Below are positions 1 to 64,000 of a stretch of 64,000 bases of DNA, one piece after another; within the stretch, counting starts at the first letter, position 1; each line of letters starts with the position of its first letter. The notes under the pieces were generated by a model. That model worked only from the letters and a program-made list of their open reading frames with translations. It was not told the DNA's origin and searched no databases. The translations under genes were made by a program, and so were the position numbers. The stretch comes from Candidatus Hodarchaeota archaeon (GTDB taxonomy: Archaea; Asgardarchaeota; Heimdallarchaeia; Hodarchaeales; Hodarchaeaceae): the NCBI GenBank assembly GCA_016840035.1, contig JAEOTC010000154.1, positions 1 to 64,000 on the forward strand, given 5' to 3'.

Positions 1-986
1 CCATTTTCTGCTTCGTCTACATACATTATTCGTCCTTTAATGAAATAAGCCCCCATATCTTTTGCCTGTTGATAGAATTCTTCGAAGCCTTTTCCTTGTG
101 CTCGGATATCTATATAGAAAGAAAATACATCGGCTAGTGGTAGGGCACCTAGTATCAATTGAGACTGTTTGATTGAGTACATACAACAAATTTGAGAACA
201 TAGTTCATTTCCAACAGTTTTATCACGACTTCCTACACAGTAAAGATAGGCAATTTTCCCTGGCTCCTTCCCATCTGACGGGCGTAATACTGCATTATAA
301 GGTCTAGTTGGAGCTAATAAACGATCCATTTGCATAGCCGTTATGATATTCTTACTTTGTCCAAATCCAAATTCTGGTTTTAATGTGGCATCAAATAATT
401 CAAATCCAGTTGCAAGTAAGACTGATTTGACACGGACATTCTTAATAACAGGCTTTTGAAGGAAATTGATCGCGGAGGTTGGACATACTTTTTCACATTG
501 ACCACAAAATATACAATTTTCGATATCGATCACTGATTTCTTTGGGACTGCAATATCAAAGGCGATATACACTGCTTTCCTTCCCCTCATATGATATTGA
601 AATTCATCACTAACTATTACAGGACATTCCATCTCGCAGAGTGAACAACCTGTACAATCATCCCATTCGACATATTTTGGTTTTTGAATAATTTTTCCCC
701 GAAAATCGGCTTCATCATGTTTGACGACTTCTTCAATTTCAGAGTAAGCCGAAAGTGTAATATTTGGGTGATATACAGCACTTGCCATTTTTGGAGTCGC
801 AATACAAGCCGAACAATCAAGAGTAGGGAAAACTTTACTTAATTGTGCCATTATTCCTCCAACAGTTGGGGATTTATCCACAAGTAAGACATTTCGACCT
901 GCATCACCTAATGTGAGGGCTGCTTCTATTCCAGCAATTCCTGCTCCAATAATCAATGTATCATAATCTTCACAATCTTCATTCAT
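1..986 (-). CDS. hdrA: HdrA-like FAD/4Fe-4S protein, partial (runs off window start)
   Basis: Own translation from ATG at 986: MNEDCEDYDTLIIGAGIAGIEAALTLGDAGRNVLLVDKSPTVGGIMAQL...; Rossmann GxGxxG, ferredoxin Cys clusters, YCVGSR, CCMYSIK typical of HdrA; open to base 1 so absent from ORF track. Confidence 0.9.
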   Translation of the reverse strand, partial: MNEDCEDYDTLIIGAGIAGIEAALTLGDAGRNVLLVDKSPTVGGIMAQLSKVFPTLDCSACIATPKMASAVYHPNITLSAYSEIEEVVKHDEADFRGKIIQKPKYVEWDDCTGCSLCEMECPVIVSDEFQYHMRGRKAVYIAFDIAVPKKSVIDIENCIFCGQCEKVCPTSAINFLQKPVIKNVRVKSVLLATGFELFDATLKPEFGFGQSKNIITAMQMDRLLAPTRPYNAVLRPSDGKEPGKIAYLYCVGSRDKTVGNELCSQICCMYSIKQSQLILGALPLADVFSFYIDIRAQGKGFEEFYQQAKDMGAYFIKGRIMYVDEAEN

Positions 987-997
987 AACAGCTACTC

Positions 998-1405
998 CTA
1001 AGTAGTAGATAATTCCTGTAATTTTTCAGAAAAGGTTTTAACATGATTTAAAAATGGTTCAACACAGACAGAGCATATTGCTGCCATTTTCAATCTATTC
1101 ACATCAATTTCATGACTTTCTAAAAGTTCAACTGCCTCACGTACTCGATCAGAAGTTTTTTGAGGACATTCCTCTGTAAAAGGACAATCTCCCCCATCTG
1201 CGGTGATGAATACACCATCAAAACCACTCTGAAGTGCAAGGAGAACATAATCGGCTCTTACCATACTCGAACATGGAACCCGAATTATTGAAGTTGAAGG
1301 AGAATAATGCTTGTGCAATAATCCAGTCTGATCAACAGCTGGATCAGAGATTAAAGTTGTTGTAAATATAAGAATTTTGGGTTTTACTTTCTCACTACTG
1401 GTCAT
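998..1405 (-). CDS. MvhD/FlpD-like hydrogenase delta subunit, divergent (first Cys pair lost)
   Basis: IIRVPCSSMVRADYVLLALQSGFDGVFITADGGDCPF resembles MvhD RVMCSGRVDP...GADGVMVAGCHPGDCHY; located just upstream of hdrA. Confidence 0.7.
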   Translation of the reverse strand: MTSSEKVKPKILIFTTTLISDPAVDQTGLLHKHYSPSTSIIRVPCSSMVRADYVLLALQSGFDGVFITADGGDCPFTEECPQKTSDRVREAVELLESHEIDVNRLKMAAICSVCVEPFLNHVKTFSEKLQELSTT

Positions 1406-1517
1406 CTACATCACATAAATCGTCTAATAAGAGAAACTTTGACTCTTTCTAAATTTTCTTTGGATTTAATAATAAAAAAAGAAAGGGGAAGGTAACCACC
1501 TCTTTCGTTAAATATAA

Positions 1518-1766
1518 TCAACGTTTTCGTTTAACAAATATCTTGAAGTAACCCTTGTCTTCAACGTCACCTAAATATTCATGGCCAATCTTTTTACACC
1601 ATAGAGGGATATCTCTTTTTGTACCTGCATCTGCAGACCAAACTTCAAGAACACCATCCATAGGAACCTTTGTCATCGCTTTTTTTGCAGCTAATAAAGG
1701 GCCTGGACAACTCTCAGCGCGCGCATCAACCAAGTGGTCTGATTTTATATTATCTACATCTGACAT
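1518..1766 (-). CDS. tusA: TusA/SirA-like sulfur carrier
   Basis: ARAESCPGPLLAAKKAM (CPxP motif); DAGTKRDIPLWCKKIGHEYLG; start MSDVDN placed at 1766 rather than 1862. Confidence 0.88.
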   Translation of the reverse strand: MSDVDNIKSDHLVDARAESCPGPLLAAKKAMTKVPMDGVLEVWSADAGTKRDIPLWCKKIGHEYLGDVEDKGYFKIFVKRKR

Positions 1767-1794
1767 TTTTATCACCATTTCAATTACTTTGTAT

Positions 1795-2220
1795 TCAAAT
1801 AAAGTAAGTTGCTTTTGATTGTGTACTGGTCCATACGATTTCTCCAGCACCAACAATATCATCGACGAATTCTAAATTCTCTAAATCGGCGCTCCATGCT
1901 TTTCCACAAGCAGCGCAAACATAAATCTTTACTTGACCCATTTCTTTTGCTTGTTTGATCATTTCGTACCAAGGAGAAATTCCACCTTTCATAATAAGAT
2001 CTTTGAACTTCTCATCGGTATATTCGAGATGTTCACTTAACGTGTTATCTTTTCCAATTACATCCTTTTTAAAGGCATAAGTTCCCCATAGCATAAGATA
2101 TATGTCAACAGAATAATCCATCGCTATAGCAGCATTCGTCAAAATCGCCATACCAATTAGTCGATCTATTGTTCCAGAAAATACGACCATAGTTATCTTT
2201 TCTTCTTCTTCTGACTCCAT
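1795..2220 (-). CDS. DsrE/DsrF-like family protein
   Basis: MVVFSGTIDRLIGMAILTNAAIAMDYSVDIYLMLWG...VKIYVCAACGKAW...DDIVGAGEIVWTST; DsrE-like layout beside tusA. Confidence 0.75.
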   Translation of the reverse strand: MESEEEEKITMVVFSGTIDRLIGMAILTNAAIAMDYSVDIYLMLWGTYAFKKDVIGKDNTLSEHLEYTDEKFKDLIMKGGISPWYEMIKQAKEMGQVKIYVCAACGKAWSADLENLEFVDDIVGAGEIVWTSTQSKATYFI

Positions 2221-2362
2221 TTTCTACAACTCTTATCGGTTTAACAAGAAAAAATACTTTGTTTCAGAAAATTACGTTGTTAATTATGCGCTAATAACTC
2301 TCCGTTTTTAACTTTTCGTATAAAGTCACAATATAATTACTTGTGGATGAATTAAGAGTAGC

Positions 2363-2391
2363 TACTACTCATTTCATCTATACTAGTAGTA
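2363..2391. repeat. Inverted repeat TACTACT-N15-AGTAGTA in divergent tusA/tusA intergenic region
   Basis: Perfect 7-bp arms seen directly in sequence. Confidence 0.5.
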
Positions 2392-2662
2392 AGTATCATA
2401 AAAGAATAATCTATTGTGAATAATTATGTAAAATTGAAGACGGAAGGTTTTTAACAACATTTATTTTCCGTTGTTAACTTGACGTAAATAACTTGGGGTT
2501 ATTAGCATATTGCGCTATTACTCTTATTTCTCTGTTTGGAGCTAGTATTAACCATTTAAATATGTCAGTAATCCTAAAAGCTATTTACTTTGGATAATTA
2601 AAAAACAAACCAATAAATTAGATAATTAGAAACAAATCAATTAATTAAAGGATAGATATAGA

Positions 2663-2896
2663 ATGGTTGATATTGACATGACATTGGACTGCCAAGGTTT
2701 ATCTTGTCCAATGCCGATCGTAAAATTAAACGCAACAATCAAGAAGATAGAAGTAGGACAGGTTCTAGAGATGATTGGAACTGATCCTGGATCAAAGAAG
2801 GACGTACCTTTGTGGTGCAAACGAAAAGGCAATGAATTACTAGAGACAATCGAAGAAGGCGGTATTTTCAGATTTATTATCCAACGTAAAAAATGA
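2663..2896 (+). CDS. tusA: TusA-like sulfur carrier (second paralogue)
   Basis: LDCQGLSCPMPIVKLNATIKKIEVGQVLEMIGTDPGSKKDVPLWCKRKGNELL; CPxP motif. Confidence 0.92.
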   Translation: MVDIDMTLDCQGLSCPMPIVKLNATIKKIEVGQVLEMIGTDPGSKKDVPLWCKRKGNELLETIEEGGIFRFIIQRKK

Positions 2897-2905
2897 GGAA
2901 TTTTT

Positions 2906-4156
2906 ATGTCAGAAGATGGAATGTTTTCAGAAGTAAAGGAAGTTCTGTTTGGCGATTCATGGAAGATGTGGGTCGGGGCAATTGTACTATCTTTTTTGAG
3001 TATATGCCTCTTCATTATCATATCCCCATGGGGTGCCTCTGGCGGTGTTCTTAACTGGGGTGAACAAATAATTAAACCCATAATGAACGAAACTGCTACA
3101 GAAATTACCAAACATCGATACGCAATGCTGAATATTATGATCGTGATCGGTGCGCTTTCGAGTGCATTGATGGCGAAACAATTTGCGATTCGAATTCCTC
3201 CACTCGGTGAACTCGTAAAAGGGTTAGTCGGTGGTGTATTAATTGGAGTTGGAGCCATCATTGGAAGCTCCTGTACTCTAGGTGGTTTCTACAGTGGATG
3301 GCCAGCCATGTCATTTGGTGCCTTTATCTTTACCCTTGGGTTAGCAGTTGGAACTTTCATTGCTGTTCTCTACCTAATGTGGGAAGCAGATAAATACCCA
3401 GGGATTAGTGGTGGTGCAACTAAAACTTTCTTAGGTGCTGCTGGTTGGCAACCAATTGTTGGAGTTTTAGTCTTCATCGTGGGACTGCTAATGCTATTCT
3501 TATTCCCCACAACCCCTGAAAAGCTTCTTGAAGGGTCAGCAGTGATGTTAGGTTTTGCATTCATTGGTTTACTGATCGGCTGGGTACTCCAACGATCACG
3601 ATTCTGCATTGTCAGAGCCTTGAGAGAACCTTTTATGACTGGTGAAACCTCTGCAGCTAAAGCAGTCATGGTAGGAATTATTGTAGGTCTAATTGGGTTT
3701 GTTACCATTAAGTTCTTTGGAGTATTCTTCCCCTTAAGCTTTGGAGGTACTGGAACAACTGGTTATGCTCAATCCATGTTTGTTTTTGGTAATGTTTGGA
3801 TCTCTGGTTTACTTGGTGGTATCATTTTCGGAATTGGTATGACTATTGCAGGTGGATGCGTTGTCGGTTCTCTTTGGAGATCAGGCGAAGGCCAAGTAAA
3901 ACTTTGGTTCTCTGTCATTGGAATGACTATCGCTATGCCCCTAACAAACTCCTTTAAGAACCAATTCTTAGAGTGGACTGGTGGACAAGCCAATATTACT
4001 GATGCAATGTACCTTCCTACTATTATTGGTGACTTTGTTGATAATGATCTCTTCCTTAGTTACCTTGGTGGTGTTCTTTTCGTTTTAGTTGCTATTGCTA
4101 TCTGGTATGTAATTATCAAATGGAACGAAAAATCAGGTAAATTGTCCCGAATGTAA
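2906..4156 (+). CDS. yeeE: YeeE/YedE family sulfur (thiosulfate) transporter
   Basis: Multi-TM protein with GSSCTLGGFYSGWPAMS, RSRFCIVRALREPF, GGCVVGSLWRSGEGQ Cys motifs; directly downstream of tusA. Confidence 0.88.
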   Translation: MSEDGMFSEVKEVLFGDSWKMWVGAIVLSFLSICLFIIISPWGASGGVLNWGEQIIKPIMNETATEITKHRYAMLNIMIVIGALSSALMAKQFAIRIPPLGELVKGLVGGVLIGVGAIIGSSCTLGGFYSGWPAMSFGAFIFTLGLAVGTFIAVLYLMWEADKYPGISGGATKTFLGAAGWQPIVGVLVFIVGLLMLFLFPTTPEKLLEGSAVMLGFAFIGLLIGWVLQRSRFCIVRALREPFMTGETSAAKAVMVGIIVGLIGFVTIKFFGVFFPLSFGGTGTTGYAQSMFVFGNVWISGLLGGIIFGIGMTIAGGCVVGSLWRSGEGQVKLWFSVIGMTIAMPLTNSFKNQFLEWTGGQANITDAMYLPTIIGDFVDNDLFLSYLGGVLFVLVAIAIWYVIIKWNEKSGKLSRM

Positions 4157-4180
4157 GAATTTTCCAAAAAAATACAGTAA

Positions 4181-4217
4181 GAAAGGAGGGTTTCAATCCT
4201 CCTTTCACCTTTTTTTC
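4181..4217 (+). terminator. Hairpin plus T-run after yeeE
   Basis: GAAAGGAGG gtttcaat CCTCCTTTC followed by accTTTTTTTC. Confidence 0.6.
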
Positions 4218-4335
4218 AGAAAGAGTGAGTATTTTTAGTAAAGTAAGGTAAATATATTCTAAATTCAAATCAATAAAATATCAAATACCAAAATCGAATT
4301 GTAATAATAAAAATCGGAATTTGTGGAAATAATAA

Positions 4336-5121
4336 ATGGACAACTTTAGTTGCAGTCTTGATCATCCGATATTCGAAATCCTTTCGAATAAAACTCGTTT
4401 AGAAATTCTACGGATGATTGCATGTGAACAAAATTATGGGAGTAGAATTGCATCAATTCTAAATATCTCTGCTCCAGCTATCCATCGTCATCTGAAATTT
4501 CTCTCTCAAGAAATTAAAGATGATAATATGGAGGATTTTAGTTATATAAAACCGTCATATACAACAAGCGAAAGTTATTCTGGACATAAAGGTGCCGAAG
4601 CCACAGTTTATGAAATTGGAACTAAAATGTATTTTTCCTTTGCGTTATACCCAAATTTTATTCAATCTCATGCCTTTCTTGTAGGCGCTGAAGCATCTTT
4701 AAATGAAAATACTTCCAATAACCTCGATGATGACATACAGGGACGTGAGAAACATAAAAACCTAAGTTCTAATAGAAGTATAGAAGAATATTCCAAGCTT
4801 TTCAACAAAATACAGGAAAAAAACGAAAAAATCAGAGATCTTGAAACCCAGATAATGAATATTCTTGAAGAAAAAAACGACTTAATGAAAGATATCGATT
4901 CCTCCATCCAGAAAAGTTCCTCACTTTCATTCGACGAACGAGTTAGCCTACGTCTGATGGCGTGTCAAGGACCAGTATGCATTCCCAACTTACCTGAACT
5001 TCTTCGTCAGGATGTTGAAGTTACAAAGAAAAATCTTATCAACCTTAAACTCAGAGGTTGGTTCTCAAAATTTGAAGATGAAGTTCAGAATGGAATCAAA
5101 AATATCCCAGAGGTTGAATAG
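4336..5121 (+). CDS. ArsR-like winged-helix transcriptional regulator with C-terminal coiled coil
   Basis: DHPIFEILSNKTRLEILRMIACEQNYGSRIASILNISAPAIHRHLKFL; coiled coil KIQEKNEKIRDLETQIMNILEEKNDLMKDI. Confidence 0.8.
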   Translation: MDNFSCSLDHPIFEILSNKTRLEILRMIACEQNYGSRIASILNISAPAIHRHLKFLSQEIKDDNMEDFSYIKPSYTTSESYSGHKGAEATVYEIGTKMYFSFALYPNFIQSHAFLVGAEASLNENTSNNLDDDIQGREKHKNLSSNRSIEEYSKLFNKIQEKNEKIRDLETQIMNILEEKNDLMKDIDSSIQKSSSLSFDERVSLRLMACQGPVCIPNLPELLRQDVEVTKKNLINLKLRGWFSKFEDEVQNGIKNIPEVE

Positions 5122-5165
5122 TTCTTTTCTGTGAAATACGACTAAAAAAAAAGAGAGGGGGAAGA

Positions 5166-6038
5166 TTAAGCAGTTAGCTTATCTAATACTTCTTGGACCT
5201 TAATTGTGTGCATCTTGAAGCCAGCACTGAAATCAAGACCTATTGCAAGTCCTAAAAGTTCAGCATAGAAGAAAACGGGAAGAGTAGTCTTTTCAAAATG
5301 CTTAGTCATAAGTCTTTGACCGATATCATATGATACATAACAGGTGGGACAGACAGTTACAAGTGCATCTGCATTTGCTAACTCAGCACCTACGATTTTC
5401 TCATGAGCAATCTTGAGAGCTGCATCCATATCTGTTGTTCGCGTACCAGCCCCACAACAGGCCAGTTTGTTAAGATATGGAACTGTTTCAGCACCTAATG
5501 CCTCTAATAAGTGATCCAATTTTTGAGGAAGTTCAGGATTATCAACCTGCATGATATCTGTGGGTTTTAGGAAATGACAACCATTGTGGGAAGCTATTTT
5601 AATCCCTGAAAGAGGATTAGTAACTTTTTGTGCAATCTTGTCAATACCAATCTCAGTGTATAGAAATTCGGCAAAATGGTTAATTTTTATTGTTCCTTTA
5701 AATTCCCGATCTACATCCTTTAAATGCTCATTCACCTTAGATTTAAGGTCCGGGTCATTTTTCAAGTGAGTATTTATAATTTTTAGCGATTCAAAACACC
5801 CACTACAAGCTGTAAGAATGTCCAGACCTTCTTCTTCAGCTAAACATAGATTTCGTGCTCCTAAAGTATGCCAAGCCACACTATCGAATGCTTGAACACC
5901 ACCAGGATCTGGACAACAAGCAAACGGTAAGTCTACAAGTTCTACGTCGAATATTGGTAAAGTTTTACGCAAAGAGGTTTCAATGAACGGTACACGATAG
6001 GGAATAGTACATCCAACAAAAAAAGCATATTTAGACAT
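5166..6038 (-). CDS. hdrB: Heterodisulfide reductase subunit B-like (CCG domains)
   Basis: FVGCTIPYRVP...FACCPDPGG...TACSGCFESL...ACCGAGTRT...CPTCYVSYD. Confidence 0.92.
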   Translation of the reverse strand: MSKYAFFVGCTIPYRVPFIETSLRKTLPIFDVELVDLPFACCPDPGGVQAFDSVAWHTLGARNLCLAEEEGLDILTACSGCFESLKIINTHLKNDPDLKSKVNEHLKDVDREFKGTIKINHFAEFLYTEIGIDKIAQKVTNPLSGIKIASHNGCHFLKPTDIMQVDNPELPQKLDHLLEALGAETVPYLNKLACCGAGTRTTDMDAALKIAHEKIVGAELANADALVTVCPTCYVSYDIGQRLMTKHFEKTTLPVFFYAELLGLAIGLDFSAGFKMHTIKVQEVLDKLTA

Positions 6039-6535
6039 TATTTTGCATCCTCCTTTAGAGCATTGAGTTTAGCTATCACTCCTGTAACTTCCATAAGCTT
6101 TTGAATTTCAGTCATATCAGGAGGAGGTATTTCTGGCAGTTCAAGCTTGTCCCTTTTCCTCAGAGCTGATGTTGATTTTGCTGCAGTAATCCCAGTTTCC
6201 AATATTGCAGTCATTTCAGTGATAATCCCAGGTGGAGCATTTTTGATTTTCACAGCGATATTTTTCATGTCGTTTATAACATGACAAATATCAATCCCTT
6301 GTGGACAACGGGTACTGCAAGTATAGCATCCTGTGCAGTACCAAATTTGTTGTTCATCGAATATTTCCGCAGAAATGTCCCCTGCAAGTAATTTTTCCAT
6401 AACTCGACGGGGATTAAAACTTGAGTACTGCTTAAACACAGGACAACCACCAGCGCAAGTTCCACATTGGTAACACAGCTTTACTTTGTCATAGAGGTCT
6501 TTAAATTCTTCTTTGAGTTCAGTTGTTAAAGTCAT
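6038..6535 (-). CDS. hdrC: Heterodisulfide reductase subunit C-like
   Basis: CYQCGTCAGGCPVFKQYSSFNPRRVMEKL...WYCTGCYTCSTRCPQGID. Confidence 0.93.
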   Translation of the reverse strand: MTLTTELKEEFKDLYDKVKLCYQCGTCAGGCPVFKQYSSFNPRRVMEKLLAGDISAEIFDEQQIWYCTGCYTCSTRCPQGIDICHVINDMKNIAVKIKNAPPGIITEMTAILETGITAAKSTSALRKRDKLELPEIPPPDMTEIQKLMEVTGVIAKLNALKEDAK

Positions 6536-6565
6536 TTCTTTTTCTCACCAAGCCTTTCTATGTAC

Positions 6566-8986
6566 TTACCGCTCCAACTTTCCTAGTTCTTCGAGTCGTT
6601 TAGCCATCTTTCTTGCAGTTTCAACAAATCGATTTGAGCTCTCTGTATAAACTGTTTCTTTTTCCAATCTGTCTGGGTTGATTCCACTATATTCCAGCAT
6701 CTGTTTCATAAGATGTACTCGAATTGTAGAAGCTTTTGAACCTGAATCATAATGACATTTATCCTCAAAGCAACCCAATACAATAATACCATCGGCTCCT
6801 TTTTCAAATGTCTTCTGAATTAACCTCGCAGAAACATTCCCAGTACATTGAACAGGTAAAATTCGAACATTATCAGGATACTTAAATTCAGGATCCGTTA
6901 AACACCCTTGACCTATGAAATCTGTAGATGCGTAGGCACATTCCCAACAGGCCAACGTGATAATTATCGGATCTGGAGTTTCTCCGTTATCATAAAGGAG
7001 GCCCTCGACTTGGCTCAGAATTTGATCCTCTCTATAGTAATCAATGTCTATACACGCTGCAGGACAGCTTGATACACATTGACCGCATCCTAAACAAGAT
7101 AAAGGATTCACCTGCATCTTGACCCCAGGATTTTCTACAGGTACGACATCTATGGCTCCAAATGGACATGCTCCTACACAAATCTCACATAACGTACAAC
7201 GATCGTTATCGATCTCAGCAATTGGAAATCTCTTCTCAACCGAACCTTTTGTTAGGAGTAGATCCAAATGACTCGCTGCATGTGCAGCCTTTGTTATAGT
7301 TGTAGGAATATCAGCGGGAGCTATTGCGGTTCCAGCTACAAAAATCCCAGCTTGATTGGTCTCAGATGTTCTAAATTTCGAATAGAGACCTTTGAAGTAG
7401 CCAGTTACATCAACATTTACGTTTAACAGTTCGGCTATTTTCTGGACTCCTGATGAAGGAACCATACTCATAGATAGTGCAACCATATCCGTTTTTAGAG
7501 TCAACATCGTATCAGCTTGAGAATCCTCAACCTGTACATAGAGGTTTGTTCCATCAGTCTCCACTTCAGCAGGCCGTCCTCGGATGAATTTTATTCCAAG
7601 ATCACGCGCTTTATTATAAAATTCTTCATAATTTGCACCTACGGCACGAATATCTATGTAACAGCAATAAACATCAATTTCAGGATTTTTCTCTTTAATC
7701 GTTATTGCATGTTTTATTCCAATCATACAACAAATATTACTACACCAGATATTGTAATTTTGAGAGCGAGATCCAACACAATTGATTATTACAAGTCTTT
7801 TTACAGGATCACCATTTTTCTTTTGTAATTTACCATGATATGGACCTGTTAAAGCTAATAGACGAGCTAATTCGGACTGTGTGATGACGTTCTCGTATCC
7901 TGGTACTCCATAGTGATATTCTTCCACAATTGCTGGGTCAAATTCTTGAAAGCCAGTTGCTAAGATAATTCCACCAGCTGTTACCGTAGTTGTCGTCTCT
8001 CGTTCGTTCAGATCGATAGCATTGACAGGACAAACTTTAACGCACTCTGTACATCCTTCAGGACATTCATCACGATTAACAACATATTTTGTAGGGGAAC
8101 AAGTAATATTGGGAAGATATATTGCTTTTCTTGTACTTAAACCTAGATTCATCTCATCTGGTTTTTCCACTGGACATGCCTGACTACATAAATCACAATT
8201 TACACATCTATCCATTTTTACATATGTTGGTTGAGATTTGATTGTTACATTGTAACCCCCTAACCTACCTGTAACATTTTCTACCTCAGATCTTATGTAT
8301 AAATTAATTTTCGGATGCAAGTCAAAACCTGACCGATAGAAACAACGTCTAACACTTGATTGATGAACTCCTCTGACACCAGTACTGGTTTGACATGCCG
8401 CACAGTCTTCACTCGGGAAAAAAGCACCTAATTTTACTGCGTTTCCACCGATGTAAGGTTGTCGGTCAATTATATGCACTTCATGTCCTTTTTCAGCTAA
8501 ATCCTGAGCAGCTTGAAGTCCTGCGGGTCCTGCTCCGATTATAACTGCTGATTGGCTTATATTAATTTTCTGTACTTCTACAGGTGCTTGATATCCTGCT
8601 CTATTATGTGCTCCTAGTAAAACCGCCTTGGCTTTTTTAGTTGCTGAATCTTTATCTGAACTAACCCATCCTACGTGTTCACGTAAATTCGCACCGGTTA
8701 CCTGGTAAGGGGAAATATTCAATCCTTTTAATTCCTGTTCAAATAGATAACCTGCTGTTTTAGGGGTACATCCACCAAAAACAATTGCATCAGGTTGTTC
8801 TCTACCTACAACTTCCTTCAGGTAATTTTTACCCTCTTCAGAGCAAAGACTCTCGTGATATACACAGAAATTATCATTCTCAGCCGTCTTTTCCTCGATG
8901 AATGCTTTGAGATTGTCCCAATCAATGTTTCTGATTGATCCACCACAATTACATAAAAAAGTCCCAATTTTCATTGCTTTTGCCAC
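6566..8986 (-). CDS. hdrA: HdrA with C-terminal MvhD domain fusion
   Basis: NCGGSIRNIDW N-term, FAD motif IGAGPAGLQAAQDLAEKGHEVHIIDRQPYIGGNAVKLGAFFP, ferredoxin clusters; C-term ITLACWECAYASTDFIGQGCLTDPEFKYPDNVRILPVQCTGNVSARLIQKTFEKGADGIIVLGCFEDKCHY = MvhD. Confidence 0.94.
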   Translation of the reverse strand: MAKAMKIGTFLCNCGGSIRNIDWDNLKAFIEEKTAENDNFCVYHESLCSEEGKNYLKEVVGREQPDAIVFGGCTPKTAGYLFEQELKGLNISPYQVTGANLREHVGWVSSDKDSATKKAKAVLLGAHNRAGYQAPVEVQKINISQSAVIIGAGPAGLQAAQDLAEKGHEVHIIDRQPYIGGNAVKLGAFFPSEDCAACQTSTGVRGVHQSSVRRCFYRSGFDLHPKINLYIRSEVENVTGRLGGYNVTIKSQPTYVKMDRCVNCDLCSQACPVEKPDEMNLGLSTRKAIYLPNITCSPTKYVVNRDECPEGCTECVKVCPVNAIDLNERETTTTVTAGGIILATGFQEFDPAIVEEYHYGVPGYENVITQSELARLLALTGPYHGKLQKKNGDPVKRLVIINCVGSRSQNYNIWCSNICCMIGIKHAITIKEKNPEIDVYCCYIDIRAVGANYEEFYNKARDLGIKFIRGRPAEVETDGTNLYVQVEDSQADTMLTLKTDMVALSMSMVPSSGVQKIAELLNVNVDVTGYFKGLYSKFRTSETNQAGIFVAGTAIAPADIPTTITKAAHAASHLDLLLTKGSVEKRFPIAEIDNDRCTLCEICVGACPFGAIDVVPVENPGVKMQVNPLSCLGCGQCVSSCPAACIDIDYYREDQILSQVEGLLYDNGETPDPIIITLACWECAYASTDFIGQGCLTDPEFKYPDNVRILPVQCTGNVSARLIQKTFEKGADGIIVLGCFEDKCHYDSGSKASTIRVHLMKQMLEYSGINPDRLEKETVYTESSNRFVETARKMAKRLEELGKLER

Positions 8987-8989
8987 CTT

Positions 8990-10450
8990 TTAGTCCTCCT
9001 TCCAATTTCTAAGGGTATGCGTTGTATTCCCTTTGTGGTCAACAATTTGTACTTCTGTAGCCACAGCACCCGATTTCAAGACGTGAGTTGCACAGCTGAA
9101 ACATGGATCATACGCTCGTACAATCATTTCTAGTCTATTGAGCAACCCTTCGGCTGGTTCAGCATCAACAATTAGTTCCTTAGCGGAAACATTTACTGAA
9201 CGATTTATTGCTTCATTATTACTTACAGTTGCAACAATTAAATTGACATCAGTTGTGATCCCTTTTCTATCTGTTACATAATGATGGAAAAGAGTTCCTC
9301 TGTGTGCTTCAAGAATACCAATACCTTCTTCTTCACGAGCTTCGACAGGTGTACGGAGTTTAGTTCCGAGTATATCTGGATCTTCTAGAAGTTCTAGCGT
9401 TGCCTCAACTCCATGGGCTAATTCAATAATCCGGGAATAATTATATAGTAACGATTGTGGTGCTGGACGACCGAATTTATTTCTAAATTCCGTGAGAAGT
9501 TCTTGTGCTATAGGGGTATCGATTTTATCGGCAGCATTCACTCTAGCTAAAGGACCCACACGATAACAACCTTCTTCAAAGGATTTCTTTTTGTAATAGG
9601 GGAATTTTAGATAGGAATAATCCTTAACACGTTCAGAAATCACATCTCTATATGACGGATCTGAACTTGAGAATTCCTCTAGAACTTCTGAATTATGACC
9701 AAGTAACCTGACTTTTCCATTATAAAATCTCAGTTCTCCTTGATTTCCAACCATACCCATATGCATGGTAGGTAAAACACCTAAAGATCCAATTGCATCT
9801 GCATATTGATCAAAAAGGGCCATTGCAGTATCTTTAGCTTCGGGTAGGAAATTTGTTGCAATATCCTTTACATCTCTCACGATAGAATCCCGATCTTCTT
9901 GAGAAAGCCCTTGGGCTTGTCCTCCAGGAACTGCAGTTACAGGATGAACAGTTCTTCCTCCAAGAATCTTTGTTATTTTCTGACCAACTTTTCTAGCAGC
10001 AATTACTTTCTTTACTAAATCAGGATTTGCTTCAAGAACTCCGAACACGTTCCTCTTTGCTGGATCCGAGTCGGGTCCCAAAACTAAATCTGGTGCAGCA
10101 AGATAGAAGAAGTGCAAAACGTGGGAATGGATAAAAGACCCCATGAGCATAAGTCTTCTTAATTTAAACGCTGTAGGGGGAAGATCCAAGGGATCTAATC
10201 CAAAAGCTCTGTCAACCGCTTTACCAGAACATAAATGATGAGGAGAATGACAGATTCCACACATTCGGGGTGTGAGTAGAGGCATTTCCTCAACAGGTCT
10301 ACCAATGAGGAATTTCTCAAAGCCACGAAATTCCACTACTTTCACTTGAGAGTCTATTAAATGATTATTTTCATCTAAAAAAAGCTTAATCTCTGCATGG
10401 CCTTCGATCCGAGTGACAGGATCTACTTTAATAATTTTTGATGCTTCCAT
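8990..10450 (-). CDS. mvhA: [NiFe] hydrogenase large subunit (MvhA-type)
   Basis: DPVTRIEGHAEIKL; L1 RMCGICHSPHHLCSGKAVDRAFG; L2 DPCFSCATH. Confidence 0.95.
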   Translation of the reverse strand: MEASKIIKVDPVTRIEGHAEIKLFLDENNHLIDSQVKVVEFRGFEKFLIGRPVEEMPLLTPRMCGICHSPHHLCSGKAVDRAFGLDPLDLPPTAFKLRRLMLMGSFIHSHVLHFFYLAAPDLVLGPDSDPAKRNVFGVLEANPDLVKKVIAARKVGQKITKILGGRTVHPVTAVPGGQAQGLSQEDRDSIVRDVKDIATNFLPEAKDTAMALFDQYADAIGSLGVLPTMHMGMVGNQGELRFYNGKVRLLGHNSEVLEEFSSSDPSYRDVISERVKDYSYLKFPYYKKKSFEEGCYRVGPLARVNAADKIDTPIAQELLTEFRNKFGRPAPQSLLYNYSRIIELAHGVEATLELLEDPDILGTKLRTPVEAREEEGIGILEAHRGTLFHHYVTDRKGITTDVNLIVATVSNNEAINRSVNVSAKELIVDAEPAEGLLNRLEMIVRAYDPCFSCATHVLKSGAVATEVQIVDHKGNTTHTLRNWKED

Positions 10451-10452
10451 GA

Positions 10453-11370
10453 TTATTTCTTCTCCTTTAATTTTCCTAGCTTTGAGTAAGCAAACTGATG
10501 TTGATACATTATCGAAACCGGGTCATTTCCCATAGCTTCCATTACCTGTTCAACTCCTACTTGACTAGCTAACGTCCCCAAGAAGGATGTTGTATCTAAA
10601 CCTGGATCTGTACCTTCTACAGGATCAGGATTCAAAGGTCCATGACAACCTCTACACGGTACACCAACTTTTGTGCATCGCGCATCACACAAACCCCAAG
10701 TGACAGGTCCTACACAAACATAACCCTGTTCTAGGAAACACTTGTCAGGATCTATTTCTTCACCAGCAGATTTATACCAGCGTTTAAGTTCAGTAATTTT
10801 TTCATGACTTTTCTCTCTAGGACATGGTTCACATACAGATTGATTTGGTAAGTTCAATGGTTCTCCGTTTAATAATGCCATAACTCCTGTAGCAATTAAT
10901 TCAGGTACAGGAGGACAGCCAGGAACTACTACATCGACATCAATAACTGATGAAAGGGGAAGTACCTTTTCTGTTAACGGAGGTACATCATCCCTTGGTT
11001 CTCGTCCTAACGGATTGTCTACTCCCATACAATTTCCAGGATAGTAAACTTTATCGAAAATTTCTTCTCGAGTATACAGGTTACCAAGTCCTGGGGTCCC
11101 GCCAAAACAGGCGCAAGACCCAAGAGAGACGATTATCTTACAGTTTTTACGCATTTCCTTAGCTACGTGGATATTGTGCTCATTCCTTATTCCTCCTGTG
11201 ATAATTCCCACATCTGCAGGAACAAATTCCTTTACATCAGCAAGAACAGGAGATCGTACAATATCTGCTTTAGCTAGTACATCGAGAATAGCTTCATGAA
11301 TATCCAGTAGCGATATGTGACACCCACTGCATACCATCAACCATTCAGTCGCGATTCTTGCTTTTGACAT
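10453..11370 (-). CDS. mvhG: [NiFe] hydrogenase small subunit (MvhG-type)
   Basis: EWLMVCSGCHISLLDIHEAILDV...VSLGSCACFGGTPGLGN...VPGCPPVPELI...CRGCHGPLN. Confidence 0.95.
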   Translation of the reverse strand: MSKARIATEWLMVCSGCHISLLDIHEAILDVLAKADIVRSPVLADVKEFVPADVGIITGGIRNEHNIHVAKEMRKNCKIIVSLGSCACFGGTPGLGNLYTREEIFDKVYYPGNCMGVDNPLGREPRDDVPPLTEKVLPLSSVIDVDVVVPGCPPVPELIATGVMALLNGEPLNLPNQSVCEPCPREKSHEKITELKRWYKSAGEEIDPDKCFLEQGYVCVGPVTWGLCDARCTKVGVPCRGCHGPLNPDPVEGTDPGLDTTSFLGTLASQVGVEQVMEAMGNDPVSIMYQHQFAYSKLGKLKEKK

Positions 11371-11617
11371 TGTTTCATATCCTCTTACTAGTTAATATTG
11401 ATAAACGATCGATCTAAGATTAAAAATAGTATTAAGATCTAAATAGATGGCCAATCTATGGAATTTTTACATCAGAAAATTTTTTTTAAGCATATCCTAT
11501 ACTATTGTGAAAACCAAAAATCAATCAGATTGTAATTATATTGTCAAGGCCAACTCTAACGACTTATTTCCGATTCTTAGGAAAAGTAAAAGTCTATCTT
11601 TGTACCATTCTGGTGTC

Positions 11618-12109
11618 CTAAAAGAGGCTTAAAATGTGTGATTTTAACTTCGGAACTAACTTTTCTACTCCCTTTGTCACTTCAGGTGTCAACTCCTCTC
11701 CTATAAATCCGATTTCTTTAATCTGAACGCCATAAACTTCAATGGGATTAGGTACTTCATATCCTCCCATTTTTGCATACTTTAGGACAGGTAACACCCC
11801 AACCCCATGAGAAGAGATCCCCCCAGAGTCTTTAACATCAATTTCATTCAAATTTTCTAAATAGAAGATTTCTCCAGGTTTTAAGCCCTGATGAGCCATA
11901 GATGCTGCATCCACTATGATTGCATGGTCGAATCCGTCTATTGCATCTAGGATATCTAATCCTCCAGTATTAAGATATTGAAAAGAGATTCCAAGTTGTA
12001 TTAAATCTTCATCCTTCTCTAATTGCTCGACTGCACGAATTCCAGCTCCATCATCCATTCTAATAGAGTTACCAACTCCTAGAACAACTAATTTCTTCGA
12101 TCCAATCAT
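11618..12109 (-). CDS. Hydrogenase maturation endopeptidase (HycI/FrhD type)
   Basis: VVLGVGNSIRMDDGAGIRAVEQL...IIVDAASMAHQGLKPGEI...SSHGVGVLPVLKYAKM. Confidence 0.92.
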   Translation of the reverse strand: MIGSKKLVVLGVGNSIRMDDGAGIRAVEQLEKDEDLIQLGISFQYLNTGGLDILDAIDGFDHAIIVDAASMAHQGLKPGEIFYLENLNEIDVKDSGGISSHGVGVLPVLKYAKMGGYEVPNPIEVYGVQIKEIGFIGEELTPEVTKGVEKLVPKLKSHILSLF

Positions 12110-12242
12110 ATTATCTTAACTCTTCATATATGTGTAATTATCACGTGAAAATCGAGAGAAAGTATACTAACTTCTACTAATAGTACCACATTCAAAGGTT
12201 TAATATCCTATTGGATAATGAAACGTTTCGAGTGGATTTAGT

Positions 12243-13139
12243 ATGGTCAGTTCTGTTCATTTGTTATTCACATATACTTGTCTTTTTGAATGTGATCACT
12301 GCTTTTTATATTGCAGTCCTTCATCCAAGGGAACGTTTACTTACCAACAAATGGTAAAAGTATTTAACGATCTTAAAAAAATAGATACTCTATCCTTTGT
12401 ATATTTTGAGGGAGGAGAACCCTTCTTGTACTATGCTCAGATGGTTGAAGGGTTGAAAATGGTACAAAAACTAGGTGTTAAGACAGGAATTGTAACAAAT
12501 GGATATTGGGCAACTTCTGTGGCAGATGCGGAACTATGGCTTCAACCTCTAATAGAACTAGGTATTTCGGATATAAGTATAAGTGATGATTTGTTTCATT
12601 ATGGAGAAGAACAGGAGAATCTTGCAAAGAATGCTTATCAAGCAGCAAAGAATCTTAGTCTCCCAGGAGACACGATTTGTATTAATAAACCAACAATTAC
12701 AGATAAGAAAGAGCAAGAAAAAGGTGCCCCCGTAATTGGAGGAGGAGTGATGTTTAGAGGAAGAGCTACAGAGACATTAACAGAGGGATTGCCAACAAAA
12801 CATTGGAGTGAATTTTTAGAATGTCCCTATGAGGATCTGAAAAATCCGAAGCGAGTACACCTAGATGCATATGGACATGTCCATATTTGTCAAGGATTAA
12901 GCATGGGCAATATTGGGAAGACACCTCTTTCAATTCTTGCAAAAGAATATGATGGAACTTCTCATCCCATCTGTGGACCTTTGTTAAAAGGTGGTCCAGC
13001 CCAACTTGCACGAGAAAATAACTTATTTACTGATGAAGAGTTTATCGATCATTGTCACGCGTGTTTTATAGCGCGGAAGGCCCTTCTTGATAAATTTCCA
13101 GAGGTTTTAGCACCAAGACAAGTTTATGGTCTTAAGTAA
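12243..13139 (+). CDS. Radical SAM protein
   Basis: TYTCLFECDHCFLYC (CxxxCxxC), FEGGEPFLYY, GIVTNGYW; C-terminal Cys residues CQGLS, HCHACF. Confidence 0.88.
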   Translation: MVSSVHLLFTYTCLFECDHCFLYCSPSSKGTFTYQQMVKVFNDLKKIDTLSFVYFEGGEPFLYYAQMVEGLKMVQKLGVKTGIVTNGYWATSVADAELWLQPLIELGISDISISDDLFHYGEEQENLAKNAYQAAKNLSLPGDTICINKPTITDKKEQEKGAPVIGGGVMFRGRATETLTEGLPTKHWSEFLECPYEDLKNPKRVHLDAYGHVHICQGLSMGNIGKTPLSILAKEYDGTSHPICGPLLKGGPAQLARENNLFTDEEFIDHCHACFIARKALLDKFPEVLAPRQVYGLK

Positions 13140-13393
13140 TATTCAGATTAATCGTCTGTTGTTTATGAAATCCTGCTTTTTATAAAAGTGAAAAACCTTA
13201 AGTACAAGTAATAATTGTAATTACAGGTTTCAATGAAATTCGAATGAGTTGATTTGAAACAGATTTTCTTGAGACTGGAGATTCTAAAAGTAAAGGAATA
13301 TCCTTTATTCTAGCCTATCTAGCCTCGGGATAAAAAAAATTAAGAGGGGCGAATTAGATCGTCTTTCTAACATAAAAAGGAGGAAATATACGA

Positions 13394-13921
13394 ATGCGAA
13401 AGAAGCTACTTGTTTTTGTATTAATGTTTTCAGTGCTAACATTGGTTCCAATAGTTTCAGTATCAGCTGAGAAACCTCATTTGATAGGTTCAATGACATT
13501 ATCATTATTACCTGAGTTTGATTTACCCCCTTCATATCCTGAAGGTTCGTTTGTTACTTGGCAAGGAACAATATATTTCGAAGGAATTGATGAATATGAA
13601 ATGCGGTTCATCTTGATTGGAGCAGGGATTCCACGAGAAGGACCAACAGGAAAAGCTGGTCACTTTGGAGAAATCTGGGAAATATACGATGGAAGTCTTT
13701 GCAATATGATCCTATGGGGTTATGACAAAGGTGTAACTAACCAGAAAAAGGATTGGACTCATTGGCCGTATCGAATGAACGGACATGTGGAAGGTGCTGC
13801 TGATACAGCTGGTTGGACAGAATACCTTGGTAGAAATGTTCACATGAGTGGAATAATTACGTGGCTTGGCCAACCATATTCCCCTCCAGCCATTGCACCA
13901 GGAGAATTCCGAATAAACTAG
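13394..13921 (+). CDS. Secreted protein of unknown function
   Basis: Signal peptide MRKKLLVFVLMFSVLTLVPIVSVSA; no family recognised. Confidence 0.7.
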   Translation: MRKKLLVFVLMFSVLTLVPIVSVSAEKPHLIGSMTLSLLPEFDLPPSYPEGSFVTWQGTIYFEGIDEYEMRFILIGAGIPREGPTGKAGHFGEIWEIYDGSLCNMILWGYDKGVTNQKKDWTHWPYRMNGHVEGAADTAGWTEYLGRNVHMSGIITWLGQPYSPPAIAPGEFRIN

Positions 13922-13930
13922 TTATAAAAA

Positions 13931-13968
13931 GGGGTTTTCTTGGACACCCCAAGAAAATCCCGTTTTTT
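13931..13968 (+). terminator. Hairpin plus T-run between convergent genes
   Basis: GGGGTTTTCTTGG acacc CCAAGAAAATCCC gTTTTTTT (one non-Watson-Crick position). Confidence 0.6.
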
Positions 13969-13986
13969 TCTATATCCTTACCATAT

Positions 13987-14427
13987 TTAGGGTTTTAAGG
14001 GCCCTAAGCTCCTGATTTTTTCTGTAAATTCAGTCATAATTTGAGCAAAGCGTTTTCCCTCACTCGCAGAAATCCATTCAAGTCGGAACCGTTCAACTTT
14101 AAATCCAAGAACTTGCATAGCTTCTACCATTTTATCTATGCGTTCTTTTGCTCTTAGATTTCCTTCTAAATAGTGACAATCCCCAGGATGGCATCCGGCA
14201 ACCATGACACCATCAGCACCTTTCAAGAAGGCTTTCATAACGAAAGCTGGATCTACTCTACCAGAACACATCACACGCACTATTCGTACATTACTCGGAT
14301 ATTTTAATCGTGAAACACCGGCTAAATCCGCACCTGCGTATGAACACCAATTACAGGCAAACACTAAAATTGTTGGTTCAAAATTTTCTATTTGAGGTTT
14401 AGTTTCTACTTGTGTCACTTTTGTCAT
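13987..14427 (-). CDS. mvhD: Hydrogenase iron-sulfur (delta) subunit MvhD-like
   Basis: FACNWCSYAGADLAGVSRLKYPSNVRIVRVMCSGRVDPAFVMKAFLKGADGVMVAGCHPGDCHYLEGN. Confidence 0.94.
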   Translation of the reverse strand: MTKVTQVETKPQIENFEPTILVFACNWCSYAGADLAGVSRLKYPSNVRIVRVMCSGRVDPAFVMKAFLKGADGVMVAGCHPGDCHYLEGNLRAKERIDKMVEAMQVLGFKVERFRLEWISASEGKRFAQIMTEFTEKIRSLGPLKP

Positions 14428-14437
14428 CCTCCTTAAA

Positions 14438-17400
14438 TTAAGGTGCCTCCACTGAGGGTGTATCAGCTTCCACTTTTTCTGTTAGTTCTGGTCTAGTCAG
14501 GATAGATTCGAATTGAGATTCGATGAGTTTGTCTGGGAAGTGTTTAATTGTGATTGCAGATACTGGACATGTTACCACACAGGTACCACACCCTTTACAG
14601 ACCCCTTCATTAACCACAGCTTTAACCATTTTTAGGTCTTGAGTTTCCATTCTAATAGTCTTTGTCTCAAGTTCTATTGCCTTGAAAGGACATACTTGTT
14701 CACAACGTCCGCATCCACGGCAAATGTCTTGATTAACATTTGCAATTGCTCCTTCTGATAGAATGAATCCTTTTGCAAGGAGAGCCATAACTCTGACTGC
14801 TGCTCCGCTACCCTGGTATATTGCTTCAGTGCTGAATTTTGGAAATTGACTTGTTCCTGCTAAGAAGATTCCATCTGTGGCAAAATCTATTGGACGAAGT
14901 TTTACGTGTGCTTCTAAGAAAAAGTTATCAGCACCTCGTGCACATTTGAACATCTGCCCCAATTCCTCATTTGGTTTAGGTACTAGGGGAACACTTAGGA
15001 CTACTAAATCAGGAGTGACTTGTAGATTGACACCTAGCATTTCATCAAAAACAGTTACGGTTCCATTTGAATCGACACTTGGTTCATTATCATCTGTATA
15101 ACGGATGAAAACTGTCCCAAGCTCTCTTGCTTTTAGATATAATTCCTCTAAGTCTCCATATGTTCTAATATCCTTATACAGAACAAACACATTAGCGTTG
15201 GGATTGCGTTCTTTAATACGAATGCTGTTCTTTATGGCTGCAGTACAACAAATCCTTGAACAATACGTACGTGGTGCTTCTTCCTCTCGAGAACCCACAC
15301 ATTGAATCATGACCACGTTTTGAGGGTCTAGTTCATCGAATCGCTCTTCTAACTCTCTTTGAGTAACCACATTCGAAGCGTTTCCATAATTATAATATCC
15401 GTTCGGTGTGAAGGGTTCTGCTCCTGTGGCAAGAATCACGGCTCCAAACTGTATTTCTTCTCCTTGTACTACACCTTTAAATTTTCCAACAGCCCCACTG
15501 AGCTCTTCCAGTTCGGAATTAGTGTAAACTGTGATTTCAGGCTCATTTTCGATCTCTTTTCGCATTTGAGCCACAACTTCAGGGCCCTTTAGTCCGTTAT
15601 GTAATTCGGGAATCTTGAGAAGTTCGCCCCCTAGTTGATCTTCTTTTTCTATCAAGTAGACAGGATAGCCTGCTCTTGCCAGATCAAGGGCGCTTGTCAT
15701 TCCAGCAACTCCACCACCAATTACAAGAGCTTTTTTGATAATGGGGATCTTTTCTTTGAATAAAGGTTCAAGACCACAGGCACGGGTTATTGCACCACGA
15801 ATTAGATCTTTAGCTTTCTCGTTTGCTTCATCCTCCTGATGAGGGTGAACCCATGAAACCTGTTCTCGGAAATTCACTAGATCAAACAAAAATTCGTTTA
15901 ACCCCGCTTCCTGGAGTGTACTTCTAAACAGAGGTTCGTGAGTACGAGGAGTACATGAGGCAACTATTACTCGATTTAATTTATGCTCTTTGATTGCATC
16001 CTTAATCACAACTTGGGAATCCGCTGCGCATGCATACATTGGATCACTGGCGTACACAACATTATCGAACTGTTTAGAGTATTCTGCAACTTCAGCACAA
16101 TCTACAACAGAACCGATATTATGACCACAGTGACATACGAGCACTCCAATACGAGGTTCATCAGCAGGACTGACCTTGATTTCACGAGGCAGTTTTTTCT
16201 CCTCGATTTCTGTTCCTCTAACATCTTTCAGTAAAATAGATGCTTTTGCTGCCGCTCCACTTGCCTCAGCAACAGTATCAGGAATATCCTTTGGACTTGA
16301 GGCAACTCCACATACATAAACTCCTTCTTGATTGGTCTCCAAAGGTTTCAGAGGATCTGTGACAACAAAACCTGTGTCCGATAACTCTAGTTTAAGATCT
16401 CTCTTTAAAAATTCTGCATGTGAAGAAGGATCCAATCCTGTGGATAAAACCACCATATCCATTTCCTCGGTAGAAATTCCTGGTGTACCTTTGAAGTCTT
16501 CGTATTTGACAATTAAATTCCTGTTTTCAGGATTTTCTCTAATTTCACTAATTCTTGATTTAATAAAATGGATGTTAAATTCATTAATAGCCCGTTGGTA
16601 GAACTCTTCAAATCCTTTACCGAATGCACGGATGTCCATGTAATAAATATATGCTTCTACATCGGGATCATGTTCTTTAGCCATTATCGCCTCCTTTATG
16701 GCATACATACAACAGGCAGCAGAGCAATAATTTCTATTTAATTGGGGATTTCGTGAACCCACACACTGCAAAAACGCAATCTTTTTGGGATGTTTTTGGT
16801 CAGAAGGACGAATAACCTCACCTCCGGTTGGACCAGAGGCATTAAGTAACCGTTCAAATTGTAATGTTGTTACTACATTTGGGAACTGACCATAATGAAG
16901 ACTTGAAATTTCCTTAGCATCAAAAGGATCAAAACCAGTGGTTACAATGACCGCACCGACATTAATCTCCTTGACTTCATCCTTTTGTTCATAATTTATA
17001 GCTCCAGGACCGCATTTTTTCTTACAGATTCCACATTTCCCCTTCTTGAGGTATGCACAATTATGAGCTTGAATATATGCGACTTTTGGTACTGCTTGAG
17101 GAAACGGAATAGAAACTGTTTTTCTCCCTGGTTTATCTCGACCTTTTTTGTCCTTTCTCATTAAATGCTCATTGAATTCGTCATCCACCCAGTAAGGGCA
17201 GTTCTCCTCACACTCTCCGCATCCTGTACACTTATCCTCGTCAACATAGCGAGCTTTCTTAAGATATTTTAGAGTAAAGTTTCCAGGAGATCCTGAAAGG
17301 TCCTGTGGGTCACAGTAGGTTAATAACCGAATATTCGGGTGTCGTTGTACATCGACCAATTTTGGTCCAAGGATACACATGGCACAGTCTAAAGTCGGAA

Positions 17401-17554
17401 AGGTCTTATCAAGCTGGACCATTCTTCCCCCAATTGAAGGATTGCTCTCAATAAGATGAACAAGAAATCCTTGATCAGCCATATCTAAACTCGCTTGTAT
17501 TCCGGCAATTCCTCCTCCGATTACAGCTACAGATCCTAACATTGTTTCAGCCAT
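14438..17554 (-). CDS. hdrA: Long HdrA-type protein with duplicated FAD/HdrA regions and C-terminal ferredoxin domain
   Basis: Two FAD motifs (VIGGGIAGIQASLDMADQGFLVHLIESNPSIGGRM; VIGGGVAGMTSALDLARAGYPVYLIEKEDQLGGEL), VCHCGHNIGSVVD, ferredoxin clusters CRGCGRCEQVCPF and CKGCGTCVVTCP; start set at MAETMLGSV. Confidence 0.93.
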   Translation of the reverse strand: MAETMLGSVAVIGGGIAGIQASLDMADQGFLVHLIESNPSIGGRMVQLDKTFPTLDCAMCILGPKLVDVQRHPNIRLLTYCDPQDLSGSPGNFTLKYLKKARYVDEDKCTGCGECEENCPYWVDDEFNEHLMRKDKKGRDKPGRKTVSIPFPQAVPKVAYIQAHNCAYLKKGKCGICKKKCGPGAINYEQKDEVKEINVGAVIVTTGFDPFDAKEISSLHYGQFPNVVTTLQFERLLNASGPTGGEVIRPSDQKHPKKIAFLQCVGSRNPQLNRNYCSAACCMYAIKEAIMAKEHDPDVEAYIYYMDIRAFGKGFEEFYQRAINEFNIHFIKSRISEIRENPENRNLIVKYEDFKGTPGISTEEMDMVVLSTGLDPSSHAEFLKRDLKLELSDTGFVVTDPLKPLETNQEGVYVCGVASSPKDIPDTVAEASGAAAKASILLKDVRGTEIEEKKLPREIKVSPADEPRIGVLVCHCGHNIGSVVDCAEVAEYSKQFDNVVYASDPMYACAADSQVVIKDAIKEHKLNRVIVASCTPRTHEPLFRSTLQEAGLNEFLFDLVNFREQVSWVHPHQEDEANEKAKDLIRGAITRACGLEPLFKEKIPIIKKALVIGGGVAGMTSALDLARAGYPVYLIEKEDQLGGELLKIPELHNGLKGPEVVAQMRKEIENEPEITVYTNSELEELSGAVGKFKGVVQGEEIQFGAVILATGAEPFTPNGYYNYGNASNVVTQRELEERFDELDPQNVVMIQCVGSREEEAPRTYCSRICCTAAIKNSIRIKERNPNANVFVLYKDIRTYGDLEELYLKARELGTVFIRYTDDNEPSVDSNGTVTVFDEMLGVNLQVTPDLVVLSVPLVPKPNEELGQMFKCARGADNFFLEAHVKLRPIDFATDGIFLAGTSQFPKFSTEAIYQGSGAAVRVMALLAKGFILSEGAIANVNQDICRGCGRCEQVCPFKAIELETKTIRMETQDLKMVKAVVNEGVCKGCGTCVVTCPVSAITIKHFPDKLIESQFESILTRPELTEKVEADTPSVEAP

Positions 17555-17573
17555 TGTTTCTTCCTCGCATTCA

Positions 17574-18707
17574 CTACTTTGGACTCGACCTCTCATCTAC
17601 AATCATACCAAGCTCTTTCACTTTTATTTTAAAGTCGTGCTGAGGTTTTTTATCCTCTAAAACACAGTTTAAGTGGGCATAGCATTTTGAACATGCCACA
17701 GTAAGCGTTCCTTCTTCCCCAACGGCTCGTGTTGCATCCTCTAGCTTCCGTAACATAATTGATCTAGAGACATCATCACACTTTAACCATGCAGACACTC
17801 CACAACACTTTGAAAATTGTTTATTCAATGAAATTTCTTTAATTGATGCACCTGTTGCCTCTAGGACCTTTCTTGGACTTTCATACTCATTCATGAATCG
17901 TCCTAATCTGCATGGATCGTGATAAGTAAGAGTTGTAGCTTCTGCATTGAAATCCAACTTGTCTTTATTTTCCTCTACAAAATGAGAAATGTGTTGAATG
18001 TCAACACCCTCTAAATTATATAAGTCCATAAAGGAGTAATAGCATTCAGCACATGAAACCACAAGTGTTGAAATACCAGAATCCTTGATTACTTGTGTAT
18101 TAAATTCTCTAACCTGTTCATAGGCATCCATATCACCTGTCCAGTAAGCATCATGGCCACAGCACTTTAGAGATAATAGATTGGGATTAACACCTATTTT
18201 ATTCATTACATTAATTGCACTCTGACCTATTTCGTGAAAACTCGTTTCCTTTAAATCTAGGAATTTATCATATAGATCAATGCATCCTGGGAAATAAGCA
18301 ACAGAGGATTCGGGATTTAACTTTCCTTCATACTCAAATTTCATCCCAGAATCAGTTATTTCATTCATGAACACTTGCATAATATTGAAGATATTGTGAT
18401 GTGCAAAGAGATCTTCATTGACACCTTGTTGTTCCCGTTTTAGTCGTATAAATTCCGGAAAATCGATTTGATGTGGACATACTTCTAAGCAGAGGCCACA
18501 GGTTAAACATGAAGTTAAATCATCTTCAGATACTCCATAATCGTATAAATATTTGTGGATGATTTTCCTTGGATTAAATTTAGAATACCTACGGACTGGA
18601 CATACACTGGTACAGGAGGAGCATTGATAACATGCCTGTAACATAGTCTTTAGGTCATCAGTTTTAATTTCTACATCGTATTGAATGGGACTTTCAGACA
18701 TTACCAT
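17574..18707 (-). CDS. HdrD/HdrCB-like protein (ferredoxin plus two CCG domains)
   Basis: CYQCSSCTSVCPVRRYSKFNPRKI...CLTCGLCLEVCP; AYFPGCIDLYDK...LKCCGHDAYW...SCAECYYSF; YHDPCRLGRF...SKCCGVSAW...CSKCYAHL. Confidence 0.88.
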   Translation of the reverse strand: MVMSESPIQYDVEIKTDDLKTMLQACYQCSSCTSVCPVRRYSKFNPRKIIHKYLYDYGVSEDDLTSCLTCGLCLEVCPHQIDFPEFIRLKREQQGVNEDLFAHHNIFNIMQVFMNEITDSGMKFEYEGKLNPESSVAYFPGCIDLYDKFLDLKETSFHEIGQSAINVMNKIGVNPNLLSLKCCGHDAYWTGDMDAYEQVREFNTQVIKDSGISTLVVSCAECYYSFMDLYNLEGVDIQHISHFVEENKDKLDFNAEATTLTYHDPCRLGRFMNEYESPRKVLEATGASIKEISLNKQFSKCCGVSAWLKCDDVSRSIMLRKLEDATRAVGEEGTLTVACSKCYAHLNCVLEDKKPQHDFKIKVKELGMIVDERSSPK

Positions 18708-18719
18708 TTTCTCATCTCC

Positions 18720-19604
18720 TCATGTTTTGACAGGTTTCATCAACTTTTTCGGTGAAACATAATTTGAGCCGAGTCCTAATGACTTATAACTCAGACCCAT
18801 TCCTATTCCAAGTAATTGGCTGAAATAAAGAACAGGAATTTTAAAATCTCCTCCTCCCACCCTATCTATCGCCTGTTTCTGTTGTCCATCTAAAGCTAAG
18901 GCGCACATTTGACAAGCTACAACAATGAATTCGGCTCCGACTTCTTTAGCATTAACAACAATATTTCCAGTTAGGGTTTCTACTGTTGGTTTTGCCACTA
19001 ATAGCTGAGTTGCACCACAGCACTTAGTTTTCATAGGAAAATGTGGAGTTTCAGCCCCAACAAGGTTAATTAGCTCATCCATAAATGTAGGATTATCTGG
19101 ATCCTCAAATTGTACAATATCTCCAGGACGAACACATAAACAGCCATAATAAGAGACACCTTTCCGTCCTGCGAGAGGATTATCTGGAAGAATGTGCTCC
19201 TTAATTTTATTTAATCCAATATTATCCCGTAATAATTGAAGAAAATGAACAGGTTTCACACTTCCAGGTGTGTAATCATGTTTATCCATCAGAGAATTGA
19301 GGATATCTGCTTGTTCTTTGTCTTCTTCCATTATACGATTTACATGAATCAATTGATATGCACATGCAGGACATACGGCTGTTAACAAATCAAAATCCTG
19401 TTCTTCTGCTAGAGCCAAATTCCTTGCAACAATACCTTTTGCTGCAAGGGGATTTACAGCTTCGACTTCTAACGCTCCACAACAATTCCAATCCTTTATC
19501 TCCTTCATATCCACTCCTAATTTCTCTGCAATCTTATAGGTGGATTTATTGTATTCTTTAGCTACTTTATGGAGTGAGCATCCTGGATAATAACCGACTT
19601 TCAT
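18720..19604 (-). CDS. hdrB: Heterodisulfide reductase subunit B-like
   Basis: MKVGYYPGCSLHKVAKEYNKS...DWNCCGALEVEA...AVCPACAYQL...TKCCGATQL...ACQMCALALD. Confidence 0.94.
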   Translation of the reverse strand: MKVGYYPGCSLHKVAKEYNKSTYKIAEKLGVDMKEIKDWNCCGALEVEAVNPLAAKGIVARNLALAEEQDFDLLTAVCPACAYQLIHVNRIMEEDKEQADILNSLMDKHDYTPGSVKPVHFLQLLRDNIGLNKIKEHILPDNPLAGRKGVSYYGCLCVRPGDIVQFEDPDNPTFMDELINLVGAETPHFPMKTKCCGATQLLVAKPTVETLTGNIVVNAKEVGAEFIVVACQMCALALDGQQKQAIDRVGGGDFKIPVLYFSQLLGIGMGLSYKSLGLGSNYVSPKKLMKPVKT

Positions 19605-20245
19605 GCTTTGGCCTCCTTTTCATATTTCTTTGCGTTTTTGAAAATCCCTCGGACTTCCTTTCTGGCTTTAGAATTCCAAGGAGGGAAAAATTCGATTTTG
19701 AATTTCCTCAGCATCCCCAAAATCATTGAGATGTATTTAAAACCGATTAATGCTCCAAAAGGAAAACCTCTCCCATACATCATATACCGACCAATCATCT
19801 CAGGTTCCCAAGAACGACCCCAAAGCCAGACACTTTCTTTGAATCTCTTATCAAATGAATGTTTTAATTTTCCTTCCTTAGACAATGAAATACGTCTTGA
19901 TTTGTCTTTACTTTTTGTATCACGAACAGCTATTGTACGTAAAGCTTCGATAACTTCTGTAAATCTGACATTTTGCGGGCATCTATCTGTACACTCAAAA
20001 CATCCAACACATTGCCAGATAGCCTTTGATTCCAACACTTCCTTACGCATACCAACTAACACTTGTCGGATTACTTTTCTTGGATTTAGATCCAAGCCTA
20101 CATCGGTGATAGGACATGTTAAGGTACACGAAGAACATTGAAAACACTTTTTTAGATGTTCACCACCCTCCTCGGCAACGACTTCATTTTTAAAATTCAA
20201 ATCGGCAGTATTTAGATTAAAGGTCTGTATGGCCATGAAAATCAC
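19601..20245 (-). CDS. hdrC: Heterodisulfide reductase subunit C-like
   Basis: CFQCSSCTLTCPITDVGLDLNPRKVIRQVLVG...IWQCVGCFECTDRCPQNVRF. Confidence 0.93.
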   Translation of the reverse strand: MIFMAIQTFNLNTADLNFKNEVVAEEGGEHLKKCFQCSSCTLTCPITDVGLDLNPRKVIRQVLVGMRKEVLESKAIWQCVGCFECTDRCPQNVRFTEVIEALRTIAVRDTKSKDKSRRISLSKEGKLKHSFDKRFKESVWLWGRSWEPEMIGRYMMYGRGFPFGALIGFKYISMILGMLRKFKIEFFPPWNSKARKEVRGIFKNAKKYEKEAKA

Positions 20246-20449
20246 ATTTACTAGCCCTAATGCTAACTAAAGGGAACTCTACGACAAATTTGACATTAAT
20301 ATATATATATTCTTTGATAAGTGATCGTTTTGTAGCCTCTACACAATTAAAGATAACAATAGAAAAGAATTTAGGAATGAAAAAATGTTTTAAGCACTTA
20401 TTCTCTCCCCCTTTCATATACATCAGTTTTTGAAATGAAGTGAAAGATT

Positions 20450-20836
20450 ATGTCCCCCAAAGTTGATGACTCCTGCAAATACTACAAAGAACATCAATGG
20501 GTTAGAGTGGAAGATGATCGTACATGTTTGATCGGAATCTCTGACTTTGCCCAAGATTCACTAAAAGATATAGTAATGGTAGAGCTACCAGAAGTAGGTG
20601 ATACTGTTACTCAAGGTGAAGTGTTTACTTCCATCGAAAGTGTAAAAGCTGTTAGTGATGTTTTTAGTCCTGTTTCTGGTGAAATAGTTGAAGTTAATGA
20701 AGAGTTGGAAGATACACCTGAAAATTGTAATGAAGATCCATTTGGATCTTGGCTTGTAAAAGTCAAGCCGTCTAATCTTGATGGTGATCTTGCTAATCTT
20801 ATGAGCCCTGCGGAATATGAAGAATTCTGCGGATAA
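20450..20836 (+). CDS. gcvH: GcvH-like lipoyl-carrier protein (H protein or lipoate-binding protein)
   Basis: YYKEHQWVRVED...IGISDFAQDSLKDIVMVELPEVGDTV...SIESVKAVSDVFSPVSGEIVEVNEEL; predicted lipoyl Lys66 in ESVKA. Confidence 0.93.
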   Translation: MSPKVDDSCKYYKEHQWVRVEDDRTCLIGISDFAQDSLKDIVMVELPEVGDTVTQGEVFTSIESVKAVSDVFSPVSGEIVEVNEELEDTPENCNEDPFGSWLVKVKPSNLDGDLANLMSPAEYEEFCG

Positions 20837-20864
20837 ATAGGACTCAATAGAGATCAATAAGCAT

Positions 20865-20900
20865 CTAAGGAGAAATATCTCCTTAGAAACATTTTTCTTT
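20865..20900 (+). terminator. Perfect 9-bp hairpin followed by T-rich tract after gcvH
   Basis: CTAAGGAGA aata TCTCCTTAG then aaacaTTTTTcTTTTc. Confidence 0.55.
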
Positions 20901-20912
20901 TCAGATCTCTTT

Positions 20913-21595
20913 CTATTCGGAGATCAAATCTTCTACTGCAAGAAGTGTGATTACTGAAAACATGATTGCGTGAAGTAAGAGTATTACACCACTTATAAGT
21001 GCTGCAGAAGGATCGTAATAAAAAGTAAGATTCTTTGTGGCATCTGCTGCTATAATTATTGAGGGGATGATCAAGGGGAAGAAAAGAATTGGGATTGCTA
21101 GAGTTTTTGATTTGGCATAAATGGTCAAAAGTGAGACGATACATCCTGCTACAGCCAGATCTATGGTTCCACATATCAATACAATCATAAAAACTATAAT
21201 ACTCCCTTGAATTGAGATATTTAGAAATATAATTGCCACTAGAAACGCGAAAATTTCAACCACACCCACAATCACTAATAAATACAATAATTTTGCTAAA
21301 AAAATAGCCTGAGGCTTTACAGGTAAAGAGAGAAGCGAGTATATTGAATTTTTCTGGGTTTCCCGAGAAAAAACTGATTAACCCCGATTATAATTGTAAA
21401 GGCAGTAATAAACTACATGGCAACCGTCGAAATAGTATACTGGGCTTCTAGAGTGATATCATCAATCAAAATGATCAGGGATGAGAAAATCAGCACTGCT
21501 GCTAAAGAAAAAATTCCCATAGATAATTATATCTCTTTTGTACGAAATTCTAAAGTCAGATCCTATCTCATCATAAAATAAGTATCTGCAAGCAT
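20913..21595 (-). pseudogene. ccmB: Decayed CcmB-like heme exporter membrane subunit
   Basis: RC translation from 21595: MLADTYFMMR*DLTLEFRTKEI*LSMGIFSLAAVLIFSSLIILIDDITLEAQYTISTVAM*FITAFTIIIGVNQFF/SRETQKNSIYSLLSLPVKPQAIFLAKLLYLLVIVG...; stops at 21563-21565, 21527-21529, 21413-21415 and an indel in the T6 run 21368-21373; C-terminal ORF intact. Confidence 0.75.
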
Positions 21596-21821
21596 ATTCT
21601 TTCATTCTGTCTAATCTTTTTCTTTTCTTAAACTTAGGAATTGGTCATCTTCCTTATTGTAGAGACCTTACATATTGTGTATATGAAATAAATTAAAAAC
21701 TTAAAAACAATAAATAGTTTTTAATACATAGTAGACTTTGAAGAGAGTCAATCGTTTCAACCTCTGTATCGAGTGTGTTTCAAGATTCATTTCATGAATT
21801 AAGTATAAGGTCCTATTTAAC

Positions 21822-22505
21822 TTGGTTTCAGAAGTAGCTACATCATCAAAAGATAAAATATTGCAGTACTTACTACTCAGTGGTTCAACGGCTGAGGATT
21901 CATGTACTGTGAAAGAAATTGCTGATCATCTTAAAATCAGTATTAATGCCACTCGCCAGTACCTTATCGTATTGGAGAAAGAAGGATTAGTGATCCGTAC
22001 AACTCAAAAAAGCACGACTGGTAGACCTGCAATTCTCTACTCATTACATCCCGATGCCATCGAGGAATTTCCTAAACAATATCGTGACTTTTCCATTAAA
22101 TTGCTAGCAGAGGTTCAAGAAAAGCTAGGGGTTCGAGCTACGATTGAAGTTCTAAGAAAAGTAGGTAAACAAATTGCTGATGAATTACAACCCTACGTCA
22201 AAACAAATATTGAACCTGGTGGTTCTTATAATTCTTTAAGGGATAGACTGCATGCTGTTGTAAAAGTTTATCACCAGTACGGCAAATTCCCGGAATTATT
22301 AGAAGATGATGTTTCTTTTGCTCTCAAAAACTATAATTGTCTTATATTTGGAGTGGCAAAAGAAAATAGCCTTGCTTGTACAGTTGATGAGTCTATAGTA
22401 AGTGAACTAGTGAACACCCCAGCTGTAAAGGAAAAATGCATTCGTAAAGGAGATGAATGCTGTTTATATCGGATAAAGAAATCTGAATTCCAGGATACTA
22501 GTTGA
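21822..22505 (+). CDS. SufR-like DeoR/wHTH transcriptional regulator with C-terminal Cys cluster
   Basis: TVKEIADHLKISINATRQYLIVLEKEGLVIRTTQKSTTGRPAILYSL; C-term NYNCLIFG...ACTVDES...EKCIRKGDECCLYRI as in SufR; TTG start. Confidence 0.75.
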   Translation: MVSEVATSSKDKILQYLLLSGSTAEDSCTVKEIADHLKISINATRQYLIVLEKEGLVIRTTQKSTTGRPAILYSLHPDAIEEFPKQYRDFSIKLLAEVQEKLGVRATIEVLRKVGKQIADELQPYVKTNIEPGGSYNSLRDRLHAVVKVYHQYGKFPELLEDDVSFALKNYNCLIFGVAKENSLACTVDESIVSELVNTPAVKEKCIRKGDECCLYRIKKSEFQDTS

Positions 22506-23030
22506 TTAGAGCGATTTCTTGGCAGCATTATGACTAATTAAGAACTCTCTTTATTTTTTCTACATTAAAGATAGTTTATTTCTGTTTTTTCTCCTATATT
22601 CCGAAAAAACCCAAGTTTGTCCCCCGAATCTGATATATTAAACGAAATGCTATTTTTTCATGGATTAGTAGGATTTCCAAAGAGTTTTTTGTTAATTTTC
22701 CAATTTTTAAACGATTAATTATGTTTAAAAAGAAATTCATAATCTTAATCATTTTTATTCTCCCTATTCTCTAGGTAGATTCTTATTTGATGTTCTAATT
22801 CATCCTATGAGGAAACTGCAAAAACTTTCCACCCCTACTACTTCCATCTAGTGTTCTAAAGCAATGAACACTTTTCGGAAAAGAATATTTTTCAGCTTAT
22901 AGGAGAATTCAATCTATTGAGCTAGCTTCCCTCATTTTAGAACCTAGATCAACAAAACTGGTCTATTTTCTGAAGGAACTCCAATCTCTTAACAAATATG
23001 ATAATTCAGACACCAAATTGGGGATAAACC

Positions 23031-23507
23031 ATGACTCAAGAAGATTATATTATATCTATGTTCCGCAAAGATGATTGTAAACGTCTTATTCGTTCTGAAC
23101 TGAATGCTTTACCTGAAACGGCAACTATTAGAGAAGCAATTGATGCTCTAAGATCCAAATGGTCTAGCTATGTATGTATCTTAGGGGAGGGGAAGCAATT
23201 ACGCGGTATTATTACCGAGCGAGATATCTTGCGAAATATAGCAGCTGGAAGTCTCGATGAAAATGCTGCTGCTGTCTCAATTATGAATACTGAATTTCAT
23301 ACCATTGAATGCCGAGAATCAATAGCCCAGATTGCATTAACTTTGTATAAGAATACGTTCATGCATTTACCAATTCTCGATGAAGGTAAACTAGTTGGAA
23401 TAGTTTCTGCCAGAGATTTCATTCACTATTTAGTAGAATATTTTGCTGAGAGTGTCCATACGTTAAAACCCGTACAACCGACACAAGACAGGAGAGAGGG
23501 TGCATAA
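23031..23507 (+). CDS. Tandem CBS-domain protein
   Basis: GIITERDILRNIAAG and LVGIVSARDFIHYLVE, CBS signatures. Confidence 0.88.
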   Translation: MTQEDYIISMFRKDDCKRLIRSELNALPETATIREAIDALRSKWSSYVCILGEGKQLRGIITERDILRNIAAGSLDENAAAVSIMNTEFHTIECRESIAQIALTLYKNTFMHLPILDEGKLVGIVSARDFIHYLVEYFAESVHTLKPVQPTQDRREGA

Positions 23508-23544
23508 ATCCTAGGAAAACCCTAACATTATCCGAGGTAAACTA

Positions 23545-25446
23545 ATGGAAAATCCTCAACAGATCAAGAATGATGATGAAAATATCGTCCGGAAACCTAT
23601 AGAAGAGCTAGAACGTGTAGTAATTCGTTTAGCGGGTGATAGTGGGGATGGAATGCAACTTGCTGGATTGAAATTTACTTCTTCATCAGTAATACTCGGG
23701 AACGATGTCTCAACATTTCCTGATTATCCTGCAGAAATCCGTGCTCCCCAAGGAACGCTCGCAGGAGTCTCTGGATTTCAAATTCATTTTTCTTCAACTG
23801 AAATTTACACCCCTGGAGATCAACTGGACGCACTTGTGGCAATGAATCCAGCGGCTTTAAAGGTAAACATTTCTGATTTAAAACCGAACGGAATTCTAAT
23901 AGTAAACGAGGATTCTTTTACCTCTCGAACTCTTTCAAAAGCTGGTTACTCTTCTAACCCATTAGAAGACAATTCATTAGCCAAATATCGACTAATCCCA
24001 GTTAAAATTACAAAATTAAACCGAGAAGCAGTTAGCTCTATTGAGGGTATGTCAAGTAAACAGGTCAATCTTACTCGTAACTTTTTCGCTTTGGGATTGA
24101 TCTCATGGTTATATGATAGGCACCTAAAATCTACAATATCTTGGATTAAACAAAAATTCAAGAACCGTCCGATGATTGTTAAGGCTAATACTAAAACCCT
24201 CAAAGCAGGATATTATTACGGTGAAACTAATGAACTATTATCTATCCAATATTCTGTACCTAAAGCAGAAATGGATCCGGGAAAATATCGTTATATTTCT
24301 GGTACTCAAGCTTTAGCCTTAGGCTTAGCCACGTCTTCCCAACTCGCAAAAAAAGAGCTATTTTTTGGTGCATATCCAATAACACCTGCAAGTGATTTAT
24401 TACATGAACTTGTAAAACTCCGTGGTTATGGAGTGAAGACTTTTCAAGCTGAAGATGAGATAGCAGCAATTGGTTCAATCATTGGAGCTTCTTTTGGTGG
24501 TTCAATTGCTGTAACCGGTACATCTGGACCTGGATTAGCCTTAATGAGTGAAGCTTTAGGTCTTGCGGTTATTACCGAACTTCCATTGTTGGTAGTCAAT
24601 GTCCAACGTGCTGGTCCTAGTACCGGCATGCCTACTAAACCTGAGCAGAGTGATTTGTTACAGGTACTCTTTGGTAGGAATGGAGAATCACCTTTACCAA
24701 TATTAGCTCCTCAAAGTCCAGGTGATTGTTTTGACCTAGCTATTGAGGCTCTTCGCATTGCTTTGAAATATATGACTCCAGTAGTACTAATTTCTGACGC
24801 ATTCTTGGCAAACAATATCGATCCGTGGAAAATCCCTTTACTAGAGGAATTAAAAACGATGGAAGTCGTACACCCCACAACTGCACCAATGAGTTCTGAT
24901 GGCAGATACAATCCGTACTCCCGTAATGAAAATCTGGTAAGACCATATGTCATACCAGGAACAAAAGGACTCGAACATAGAGTTGGAGGATTGGAGAAAG
25001 AAAGAGTTACCGGAAATGTGAGTTATGATCCTCTCAATCATGAAGAAATGGTGAATATAAGAGAAAAGAAGATATCTGGTATCGTGAAAGATATTCCACT
25101 ACAACGCGTTCATGGACCATCAGAAGGGGATGTACTTGTATTATCGTGGGGGTCCACTTTTGGTGCTGCTCATACCGCTTGTAAGAATTTACGGAAAGAA
25201 GGACTCTCAGTTGCTGATACTAATTTGCGGTACTTGAATCCTTTACCCGCTAATCTCAAAGATATCCTTAATTCTTACAAATATGTTCTAATTCCTGAAA
25301 TGAATAAAGGACAGCTCCATTTTATCATTCAAGCTCAATTTGCAATCAAGACTCAGAGTCTTACAAAGATTCAAGGGAGACCGTTCCATGTCATTGAAAT
25401 CGAGGAGGAAGTCAGACAGATTATTGGAGGTTTATTTGATGAGTGA
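23545..25446 (+). CDS. korA: 2-oxoacid:ferredoxin oxidoreductase, gamma-alpha fusion (KorA type)
   Basis: IRLAGDSGDGMQLAGLKFT gamma domain; FGAYPITPASDLLHEL, QAEDEIAAIGSIIGASFGG, TGTSGPGLALMSEALGLA. Confidence 0.92.
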   Translation: MENPQQIKNDDENIVRKPIEELERVVIRLAGDSGDGMQLAGLKFTSSSVILGNDVSTFPDYPAEIRAPQGTLAGVSGFQIHFSSTEIYTPGDQLDALVAMNPAALKVNISDLKPNGILIVNEDSFTSRTLSKAGYSSNPLEDNSLAKYRLIPVKITKLNREAVSSIEGMSSKQVNLTRNFFALGLISWLYDRHLKSTISWIKQKFKNRPMIVKANTKTLKAGYYYGETNELLSIQYSVPKAEMDPGKYRYISGTQALALGLATSSQLAKKELFFGAYPITPASDLLHELVKLRGYGVKTFQAEDEIAAIGSIIGASFGGSIAVTGTSGPGLALMSEALGLAVITELPLLVVNVQRAGPSTGMPTKPEQSDLLQVLFGRNGESPLPILAPQSPGDCFDLAIEALRIALKYMTPVVLISDAFLANNIDPWKIPLLEELKTMEVVHPTTAPMSSDGRYNPYSRNENLVRPYVIPGTKGLEHRVGGLEKERVTGNVSYDPLNHEEMVNIREKKISGIVKDIPLQRVHGPSEGDVLVLSWGSTFGAAHTACKNLRKEGLSVADTNLRYLNPLPANLKDILNSYKYVLIPEMNKGQLHFIIQAQFAIKTQSLTKIQGRPFHVIEIEEEVRQIIGGLFDE

Positions 25447-26470
25447 AAAGGACAATTCAATATCCACACCAGTTTTAACACCAAAAGATTTTGATTCAGG
25501 ATTTGATGTACGGTGGTGTCCCGGATGTGGTGACTATGCTATCTTAGCGAATTTGAAACGCGTGTTACCTACGTTAGGCATTCCAAAAGAGAATTTCGTG
25601 GTCGTTAGTGGTATCGGCTGTAGTAGTCGATTTCCATATTATATGGATACTTATGGAATGCACACTATTCATGGTAGAGCTCCTACAATCGCCACTGGTC
25701 TGAAATGCAGTCGTCCTGATCTGTCTATCTGGGTCGTTACAGGTGATGGCGATGGACTTTCTATCGGGGGAAATCATTTAATGCATGCCATTCGGAGAAA
25801 TGTCGATATCAAGATATTGCTCTTCAACAATCAAATTTATGGTCTTACAAAAGGGCAATATTCCCCTACGACAAAGCAATCCAAAAGAACAAAATCTTCA
25901 CCTACAGGATCCATAGATTATCCAGTTAATCCTATTTCTTGGGCGTTAGGAGCTGAAGCTACTTTCATTGCCCGGACAATTTTCCAATACCCTGACCACA
26001 TGCAAACTGTCCTCCGTCGCGCTGCAGAACATCGAGGAGTAAGCTTTGTTGAAATCTATCAGAATTGTGTTATTTTTAATGACGGAGCTTATCGTTATGC
26101 TACTGATAAAGAGATGCGATATGATAATATTTTTGAGCTAGAACATGGAAAACCGATGAAATTTGGTCGAGACCAAGAAAAAGGGATATTCCTTCATGGT
26201 CTCACTCCAAAAGTGATAAATTATAAACAGGCTGGATTTGAGGAATCCGATTTATTGCATCATGATGAAAATGCTCAAGAATCAACACTTGCATTCTTCT
26301 TATCACGAATGCGTTATCCTGAGTTCCCTGAACCAATAGGAATATTCAGAGCTATTCAAAAACCCACTTATAACGATATGCTTGATCAACAAATGGAAGA
26401 AGCCAAAAGAAACGTCACAAAACCACTACAAGAAATAGTAAATGGAGAAGAGAATTGGATAGTAACTTGA
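25439..26470 (+). CDS. korB: 2-oxoacid:ferredoxin oxidoreductase beta subunit (KorB type)
   Basis: VRWCPGCGDYAILANLKR, SGIGCSSRFPYYMDTYGMHTIHGRAP, VTGDGDGLSIGGNHLMHAIRRN; start MSEKDNS. Confidence 0.93.
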   Translation: MSEKDNSISTPVLTPKDFDSGFDVRWCPGCGDYAILANLKRVLPTLGIPKENFVVVSGIGCSSRFPYYMDTYGMHTIHGRAPTIATGLKCSRPDLSIWVVTGDGDGLSIGGNHLMHAIRRNVDIKILLFNNQIYGLTKGQYSPTTKQSKRTKSSPTGSIDYPVNPISWALGAEATFIARTIFQYPDHMQTVLRRAAEHRGVSFVEIYQNCVIFNDGAYRYATDKEMRYDNIFELEHGKPMKFGRDQEKGIFLHGLTPKVINYKQAGFEESDLLHHDENAQESTLAFFLSRMRYPEFPEPIGIFRAIQKPTYNDMLDQQMEEAKRNVTKPLQEIVNGEENWIVT

Positions 26471-26484
26471 ATGAGGAGATAATT

Positions 26485-26997
26485 ATGAATTGCCCAGCGT
26501 GCGGATCTGAAAATATACCTGGAGTCTCAGTATGCGATAATTGTGGTACAGATTTGACATTCTTTGAAGAACCAAAACCAGTAACTGAATCCAAAATTGA
26601 AAAAGCAATTATGAAGGATAAACTCAGTGAAATTTGTGGAGAAAAGACAATTGCCATCAAAGTTCCTCCTTCCATGCATATTCGTGAAGTGATCACTATT
26701 ATGATTAAGAATCAAAAATGTTCAGTAGTTATTATGGAGGATGATCAAATCAAAGGCATTTTTACTGAAAGATCGTTACTTAAACGTGTTTGTGGTGACT
26801 CTCCAATCAATGTTGATAGGCCTGTTGCTGAAGCAATGCTGTGGGATCCAGAGATTCTGGCATCTTCTAACAGTGTAGCAGACGCACTTCATATGATGGA
26901 GGCTGGAGGTTATACTTATGCAATAATAGAGGGAGATCCTTTACGTGTTCTGAATATTAAAAATATTCTGGAGTACATTATTGAACTCGAGTTGTAA
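26485..26997 (+). CDS. Zinc-ribbon plus CBS-domain protein
   Basis: MNCPACGSENIPGVSVCDNCGTDL; CBS motif IKGIFTERSLLKRV. Confidence 0.85.
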   Translation: MNCPACGSENIPGVSVCDNCGTDLTFFEEPKPVTESKIEKAIMKDKLSEICGEKTIAIKVPPSMHIREVITIMIKNQKCSVVIMEDDQIKGIFTERSLLKRVCGDSPINVDRPVAEAMLWDPEILASSNSVADALHMMEAGGYTYAIIEGDPLRVLNIKNILEYIIELEL

Positions 26998-27015
26998 TTA
27001 TTTAGGAGATCTTTG

Positions 27016-27420
27016 ATGACGGACAAAGTAACATTATCTAAAGAGGAGTGGAAAAAGAAGCTCTCTCTAGAGCAATTTCGTATCTTAAGGGAAAAAGGAA
27101 CAGAGCGAGCGTTTACTGGGGAGTACTGGAATCATTTTGAAACTGGTAAATACAAGTGTTCAGGTTGTGGGGAAGTATTGTTCACCTCGAAAGATAAATT
27201 TACCTCTGACTGTGGTTGGCCGAGTTTTTCAGCTCCTGCTGATGATATAATCGAAGAGAAGCAGGATCTCAGTTATGGAATGATCCGTACTGAAGTTCTT
27301 TGTAAGAAATGTGGAGGACATCTGGGACATGTGTTTAATGATGGTCCTAGAGACAAGGGAGGATTACGCTATTGCATTAATTCCCTTTCACTTAAGTTTG
27401 AAAAAAAGAGTGACCTATAA
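27016..27420 (+). CDS. msrB: Peptide methionine-(R)-sulfoxide reductase
   Basis: TERAFTGEYWNHFETGKYKCSGCGEVLFTSKDKFTSDCGWPSF...CKKCGGHLGHVFNDGP...RYCINSLSLKF. Confidence 0.97.
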   Translation: MTDKVTLSKEEWKKKLSLEQFRILREKGTERAFTGEYWNHFETGKYKCSGCGEVLFTSKDKFTSDCGWPSFSAPADDIIEEKQDLSYGMIRTEVLCKKCGGHLGHVFNDGPRDKGGLRYCINSLSLKFEKKSDL

Positions 27421-27480
27421 GTTTCTAAAATCAAACATCCTTAAATTCGGGATAGAGAGAAGATAAGAACACTAGTGATC

Positions 27481-28839
27481 TTACTTTCCTATTCGCTTTC
27501 GTTTTTCTAGGTAACTAATTACCATAACAAGGAAAATACTAGGAAATAAAAATCCTTGAGTTAATAACGCTGTAGTATCGGTATTGTTCGATTCAGTTAA
27601 TGAATCAGAGTCTGTATCTCTGGGTGTTAAACCATAAGTAGAACTGAAGGGATAAGCTAAAGGAAATGGATCAAAGTTACCTGATTCTCCATCAATTGCA
27701 TAGGGAAAATCAATAAAAAGATCTCCATCGTCATTAGGTGAAGTCCAATCACTCCAAAAATTATGACTGAAGTTATTCAAGAATCCCGAATCAAATGATT
27801 GAGAGGAAGAGGGTAATGAATTGTCAACAAAATTATTGAAAACTAGAGTGTTGTTTATAGCAGATCCACTAAGGATTAAACCATAACCTCCACTAAGCGA
27901 GATGTTATTCCCCTGGATTGTCAGATTATGACAATCCTCACCAAGAAAAATACCATTTTGTTGATGATTCTCTATTGAATTGTTTATAATTTGAAAATTA
28001 CTGGCTAGGAAGACCTCTAATCCATTAAAGCCATTATCAAAGATATAATTCCAATTTATCAAAGACCCTCCAAATGCGAACTCATATTGGATGCCATTCA
28101 GAGTATTTTGATAGATTCGATTATAAGTAATATTTACAAGGAAATTATCCCCTAAGAAAATACCATTAAGAGTATTATCATAGATTTCATTATCAAAAAC
28201 AAGTGTACCCCGTGTATACATTAGAAATTCTAATCCCTCTCCATTCTCATGAATTTTATTTCTAACAATCTTTACTTGGTCAAAATCTTCGATACCAATT
28301 CCCTTCCATTGATTTTTGAAGATATCATTTTCAAAAATGTATGCATTTGCACGCCCAAACAGATTGATACCATATTCATTCTCTGAAATGAAGTTATGAG
28401 AAATTGTGCTATTGTAACCTTGTAGATCAATTCCAACTGAATTATGTAAAATATGATTCCCAGATATTATTACATTATAGGTGTTCCATAGAGAAATCCC
28501 TGTTGTCCCACCAATCAATGTACAGTTCTCAATTGATAAATATAATGAAGTTTCTTCTATCCAAATGAGTCTATCACTTGTATTTGTTATCAAAAGATTT
28601 GAAATCAGAAAAGGTTTATTGGGTGATCCATCACGAGTACCATTTAAGTCCCAGTTTTCAATTCGAGATTGATTTCTAAGATCTTCGTCAGTAAAAATAC
28701 GTATCGATCCATACTCCTGCAATTCAGTCAGATTAGACTGAGATTGACCTTTAATGTCGAAAGCTCTGATCGAAGGATTCGAACTGAATATTATTAAAAC
28801 AATTATCCCAATAATTCCGAATATAATCCCCTTTCTCAT
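27481..28839 (-). CDS. Secreted right-handed beta-helix (NosD-like) protein with C-terminal anchor
   Basis: Signal/TM N-term; repeated NxIxxNxxGI rungs; C-terminal hydrophobic segment then KRKRIGK. Confidence 0.83.
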   Translation of the reverse strand: MRKGIIFGIIGIIVLIIFSSNPSIRAFDIKGQSQSNLTELQEYGSIRIFTDEDLRNQSRIENWDLNGTRDGSPNKPFLISNLLITNTSDRLIWIEETSLYLSIENCTLIGGTTGISLWNTYNVIISGNHILHNSVGIDLQGYNSTISHNFISENEYGINLFGRANAYIFENDIFKNQWKGIGIEDFDQVKIVRNKIHENGEGLEFLMYTRGTLVFDNEIYDNTLNGIFLGDNFLVNITYNRIYQNTLNGIQYEFAFGGSLINWNYIFDNGFNGLEVFLASNFQIINNSIENHQQNGIFLGEDCHNLTIQGNNISLSGGYGLILSGSAINNTLVFNNFVDNSLPSSSQSFDSGFLNNFSHNFWSDWTSPNDDGDLFIDFPYAIDGESGNFDPFPLAYPFSSTYGLTPRDTDSDSLTESNNTDTTALLTQGFLFPSIFLVMVISYLEKRKRIGK

Positions 28840-28981
28840 TTCATTATCTCCTGAATAACTTAAATTGTTATTCTGTTTTAAATTTATAAGAATTTTATTG
28901 ACGGAAAATCTTCTGTTCCTTCCTGGGTGATTTTTGATTTTTTTTTTAAGAAAAATTGAGTAAGCAAAGAAACTCGATCAT

Positions 28982-29794
28982 CTAAACAGGTTTTCGAGCT
29001 TTTAAAGTAAACATCATAGGAATTTGTTGATATTCCTTAGGAAGATACCACCAGCCATCTTTTTCCTGGAGAAAAGGAAACATTTCCCAAGAGATGAAAG
29101 GATATTCATGAATAAACTCTATCTGCAAACCAGCAGCAATTAAATTATTCACAATGTAACCAAGATCATGTACCCATCCATATTCTCGTGTATTTTTGAT
29201 TTTCACATCTCCACTCGCATATGATGAGTCATAATCAAACGCAAGAGGTTCGTCTTGATGGAAGTAGGGGAATCGCACTCGTAACTCAGATTCATGTTCA
29301 TCATCAAAAATTAACGCAAAAGGATGGCCTTCCGCGATATAGAAAAACCCACCTGGTTTTAAATAATAAGCAATCATTTCAGCCCATTTTTTCAATTCTG
29401 GAAGCCAAAAAATTGCTCCATGGCTAGTAAAAACTATGTCAAATGACTTTTCTGCAAGATTTGTTTGATCTAATTTACCTATTTCTGTTTGAATGAAAGT
29501 AGCATCTAATCCAATTTCTTCACTTAATTGAGAGGCGAGTTTTATTGCTTGGGATGAAAAATCAACACCTGTTACTTTAGCACCAAGTCTTGCCCATGAT
29601 AAGGTATCTTTTCCAAAATGACATTGTAAATGAAGTAATGTTTTACCTGTAACGTCTCCAACTTCTTTAACTTCAAGATCACTTATGGATATTCCTCCTT
29701 CTCGAAATTTTTTGACATCATAAAATTCACTTCCAAAATGAACCTTGGCTAGCTCGTCCCAGCGATTCTTATTCTTTTCTATATAGTCTTTCAT
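28982..29794 (-). CDS. SAM-dependent class I methyltransferase
   Basis: KTLLHLQCHFGKDTLSWARLGAKVTGVDFSSQAIKLA. Confidence 0.9.
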   Translation of the reverse strand: MKDYIEKNKNRWDELAKVHFGSEFYDVKKFREGGISISDLEVKEVGDVTGKTLLHLQCHFGKDTLSWARLGAKVTGVDFSSQAIKLASQLSEEIGLDATFIQTEIGKLDQTNLAEKSFDIVFTSHGAIFWLPELKKWAEMIAYYLKPGGFFYIAEGHPFALIFDDEHESELRVRFPYFHQDEPLAFDYDSSYASGDVKIKNTREYGWVHDLGYIVNNLIAAGLQIEFIHEYPFISWEMFPFLQEKDGWWYLPKEYQQIPMMFTLKARKPV

Positions 29795-29827
29795 GCTGAT
29801 TCATCCATCATTTCTTCTAAGCTGGAA

Positions 29828-30382
29828 TTAAAGGATAGGCTTCAATTTGTGACTGAAATTCTGATGAACCTTTGATATTTTGGGTGAGATTACAAATGAG
29901 CAATATGATTGAGTGGGATTCTTCTCATAATAATTCTGATGATACTCTTCAGCAATATAATATTCTTCAAATGGAGAAATTTCAGTTACAATTGGATTCT
30001 TCCATATCTTCTCTTGTTCTAAGCGTTTAATTGCATAAAGGGCACTTTCTTCTTGTTCTTCAGAATGACAGAAAATGACTGATCGATACTGCGAACCGAC
30101 ATCTGCCCCCTGCCTATTCAATTGTGTAGGATCATGAATAGCAAAGAAGATTTCTAAAAGCTCATCAAAAGAGATTACACTAGGGTCAAATGTGATTTGC
30201 ACAACTTCAGCATGGCCGGTGATTCCTGAGCAAACTTGTTCGTATGAAGGGTTTTTAATCTTTCCACCAGAATAACCAGATGTGACCTTTGAAATACCTT
30301 CAATATAATTAAATACTGCGTCTAAACACCAGAAACAACCTCCTCCTAAAGTAGCAATAGAATGAGTCTTACTTTTTGTCAT
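29828..30382 (-). CDS. msrA: Peptide methionine-(S)-sulfoxide reductase
   Basis: ATLGGGCFWCLDAVFNYIEGISKVTSGYSGG...GHAEVVQITFDP. Confidence 0.97.
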   Translation of the reverse strand: MTKSKTHSIATLGGGCFWCLDAVFNYIEGISKVTSGYSGGKIKNPSYEQVCSGITGHAEVVQITFDPSVISFDELLEIFFAIHDPTQLNRQGADVGSQYRSVIFCHSEEQEESALYAIKRLEQEKIWKNPIVTEISPFEEYYIAEEYHQNYYEKNPTQSYCSFVISPKISKVHQNFSHKLKPIL

Positions 30383-30549
30383 AAATATCAATTCCTCTTT
30401 GATCCTTTATCTAAGAAGTCTATTGATGTCGATTAAGGTTTTCTATATTTGAAATCGTAATTTCTTCTAAGGGAGCTCAGGAGGAAATTCACAATTTTCT
30501 CTAAAAATGTATTTAGAGTGGACTAAGTATAAGTAGGAGTCAATAGAGG

Positions 30550-31599
30550 ATGACTCTTATGCGAGAAAAGACAATCCTAGAACTTTATGAAGCCATGTAC
30601 ACAAGTCGATACTTAGAAAAAATAGTCACACAGCTTTGGGAGAAGGGAAATATTTATGGAGAAATGCATCTAGGAATTGGAGAAGAAGCAATTATTGCAG
30701 GAGTTCTATCTCACCTAATTCCTGGTGATGCAATTTCTACTGATCATAGGAGCACACCACCATTTGTGATGAGAGGGGTTGACATTGAGTCACTATTATT
30801 GGAATTCCTAGGTCATCCAAAGGGATTATGTTCGGGATTGGGAGGGCATATGCACTTATTCTGTAAAGAACTATTACTTACCTCCTCAGGAATTGTTGGT
30901 TCTTCAGGTCCTTCGGCTGTTGGTTTTGCGCTAGCTACAAAATATCAAAAAACGAAAAATATTGCGGTAGCTTTCTTTGGTGAGGGGAGTATGAATCAAG
31001 GAATGCTCCTTGAATCTCTAAATCTCGCTTCATCACTCAACTTACCAGTCTTATTTATCTGTAAAGATAATAACTGGGCGATTACTACCCGATCCAACGA
31101 GGTTACTGGAGGGGTCTTATTAGATCGAGTGAGAGGATTTGGAATCGAAGCTCGTGAAGTCGATGGATCGGATTGTATGGCCGTATGGCAAGCTGTTGAA
31201 ACTGCCATTCCGAGATTAAGAAAAAGAAATCCAGCTCCCTATTTTATACAAGCTAGTTGTACGCATAACGAAGGACATTTTTTGGGAGACCCATTATTAC
31301 GGTTCCACCGATCCCCCAAGAAGGAATTGGGTGCAGTAACAGGTCCTTTAACTAAATCAGTACTCCATTACAAAGGGGGTCGATTAGATAAGAGAATCAG
31401 TAGTGTGTCCAATGTACTCGCTCTGATTGCTAAGGCAAGAGCACAATTAAGTTTTTCCAATGATCCAATCAGACGTTTAGAGAAGACTCAAACCCACCTC
31501 AAGGACCAATTCGCGCAGATTAAGCTTAAAGTGGAAAAGAAGATTAATTCTATTTCAGAACGGGTTCTAAACCTTGTTCAGGAGGAGGCTTCATTATGA
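30550..31599 (+). CDS. ThDP-dependent 2-oxoacid/acetoin dehydrogenase E1 alpha subunit
   Basis: HLGIGEEAIIAGV, GGHMHLF, VAFFGEGSMNQGMLLESLNLASSLNLPVLFICKDNNWAI. Confidence 0.93.
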   Translation: MTLMREKTILELYEAMYTSRYLEKIVTQLWEKGNIYGEMHLGIGEEAIIAGVLSHLIPGDAISTDHRSTPPFVMRGVDIESLLLEFLGHPKGLCSGLGGHMHLFCKELLLTSSGIVGSSGPSAVGFALATKYQKTKNIAVAFFGEGSMNQGMLLESLNLASSLNLPVLFICKDNNWAITTRSNEVTGGVLLDRVRGFGIEAREVDGSDCMAVWQAVETAIPRLRKRNPAPYFIQASCTHNEGHFLGDPLLRFHRSPKKELGAVTGPLTKSVLHYKGGRLDKRISSVSNVLALIAKARAQLSFSNDPIRRLEKTQTHLKDQFAQIKLKVEKKINSISERVLNLVQEEASL

Positions 31600-32609
31600 G
31601 AAAGATGGAATTTGCCGAAGCGATTGAAAGTGCTTTGAAGCATGCCATGACCAACGATCCAGACATCTTTCTAATGGGAGAGGATGTCCATACATTACGA
31701 ATAAATCTCTTAGCTCAGTTTGGAAAAGAAAGAGTAATTTCTACCTCTATCAGCGAAAGTGCATTTCTTGGAGCAGGGGTCACAGCCGCAATGGCAGGTC
31801 TTCGACCGATTATTGAAATTATGCTGATCGATTTTATTGGCGTAGCAATAGATGCATTACTTAATCACGCTTCTAAAATTCTTACTTTTTCAGGTGGCAA
31901 GTGGAATGTCCCATTAGTCGTAAGAACAAGCTGTGGAGGAGGGTATGGCGATGGAGGACAGCATGAACAGTCTTTATGGGGATGGCTAGCCCATATTCCA
32001 GGATTACATGTTGTGGTTCCTTCAAATCCTAGCGATGCAGGCCAGTTATTGCTTTCTGCAATTGAATCAGACCATCCCGTAATTTATCTTGAACACAAAT
32101 TACTAGCTGACTATTGGTTAGATTATATGGGAACTGGCGGTCGAGAAAATGTTTCTTTTGATGTACCCGAAAAAGGAGCCATTGGAGAAGTCCCTGAGAA
32201 ATGGGAATCATTACCAATAGGCAAAGCTAACATTCTTCGTGAGGGGGATGATATTACCTTAATTAGTCTTGGGGTTTCTGTCCATAGATGTCTTGAAGCT
32301 GCAAATATTTTATCTGAGGATGAAATTTCGGTTGAAGTTCTTGATCTACGCTGGGTTTCTCCGCTTGATAAGGAAGCGATAATTACCTCCGTATCAAAAA
32401 CCAAACGAGTAATCGTAGTTGACGAAGATTACATGCGATTTGGACTATCAGGAGAAATTGCTGCCATTCTTGCAGAAGAAAATATCTCACCTATCCAGTT
32501 TGGTAGGGTTTGCACAGAACACACAATTCCATTTAACCGGCATTTGGAGGACAATGTTCTCCCAAATGTAAATCGTATCCTTGCCCTTGCGAGAAAATTT
32601 AAAAGTTAG
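31596..32609 (+). CDS. 2-oxoacid/acetoin dehydrogenase E1 beta subunit
   Basis: FLMGEDV, ISESAFLGAGVTAAMAGLRPIIEIMLIDF, GGGYGDGGQHEQSLWGWLAHIPGLHVVVPSNP. Confidence 0.93.
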   Translation: MRKMEFAEAIESALKHAMTNDPDIFLMGEDVHTLRINLLAQFGKERVISTSISESAFLGAGVTAAMAGLRPIIEIMLIDFIGVAIDALLNHASKILTFSGGKWNVPLVVRTSCGGGYGDGGQHEQSLWGWLAHIPGLHVVVPSNPSDAGQLLLSAIESDHPVIYLEHKLLADYWLDYMGTGGRENVSFDVPEKGAIGEVPEKWESLPIGKANILREGDDITLISLGVSVHRCLEAANILSEDEISVEVLDLRWVSPLDKEAIITSVSKTKRVIVVDEDYMRFGLSGEIAAILAEENISPIQFGRVCTEHTIPFNRHLEDNVLPNVNRILALARKFKS

Positions 32610-32646
32610 AAAACAGACCTCCTAGGCATAAATGTCATGAATAGTA

Positions 32647-33297
32647 GTGATTCCAATGGAAAATACTTCATACTCAATCTATAATCCAATTAAATGGCCT
32701 TTAATATGTATAGCAGGAGTATTAGCAATTATCCAATACCTTATCTTTAGCTATCTCGCGTTTCTTGCTTTTCCAGAGAGTTTTGATCCGTTTAATAATT
32801 ACTTGAGTCAATTAGGAAATAGTGTAAGAAATCCCGAGGGGGCAATTTTTTATTTTCTTGCGATAATCTTCTCAGGAATCCTTACTGTATTTTTCTATAG
32901 TGGATTCTACTATTATTACTCAAAGAAAAAAATGAATCGAACGTTACAAGTAATCCTGATCTTGGGAATATTGAACGGTATTGCTATTTTTTTAAGTGGA
33001 GTATTTTCAGAATCAGTAAATAACGATCTACACTATATATCCTCCTTTCTGATATTTGTAACCCTCCTTCCATTAGTAATACTGATGAATATTTACATTT
33101 GGAGTGTACAGAATGAACCGAAGATCACAATAGGATTAGGTTTGTTAATCATCATTATAGATTTAATTTTCATAGCAATAGTGATTATAGGAGGAGATTT
33201 ATTTGAAAACGGAGCGATTTGGGAATGGTTATCTTTAGGTAGCTACTTTATCTGGATGTTATCCCTAATTTCCAATATCCTACGAGAGATTGAATAG
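32647..33297 (+). CDS. Multi-TM membrane protein (DUF998-like)
   Basis: Six or so hydrophobic segments; FDPFNNYLSQLGNSVRNPEGAIFY pattern; possible ATG start at 32656. Confidence 0.65.
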   Translation: MIPMENTSYSIYNPIKWPLICIAGVLAIIQYLIFSYLAFLAFPESFDPFNNYLSQLGNSVRNPEGAIFYFLAIIFSGILTVFFYSGFYYYYSKKKMNRTLQVILILGILNGIAIFLSGVFSESVNNDLHYISSFLIFVTLLPLVILMNIYIWSVQNEPKITIGLGLLIIIIDLIFIAIVIIGGDLFENGAIWEWLSLGSYFIWMLSLISNILREIE

Positions 33298-33404
33298 AGT
33301 CATTTAGACTTTCTAAATCTCGAAAACTGATTCCAAAGTAAATCCATTTTTTTAAATAGGAAGAAGATATCGGATTATTTAATAAAACATAGAAGTGATT
33401 GAAC

Positions 33405-33614
33405 ATGGAACCTATCGATTACGAAGCAGAATATGAAGAGATTAAGCGTGTTCTAAAAGAGCATGGAGGGGAATTGGATTATCGAACCTTAAATGAAATC
33501 TTGGCTGATAAATTTGAAGGAATTCGGCTACGACTCAAAACCATGAAGGAAAAAGGATTAGTAGAGTTTGAGGGTGTGGTCCCTTCATTTGATTCTCAAA
33601 TACGATTAATCTAG
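33405..33614 (+). CDS. Small winged-helix-like protein
   Basis: LKEHGGELDYRTLNEILADKFEGIRLRLKTMKEKGLVEFEG. Confidence 0.6.
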   Translation: MEPIDYEAEYEEIKRVLKEHGGELDYRTLNEILADKFEGIRLRLKTMKEKGLVEFEGVVPSFDSQIRLI

Positions 33615-33622
33615 TGTTCAAT

Positions 33623-34651
33623 TTAGATTTCTGGTTCTTCAGATATTTTCACAATAAGTTTTCCTTTGTTTGATCCGTCAAATAACTTATTAAGAGATTT
33701 CGGTGCGTTTTCCAATCCTTTTACGATTTCTTCTCGGTAAATTAGTTTCTTGGATGTATACCAGAGATGTAAATCCTTGAATGCTTCGTCCATTCTCTTA
33801 AAGTAATCAGTTACAATGAATCCCGAAACGGTAGCTCGTTTGACTAAAATATTAGCAAAATTGTAAGGACCCGCAATTCTTTCTGTTGCATTATATTGAG
33901 AAATTAATCCACAGATTACCACACGAGAATGAAGATTCAAATTTCCAAGAGCTGCATCCAATATTTTTCCTCCCACATTCGCAAAATAAATGTCTATACC
34001 ATCAGGTGCTAGTTCCTTTAAACGATTGAAAACAGATTCTGTCTTATAATTGATAGCTGCATCAAATCCTAATTCCTGTGTTAACCAATCACATTTATCA
34101 TTAGTACCTGCAATTCCGATCACCCGACAGCCTTTGATTTTTCCAATTTGACCAACCAAGGAACCCACTGCCCCTGCAGCTGCCGATACGACAAGAGTGT
34201 CATCTTCTTTAGGCTTACCAATATCTAATAGACCAAAATAAGCAGTTAATCCAATCATTCCAAATAAATTAAGAAAATTAGGTAGAGGAACACCAGGAAA
34301 TGAAGGAAGAATATTCATCCAACCTGAACCATCACTAATGAAATAGTCTTGCCAACCAAGCAACCCTGTAACCATAATCCCTTCCTTAAACCGTGGATTC
34401 TTGCTTTTTATAACTACCCCAATTCCAATCCCTCTCATCACACCTCCTATCTTTACTGGTGGTACATAAGTTTCAACAGGATTCATCCAACCTCTATTGG
34501 TTGGATCAAGAGATAAATAGATATTCTTAACAAGAAATTCTCCTGATTGTAACTCAGGAATGTCGGTTTCAGCCAGTTCAAAATCGGATTCCTTCGTTAA
34601 ACCTATTGGCCGTTGCTTCAAAAGCCACTGACGATTGATTTTAGCGGTCAT
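33623..34651 (-). CDS. NADP-dependent MDR-family oxidoreductase (prostaglandin reductase/CurA type)
   Basis: SLDPTNRGWM, FGMIGLTAYFGLLDIGKPKEDDTLVVSAAAGAVGSLVGQIGKIKGCRVIGIAG. Confidence 0.93.
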   Translation of the reverse strand: MTAKINRQWLLKQRPIGLTKESDFELAETDIPELQSGEFLVKNIYLSLDPTNRGWMNPVETYVPPVKIGGVMRGIGIGVVIKSKNPRFKEGIMVTGLLGWQDYFISDGSGWMNILPSFPGVPLPNFLNLFGMIGLTAYFGLLDIGKPKEDDTLVVSAAAGAVGSLVGQIGKIKGCRVIGIAGTNDKCDWLTQELGFDAAINYKTESVFNRLKELAPDGIDIYFANVGGKILDAALGNLNLHSRVVICGLISQYNATERIAGPYNFANILVKRATVSGFIVTDYFKRMDEAFKDLHLWYTSKKLIYREEIVKGLENAPKSLNKLFDGSNKGKLIVKISEEPEI

Positions 34652-34854
34652 CTTTATTACTTCAATTAGATAGATATGAAGAGATTTCGAAGAATTATCT
34701 ATATCTATTCCTGAGATTTTCCCCTGAAAACCCCAGGGCTAGTATTGCCGTATAATTTGCTAGAATGTGGTGTGTGGGGTTCCTTTTCCCAGAAGTAAAG
34801 ATTAATAAATATACAAAATCTGTATTTAATTACGTAGTATTGGAGTGATATACA

Positions 34855-34959
34855 ATGCCTCGACCAGTTAAAAGAGTAGACACAGAATCAAAAGAAAAAG
34901 CAACGGAAGATGCAGAAAAGAATAAAGACACAGTTCCCATTTCGAAACATTATTCTTAA
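34855..34959 (+). CDS. Putative 34-aa peptide upstream of the JAB-E1-E2-E2 operon
   Basis: ATG...TAA: MPRPVKRVDTESKEKATEDAEKNKDTVPISKHYS; GGAG 8-10 nt upstream, TATA-like aaatatacaaaa further upstream; too short for ORF track. Confidence 0.35.
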   Translation: MPRPVKRVDTESKEKATEDAEKNKDTVPISKHYS

Positions 34960-35000
34960 CTTAGACTTTTATCTATTTTTAATCCACATAGGGGATTTAT

Positions 35001-35942
35001 TTGTTGTATTCGCATCAAGAGGAGTCCATTTTCATCCAAATTGATCAGAATACATATGATGAGATGATTAATGAAGGCCTTCTTTGGCCACAAATTGAAA
35101 CAGGTGGAATGCTATTCGGGAATATCATCGAAGAGGAACAGAATCTTGTCATCAAGATTCAAAGAACTTATATCCCTTCAAGTGAAGATTGCATACGTGA
35201 AGCTGCGTATTTTGAAATAGAACCTGAATTTGCAAAAATGATTCTCTCTCAGGAGAGTCTTAAGTATTTGGGCAACTGGCACAAACATCCTGGATATGGG
35301 GGGCCTTCTCAAGGTGATCGAAGGCAAATTCAAGATTTTTTTGGGAATAATCCCCATCTAGATTTTGTTTTAACATTTATCCTTAACTTCCATTCCGATG
35401 CTTTTATTGAACCTATAATTGAGACATATTTTCGGACAGATGAGAATCTAAACTCGGGCCATTCATTTCTAACTCGCTATATCCCTCAAAGCAATCTCAT
35501 ATTCATTCCTTCACAATTAGATGAGCCTAAACCAATAATCCAAACCAGTGGTATTCCAAATGCATTAATATCTCGAATAAAACAAGAACTTGTAAATCTT
35601 TTTGATCATCTTTCTTCCATTGAAGAAATCCAAGAATTTCCTGGGCAAACTCCCGATGAGAAAGTTATTTCCTTTCCCTATACGGTTTTAATTCAGCAAG
35701 AAAAAGTAAACATTTTAATACTGATCTCATTTCCTCCTGAATTTCCTAAAGGAAAAATATATTTTGATATCTCCTCAGAGGATATGTCTAAAGACATTAC
35801 ATTTAAGACTCATCCAGCAGAGACGTTAACCGATCTAGAACTTGTGAGTCCATTCTTAGAAGTGCTTAAATCTGATATCGAGCATGATATCCCAGTGCTA
35901 TTGGAAAAACCTCTCTGGAGAGTTATGCGAGAGAAACTGTGA
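35001..35942 (+). CDS. JAMM/JAB-family metallopeptidase with apparent C-terminal RWD/E2-like domain
   Basis: Complete JAMM motif: E33 (ETGGMLFG), H94xH96 (GNWHKHP), S103, D106 (GPSQGD); C-term VNILILISFPPEFPKGKIYFDI resembles the RWD/UBC beta-meander; TTG start. Confidence 0.88.
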   Translation: MLYSHQEESIFIQIDQNTYDEMINEGLLWPQIETGGMLFGNIIEEEQNLVIKIQRTYIPSSEDCIREAAYFEIEPEFAKMILSQESLKYLGNWHKHPGYGGPSQGDRRQIQDFFGNNPHLDFVLTFILNFHSDAFIEPIIETYFRTDENLNSGHSFLTRYIPQSNLIFIPSQLDEPKPIIQTSGIPNALISRIKQELVNLFDHLSSIEEIQEFPGQTPDEKVISFPYTVLIQQEKVNILILISFPPEFPKGKIYFDISSEDMSKDITFKTHPAETLTDLELVSPFLEVLKSDIEHDIPVLLEKPLWRVMREKL

Positions 35943-37189
35943 ATAAAATGAAATTCTTACTTTACCCAGAACTGGAGACTGAATTAGCTAATCTTCCGCT
36001 CAAGGAAAAGATTTTTCCATTATTTGGAAGAGTTTTTGATGATTTTACCGTATTTCACTTTGTTAGTATAACATCTGATATGAAATCTCTTCGACAAATT
36101 GGATATATCTCGAATAGGGAAACTATTACTGATTTTACACTTGATTTTCCATTCATTCACCTGATAGTTGATACAAAACGTCTTGAAGTTACGAAGATTG
36201 CCATCCATAAGAGTCAAGATGATATTGAAATTATAAGAGAATTTGATATTGAAAAAGTAGATTTAAACAGATTATTTGTTCGAGTTGATAAAGCAGAAAC
36301 TCCATTAAATTTACTTCAAACAAAAACTGTAGCTATTATCGGTATGGGGTCGGGTGGTTCTTTACTCGCTTTATATCTTGCGAAAACGGGAGTTAAGAAA
36401 TTTATCCTCATCGATGATGATCGTCTTGAGGTTCACAATATCATTCGCCATATCTCTGACCTTTCACACCTCGGGAGATTTAAGACTAAGGTAGTGGAAG
36501 AATATATTGGTGCAAGAATACCAGATATTGAAATTCAAACCCTAGAACAAAAATTCGTGATACATACTCGAAAAGATGCAGAGTTTTTTTTGAATTTACT
36601 CTCCGATGTGAATCTGCTAATTGCGGTTTCAGGAGAACACGATGTTAATTTTGCTATAAATGATTTTGTACACATTAATAACTTAACCTTACCAGTTATT
36701 TATGCTGGTACATTTGATGGGGTGAAAGGGGGCTTAATGTTTAAAGTGGATCCACGGAAAGATGATATCTGCTATCATTGTGTATATGCCGATTCTTTTG
36801 CTTATCCCTTGACAGACAAAGAGTTAAAAAGCGATATTCCGACAACTACTGAGTTAGAAAAGAAAATTGTTTACGACCGAACCATGCAGGAACAATTAGC
36901 ACAACCAGGATTGGGATTAGATATTGATAATTTGACGATTTTTCTTTCGAAATTCTGCATAGCTACTCTATTAGACGGACAAGAACACGGTTTATACCGT
37001 TTTCCTTTTAATTTTTATCTCTGGTATAATAGAAACGTATTCCAACCGGATTCAGATGAAATTAAGTTTGAAGGCCTTGAACTTCTCTATTATGAGGACT
37101 TAGAGAAAAATGCTGAATGCCCCTTCCATGGAGAGCAGGTTAAAGCAACTTTGAAGGACAGTGATGAAGGGAACTCCCCCTCATTATAG
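35939..37189 (+). CDS. ThiF/E1-like adenylyltransferase
   Basis: KTVAIIGMGSGGSLLALYLAKTGVKKFILIDDDRLEVHNIIRHISDLSHLGRFKTKVV, canonical E1 nucleotide-binding motif; CYHC and CPFH putative metal ligands; 4-nt overlap with JAB stop (GTG start; alternate ATG 35948). Confidence 0.92.
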   Translation: MNKMKFLLYPELETELANLPLKEKIFPLFGRVFDDFTVFHFVSITSDMKSLRQIGYISNRETITDFTLDFPFIHLIVDTKRLEVTKIAIHKSQDDIEIIREFDIEKVDLNRLFVRVDKAETPLNLLQTKTVAIIGMGSGGSLLALYLAKTGVKKFILIDDDRLEVHNIIRHISDLSHLGRFKTKVVEEYIGARIPDIEIQTLEQKFVIHTRKDAEFFLNLLSDVNLLIAVSGEHDVNFAINDFVHINNLTLPVIYAGTFDGVKGGLMFKVDPRKDDICYHCVYADSFAYPLTDKELKSDIPTTTELEKKIVYDRTMQEQLAQPGLGLDIDNLTIFLSKFCIATLLDGQEHGLYRFPFNFYLWYNRNVFQPDSDEIKFEGLELLYYEDLEKNAECPFHGEQVKATLKDSDEGNSPSL

Positions 37190-37212
37190 TTTATAATTAA
37201 GGAGAAAGTTTC

Positions 37213-37647
37213 ATGTCACTTCGTGGGAATTTAATCGATAGGGAAATAGAAAAATTAAGCAAAATCTTTCCCGACATTCAAAAAAGAGACTTTCTACAAC
37301 TTAAGAATAAAAATAAGTGTGTTCAGGTTAGTTTTCTCACAACTGGGAAATATGCATGTGGGCATTTTGATGTTCTCATTGAGTTCCCATACAATTATCC
37401 AGTTGGTTCACCACTCGTCTGGGTTCAAAAACCCAAAATTCCTAAGAATACTCCACATGTATACGGGTGGGATAAAGAGGGACACGCAAGTATTTGTTAT
37501 CTCCGACCTAAGAAAGACTGGCGTTTAAACTATAGCTCATATGAAACGGCACTGATGGTAGAAATTTGGCTTAAAACTTATTGTAGATGGACTAAAACTA
37601 ATGTTTGGGATTGGCCAGAAGCAGGGGTACTTGATCATATATTTTGA
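37213..37647 (+). CDS. E2 (UBC)-like protein, first copy
   Basis: FDVLIEFPYNYPVGSPLVWVQKPKIPKNTPHVYGWDKEGHASICYLRPKKDW...YCRWTKTNVWDWPEA; putative catalytic Cys95. Confidence 0.85.
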   Translation: MSLRGNLIDREIEKLSKIFPDIQKRDFLQLKNKNKCVQVSFLTTGKYACGHFDVLIEFPYNYPVGSPLVWVQKPKIPKNTPHVYGWDKEGHASICYLRPKKDWRLNYSSYETALMVEIWLKTYCRWTKTNVWDWPEAGVLDHIF

Positions 37648-37659
37648 GCTTAAAGATGG

Positions 37660-38073
37660 ATGAATTTAATGAGACGAACCGTCGAAAACGAATTACATGA
37701 ATTAAAGGGTGTATTTCCAGGTTTAACACGTAAGGATTTCTATTATTTAGACAATGGAAATATTGCGGTTCAAGTCAAGTATGCAACAACTGGACAGTAC
37801 GCCCACGGTACATTCACCGTGCTCATTGAATTTCCCCATAATTATCCGAACGCTCCTCCGCGAGCATGGATTATGGAACCAAATATTTCAAGTCGTACAC
37901 ACCACATATACGGTCGGGATGAATACGGACATACTGAAATCTGTTATCTTCGTCCTCAGAAAGACTGGCACTTCACATTTACCTCTTATGATGCTGCAAT
38001 CATGATTCAGACTTGGATTTGGGCTTATTGTCGATGGCGTAAGGTTGGTATTTGGGATTGGAAGGAAGCCTAG
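37660..38073 (+). CDS. E2 (UBC)-like protein, second copy
   Basis: FTVLIEFPHNYPNAPPRAWIMEPNISSRTHHIYGRDEYGHTEICYLRPQKDW...YCRWRKVGIWDWKEA; putative catalytic Cys95; ungapped by-eye alignment to first copy. Confidence 0.85.
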   Translation: MNLMRRTVENELHELKGVFPGLTRKDFYYLDNGNIAVQVKYATTGQYAHGTFTVLIEFPHNYPNAPPRAWIMEPNISSRTHHIYGRDEYGHTEICYLRPQKDWHFTFTSYDAAIMIQTWIWAYCRWRKVGIWDWKEA

Positions 38074-38217
38074 CTTATCATATACTGAGATTAGTATTCT
38101 TGATAGATAAATGACCTTTTGGTTTCATCTACCAAATTATTCTGCTATTTAAGTAAAAATAGAATTAAGGAAGTTTAAAATAACTAAGGGCATATTTTTA
38201 TTTCCTGAGGATTGCTG

Positions 38218-39069
38218 ATGAAGGAAAAACGTAAATTCGGAAAAATTATGACTACTACGATATTTCTTTTCTTAATTTTCAATGTGATTTATTCTCATCA
38301 AGTTGGTGCTTTCGATGCTTCTCATTTTCAAATTGGAATTAATATTGGTGACACCCATACTTTGGAAATTTACTATATGTACGCTCCAGACTCCCCATTA
38401 GAAAGCGGAGCAAAAATGTACTACAATGTCACTAATATTACTGTGGATACCTGTTATATTACAGAAACCATATTTTTTGCTAATGGTTCTTTATACCAGA
38501 TACAAGACTATAATGATTCTCGAAGTGCTATTAATATGCCATTTTTCTATACCACTATCAATGTTAGTCTTCTATATGAGAACTTTATGGCACCTGATTA
38601 TTTTGTCTCAGTTGATTCAGAATTTATTTACATAGAACAATATACTAATTCATCTGGACTCGTAACTGATGGAATTTATACTTTTCATGCAGCGACAGGA
38701 TGGCTATATTCCTATGTAATGACAATGACCAACGATGGGACTCTCATGATGGAGATAGATATGAGAGATATCAACTATGATGAACCAGTAACCACAACTA
38801 CAATACCGTTTACAACGACTACTGACCCAGAAACCTCAACTGAATATTCAACATCAACAACTGAATATCCGACAACAACAGTCGAGGAAACAACCACTAG
38901 TGATGCTGAGACAACAGAAGAACCCACATCTGACGATTCAGATACAACCAGTGAGGAGAAAACCACATCTTTACCCACTACAATCCCAAGTATAAGTCCA
39001 AGTTCAGGAATTGTCAGCCTAGTAGTCATTGGAATCTTAGGTTTTGTTAATAGAAGAAAGAGAGGATAA
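38218..39069 (+). CDS. Secreted/surface protein with Thr-rich stalk and C-terminal anchor
   Basis: N-terminal signal/TM; TTTTIPFTTTTDPETSTEYSTSTTEYPTTT; C-term GIVSLVVIGILGFVNRRKRG. Confidence 0.8.
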   Translation: MKEKRKFGKIMTTTIFLFLIFNVIYSHQVGAFDASHFQIGINIGDTHTLEIYYMYAPDSPLESGAKMYYNVTNITVDTCYITETIFFANGSLYQIQDYNDSRSAINMPFFYTTINVSLLYENFMAPDYFVSVDSEFIYIEQYTNSSGLVTDGIYTFHAATGWLYSYVMTMTNDGTLMMEIDMRDINYDEPVTTTTIPFTTTTDPETSTEYSTSTTEYPTTTVEETTTSDAETTEEPTSDDSDTTSEEKTTSLPTTIPSISPSSGIVSLVVIGILGFVNRRKRG

Positions 39070-39255
39070 ATAATTATCAAGTCTGCGTAGAAACCCAATC
39101 TATCCAGTCTTTTTTCTTATTTCTTTTTAAATCTAATTTTATTGAATATTGTATTTGAGAATTTCTCCCATTTTCTCCCTTTTTCATCAATGCATCGGCC
39201 GAAATCCTATAAATGTACTATCAGTAAACGCCTAATATAGGAGGATCCTACGCTA

Positions 39256-40215
39256 ATGAATATCCAAGAAGCTGTTGAAGCTTGTGATTCAATTTTAACC
39301 GAGATTAAGAAATTTATTATCGGGAAAGATGATGTTTTAAAGCATGTTATGTTGTGTTTACTCGCAGATGGTCATATTCTATTTGAAGATTATCCAGGAT
39401 TAGCTAAAACAATGATTTCTAGATCATTTGCTTCTGTTCTTGGATGTGACTTTAATAGAATCCAATTCACCCCAGATCTACTCCCTGCTGATCTTACTGG
39501 ATCTGAAATTTACAATCAAAAATCAAACGACTTTGAATTTAAACCAGGTCCCTTGTTCGCTGATATTATATTAGCAGATGAAATTAATCGCGCTACTCCT
39601 AAGACTCAAAGTGCCCTATTAGAAGCAATGGGAGAATATCAAGTTTCTATTGGTGGTAAGACATATGAACTGATCAGCACGGAAAAACCATTTTTAGTAA
39701 TCGCAACGCAAAATCCACTAGAGTTAGAGGGAACTTTTGCTCTTCCTGAGGCTCAAGTTGATCGATTTCTAGCTAAAGTCAGAGTAGGCTATCCTTCCAA
39801 ATCAGACGAGGCAAAAATCCTTACTAATAGAATAAATCGGAAACAAAAGTTATTTTCATTACCACAAATTATAACGAAGAAAACCTTTCGAGAAATGCAG
39901 AAAGCAGTTGAGATTATTTCCGTATCTGATGAATTGAAGGATTATATTGTTGATATCGTTAATTATACTCGACACGCTCCACAAGTTCGAGTAGGAGCTT
40001 CTCCAAGAGGATCTCTAGATCTAATGTCTTTAGCACGTGCAAACGCGTTACTAGATGGTCGTGACTACGTTATACCGCAGGATGTTAAAGAGTTAGCTTC
40101 GCTCACATTATCTCATAGAATTATTTTGGATGTTGGATCTTATATCGCAGGTGCATCGTCTGAAGAGATAATTACAAGGATTTTAACGAAAGTTAAGGCT
40201 CCTAGGAAAGAATAA
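39256..40215 (+). CDS. MoxR-family AAA+ ATPase
   Basis: FEDYPGLAKTMISRSFA, FTPDLLPADLTGSEIY, DEINRATPKTQSALLEAMGEYQVSIGG, ATQNPLELEGTFALPEAQVDRFL. Confidence 0.95.
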   Translation: MNIQEAVEACDSILTEIKKFIIGKDDVLKHVMLCLLADGHILFEDYPGLAKTMISRSFASVLGCDFNRIQFTPDLLPADLTGSEIYNQKSNDFEFKPGPLFADIILADEINRATPKTQSALLEAMGEYQVSIGGKTYELISTEKPFLVIATQNPLELEGTFALPEAQVDRFLAKVRVGYPSKSDEAKILTNRINRKQKLFSLPQIITKKTFREMQKAVEIISVSDELKDYIVDIVNYTRHAPQVRVGASPRGSLDLMSLARANALLDGRDYVIPQDVKELASLTLSHRIILDVGSYIAGASSEEIITRILTKVKAPRKE

Positions 40216-40217
40216 GG

Positions 40218-41102
40218 TTGATTTCGAAAAGGATTAACCCCCTAAAACGAAAAGAGATTATTCTCATCGTATTCTTACTCTTTAGTTTAGCGATATTTCA
40301 AATTACAATGGAATTAATTCATGGGAGAAGACAGGAAAGTCCAATCTTGAGGGTAAATTTTCCTTTTTTCGAATTATTTGCAATAGCGATTCCACTTTTC
40401 CTTTTGATTTGGATTCTCTTCAAGCTAGAGTTTCCTTTCCGTATATTTAAGCCCCTTTCAATTTGGGCTGTCTCGATGTTACTTATAATTGTTGTGACTT
40501 CATTTCTAACCAATGCTAATTATTCCCCAGGAAATTTTAATCCTGGTAACACAACTACTATCGATACTACAATGATACCGCAGACCCTAACCAACCCCGA
40601 AACTGTCCTAACAGAATCCATTCCAGAACATATTGTACGGGATCCTCTTTTTAATTTGCCAGTTTTGCAGGATGTCCGGAATTTGTTACTTGTTTTTCTT
40701 ATTCTAATATCTACTATCATAATTATTCGAACAGAAAGGAGAAAATCTATTAAGCAGTCTAAAGAGTCAGAGTCGGCCGAAAACGGTCAAAAGATACCCA
40801 AGGAGTTTGAAGGAGGACTAAAAAATATAATTGAATGCTATTATCAGACTTCGGATCACTTAGAAGGTCAGGGCGCGGATGATTCAGATCATTTAACTCC
40901 AAAAGAATTTCAGAACGATGTAAGTATTAGGCAATTAACTTCTGAAAATGACTTCAATGATCTAACAAGCCTTTTTAATGAGGCTAAATTTTCAGAACAT
41001 GATATTTCAGCGGATTCAGTCCAAAGAGCTAAATTTCTCTCCCAGAAAATCATCTTTCAATCTTCTCACACAGAATTTGAACGAATGGAGGAAGAAGAAT
41101 GA
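40218..41102 (+). CDS. Membrane protein with DUF4129-like C-terminal domain
   Basis: Two to four TM segments; NIIECYYQTSDHLEGQG...LTPKEFQNDV...LTSLFNEAKFSEHDI; TTG start. Confidence 0.7.
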   Translation: MISKRINPLKRKEIILIVFLLFSLAIFQITMELIHGRRQESPILRVNFPFFELFAIAIPLFLLIWILFKLEFPFRIFKPLSIWAVSMLLIIVVTSFLTNANYSPGNFNPGNTTTIDTTMIPQTLTNPETVLTESIPEHIVRDPLFNLPVLQDVRNLLLVFLILISTIIIIRTERRKSIKQSKESESAENGQKIPKEFEGGLKNIIECYYQTSDHLEGQGADDSDHLTPKEFQNDVSIRQLTSENDFNDLTSLFNEAKFSEHDISADSVQRAKFLSQKIIFQSSHTEFERMEEEE

Positions 41103-41698
41103 CTTTAGTAGATGAACTTCTTAAATATCTGTTCTCATTCAATTTTTATATTTTTTTATGGATCCTATTAGTTATTCTGACCTTCTTTCTTCTAAGAAGG
41201 CTTCTTAGTGATTATAAACATAAAAAGATGGTTGAAAATTCAAGAAAACTTTTTGAATCTGAAAATCCCGATATGAGACTATCTGAAATCCAGTTTTATT
41301 TAGAGAGAGAAAACAATTTATTGGAAGAACGCTTTAAAAAGGGCAAAACAGAACTGAAAGATGATTCAGCAAAAAATAGTTTGTTGTTTCGAAGAATGTT
41401 TAGCCTCACAAACTCCCAAACTCCTAAGAGAGAGTTTGTTTTCCTATTAGCCTCTGAAATGAATAAAGTACGGAAAAGAAAAGAATTTTTGACTGATTCT
41501 CTAAGCTATGAGCTTAGTACATTTATTGATAATCCTGAAGACTGGGCTGAACGTTTTATTATCTTTACGCCTGACAAAAACCAACAAATCGCACAAAACC
41601 TCAAAGTCAGGGAGCTATTGCATGAATATCTGCATGAATTCATTGAAGTTATGCAAATCCCCGAATTAAAGTTCTTTTCACTATTAAAACAGTCGTGA
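41099..41698 (+). CDS. Single-TM protein of unknown function in MoxR/DUF58 operon
   Basis: Overlaps upstream stop; N-terminal TM then charged cytoplasmic domain. Confidence 0.6.
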   Translation: MTLVDELLKYLFSFNFYIFLWILLVILTFFLLRRLLSDYKHKKMVENSRKLFESENPDMRLSEIQFYLERENNLLEERFKKGKTELKDDSAKNSLLFRRMFSLTNSQTPKREFVFLLASEMNKVRKRKEFLTDSLSYELSTFIDNPEDWAERFIIFTPDKNQQIAQNLKVRELLHEYLHEFIEVMQIPELKFFSLLKQS

Positions 41699-41707
41699 GA
41701 TCATTCC

Positions 41708-42994
41708 ATGAACAATTACAAACAGATTTTATTCTTAACAACATCGTTACTAATAATAATTCTGCTTTCTTTGTTAACAGGAGTATCTGCTTTGACGGGA
41801 ATCGCTTTACCAGTTTTATGTTATATTTTCTTCTTTCTACTGACTGAAGAAGTGGATATTGAACCGATCAAAGTATCAAGAATAATTTCATCTGATCGGG
41901 GTACTATAGGAGAAGAGATTGAAGTAACTTTAGTTATCAATAATACCGGGTCTGCTATCCCTCTTCTTGAGATTGTAGATTTAATTGATGATAAATGCAC
42001 CATTTCTGCCGGTAGTAATCATTTGCAGGTTCAAATAGAGAAGAACCAGACTATTGAGCGGAAATATTCATTGAAACTCCACCATAGGGGGAGGTACAAG
42101 CTGGGCCCTATCTTTCTAAAGGGAAGTGATCTTTTCGACAAAAAAACCAGTTACAGAGGAATCGATTTGGTTCAAGAAGTCACGTGTGTTCCTACTTTTA
42201 TAAAACTTCAAACCCTCCCCATCTCGCGTGAGAAATTAGTTCCTCTGGGTGGATCAATTCCTTCGCGGATCTATAAAGGAAGAGATTTTGAATTTCAAGG
42301 AATTCGTCCGTATCAACCCAGTGATGAATTACGTTCAATTAATTGGAGGGTCACTGCAAAATATAATACATTAGCCACAAATGAGTATGCTCTAAATCAA
42401 CAATCCCATATCACCATATTACTTGATCACACCCTGTCAACAGAACATCTACTAGAAGTTTCAATAAAAGCAACACTTTCTATCGCAGAGTGGGGAATTC
42501 GACAGAGATCAAAAGTTGAACTGATTGCAATTGGAGATTATGTTATGTATCTTAAACCATCTGCGGATAAACGACAACTTCTATTAATTACTGAACGTTT
42601 GATTGATCTAGAGGCAATTTCTCCCCAATCAAAAGAGATATTAGAAGCCCGGATCAAAAACCGTGTTTATCACCGTCTGAATCATCCAGGAATGCTCTTC
42701 ATAATCTCTCCCCTTTTAGATAAGACAATCAATGCATCTTGTAAAAAGATTATAGAGTCACGAAATCGGGTAGTATGGGTCAACCCAACTCTCGATCGTG
42801 AATATGAACATATAAATTTGAAGAAATTATCCAAAAACCTCTCAAAGGAAAGAATTGAGGGATTTACGAATGTTCTTACTACACTTGTGAAAGTTAATAC
42901 GATCTTTGATTTTGAAAAAGTCCCTAGATTCAATTGGTATCCAGAAGGCCCTGATTATGCGTCCTTGGGATCTCTGAAAAAGGTGAGCGTTTAA
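41708..42994 (+). CDS. DUF58-family protein
   Basis: IPSRIYKGRDFEFQGIRPYQPSDELRSINWRVTAKYNTLATNEYALNQQSHITILLDHT. Confidence 0.9.
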   Translation: MNNYKQILFLTTSLLIIILLSLLTGVSALTGIALPVLCYIFFFLLTEEVDIEPIKVSRIISSDRGTIGEEIEVTLVINNTGSAIPLLEIVDLIDDKCTISAGSNHLQVQIEKNQTIERKYSLKLHHRGRYKLGPIFLKGSDLFDKKTSYRGIDLVQEVTCVPTFIKLQTLPISREKLVPLGGSIPSRIYKGRDFEFQGIRPYQPSDELRSINWRVTAKYNTLATNEYALNQQSHITILLDHTLSTEHLLEVSIKATLSIAEWGIRQRSKVELIAIGDYVMYLKPSADKRQLLLITERLIDLEAISPQSKEILEARIKNRVYHRLNHPGMLFIISPLLDKTINASCKKIIESRNRVVWVNPTLDREYEHINLKKLSKNLSKERIEGFTNVLTTLVKVNTIFDFEKVPRFNWYPEGPDYASLGSLKKVSV

Positions 42995-42996
42995 CA

Positions 42997-43593
42997 ATGA
43001 AATTATCAACAAAATTAATGATGAGTAGGTTACTATTACTGACTACTTGGTTACCTTATGGATATTTCCCTCTCTTCATTGATCTAAGTAACTACATCTG
43101 GGTTCGTGGTTCTGGGCAACTCTCTGTACTGCTTGCTGAAGCATTTTTAATTGCATTAGGAGTTATTGGAGTTTATGGTATTCTCTCATTCAATAAAAAG
43201 TATTATTCCAAAGAAATAGGACTCATAATCCTACTATTTGGAATTGTTACAAATCTACAAACTTCCATACTAGCAGCTTTGAATATTACATTGGTCTTCT
43301 TTTTCTGGAACATTTGGGCTTTAGGAGAAAAATATGACCAATTGAATCGTGAGTACAATTATCCAGTCGATAGTGTTGACAGGCGAGACATTAATGTGGC
43401 TTATCAAAGACAACTCCAAGGGTTTTTCATTATCGGATGGTTAATCTTTCTAGGATCTATCTTGATCATTTTTATCACAGAAAGATTAGTTATAGACTTT
43501 GGTACAACGATGACAATATCTGTATTCTTAGGTGCGATCATAATTCTACTAATTCTACTTGCGGAACGTCTAGCTATTCTGCCAAAATTCTAG
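42997..43593 (+). CDS. Multi-TM membrane protein
   Basis: Hydrophobic segments; operon position. Confidence 0.6.
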   Translation: MKLSTKLMMSRLLLLTTWLPYGYFPLFIDLSNYIWVRGSGQLSVLLAEAFLIALGVIGVYGILSFNKKYYSKEIGLIILLFGIVTNLQTSILAALNITLVFFFWNIWALGEKYDQLNREYNYPVDSVDRRDINVAYQRQLQGFFIIGWLIFLGSILIIFITERLVIDFGTTMTISVFLGAIIILLILLAERLAILPKF

Positions 43594-43685
43594 TTTTCTC
43601 TTCCTGAAGTTTAGTTATATTTTTATCAGAATAGCTTTGGGTTATAGGTAATCTCATTGGGTGAATGACTTAGTAGGTTTTTAGA

Positions 43686-45059
43686 ATGTCTTGGTTATTA
43701 GAAAAAGTAAGTGAATTCCAAGTCCTTGCTTATGTGCAAACAGAAGAAGGGAAGTTAACTCTTTCACGGCATAAATTACTCATTTTAGTGATGTATATAG
43801 GAGCTTTTTTACTCACATTCCTTCATTTTGTCAACCTTTCCCCTCAAGTGGTTCAGGAGATTAAAACTGCATCCATCGAAGGTAATACCATCACCATTCC
43901 CTCTTCCTCTCGATTAGGATTAGCTATGCTCTTTTATATCTATATTTCACTTATTGCTTTTATTACTATGTTCAAAAGTGGATCTGTTCCGAACTTTTTC
44001 ACCCGTCCTAGATTTCCTGAAATGAGAAGACGCTATAAAATTTTAACTGTACTTTTAGTCTTTATTTTTATTAATACGATTTTATTTGTTATTATCGTTG
44101 CTCTTTTCTGGTCTTCGATAGTAATAATCTTTGCTGGTCCAGTCTTGTACGTCCTCTGGACAGTTTTAGAACCATTCTTCCTCTTAAGTGGACTGATGGC
44201 AATCATAAGAATTATTGAGGCGGATTACCCCCAATCTGGATTCTCTTCTAGGGGAAAGCGTTCTCTTCTTCTAGTTTTTATCCTAGGATATTTAACCCCT
44301 ATTATTTTCACAATATTTCTCATTATAACTGCCACAGGTACAGAATTCAGTGAAATAAGTCTTTTTGGGCAGACCTTCTCCTTCTACATTCCTGCAGTTG
44401 ACTCTTTTTCACGAACATTCACCTCTGTCCTTTCAATAACAATTCTCTTTCTCGTTGTTTGGTGGCTAAAAGATCGATTTAGAGGCCCTTCCTCTGTCCG
44501 TGAGAGGAAGAAAGGTATGTTACCTTGGTTTCTAGGATTAACGTTGGTTTTAATCATAATAACAGTCGTTCCACTAATTGCCTCAACTCGAGGTTCACTT
44601 CAAGATCTTACAAGTATCCTTGATTTACTTGGATTGTTTACTGCAGTAATTATGGGAGTGTGGAATGCGGTAGGTGTGGAAAGAGTAGTTGAACCTTTAC
44701 GAGGGATAAAACGATTAAATCCTCTTGAGTATATCAGCCGATTACATCCATACACAAAAGCTCTATTTCTTCTGATCATTTCTATGTTTGCTTTCTATTC
44801 TTCAATCGAAAGTAGTACAATCGCTTTTATAACAGACAATCCAGATGAATTGAAACTTCAGAAATTAAACTTACTCGCAGCTTTTGTGGGTACTGCTTAT
44901 CTGATAATACTATGGAGATATAAAGGACAACCTCGTTCAACCACACCTGGATTACTTAGAAGTACACAACATCAACTAGAAGGAGGAATATCAAGGATTC
45001 GTTCATATATAAGTGGAGAAACTCCGTCTCCTATTCATCAATCAATCGAAGAAGAGTAA
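43686..45059 (+). CDS. Large multi-TM membrane protein
   Basis: About ten hydrophobic segments; follows MoxR/DUF58 operon. Confidence 0.65.
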   Translation: MSWLLEKVSEFQVLAYVQTEEGKLTLSRHKLLILVMYIGAFLLTFLHFVNLSPQVVQEIKTASIEGNTITIPSSSRLGLAMLFYIYISLIAFITMFKSGSVPNFFTRPRFPEMRRRYKILTVLLVFIFINTILFVIIVALFWSSIVIIFAGPVLYVLWTVLEPFFLLSGLMAIIRIIEADYPQSGFSSRGKRSLLLVFILGYLTPIIFTIFLIITATGTEFSEISLFGQTFSFYIPAVDSFSRTFTSVLSITILFLVVWWLKDRFRGPSSVRERKKGMLPWFLGLTLVLIIITVVPLIASTRGSLQDLTSILDLLGLFTAVIMGVWNAVGVERVVEPLRGIKRLNPLEYISRLHPYTKALFLLIISMFAFYSSIESSTIAFITDNPDELKLQKLNLLAAFVGTAYLIILWRYKGQPRSTTPGLLRSTQHQLEGGISRIRSYISGETPSPIHQSIEEE

Positions 45060-45086
45060 TTTTCAAACCGCTTGATATCTCTTGGA

Positions 45087-45677
45087 TCACTTTTTCTTAG
45101 AAATTGTAAGATATGTTCCATTATCGACGAAAGCTTGTCTAAGAATGTGCAAATTCGCTTTTCTATGTAATCTACGCATTTCTTTTGGTGTAAAAAACTT
45201 TGAACCCATCCAAAAGAATTTTTCCATGGATTTGATATAGTGGCCTAAAGCTCGTGATGGATCAAATTCAACTATCACAGAAAAGCCCTTCTTCGGTTCA
45301 AGAACTCTTTCAACTTCTCGTAATCCTTCTAATTGATTGTCCCAGTGATGGAGAGAGTCAATCGCAATTACTCGATCAAAATGTATGCCATCTTTAAATG
45401 GCAAATTTTCAGCATAACCCAGAACAGGTTTTGCTGTAGGAAATTTTTGTATTGCTTGTTGAAGCATGGGTTGAGAGGGATCTAATAACCATACTCGTCG
45501 TGCTAATGCAATTATGGATGCAATACTTCTTCCAGTTCCTGCTCCAATTTCTAGGACACGTTCTTGTCCAGTTAAATTAAGGGATTCAACAATACTCTTT
45601 GTAGGGTCATCTCTTATGATGAAGTCGTAGAGTGGGCTAATTAAATCGAAAAAACGTTTAGGAATCCTTATTACCAT
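45087..45677 (-). CDS. SAM-dependent methyltransferase
   Basis: ERVLEIGAGTGRSIASIIALARRVWLLDPSQPMLQQA. Confidence 0.9.
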   Translation of the reverse strand: MVIRIPKRFFDLISPLYDFIIRDDPTKSIVESLNLTGQERVLEIGAGTGRSIASIIALARRVWLLDPSQPMLQQAIQKFPTAKPVLGYAENLPFKDGIHFDRVIAIDSLHHWDNQLEGLREVERVLEPKKGFSVIVEFDPSRALGHYIKSMEKFFWMGSKFFTPKEMRRLHRKANLHILRQAFVDNGTYLTISKKK

Positions 45678-45715
45678 CCAAAAGAGGAGTGAATTCTGAA
45701 TAAAACCTTAGATTT

Positions 45716-47032
45716 TTACTCAGATTTAGTAGTTTCTAGTAAGCGATCAGTAACTCTCTGAGCTTCATCTTTAATCTTTTCGATGTCTAATGTCATGAAT
45801 TTACCCTCATGATAAACGATTGACCCATCGACAACAGTCATAACTACATTGTCACGACCAATTGCATAACAAAGATGACTTACAGGATCGATTACAGGTG
45901 TAGTTGCTGGAGAATCAAGATCTAGAACTATAAGGTCTGCTCGCGTGTTTTCAAGCAAGGTTCCCGAGTAACTATTCTGGGGAAAGAGAGCACTTGCATT
46001 GCTAGTAGTCATTTTCACCACATCTGTAGAAGTAACAACTGTCGAATCTTTATGGAAAGCTTTCTGAATTAATGCTTCAAAGGACATCTCTTCAAACATA
46101 TCTAGCTTATTGTTGCTAGCTTGACCATCTGTGGCTAAGCATATATTAATTCCTTCCTTAAGAAAACGAGGCGTATCAGCTACGCCAGTACCAATCTTTG
46201 CGTTGCTTTTGGGACAATGTAAGGCATTAACGTTGTATTTCTTGAGTATTTCATACTCTCCATCTGAAAGATGAACACAGTGAGCTGCACTGTTAATTGT
46301 ATCAAGAACACCAATTTTTTCCATGTATTCAATAGGTCTAAGAGAATGAGTCTTTTGCGATTCATTGACTTCATATTCGGTCTCATTCAAATGAGTATGA
46401 ATTGTTGTTCCTCTATCTCTTGCTTCGTCGGCAATAGTTTGTAACCAATCTTTCCCTACTGTATAGGGAGCATGAGGACCAAATGAAATCCACAAACGGT
46501 TATTATCACCATTCCATTTGTCATGAACCGATTTTGCATGGTTAAAGGCCTCTTCCATGGTATTTGATTCAGGATTTCCGGTGAAGAATATACTGGGTGC
46601 CAGAACAGCTTTAATTCCAGTTTCGTGAACTGCTTGTGCGATTTGATCTGAATAGAAATATTGATCATTAAACCCAACAGTCCCACTGGCAAACATTTCA
46701 GCAATACCTAACATAGATCCCCAGTACGCATCTTTAGGCCGTAAATGGGGTTCAATGCTCCAAATATACTCCAACCATGTTTGAAGTGGTTTATTTTCAG
46801 ATATTCCTCTCTGTAAAGTCATAGGAATGTGAGTATGTGCATTAACTAATCCTGGGATGATTAATCCTTTCTCGTAATTATAATACTCATGTCCTGATTG
46901 CTTCACACTTTCTGGACTTTTCCTTTGGCCAGAATAAACAATTCTATCTCCCTCGACAATTATCCGCCCATCAGTGATAAGCTTACCAGAATGAGGATAG
47001 TAAAGCCATTTACCATCTATTACTAAGTCCAT
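45716..47032 (-). CDS. Amidohydrolase (S-adenosylhomocysteine/5'-methylthioadenosine deaminase type)
   Basis: PGLVNAHTHIPMTLQRGISENKPLQTWLEYIWSIEPHL, HTHLNETEYE, HCVHL, CPKSNAKIGTGVADTPRFLKEGINICLATDGQASNN. Confidence 0.9.
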   Translation of the reverse strand: MDLVIDGKWLYYPHSGKLITDGRIIVEGDRIVYSGQRKSPESVKQSGHEYYNYEKGLIIPGLVNAHTHIPMTLQRGISENKPLQTWLEYIWSIEPHLRPKDAYWGSMLGIAEMFASGTVGFNDQYFYSDQIAQAVHETGIKAVLAPSIFFTGNPESNTMEEAFNHAKSVHDKWNGDNNRLWISFGPHAPYTVGKDWLQTIADEARDRGTTIHTHLNETEYEVNESQKTHSLRPIEYMEKIGVLDTINSAAHCVHLSDGEYEILKKYNVNALHCPKSNAKIGTGVADTPRFLKEGINICLATDGQASNNKLDMFEEMSFEALIQKAFHKDSTVVTSTDVVKMTTSNASALFPQNSYSGTLLENTRADLIVLDLDSPATTPVIDPVSHLCYAIGRDNVVMTVVDGSIVYHEGKFMTLDIEKIKDEAQRVTDRLLETTKSE

Positions 47033-47156
47033 GATCGAGCTATGGACTCAGGATTATTTTCTCTTCATAAGATGTATGTGACATTTTTGCCTCTTTCTTC
47101 TTGTTTAAAAAAGCTTGAGAATTATGTGAACTAAATTTTATTGGGTGTACGCAATA

Positions 47157-48518
47157 ATGAATAAAAAAAATTGTGCGATGGGTGTGCTAATTACCCTTCT
47201 AATGTTCTTAAGTGTTAGTTCAGTTGTGGGATATTCTGATAAAAATCTAGAAACTGATAGTTATCTTATATGGAAATATACAGATCCTACTTACCCCATA
47301 TACCATGTAATCTCCGGTGATATTAATGGTGATGGAATAGATGATTGTTTTGCAAGAGATCATCAAACACATGTGTATGCGATTAATGGGAAAACAGGTG
47401 ACGCACTCTGGACCTATTCAGCCCCTACTGATTTAGTGCGTTCGATATCCATGGGTGACTTCAATAATGATGGAGTAGATGATGGACTAGTCGGGGAACT
47501 AGGAGGTAAAGTGTACGCCATTGATGGGATTACTGGAAATATCTTATGGAATAATACTGATACAGATCAAAAAATTTTCTCGCTAGCGGCGGGAAACTTT
47601 AATAATGATGGATATGATGATGTTCTAGCCGGGACCTGGGAAAAATCAATGCTAGCAATCGATGGTCAGACTGGTGAAACCATCTGGAACTATACAAGTG
47701 CATCTGACTATATTTTACCTGTTACAACAGGAGATATTACTGGTGATGGTCTGGATGATGCTTTTGCTGGTTCTCTTGATGGAAAAATTTATGCCCTTAA
47801 CGGAAGTAATGGTGACTCTTTATGGATTAATACTAATCAAACTGAATCTAATGAGGTAATTACACTCGGTAATTTTAATAACGACTCAGTTTCAGACCTA
47901 TTAGTTGGATGTTTAGGTGATTTAAAACTTTATACAGTGGATGGTGAGACAGGAACAATACTGTGGAGTAATTCAGAGATTGGATCGGTTCGTTCTGTTG
48001 CAGCAAAGGATATGAATAACGATGGAATTGATGATCCAATCGTAGGCTGTTCAGATTCAAATATTTACGTCTTTGACGGATTAGATGGGTCTCAATTATG
48101 GAATAATACAAATCCCCAAAATGAAGTACTTTCAGTTACAGTGGGAGATTTTGATAATGACGGGATGCAAGATGTTCTAGCGGGATCCTATGACACAAAT
48201 CTTTATGTTTTTAGGGGAACAGATGGAGAGCTAATATGTGTAATAGACGATCCTACTGATTGGGTAGTCTCAGTCGATGTTGGAGACTTTAATGGTGACC
48301 AAGTTGATGATATATTGGCAGGAGGGTACGATAAGACAATCTATGCTTTCACACTAATAGAACCTGTGTTGACTACAGAAACCAGTTCATCAGCTATAGT
48401 TACAACAACAAGTGAGATTAGTTCCACTACTGAAGCATCCTCTACATCTAGTTGGTCTATTCTTATCCTTTGTACCAGCCTTGTAGTACTAAATGCTATA
48501 AAACGCAAGTATGTATAA
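47157..48518 (+). CDS. Secreted beta-propeller protein with FG-GAP/PQQ-like repeats and Ca-binding-like DxNxDG loops
   Basis: Repeated GDINGDGIDDCFARDHQTHVYAINGKTGDALW units; Ser/Thr-rich stalk; C-terminal hydrophobic anchor. Confidence 0.85.
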   Translation: MNKKNCAMGVLITLLMFLSVSSVVGYSDKNLETDSYLIWKYTDPTYPIYHVISGDINGDGIDDCFARDHQTHVYAINGKTGDALWTYSAPTDLVRSISMGDFNNDGVDDGLVGELGGKVYAIDGITGNILWNNTDTDQKIFSLAAGNFNNDGYDDVLAGTWEKSMLAIDGQTGETIWNYTSASDYILPVTTGDITGDGLDDAFAGSLDGKIYALNGSNGDSLWINTNQTESNEVITLGNFNNDSVSDLLVGCLGDLKLYTVDGETGTILWSNSEIGSVRSVAAKDMNNDGIDDPIVGCSDSNIYVFDGLDGSQLWNNTNPQNEVLSVTVGDFDNDGMQDVLAGSYDTNLYVFRGTDGELICVIDDPTDWVVSVDVGDFNGDQVDDILAGGYDKTIYAFTLIEPVLTTETSSSAIVTTTSEISSTTEASSTSSWSILILCTSLVVLNAIKRKYV

Positions 48519-48651
48519 AATACTAATCAATCAGTTGCTCCAACATTCAGTTCGATCAAAGTTATAAGGTTATAACTAGAAATTAGAATTATATTTCATT
48601 GGGCGAAATTTATTCAGTCGCTGAATACATTCTAATATCTAGTCCTATTGT

Positions 48652-49218
48652 ATGTGGAATTATATTATGATCGGTCGACAAAAACTTGAATCAATGTCAG
48701 AATCTGAACTTGATGAGCTTTATCAAGAGAAGAAAGCTGAATATGACAATCGCCTTAACAAGTATAAGCGGATCCAAGATTTATTACGACGGAAGGTCAC
48801 TACTCGACAAAAAAGTGTAGAAAAATACCAATCTGAGGTTGATGTGCTTCAGAAAAAGCATCCTGATGTTAAGGTCGTCAAACAAGACTTTGACGACGAT
48901 CCCAAGTTCCTACGCGAGAATATTCAAAAACTCACAACAACCCTTCTAAATCTTCAAACTCAGCAGATTCAACTTAAAAAAGAATTAAAAGAACTTGATA
49001 TGGAATTTGTAAAGCTACAAGCTCAAGAAAAATTTGTACAACAAGAAGTAGACGATTTAATTAAAGAAAGCAATGAACTGGAACAGAACACAGGCGACTC
49101 ATCTGAAAAAATGCAATTGGCCGTTATAACTTCAGAATATCAAACAACGCACGATCTATTAGACACAATTACCCTGGAGATAGAACATCTTCACAAGAAA
49201 CTACATGATAGGAGCTGA
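48652..49218 (+). CDS. Coiled-coil protein
   Basis: Heptad-rich, charged; alternate ATG at 48667. Confidence 0.7.
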   Translation: MWNYIMIGRQKLESMSESELDELYQEKKAEYDNRLNKYKRIQDLLRRKVTTRQKSVEKYQSEVDVLQKKHPDVKVVKQDFDDDPKFLRENIQKLTTTLLNLQTQQIQLKKELKELDMEFVKLQAQEKFVQQEVDDLIKESNELEQNTGDSSEKMQLAVITSEYQTTHDLLDTITLEIEHLHKKLHDRS

Positions 49219-49224
49219 ATAAAC

Positions 49225-50205
49225 ATGGTTGGAAAAATTGATGACATTCTTTCGCTCCTTTCACGGATGGAGAAATTAACAACCAACCATCTTCAAACCA
49301 AGCATGACCTCTCACAGGAACTTAAGGAGACCTCAGAAAAGGAGAAAAAATTTAAAATAGAGGTCACTGAATTAAAAAAGGCTGTAGATCAATCAACAGG
49401 TGAATCAAAACCAGAACGAAAGATGGAAGATATCACAAAACTTATTACGACTATAAACGATCTGGAAAATGAAATCGCAAACAATGAATTACAGAATTCT
49501 GAAATAGAATCAGAACTAACTCTGAAAAAGACCGAACAGGGTATTTTGGCAAATAAAATTCAAATGCTCCAAAATGAGAAAGAACAACTTGAAATCACAT
49601 GTACCCAGAAGAAAGCTGAACGTTCCCGTGCAAAGAAAGACAGTGCAAAAGTTCAAAGAGAACGAGGAAAACTAAATAGATTGAGAAAGCAAATAGAAGT
49701 TAAAGAAGAACAAAAAAAGAACTTAGAATCAGCTACACAAACGATAAACTTAATTGAGCAAGTAATAATCGCCTCTTCACCTATTTCAGGAGACAAATCA
49801 GGAGAATTCCCCCAAGAGGTTTCTCAGGAATTACAAGAACAGATAATCTCCTCAAGGCAGAAATTTGATGAGGCACAAACAAAATTTTCTTCTACAGATC
49901 TCACTCCCTATTTACTTGATGCAGATAAATCATTTAGAATAGCTGTAAAGGCATTTATATTGTTAGATAGTAGGTTGAGGGATGAAATCACTGAACAACC
50001 ATTCAATGAGCAAGTTTTCGAACTAGTAAGTTTTGGGTTGGTTCTCAATACCCGTCATTTGAATGCTGTCGAAGCGATGTTACAAAAATTAGAAAAAGGG
50101 GTGGAAATTGCTCCCCTTGCGAGTTTTGCAAATGAAGTAAGAGATTATTTCAACGAAAATCTATCTCTGATTGGGATTAGTGGAGTATTACTTGAATTTG
50201 AGTAA
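49225..50205 (+). CDS. Long coiled-coil protein with C-terminal globular domain
   Basis: Heptads to about residue 175 then ordered C-terminus. Confidence 0.7.
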   Translation: MVGKIDDILSLLSRMEKLTTNHLQTKHDLSQELKETSEKEKKFKIEVTELKKAVDQSTGESKPERKMEDITKLITTINDLENEIANNELQNSEIESELTLKKTEQGILANKIQMLQNEKEQLEITCTQKKAERSRAKKDSAKVQRERGKLNRLRKQIEVKEEQKKNLESATQTINLIEQVIIASSPISGDKSGEFPQEVSQELQEQIISSRQKFDEAQTKFSSTDLTPYLLDADKSFRIAVKAFILLDSRLRDEITEQPFNEQVFELVSFGLVLNTRHLNAVEAMLQKLEKGVEIAPLASFANEVRDYFNENLSLIGISGVLLEFE

Positions 50206-50269
50206 AGAAAAAACAGTATTTTACTCATACTGCTTCTTCCTACACTTTATGTTTGTTATTATGTCGTCC

Positions 50270-53200
50270 TTACTCTTTTTTCGGTCGTTTTCGATAACCT
50301 AAGATTGTCACAAGTAATGCGAGAGTGATCAGTGTAAAACCAGGGAAATATCCCCCTTTGGCCGTCGTAGTAGTTGTAGAGGTGTCAGAAGGCGTAGTGG
50401 TGGTAGTAGTTATAGTGGTGTCAACGGTAAAGACTATTGTCATCTGTCCACTATTCCCTGCTGTATCCACAGCAACTATGGTGATATTATTTTCACCCTC
50501 AGGAAGGGATGTAAGAACATTTCCACTGGGTAGGGCTGTAGTATTCGCCACACCATTGAGAAATATTGTTGTTACACCTTCTGATATGGTATAGGTTAAG
50601 GTCACACTGTTGCTAGTATAGGTTATATCATTTGGACTGGAAATTTCAACGACTGGATTTGTATCATCTGTTGTAAAGATTAAGTCCATAGATACTCCAT
50701 TTCCTGCACTATCTATTGCTAGTAGATATAAGGTATGGATGCCGTCTCCTGCTGGTAAAGGTGTTTGATACGGTGGTTCTAATAGCTGATATGGACCTAT
50801 ATCCCAATAGTACCTTAAGACGTCTAAATGAATCTCTGTTACACTCAGGTCAATAAGAGTCCCACTGTTATGATTAGTATTATTCGCTGGATATTCTAAT
50901 ATGATTACTGGGTCAATATCGTCAGTGATAAAGCTGTATATTTGAGAGACCAGATGACCAGCCGTATCATTCGCATATACATGTAACCAGTGGGTTCCTT
51001 CCCCAGTCGGTAGGGGAGTCTGATATGGTTCATTCCATGTCTGGTTTGTGTTGTCATCCCAATTGTACCAGACAGTATCCAGATATTCATCGAATACAGC
51101 AATATTCACGAGGATTCCTGAAGGGTAGATAGAATTGTTTTGATGTGAAGCTAATGTGATACTAGGGAGAATTTCATCTATTGTAAATTTCGTAACAAAA
51201 ACATCCGTATAGAATTCTGTTCCTCCATAAGTATCATTAGCTGCACGATAAGTTGGAAAATCGCTTGACTCGGTGAATCCAGCGATATAACTATTGTTGT
51301 ACTCGTCTATTGTTATGGTTTTACCTTCATCATCTTCAGACCCGCCTAAGTAAGTACTAAATATTAATCCGTTGCCTGAGCTATTGAATTTCGTTATGAA
51401 TGCATCTTCATCATTGAGTCCACCATTATTACTGCTATCATAAGCATTAACCGTTGGTAAATCATAGGATCTCGTTGTTCCCACTATATACGTATTGTTG
51501 TATACATCTACTACAATATCATTTGGAATATCAGAGAAATTGCCTCCAAAGAGTGTACTGAATACAAAGCCTGTGCCTGTGCTATTTAATTTCGTAATAA
51601 ATCCTTCAAGTCCATCAAAACTGCTGTCATAGGCATTAACTAATGGATAATCTGCTGAATTCGTTGTTCCACATATATAACTATTATTATAGATATCGAC
51701 AGCCAGCGCTGTTGGATTGTCGTAGTTATTACCTCCGAGATAGGTACTAAACACTAATCCATTCCCAGCTGCATTGATTTTACTTACGAAATAGTCTTTT
51801 GGTCCTGAAAGAGTGTCATTGATGGCATTTACTAGTGGGAAATCTGTAGAGCTATAGGTGTCACCTGTCAAGTACGTATTGTTGTATGCATCAATTGCAA
51901 TAGCCCTAAAGTAATCCTGCCCATCACCTCCTAAATAAGAGCTGAATATTAGTCCCGTTCCAGTAGCATTGAGTTTGGTAACAAAAGCCTCTGATCCCCC
52001 AGCAATAACGGTATCAAAAGCATTTACTTTAGGAAAATTAGCAGAAAATGTCGTACCCGCGACATAAATATTGTCATAGGAATCAACAGCTATTTTTACG
52101 GTATTTTCGTTTGATGAACCCCCTAAATAGGTGCTAAAAATGAGTCCATTCCCCGTACTATTCAACTTTGCAATGAATCCGTCATCCCCTCCATTACGAC
52201 TGGCATTCAATCCTTTATAGGTTGGAAAGTTGTCTGAACCCGTGGTCCCTGAAAGATAGATATTATTATTCGAATCAATTGAGAGTCCATCCGCTGTGTC
52301 ATAGCTACTTCCACCCAGAAATGAACTGAAAACAATTCCTGTCCCAGTAGTGTTTAGTTTTGTTATAAAAGCATCTTGAGAGCCATTATGAGTACTTTCA
52401 AAAGCGTTAACGCTTGGAAAATTTATCGAATATGTGTAACCACAAATATAGGCATTATTATCCTGATCGACTACCACTTCTGCTGGATATTCATTATCAT
52501 TCCCTCCTAAGAACGTACTGTAAGATAATACCAGAGGATCGATAACTAATACTTGAGATGAATCATAAGTATCAATGAGATATCCATAACTGTTTGAGGA
52601 TTTCGCTAAGAATGTAGCAGGGATTTCTGTTCCATCAAATTGAAAAACACGTAGGTGTGTATCTTGAATAACAGGGAATATTTGTGAAAAAGTGTTGAAA
52701 GCAACTCTATCCGGTTTTACGTTAAGCTGAATCGAATTACTTGTTTGAAGAATAATATTATTTAGATCAGCCCCTGGATGAACCAGAAACTCGTATTTTA
52801 ATCCATTTACTGACATATAATAACGTAGATCAATGTTCTCGTAGAGATTATAGTACCACACCTCTTTAAATGTAGGAACATTTGCTGCCTGGAAATCTGA
52901 ATAAAAATAATTGACATAATTTTTTTGTCGATGTATTCCAACTGGGGTTATTTTTTCGGCATGGGGAAATGTAATGGAAAACGTAGTTAAACTAGATCCT
53001 CCTCCTGAGTCTGTAACAAACTTTATCTCTGATGTACTAAAACCAATACTCATTCCTTGGGTTGAAAAATAATATTTTATCGACCCATCACTTATCTGCC
53101 CTTGGTTCTGGATAAAACCACTAAATGGCATATCTATTGGTGTGCTTATCGCAGGTACATTGGTTATTGGAATAAGTTTGGAAAAATCTTCTTCTGTTGA

Positions 53201-53311
53201 GACTTGGTCTACTCTCTTTTCTATATAGTTAGTTTTGTTAATTATACCATGAATTGTGAATATAATCATGGAAATTATTATTATTGTTTGTAGTTTTCTC
53301 TGGTTCACCAT
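50270..53311 (-). CDS. Large surface protein with SBBP repeats, Ig-like domains and C-terminal anchor
   Basis: Repeated FSTYLGGxxxDxxxxIAVDxYNNxYIxGxTxSxDFPxxNA; TTTTTTPSDTSTTTTTAKGGYFPGFTLITLALLVTILGYRKRPKKE. Confidence 0.92.
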   Translation of the reverse strand: MVNQRKLQTIIIISMIIFTIHGIINKTNYIEKRVDQVSTEEDFSKLIPITNVPAISTPIDMPFSGFIQNQGQISDGSIKYYFSTQGMSIGFSTSEIKFVTDSGGGSSLTTFSITFPHAEKITPVGIHRQKNYVNYFYSDFQAANVPTFKEVWYYNLYENIDLRYYMSVNGLKYEFLVHPGADLNNIILQTSNSIQLNVKPDRVAFNTFSQIFPVIQDTHLRVFQFDGTEIPATFLAKSSNSYGYLIDTYDSSQVLVIDPLVLSYSTFLGGNDNEYPAEVVVDQDNNAYICGYTYSINFPSVNAFESTHNGSQDAFITKLNTTGTGIVFSSFLGGSSYDTADGLSIDSNNNIYLSGTTGSDNFPTYKGLNASRNGGDDGFIAKLNSTGNGLIFSTYLGGSSNENTVKIAVDSYDNIYVAGTTFSANFPKVNAFDTVIAGGSEAFVTKLNATGTGLIFSSYLGGDGQDYFRAIAIDAYNNTYLTGDTYSSTDFPLVNAINDTLSGPKDYFVSKINAAGNGLVFSTYLGGNNYDNPTALAVDIYNNSYICGTTNSADYPLVNAYDSSFDGLEGFITKLNSTGTGFVFSTLFGGNFSDIPNDIVVDVYNNTYIVGTTRSYDLPTVNAYDSSNNGGLNDEDAFITKFNSSGNGLIFSTYLGGSEDDEGKTITIDEYNNSYIAGFTESSDFPTYRAANDTYGGTEFYTDVFVTKFTIDEILPSITLASHQNNSIYPSGILVNIAVFDEYLDTVWYNWDDNTNQTWNEPYQTPLPTGEGTHWLHVYANDTAGHLVSQIYSFITDDIDPVIILEYPANNTNHNSGTLIDLSVTEIHLDVLRYYWDIGPYQLLEPPYQTPLPAGDGIHTLYLLAIDSAGNGVSMDLIFTTDDTNPVVEISSPNDITYTSNSVTLTYTISEGVTTIFLNGVANTTALPSGNVLTSLPEGENNITIVAVDTAGNSGQMTIVFTVDTTITTTTTTPSDTSTTTTTAKGGYFPGFTLITLALLVTILGYRKRPKKE

Positions 53312-53716
53312 TTTTTATCCTCAGCTTTCAGTTTTTATTCCAAGTAAAAAATTCTTCATTATTCGTTTTAGAATTTAGAAATAACAAGTTTTATTGATTG
53401 TATTTTAGAATTAACATAAATTATCGATGTTGTCTGAAAGACACCTATTCCACACTGTCAGTTAATAAACGTGCCTGTTGTAACTGAATCTAATCATAAT
53501 AACTGTCTTTCCCTTCCTCTCTGGTTTCTTTTCAACCTGAAGATTGTGACAAAAACCGTGATTACTCCTCCTATAAACCTCTCTCCTGATTAATTTTCAG
53601 CAATAGACAATTCTAAGTTAACTATTTTTGGCATAGCTATCAGAAAAGGTACTAGCTATTTCATTTACTTCCCCGCAATTCTAATCATAAGTGTATAAAA
53701 AAAAGGGGGAGGAAGG

Positions 53717-54808
53717 CTAGATAAGCGACTTTCTATCACTTCCCTTCCAAGCTCCAAACTTAAAGATATCATAGAGCGCTGAAAGAAATGAGATAACTGT
53801 CACAATTCCAAAGATCACTAATAAAAACAGATCTGCATTTTGAATAAACCAAAATACATCAGGATCTGCTAATACATCAGCTGGAGCATAAGCAGTTATT
53901 GCTTCTGTGAGAGTGAATGGGAAGTAAATTAATACAATTATCCCAGAAACTCCACTAGCAATATTTTTCACTGCTGAAGCTAACCGAGTAACCCTGATTC
54001 GTCCAAATAGCACGAGAAATGCATTGTATCCAATACTAATAATAAGTGAAAGATATATAGCAAGACCACTGATTAAATACCAGTTATCATTAAATATTGG
54101 AATGTCAGAAATCTCTAAATAAAGGAAAAAAGCAATAGCTAAGACGGTAAATATACCTCCAAAGAATCCACCAAGGTGTTGTCCGAATGCTGACCAAAAG
54201 CTAACTTCAGGTTTTCGGGGATCTTCCCGTACATAATAAACATCTAAAGATTTTTTTGGTACAGGTGTCGTCTTTTTATTAAATTCTGCCTTGATCTCTT
54301 CATACGACTTCTGGAATGAGACACGGAGTTTCAATATCTGTTCTTTAAAGGTTTTCTCATCAGAGATATATAAAGCCATCATAAAGAAGGCAATTCCAAT
54401 CAATCCCATGACGAAGGATAGAAATGAGACAAAGGGATCATTTGTAGCCATTTGAATGATCCATGCGATAGCCATAATCCCGATAAAACCAGCTAAAGCA
54501 AGTATTATGAATTGTTCATTCTGTATCTTAGATTCAGGTCTAGTTAATGGAGTTTTCCATTCATTAGCGATGTTAGATTCTTCTTCCAAAAATTTTGATG
54601 CGAGAGTTTTGGGATCTTCCATGATCATTAAAGCTTGTTCAAATGATTCATGAATAGTTAAACCTTTTTGCTTTTCAGAGATATTGTGAGCAAGATCCCA
54701 GATGTGTGCTTGCAGTTCTTTTAAAATTTGGTCCTTATCTGCTAAAGGGTCAAGATATCTTCCAACTTCAGCAAGATAGTCATCAATTTCTTTATATGTC
54801 GTATTCAT
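53717..54808 (-). CDS. HAAS/DUF1700-like membrane protein
   Basis: N-terminal YLAEVGRYLDPLADKDQILKELQAHIWDLA typical of PadR-partner proteins; multiple TMs. Confidence 0.7.
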   Translation of the reverse strand: MNTTYKEIDDYLAEVGRYLDPLADKDQILKELQAHIWDLAHNISEKQKGLTIHESFEQALMIMEDPKTLASKFLEEESNIANEWKTPLTRPESKIQNEQFIILALAGFIGIMAIAWIIQMATNDPFVSFLSFVMGLIGIAFFMMALYISDEKTFKEQILKLRVSFQKSYEEIKAEFNKKTTPVPKKSLDVYYVREDPRKPEVSFWSAFGQHLGGFFGGIFTVLAIAFFLYLEISDIPIFNDNWYLISGLAIYLSLIISIGYNAFLVLFGRIRVTRLASAVKNIASGVSGIIVLIYFPFTLTEAITAYAPADVLADPDVFWFIQNADLFLLVIFGIVTVISFLSALYDIFKFGAWKGSDRKSLI

Positions 54809-55191
54809 AATATGTTCATCTCATTATTTTCAATTAAATTTTCAAGGATTTCATAATAATGAATCCAGTTCTGCCAAAGAGCTCGATAAGCCTGTTCTCC
54901 TTTGGAAGTTAAGTGATAATGCTTTCGTGCAGGACCCGATGTGGAAACTTTAAGTTTATGTTCAACCAATCCTTCTTTTTCGAATCTTCTTAGGATGGCA
55001 TAGAAAGTTGCTTTTGAGGCATCGAGCTCTCCGTGCGTAGTTTCAACTAGTTTTTCTCCAATAAGGTAACCATAAATCCCTTCATCCTGGTACTGCTTGA
55101 TGATAGCGAGTAATGCCAGACGATTAGCCGAGTTTATGAGACTAGTGATCTCCTTAGTCACCCATTGGGTAATTTCATCAGTTTGTGTCAA
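54805..55191 (-). CDS. PadR-family transcriptional regulator
   Basis: LALLAIIKQYQDEGIYGYLIGEKLVETTHGELDASKATFYAILRRFEKEGLVEHKLKVSTSGPARKHYHLTSKGEQAY. Confidence 0.92.
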   Translation of the reverse strand: MTQTDEITQWVTKEITSLINSANRLALLAIIKQYQDEGIYGYLIGEKLVETTHGELDASKATFYAILRRFEKEGLVEHKLKVSTSGPARKHYHLTSKGEQAYRALWQNWIHYYEILENLIENNEMNIL

Positions 55192-55307
55192 TTATAATAC
55201 CTCAAATAGTATTATCATCTACTAATAGCAGAAGTAGTATATGACTTAAGAATACTTCGGTTGGGGTATTTCCCCGTACTTAAATACTCACACTCAATAA
55301 TTAGTAT

Positions 55308-56624
55308 GTGAAGCTTCATTCGTTCGGTAAGTTCCATCAACCGACGTTCCTTCTAGTTGTGACTATTTTTTTATCCCAAAATAGTCTATATCTACTTTCT
55401 GCCCCCTCTGACATTGACAACACAATTTTTGACCTTTCCTTCAGAGGAGTTGATATTTCTTACCTACCAGAAATTGAAGATAATGGTGGGATATATTATT
55501 CAAATGGCCAAGCACAAAATCTCCTTCATATCTTAAAAAATAACGGTATTAACTCAATTCGTCTTCGAATTTGGAATGATCCCTTAGATCAGTACTGTGG
55601 TAAGAATCAAACATTATCATTTGCAAAAAGGATTTCAAACCTTGATCTAAAACTTCTTCTTGATTTTCATTATTCAGATACTTGGGCTGATCCTGGACAT
55701 CAACTAAAACCCGAAGCTTGGAGTAATCTATCCTTCAATGACCTTAAAATTGCTATTTATGATTATACCTTTGAAATTATTTCTGATTTAGGTACCCAAG
55801 GGTCATTACCAAGCATAGTTCAGATAGGAAACGAAATTACTGGGGGTATGCTATGGGATGAGGGCAAGGTAGGAGGGGCATATAATACGGTTCCTCAATG
55901 GACTCAATTTACAGACCTTCTTAAAAGTGCTATTCAAGCGGTACATGACGCCGCAGAGGACGAAAGTATTCAGATTATGATTCATTCTGATCGAGGGGGG
56001 GACAATGCGGGATGTAGATGGTTTTATGATAATCTTCTCTTGTACAATGTTTCGTTTGATATCATTGGATTGTCCTACTACCCTTGGTGGCATGGTACCT
56101 TGCAAGATCTTAAGGAAAATTTGGTTAATCTATCAACAAGGTATGATCATAATCTGTGCGTCGTAGAAACCGCGTATCCTTGGACTTTGGACTGGTATGA
56201 TAATACTACCAATAGGATTGGTCTACAATCCCAACTCCATGAGGGGTATCCCGCAACCGTTCAAGGGCAATTAATGTTTCTAAAAGACTTATTTAAAATT
56301 GTAAAGAATTCAACATACTCGAAGGGAATCGGAGTTTATTATTGGGCACCAGAAGTCATTTCTACAGCTACTCGTGGGTCATCAAGAGAAAATCTTGGGT
56401 TTTTTGATTTTTCAGGAAATCTGCTTAACTCAATAAGTGCTTTTTCTCCGACTCTGCCCGTAAGTTCTTCTCAAACGTTCACTGAAAGTCAAACTTCTAT
56501 ACAAAGTTATACAACCCAGTCCTCTGAAAATCTATCAACGAATGGAGAAGTTTCTTTTAGGGTTAGCTTAATCAGCTTGATTTTTGGGTTGTACATCATC
56601 TCTTATTATCGAAAACAAAATTAA
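55308..56624 (+). CDS. Secreted GH53-like arabinogalactan endo-beta-1,4-galactanase
   Basis: FRGVDISYLPEIEDNGGIYYSNGQAQNLLHILKNNGINSIRLRIWNDP, LLLDFHYSDTWADPGHQLKPEAW, VQIGNEITGGMLWDEGK, VVETAYPWT; GTG start. Confidence 0.9.
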   Translation: MKLHSFGKFHQPTFLLVVTIFLSQNSLYLLSAPSDIDNTIFDLSFRGVDISYLPEIEDNGGIYYSNGQAQNLLHILKNNGINSIRLRIWNDPLDQYCGKNQTLSFAKRISNLDLKLLLDFHYSDTWADPGHQLKPEAWSNLSFNDLKIAIYDYTFEIISDLGTQGSLPSIVQIGNEITGGMLWDEGKVGGAYNTVPQWTQFTDLLKSAIQAVHDAAEDESIQIMIHSDRGGDNAGCRWFYDNLLLYNVSFDIIGLSYYPWWHGTLQDLKENLVNLSTRYDHNLCVVETAYPWTLDWYDNTTNRIGLQSQLHEGYPATVQGQLMFLKDLFKIVKNSTYSKGIGVYYWAPEVISTATRGSSRENLGFFDFSGNLLNSISAFSPTLPVSSSQTFTESQTSIQSYTTQSSENLSTNGEVSFRVSLISLIFGLYIISYYRKQN

Positions 56625-56678
56625 ATCTAGGAAGAATTTACAGGATAGCTTTGATTTTAACATTTTAATGGGATTTAT

Positions 56679-57317
56679 ATGAACCTTTCTCCTCCTAAAC
56701 TTGCCCCAAAAATCATTCTGGAAGGAACACGGCTGACACAAAAGACTGAGATAGCATTTATGTTAAATGAACATCCACGTATTGTAGGCCCTCGTAAATA
56801 TCGGTATCATTCTCCTATCATATCTGCGGAATGGTGTGGATTTACAAATTATCCCTGGGGAAGAGGATTAATAAATTTTAATCCATCAGAGAAAAATTTA
56901 GCACTAGAAACATATCAAACCTGGATTAAAATGTTTGAACTTCAAAGATATTATTCTTGGATAATTGATAGATTTCATATCAGCACAACGGTTTACCAGA
57001 AGCAACAGGGAAGAACGATAAATTTCGACTGGTTAGAAAAAAGACTAAAACCTCTTGGTTTTTGTATAATCCTCTGTACTAGAAGTAAAAACAGCTTCTT
57101 TAACGCGAGAAAAGAACGATTAAAAATTTCTGGCAATCCTCAGCAATATGATGATCTAACTGTCTTTATTGAAGAACAAGAGCTATTTAAGTACGTTATT
57201 TCTACGTCTACTCTTCCACATCTGGAAGTAGATGTATCTAACGATGATCTCGAAGCATCTTGTATCAAAGTTGCTGATTTCCTTGAAAGTAATAACCTCC
57301 TTGGACTTTATGATTAG
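56679..57317 (+). CDS. P-loop nucleoside-kinase-like protein with degenerate Walker A
   Basis: IILEGTRLTQKTEIAFMLNEHPRI and WIIDRFHISTTVYQ resemble dTMP/deoxynucleoside kinase EGxxGxGKT and DRxxxS motifs. Confidence 0.5.
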   Translation: MNLSPPKLAPKIILEGTRLTQKTEIAFMLNEHPRIVGPRKYRYHSPIISAEWCGFTNYPWGRGLINFNPSEKNLALETYQTWIKMFELQRYYSWIIDRFHISTTVYQKQQGRTINFDWLEKRLKPLGFCIILCTRSKNSFFNARKERLKISGNPQQYDDLTVFIEEQELFKYVISTSTLPHLEVDVSNDDLEASCIKVADFLESNNLLGLYD

Positions 57318-57389
57318 AATACACAAAGACGTACAAATGTGAAAACCAATGTTTATTATAAAGTGACAATCCTTTTTCAATGACCACCC

Positions 57390-59699
57390 GTGCGAGTTCG
57401 AAAACCTTCTCTAAACGTTGTTACTATCATTTTACTTGGTACAATTTTACCAATTGTTTTAGGAACATTATTTGGAGTTGTTGTTTATTCTGGAACAATT
57501 AATCGAGCAAATTCACTTGCCAGTGACTCTCTTTCTCAAACTGCTTACAATGAGCTGAAAACAACATTAAATACCCAAACTCAAATTCTTGACGATTTCT
57601 TCCTTGATCATGAACTGGATATTATTCATGCTCAAAACTACCTAGAAAATCTCTTAGAGTTCACAAATACTAATTCTAATTGGAATTTCTCCCTTATTAG
57701 TCAAAATGAGGATGGAATTAAAGGTTTGGAAACAGACATCGGTTTCGGAGATGTATTTGTTTTCCCTGATACTGAAATGAATAGTACGATAAATAATACC
57801 ATTGAATATCTCTCATTAGGGGCACCATACTTTAATTCCATTGTTAATTCCACCTCCATAGTACATGCATATTTCTCAACCCAAAATGGAGTGAATTGGG
57901 TTTATCCTTTCATAAATGCTTTAAGTTTTCTTGATCCTGAAACTGGAGCGCAACAACGACCATGGTATCAGGAAGCAATTCAAACAAACACTATTGGCTG
58001 GTCAATTTATACAGATGCTTTTACTGGAAATTTAATAGCGACAGTTTCTATACCATTCTATAATGGATCAGAGCTTTTCGGGGTGGTAGGTTTTGATATT
58101 TCTCTAGCATCAATAGAAATTGAACTTAGTGCATTTTCTTTTAGTGAAACAAGCTATGCTCTGCTAATTAATCGTACTCTTGCCATTATTGCCCGATCTG
58201 ATGTTCTAATTACTGATCCAGGGTATGATGAGCTTACAAATGCAACCAAAGTTACAAATACTTCATTCTCAGCCCTCTACACCTCATTAATGCAGGCTTT
58301 TGATTATAAATATGGAATTATTGAGTTAGACTTACAAGCTGGGGTTGACTTTTCAGAAGTAGAATCAAAGCTTATTTTCTATAAGTCACTAGAATTTGTA
58401 GATCTATTATTTTGTATCGTGATAAGCGAGACTGATATTAATATTATGGCAGCTTCCATTTTAAATCTTTATAATTCATCAGCAGGCCAATTTGTATTGA
58501 GTCAAATACTAACGATTATAGTAATTTTCTTCTTAACCTTTCTAATAGCGTTTTTAGCCTATAGTTATGGAATTAGAGGGATTTTTAGATCACGGACGCG
58601 AATCACAGAAGCTAAACTTGAAAAATCCGAAAGAGATTATCAAGATTTATTCGAAGAAACTCCCATTGGATTGTATAGGTCAACTCCTGACGGTAAATTT
58701 ATTGCAGCCAACGAGGCCTTTGTTAAGTTAATCGGAGCAAAATCCTTTGACGAACTCCAAGATTGGAACATTAATGACTTGACAAAAGAGATTGAATATC
58801 CACGTGCCGATTTCACTCTGAAATTGGCAAGTAGTAGAGAAACGAAAACTTTTGAATACAGAATTAAGCGATTAGATGGATCTTACATTTTCATTCGCGA
58901 ACACTCCAAAGTAGTCCGTGATGAGGATGGAAACATCTTATTTTACGAGGGGTCCATGGAGGATATTTCTAAACAACGAGCCGCGGAATTTGCAAAAACA
59001 GTATTAGAACAGAAACGATCAGATTTTATTTCCATGACGACTCATGAGCTGAGAACACCCTTAACTGCAATTAAGGGATTTACCGATATATTGGAAAGAT
59101 CAAGTGATCAAGATATTGAAGTCGATAAAAGGGTGCAGATTTATTCCCTAATTAAGAAAAATGTGTTACGCCTAGAAAGACTCGTGCAAGGAGTCAGTGA
59201 TCTTACTAGAATGGAGCAAGGGATGTTCGATTTACGACTAGAAGAGTTTAAGTTATGCGATTATCTTAAAAATCTACTTCCTATGTTTGAAACATTACTA
59301 GGACATCCTATGCAAATCATCCAACATTCTCCTGAAAAAAGCTGTAGGGTCAATGCAGATAAAGTCAGAATTGAGCAAATTCTAACGAATTTAATTGATA
59401 ATGCCATAAAACACACACCAGAAGATAATCGACAAATAACGCTCGAAACTGAGATCTTTGATGAGATAATTCAGCTAAGAATTATCGATAATGGTTGTGG
59501 TATTTCAACGGAAAATTTGGAAATTATCTTTAACCAATTTGTTTCCTTACCAACTCAATATTCAGTGGGGGGTACTGGCATTGGTTTGTATGTATCCAGA
59601 TTACTAGCTGAAGCCCAAGGTGGTACGCTTCGAGCAGAAAGTGATGGATCTGGATTGGGATCAACTTTTATCTTAGAATTACCTCTTTTAAATTCATAA
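57390..59699 (+). CDS. Membrane sensor histidine kinase (dCache-PAS-HisKA-HATPase)
   Basis: WVYPFINALSFLDPETGAQQRPWYQEA dCache; PAS; FISMTTHELRTPLTAIKGF; NLIDNAIKHTPE; GGTGIGLYVSRLLAEAQGG; GTG start. Confidence 0.93.
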   Translation: MRVRKPSLNVVTIILLGTILPIVLGTLFGVVVYSGTINRANSLASDSLSQTAYNELKTTLNTQTQILDDFFLDHELDIIHAQNYLENLLEFTNTNSNWNFSLISQNEDGIKGLETDIGFGDVFVFPDTEMNSTINNTIEYLSLGAPYFNSIVNSTSIVHAYFSTQNGVNWVYPFINALSFLDPETGAQQRPWYQEAIQTNTIGWSIYTDAFTGNLIATVSIPFYNGSELFGVVGFDISLASIEIELSAFSFSETSYALLINRTLAIIARSDVLITDPGYDELTNATKVTNTSFSALYTSLMQAFDYKYGIIELDLQAGVDFSEVESKLIFYKSLEFVDLLFCIVISETDINIMAASILNLYNSSAGQFVLSQILTIIVIFFLTFLIAFLAYSYGIRGIFRSRTRITEAKLEKSERDYQDLFEETPIGLYRSTPDGKFIAANEAFVKLIGAKSFDELQDWNINDLTKEIEYPRADFTLKLASSRETKTFEYRIKRLDGSYIFIREHSKVVRDEDGNILFYEGSMEDISKQRAAEFAKTVLEQKRSDFISMTTHELRTPLTAIKGFTDILERSSDQDIEVDKRVQIYSLIKKNVLRLERLVQGVSDLTRMEQGMFDLRLEEFKLCDYLKNLLPMFETLLGHPMQIIQHSPEKSCRVNADKVRIEQILTNLIDNAIKHTPEDNRQITLETEIFDEIIQLRIIDNGCGISTENLEIIFNQFVSLPTQYSVGGTGIGLYVSRLLAEAQGGTLRAESDGSGLGSTFILELPLLNS

Positions 59700-59884
59700 A
59701 TCTCTTCTACCACTTAACCACTCAGATAGTGTTTCAGATTTAGATATTCAGTACGAATTATCACGCTACTGTTAAAAATCATTTTTATACATGTAGATCC
59801 TTTACCGACATCTTCATTTTTTTAAACTCAGCTTTGAATGTTTCTCTTATTGGAATATTATTCCACTTTTTCGGTGTAATAACG

Positions 59885-60814
59885 ATGAGCACAGAAATTA
59901 TCACAACAAATCAGCTTTCAAAATTTTATGGGTCAATTCGCGGTATCCATGAGGTTTCTATTAAGGTTCCAGCTGGAGGCGTGGGGTTTCTCGGCCCTAA
60001 CGGGGCAGGAAAAACAACTCTAATTCGTACATTGTTAGGGATCCTAAGGCCTACTAAAGGAACAGCCAATGTTCTGGGTTATGACATTAAATCCAGGATC
60101 AATGAAGTACGAGACCGTATCGGGTACATCCCCGAATTTAATACCTCCTTTATTCCCGATATGACCGCAATGAAATTTGTGGCATTCTGTGGGCGTATGA
60201 ATGGACTGGCGCATTCTGAATCTAAACAACGTGCTAGTGACTCTTTATATTATGTGGGACTTGGAGAGGAAAGATATCGAAAACTAGGAACCTTTTCTTT
60301 AGGAATGAAGCAAAAAGTAAAATTAGCGTCTGCTTTGGTTCATGATCCCGAAATTATCATTGCTGATGAGCCAACAAATGGTTTAGACCCAACTGGTCGA
60401 AATCAAATGCTGGAACTCATTCGTAATTTGCAAACAGATCAAGGTAAACATGTTATTTTAAGCTCTCATTTATTAAGAGATGTTGAACAAACTACAGATT
60501 ATGCAATCGTCTTCTCTGAAGGAGAAATACTTGCTCAGGGTAATATCAAGCAACTAACTTCTGGCCGACGCAGTTCTATCAGTGTCAAGGTGAAATTTAA
60601 TGAGGAACATTTCTTGAATAATTTGAAGGATAAAGGGTTCGAAGTATGGGAGGAAGGAGGGTTTATTGAGGTGAAGAGAGTAAATGATACTGAAAATGCC
60701 ATTTTTAGAGCCGCAAATGAAACAAGTACGGAAATTAGGTATTTAGGAAGTAGATCCAGTACACTGGAAGATGTCTTTGTTGATCTTTTCCGCAATAAGG
60801 AGGGAATTCAATGA
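59885..60814 (+). CDS. ABC transporter ATP-binding protein (ABC-2 type)
   Basis: GFLGPNGAGKTTLIRTLLGIL, FSLGMKQKVKLASALVHDPEIIIADEPTNGLDP; start MSTEIITT. Confidence 0.95.
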   Translation: MSTEIITTNQLSKFYGSIRGIHEVSIKVPAGGVGFLGPNGAGKTTLIRTLLGILRPTKGTANVLGYDIKSRINEVRDRIGYIPEFNTSFIPDMTAMKFVAFCGRMNGLAHSESKQRASDSLYYVGLGEERYRKLGTFSLGMKQKVKLASALVHDPEIIIADEPTNGLDPTGRNQMLELIRNLQTDQGKHVILSSHLLRDVEQTTDYAIVFSEGEILAQGNIKQLTSGRRSSISVKVKFNEEHFLNNLKDKGFEVWEEGGFIEVKRVNDTENAIFRAANETSTEIRYLGSRSSTLEDVFVDLFRNKEGIQ

Positions 60815-61827
60815 CTATTGAATCAAATGAAAATGGAGCATACGTTAAGAAATTTTCTTTTCGTCCATTTGCAGGTATACGCCGAGGAAGACTTTATCGA
60901 ATTTGGTCCATTTCCTGGCAGTGGTGGACTCACGAATGGTCTCGATCTCGTGCTGTGAAGTTTCTCATTGGTTTCCAGCTATTCACCTTGTTAATAACCA
61001 ATATATTTATTCTTACAACGAAAGATTTCCTCCTTTTGGGTGGTTTATATGAGTCAACCGAACAGATTCTTGAACAAACTTTGATTTCATTAGTGAGAGG
61101 GATTGTGAGCTTCCAAACTGAAATCAGAGGTGAATCTCATGGGAGTGGGGATAATGGTTTTGATGGTTCTTTCACTATCGGAGGTACTAGTCTCTTTATC
61201 CTAATACTCGCAGTACTTGTCGGGTCAGGTCTGATTGCAGACGATATTTCTAATAAAACAAATGAAATTTATTACGCTAAATTAGAAAAATATGAATATA
61301 TTCTTGGTAAATTTGGTGCATTCTTCATTTTTGGCAATGTGATTATCACCCTTCCCTATGTTATAGAATTCGGTTTGTTATTCGTAGGATTAGGAGATAT
61401 TGACTTACTTGCTGTGTTACCCCTTCTTTTCCAAGTGATTCTCTTTACTGAATTAGTCAATTTAACATATGCAGCTATCATATTGGCATTCTCTTCTTTG
61501 ACTAGTAGAAAGTTATATGCTGGGCTTACAACATTTATGATTCTATTTCTAGCAAGTATGATCGTCCCAGCACTTGCGTTCAAAGATAACCTGGTCATTG
61601 GTTTAGAACTTTTGAGCGATGTCTTAACCCTTCTATTAATCAGCTCTTATATAATAATGGGAGAAGTAGAATTCCAGTTAGTATCTATGGATGGGATTCC
61701 ATATCCAGTACACCTTGCTGATGGTGTAGGAATTGAAGGTTGGATGGTATTGGGTGGAATCGGTGCTATAGTTCTCGTGGGGATACTAGTTGTAATTATA
61801 CAAGTTTATCGGAGGCATAGTACATAA
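60811..61827 (+). CDS. ABC-2 type permease
   Basis: GLIADDISNKTNEIYYAKLEKYEYILGKFGAFF; TM segments; overlaps ATPase gene. Confidence 0.85.
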   Translation: MTIESNENGAYVKKFSFRPFAGIRRGRLYRIWSISWQWWTHEWSRSRAVKFLIGFQLFTLLITNIFILTTKDFLLLGGLYESTEQILEQTLISLVRGIVSFQTEIRGESHGSGDNGFDGSFTIGGTSLFILILAVLVGSGLIADDISNKTNEIYYAKLEKYEYILGKFGAFFIFGNVIITLPYVIEFGLLFVGLGDIDLLAVLPLLFQVILFTELVNLTYAAIILAFSSLTSRKLYAGLTTFMILFLASMIVPALAFKDNLVIGLELLSDVLTLLLISSYIIMGEVEFQLVSMDGIPYPVHLADGVGIEGWMVLGGIGAIVLVGILVVIIQVYRRHST

Positions 61828-62747
61828 TGATCAATTTAGAAAACGTCTCAAAATCCTTTGGGGATGTAGTGGCTATATCTAACCTAAGCATGCATGTAAG
61901 AGCTGGCTCAATAACTGGATTTTTGGGCCCAAATGGAGCTGGAAAAAGTACTACTTTAAAATTGGTTATTGGAGAACTTTTCCCAGATTTAGGAACAGTT
62001 TCCGTTATGGGAGAAAATCCGATTAACAATAGTCGTCTTAAACAAAAAACAGGATATGTTTCAGAACATGACGATTTGTATCCATGGATGAAAGGTAAAC
62101 AATTCGTTACTTCTCTGGCGAAATTACTCTTACCACGTGAGGAAGCAGAAAGAGCGGCAAAAGAAGCTTTAGCGAAAGTCGGTCTTGCAGTCAAAGGGAA
62201 GAAAATTAAGGCTTATAGTAAGGGAATGAAACAGCGTTTAAAAGTAGCTGCTGCAATCGTCCATAATCCTGACTTGCTGATTCTTGATGAACCGTTTGGT
62301 GGACTAGATCCCCTTGGTCGTCGTGAGATGAAAAAATTAGTCTCAGATCTAAATCATGATGGAGTAACTGTTTTAATATCAAGTCATATCTTATATGAAC
62401 TTGACCAAATGAGTAATCGAATGAATCTCATTCACAGAGGGCAGACACTAGCCGAAGGAGCACCATCAGAGATTTTAGAGTTAATAGATCAATTTCCTCA
62501 TCAGATATTAATTCACGCACCAATCGATCAACTTCAAAGCTTATCAAAACTGATGATTGATGAATCAATTATTAGTTCGTTAAATTTTATGAAAAGAGAC
62601 AAAACTACTAATCTCGTCGCAGTAACAAATAATCCTAAGGAGTTTTATCCTAAGGTAACTAAATTAGTTGCAGAAAATGAGATTTTTATCGAACATCTGG
62701 AGAGTACAACTGACAATATTGAGGCGATCTTTGAATATTTGACATAA
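61827..62747 (+). CDS. ABC transporter ATP-binding protein (ABC-2 type)
   Basis: GFLGPNGAGKSTTLKLVIGEL, YSKGMKQRLKVAAAIVHNPDLLILDEPFGGLDPLGRR. Confidence 0.95.
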   Translation: MINLENVSKSFGDVVAISNLSMHVRAGSITGFLGPNGAGKSTTLKLVIGELFPDLGTVSVMGENPINNSRLKQKTGYVSEHDDLYPWMKGKQFVTSLAKLLLPREEAERAAKEALAKVGLAVKGKKIKAYSKGMKQRLKVAAAIVHNPDLLILDEPFGGLDPLGRREMKKLVSDLNHDGVTVLISSHILYELDQMSNRMNLIHRGQTLAEGAPSEILELIDQFPHQILIHAPIDQLQSLSKLMIDESIISSLNFMKRDKTTNLVAVTNNPKEFYPKVTKLVAENEIFIEHLESTTDNIEAIFEYLT

Positions 62748-62760
62748 AGGAGAATTAAAT

Positions 62761-63567
62761 ATGACCATGCAATATGAAAAACCAAAATCAGAGTTTTCCA
62801 CAACATATGTTGAAAGAGCGATTATTCTAATACAGTTATTCCTCAACAAGTATATCTACGATAAAAAGACATATATTCTGATTTTAATTAGTTTCCTCCC
62901 TCTATTAAGAGCTGTGAGCTTAGATAACGCTGGAATAGATGACTTTGTCGATTTAATTGGTCCAATGTCGATAGTTAGTTTCATTATTATGCCATTAATT
63001 TCTTTAATCCTTGGAGTTTCCTCAATTTCAGATGAAAAAGAAAATAAGACGATTAGTCAGTTATTGGCTCGTCCAGTAAAGCGGGAAGAAATAGTAGTGT
63101 CAAAATGGATAACAATCATGATAGTGGGCTTAATAATAATTGCTATTGATAGTTTAATATTATTTCTTGGATTTAATATCCTATTACCTGGATCCTTTGA
63201 TGTATTTAGGAATTTGTCTGTTCTTCTTGGGACTTATTTCTATCTAAGTCTATGGTATGTGGTATATGCAACAATCTTTCTATTTGTAGGAGTCTTTTTA
63301 GATAAAAACGCTTTAGGCCTAGGACTTGCTATCGCATACTTTGAAGCCTTTTTCGGACAATTCATCTTTGGGGGTTTTGGAGGAAATTCCCCTTTTTCCA
63401 TTGCCAACCATGTTAACTATGTTGCCTCAGAATATTTTCTGAGTGATTTTATGTCATATAGGGTGTCAAATTTTGACGAATTTTCCTCTTTGTTGGTTTG
63501 CGTTGGAATTGTAATCGGATTCTTAGCATTGGCAGCGGTCACAATGCGTAGAAAGAATTTCCCATGA
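62761..63567 (+). CDS. ABC-2 type permease
   Basis: GVSSISDEKENKTISQLLARPVKREEIVVSKW; multiple TMs. Confidence 0.88.
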   Translation: MTMQYEKPKSEFSTTYVERAIILIQLFLNKYIYDKKTYILILISFLPLLRAVSLDNAGIDDFVDLIGPMSIVSFIIMPLISLILGVSSISDEKENKTISQLLARPVKREEIVVSKWITIMIVGLIIIAIDSLILFLGFNILLPGSFDVFRNLSVLLGTYFYLSLWYVVYATIFLFVGVFLDKNALGLGLAIAYFEAFFGQFIFGGFGGNSPFSIANHVNYVASEYFLSDFMSYRVSNFDEFSSLLVCVGIVIGFLALAAVTMRRKNFP

Positions 63568-63580
63568 CTCCTTTAATTTT

Positions 63581-64000
63581 CTATTTATTAATATAATCCC
63601 CTATGCGTTTAAAAGCTTCTCTGATCTCTTCTTCCGATCTAGAAAATGCAACACGGAAGTATCCTTCAGCAGATTCTCCAAAGGCCGCTCCAGGAATTGT
63701 TGCTACATTTGCGTTATTTAAAATTTCCTCAGCAATATATTCAGAGGGTTTGTCTGAATAGGTGTATTTGATAAATCCGTAAAATGCACCATCCACACTT
63801 CCAAGAGAGAGTCCGTCAATTTTTGATACTTCATCCAATAAAAGTTGTCTACGAACAGGAAAGACGTTATCAATTACCTCTTGTGCATCAAATCTATGTT
63901 CTAATGCGGTAATAGCACCATATTGACAGAAGGTTGTTGCACAACTAGTACTTGCTTGTACAAATCTTAATATTCCTTGTGATAATGTTTTGTTTGCAAT
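63581..64000 (-). CDS. PLP-dependent aminotransferase class I/II, partial (runs off window end)
   Basis: RC reading beyond listed ORF is open: IANKTLSQGILRFVQASTSCATTFCQYGAITALEHRFDAQEVIDNVFPVRRQLLLDEVSKIDGLSLGSVDGAFYGF...AAFGESAEGYFRVAFSRSEEEIREAFKRI. Confidence 0.88.
   Translation of the reverse strand: MANKTLSQGILRFVQASTSCATTFCQYGAITALEHRFDAQEVIDNVFPVRRQLLLDEVSKIDGLSLGSVDGAFYGFIKYTYSDKPSEYIAEEILNNANVATIPGAAFGESAEGYFRVAFSRSEEEIREAFKRIGDYINK

Follow-up and report, generated by a model that had tools for sequence, protein, structure and literature searches.

An archaeal operon in which the genes for a JAB peptidase, an E1-like enzyme and two E2-like proteins follow a gene for a very small peptide was found in the window, by which I mean the whole 64,000-nucleotide stretch of contig JAEOTC010000154.1 from a Candidatus Hodarchaeota archaeon. 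The peptide gene is protein-coding, is under very strong purifying selection and is always linked to the enzymes. Judged from the sequences, the operon probably encodes a self-contained system for reversible conjugation in which the 33-amino-acid peptide from the first gene serves as the modifier. The features of the locus are:

34788..34811, + strand: archaeal TATA-like/BRE element CCCAGAAGTAAAGATTAATAAA, from an alignment of seven upstream regions
34842..34845, + strand: ribosome site GGAG of the peptide gene, kept in seven of seven species
34855..34959, + strand: first gene, 34-amino-acid peptide MPRPVKRVDTESKEKATEDAEKNKDTVPISKHYS, the proposed modifier on grounds of conservation and co-occurrence
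35001..35942, + strand: JAB/JAMM metallopeptidase of 313 amino acids, proposed deconjugase or processor (Pfam, alignment, model)
35939..37189, + strand: E1-like adenylyltransferase of 416 amino acids (Pfam, alignment, tree)
37213..37647, + strand: E2a, UBC-like, 144 amino acids, candidate catalytic cysteine C95 in ICYLRPKKDW (profile matches)
37660..38073, + strand: E2b, UBC-like, 137 amino acids, paralogue of E2a with its cysteine in ICYLRPQKDW (profile matches)

The initial annotation described 34855-38073 as a tight operon of JAB, E1, E2 and E2 genes, and the reading frames and domains bear this out. JAB and E1 overlap by 4 nt, gaps of 23 nt and 12 nt separate E1 from E2a and E2a from E2b, and the same gene order is common to seven species, which places an operon far beyond chance. 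The four genes of that interval stand, but its start does not belong to them: 34855 is the ATG of a separate 34-codon reading frame, missing from the initial annotation, that ends 41 nt before the JAB gene begins at 35001. This frame also speaks against the claim that the locus has no recognisable modifier, since an ultra-conserved peptide of 33-34 amino acids lies where a modifier would be expected.

In the window species the peptide reads MPRPVKRVDTESKEKATEDAEKNKDTVPISKHY followed by a serine (34 codons, 34855-34959), one C-terminal residue more than in the six relatives, whose 33-amino-acid peptides end in SKHY. It has a mass of 3.8 kDa, a pI of 8 and a GRAVY of -1.5, contains six lysines and lacks Gly, Cys, Leu and Phe. 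Far smaller than ubiquitin and unlike it, the peptide is probably disordered and, being so short and so polar, could not form a beta-grasp fold; no match was found in PDB, Pfam or NCBIfam. Across the seven species it is nonetheless the most conserved gene of the set (mean identity 93%), with between-species identities of 85-100% as against 43-67% for JAB and 55-70% for E1. Averaged across 21 pairs of species, pN/pS is 0.078 for the peptide, 0.160 for E2b, 0.243 for E2a, 0.324 for E1 and 0.438 for JAB, and not one of 803 33-residue windows from the other four proteins matches the peptide's conservation. Third codon positions hold 249 of the 304 pairwise differences in the gene, the four closest species differ only by synonymous changes across its 33 shared codons, frameshifts are absent, and the stop codon may be TAA, TGA or TAG. 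Upstream, the TATA-like element and the GGAG are kept in all seven species, whereas the alignment shows no such conservation farther out. The pN/pS values, the third-position bias and the comparison of 33-residue segments together exclude both chance and a mere leader. The short frame does sit between the promoter and the first long gene, where a regulatory RNA or DNA element might be conserved without being translated, but this reading is scarcely credible, contradicted as it already is by the excess of third-position differences, the synonymous-only changes, the lack of frameshifts, the three stops and the kept GGAG. That the peptide is a member of the operon is close to certain, and its slow evolution follows the pattern of ubiquitin, as expected for a part with many partners.

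The peptide, its specific E1 and both E2s occur in the same seven of 228 Asgard genomes, all from one genus, and the JAB, searched for in the 12 genomes of that genus, occurs in the same seven. The E1 scores above 670 bits in these genomes and the next best match 116; the peptide was not found in the remaining 221 Asgard genomes of the search. Weak peptide matches in G107, G108 and G120 were rejected as chance, since each lies within a long reading frame that is coiled-coil-like or unrelated. Five genomes of the same genus, some only about 70% complete, contain no part of the cassette. The order peptide-JAB-E1-E2a-E2b is invariant, but the cassette lies in four different genomic surroundings: four species have in common only downstream MoxR/DUF58 genes, and the neighbours in the other three are unrelated. 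Such changing neighbours around a fixed cassette show that it needs no further adjoining gene to be complete. In flanks of 2 to 11 kb per side, none of the seven genomes has a ubiquitin, RING, CD-NTase or effector gene adjoining the cassette. The initial annotation had likewise seen no adjoining beta-grasp gene, CD-NTase or effector, and had held that a canonical ubiquitin or RING gene in the operons of relatives would speak against it; every relative lacks one. Synteny across Asgard genomes, which it had suggested as a guide to a recurrent neighbour, shows the cassette order kept and a small first gene recurrently present that is not beta-grasp.

Turning to the enzymes, the E1 is a member of the E1-like adenylyltransferase superfamily (ThiF PF00899, 6.6e-23), with a beta-rich N-terminal domain (residues 1-115) ahead of a ThiF domain (about 125-286). 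Its nucleotide loop GxGSGG (G135, G137, S138, G139, G140) and residues D159, R170 and K182 are invariant. The only invariant cysteines, C278, C281 and C394, belong to the zinc ligands (C278xxC281 and C394xxH397), and the crossover loop, which reads IPTT, has no conserved cysteine; the same loop without cysteine is found in Asgard Cap2-like, Bradyrhizobium, Mesorhizobium and G077 E1s. A maximum-likelihood tree places the window E1s on the Cap2 side, apart from ubiquitin-type E1s, which group with MoeB at a support of 100/99, several long rows being unsurely placed. The best sequence matches include PaaA and MccB. Only the overall fold of the structural model was used, given its mean pLDDT of 57, and this low-confidence model matches MccB with MccA (top), Cap2 with CD-NTase, UBA5 and the Bub E1; in the MccB-MccA and Cap2-CD-NTase structures, an E1 holds a short peptide substrate or a C-terminal tail. 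A reading of the N-terminal domain as a pseudo-JAB was unsupported (hhalign E 0.11).

The two E2s, 47% identical to each other, are predicted from their profiles to have a UBC fold. Their matches to UQ_con (E2a 0.0047, E2b 1.9e-5) and to RWD fall below cut-off, and PADLOC models of CBASS E2s match them better (7e-8 and 4e-9); the E2 profile also finds 32 PDB sequences, albeit weakly (E 0.018 to 0.09), and these are ubiquitin-conjugating enzymes or variants, so that the matches are consistent. The candidate catalytic cysteine is invariant in 14 of 14 sequences. The E1 and the E2s are closer to bacterial proteins of the Cap2/CBASS type than to the enzymes of ubiquitin systems, in agreement with the earlier view of a distinct, non-eukaryote-like conjugation system. 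The JAB matches Prok-JAB PF14464 above cut-off (2.6e-7), and its model (pLDDT 78) has an N-terminal MPN domain whose fold matches Rpn11, BRCC36 and CSN. As had been stated for the JAMM motif, the metal-binding residues are complete (E33, H94, H96, S103 and D106, as H94xH96 and S103xxD106), and they are invariant in the seven species; the spacing requires correction, as six residues separate H96 from S103, whereas seven is usual at that interval and seven occur in two related operons. By residues and fold the protein is a JAMM peptidase, with this spacing one residue short.

The same genome also encodes three ubiquitin-type clusters. C184 contains a ubiquitin-like gene, an E1, an E2 and a RING-like gene; C3 contains two ubiquitin-like genes, an E1, an E2, a JAMM protein and a RING-like gene; and C112 contains a ubiquitin-like gene ending in KGG, an E1, E2-type proteins and a JAMM protein. 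Although the cassette follows the E1 and E2 scheme of these canonical archaeal/Asgard clusters, and the JAMM of two of the three, each of them comes with a beta-grasp gene of its own and with an E1 whose crossover loop keeps the CT-motif cysteine (CTPFG, ACTLVG and PCTLVG), and two of the three with a RING-like gene. The cassette has no beta-grasp ubiquitin of its own and no E1 crossover cysteine.

The cassette falls outside CBASS, 6A-MBL, Bil and canonical Asgard ubiquitin alike, because each of these fails in at least one defining feature tested. Type II CBASS has E1, E2 and JAB proteins of the same broad clade and a modifier, the CD-NTase, that is not beta-grasp and whose C-terminal tail is recognised by the E1 (PMC10097602). 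However, the cassette lacks a CD-NTase and an effector in all seven genomes (CD-NTase is present in the other Asgard loci L073-L075), its E1 and E2s are separate genes in seven of seven whereas Cap2 is an E2 fused to an E1, there are two E2s, and the candidate modifier is a free 33-amino-acid peptide without a C-terminal Gly or Ala. Prokaryotic E2, E1 and JAB gene sets were described as operons 6a-6e, including 6a/6A-MBL, by Iyer et al. 2006 (PMC1779556). All four enzymes match the 6A-MBL model NCBIfam NF058523 weakly (best 57.4 bits against a cut-off of 320), but 6A-MBL is a triple E2-E1-JAB fusion accompanied by a metallo-beta-lactamase gene, both absent here, and the candidate modifier of the cassette is a short peptide instead of a beta-grasp protein. 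Bil systems have BilA with two beta-grasp domains, a gene absent from the operon in all seven genomes, and an E2 with a CEHH motif (C138, E144, H146, H151); the residues at +6, +8 and +13 after C95 of E2a are not E, H and H. MccB/MccA and PaaA share with the proposed system an E1 fold acting on a short ribosomal peptide, but they serve to produce antibiotics and lack an E2 and a JAB. Pup, like the proposed modifier, is a small disordered peptide used as a protein tag, but its ligase is PafA, which joins it via a Glu side chain, and E1 and E2 play no part. The system is a new variant of prokaryotic E1/E2/JAB conjugation, with conjugation itself predicted from the sequences.

Two other operons begin in a similar way. 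The E2-E1-JAB contig of G077, which comes next among Asgard relatives in both its E1 and its E2, opens with an unlisted 47-codon reading frame behind GGAGG (L072:318-461; MLSNDEMSDKLGKLLKGSRKIYIDKNGRITTKDAPGPKTTFKHQVWY), and a plasmid of Mesorhizobium sp. AR10 (L086) has a 57-amino-acid gene ending in LGGEY, followed by an E2, a cysteine-less E2-like protein, an E1 and a JAB, together with a metallo-beta-lactamase-like protein and a patatin. Both resemble the cassette in the short first frame, the E2(s), an E1 without the crossover cysteine and a JAB with an extra C-terminal part, but differ in gene order (peptide-E2-(E2)-E1-JAB) and in the length of the peptide. The two peptides are alike (12 of 2000 shuffles score as high), whereas neither has detectable homology with the window peptide (625 and 747 of 2000 shuffles). 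A C-terminal tyrosine is found in both, as well as in the peptide of the six relatives of the window species. With three cases being few, a common rule of tyrosine-ended short first genes is a lead, not a result. It may be, though I would put it below an even chance, that Asgard archaea and rhizobia possess a class of ubiquitin-type systems using short disordered peptides (33-57 amino acids) with a C-terminal tyrosine as conjugated tags, which E1s without a crossover cysteine pass straight to E2s. Searches of IMG/VR yielded no relatives of these E1s, of the E2s or of the Mesorhizobium JAB, and a search of plasmids none of the window E2b. In a phage record, the matching E1 (H68) has a large FtsK/type VII-like gene as its neighbour and belongs to a different system, and matches on Aliarcobacter and Klebsiella plasmids are sulfur-carrier and patatin/NACHT-linked loci.

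How might such a system work? The adenylation, E2-cysteine and JAMM residues of the enzymes are intact and the E1 crossover cysteine is absent. The E1 would adenylate the C-terminal carboxylate of the peptide, either that of tyrosine 33 or that of a residue exposed by JAB trimming. As it lacks a crossover cysteine, it would pass the peptide straight on, with no thioester on the E1 itself, and the predicted thioester would form at the cysteine of E2a or E2b. The E2 would then join the peptide through its C-terminus to amino groups of its presumed targets, and the JAB would remove it from targets again. In favour of the peptide as tag are its co-occurrence with the enzymes, the fixed gene order, its extreme conservation, the missing beta-grasp protein, the fold matches, the two parallel operons, and the precedent of Cap2, which conjugates the CD-NTase through the C-terminus of that protein although it has no beta-grasp fold (PMC10097602). 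What chiefly speaks against it is that the C-terminus is bulky, to which may be added the extra serine in the window and the lack of homology to the other two short frames. In CBASS, a C-terminal Gly or Ala is conserved, and conjugation was lost when Ser, Val, Arg or Trp took the place of Gly (PMC10097602). For a peptide that has no glycine, either the E1 pocket must differ or be wider, or the JAB trims the tail. MccB, for its part, must have a wider pocket for Asn.

An adaptor, a target or a precursor peptide could likewise be highly conserved. The peptide might be a regulator, an adaptor such as an E1/E2 cofactor, or an obligate target whose six lysines accept a modifier, with the modifier being some other molecule, perhaps one of the ubiquitin-like proteins that C184, C3 and C112 could supply in trans; a C-terminus that is not small would favour such a role. 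However, those proteins sit with their own E1s, crossover cysteine intact, the window E1 falls in another clade, on the Cap2 side, and two related operons also open with a short gene, so I regard this account as unlikely. Alternatively, the E1 could adenylate the peptide as MccB does MccA, giving a small peptide-nucleotide or amidated product in a RiPP-like pathway with the E2s and JAB as auxiliaries. The top fold match to MccB with MccA, the presence of PaaA and MccB among the best sequence matches and the lack of a conserved E1 cysteine agree with this, but known microcin C pathways have no role for two cysteine-bearing E2s and a JAB, the peptide hardly varies between species whereas warfare peptides usually diversify, and no exporter or immunity gene consistently adjoins the cassette in the seven genomes. 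It is the more improbable of the two by some way.

A further question concerns role rather than chemistry, and is compatible with the peptide being a tag: the operon could serve in antiviral defence after the manner of CBASS or Bil, with the peptide in place of BilA or the CD-NTase tail and with an effector encoded at another site in the genome. The E1 and E2s are nearest to CBASS-type models, the cassette is patchy within its genus (seven of 12 genomes), and the Mesorhizobium parallel adjoins metallo-beta-lactamase-like and patatin-like genes. Yet no CD-NTase, effector or other recognised defence gene lies beside the cassette in the seven genomes, and the very slow evolution of the peptide and E2b is unlike an arms race; an antiviral role thus seems a minority prospect.

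If the peptide is indeed the modifier, an E1-E2-JAB cascade needs no beta-grasp fold even when its modifier is a dedicated gene product, and at 33 amino acids the peptide would be smaller than any other genetically encoded E1/E2 tag that I know of. Its host would be a member of the archaeal lineage nearest to eukaryotes, and a cell that has three ubiquitin-type clusters as well. An orphan conjugation operon would then have a specific modifier, and what its machinery attaches becomes a testable question. Searches of the literature, mostly of papers free of subscription, turned up no account of a short peptide acting as modifier with E1, E2 and JAB.

Finally, the JAB model has a second, C-terminal domain (about 185-313) of alpha-beta4-alpha topology, which contains an FPxxFP motif that lines up with the E2s (hhalign E 0.012, compared with 0.11-0.49 for three other domain pairs). 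This is no more than suggestive of an RWD/UBC-like domain, which would be the third UBC/RWD domain of the cassette.

Two of the three ubiquitin-type clusters in the genome that carries the window are:

L082 (G000:C3:1-8000): two tandem ubiquitin-like genes with E1, E2 and JAMM, along with a RING-like membrane protein
L083 (G000:C112:95000-104000): E1, a ubiquitin-like protein with a KGG end, a zinc-ribbon protein, E2 and JAMM

A stomatin-like protein is likewise encoded in L083. Elsewhere among the Asgard archaea, CBASS-like loci L073, L074, L075 and L077 (genomes G127, G119, G084 and G013, respectively) contain E2-E1 fusions and their E1s lack the crossover-loop cysteine; three of the four include a CD-NTase and a SAVED/nuclease-like gene.

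The distant operon of Asgard G077 (contig C192) is headed by an unlisted 47-codon ORF (L072:318-461), preceded by a GGAGG site and ending in HQVWY before the stop, with E2-E1-JAB directly 3' of it. Its product is similar to a 57-aa Mesorhizobium protein, WP_258600245.1, which ends in LGGEY. On the Mesorhizobium sp. AR10 plasmid, an E2-like protein (L086:4350-4880) in which serine replaces the cysteine is fused at its N-terminus to a Phd/YefM antitoxin-like domain and is annotated only as an antitoxin.

In Asgard G044, a 278-aa stand-alone protein (L076:1829-2665) is similar to the window E2s over its C-terminal half; it is encoded next to a hydrogenase-maturation-like gene. Finally, in one relative, a degenerate stretch interrupted by stops (L022:6365-6466), approximately 1.1 kb downstream of the operon, resembles the final 34 residues of E2b and is possibly a decayed third E2 copy.
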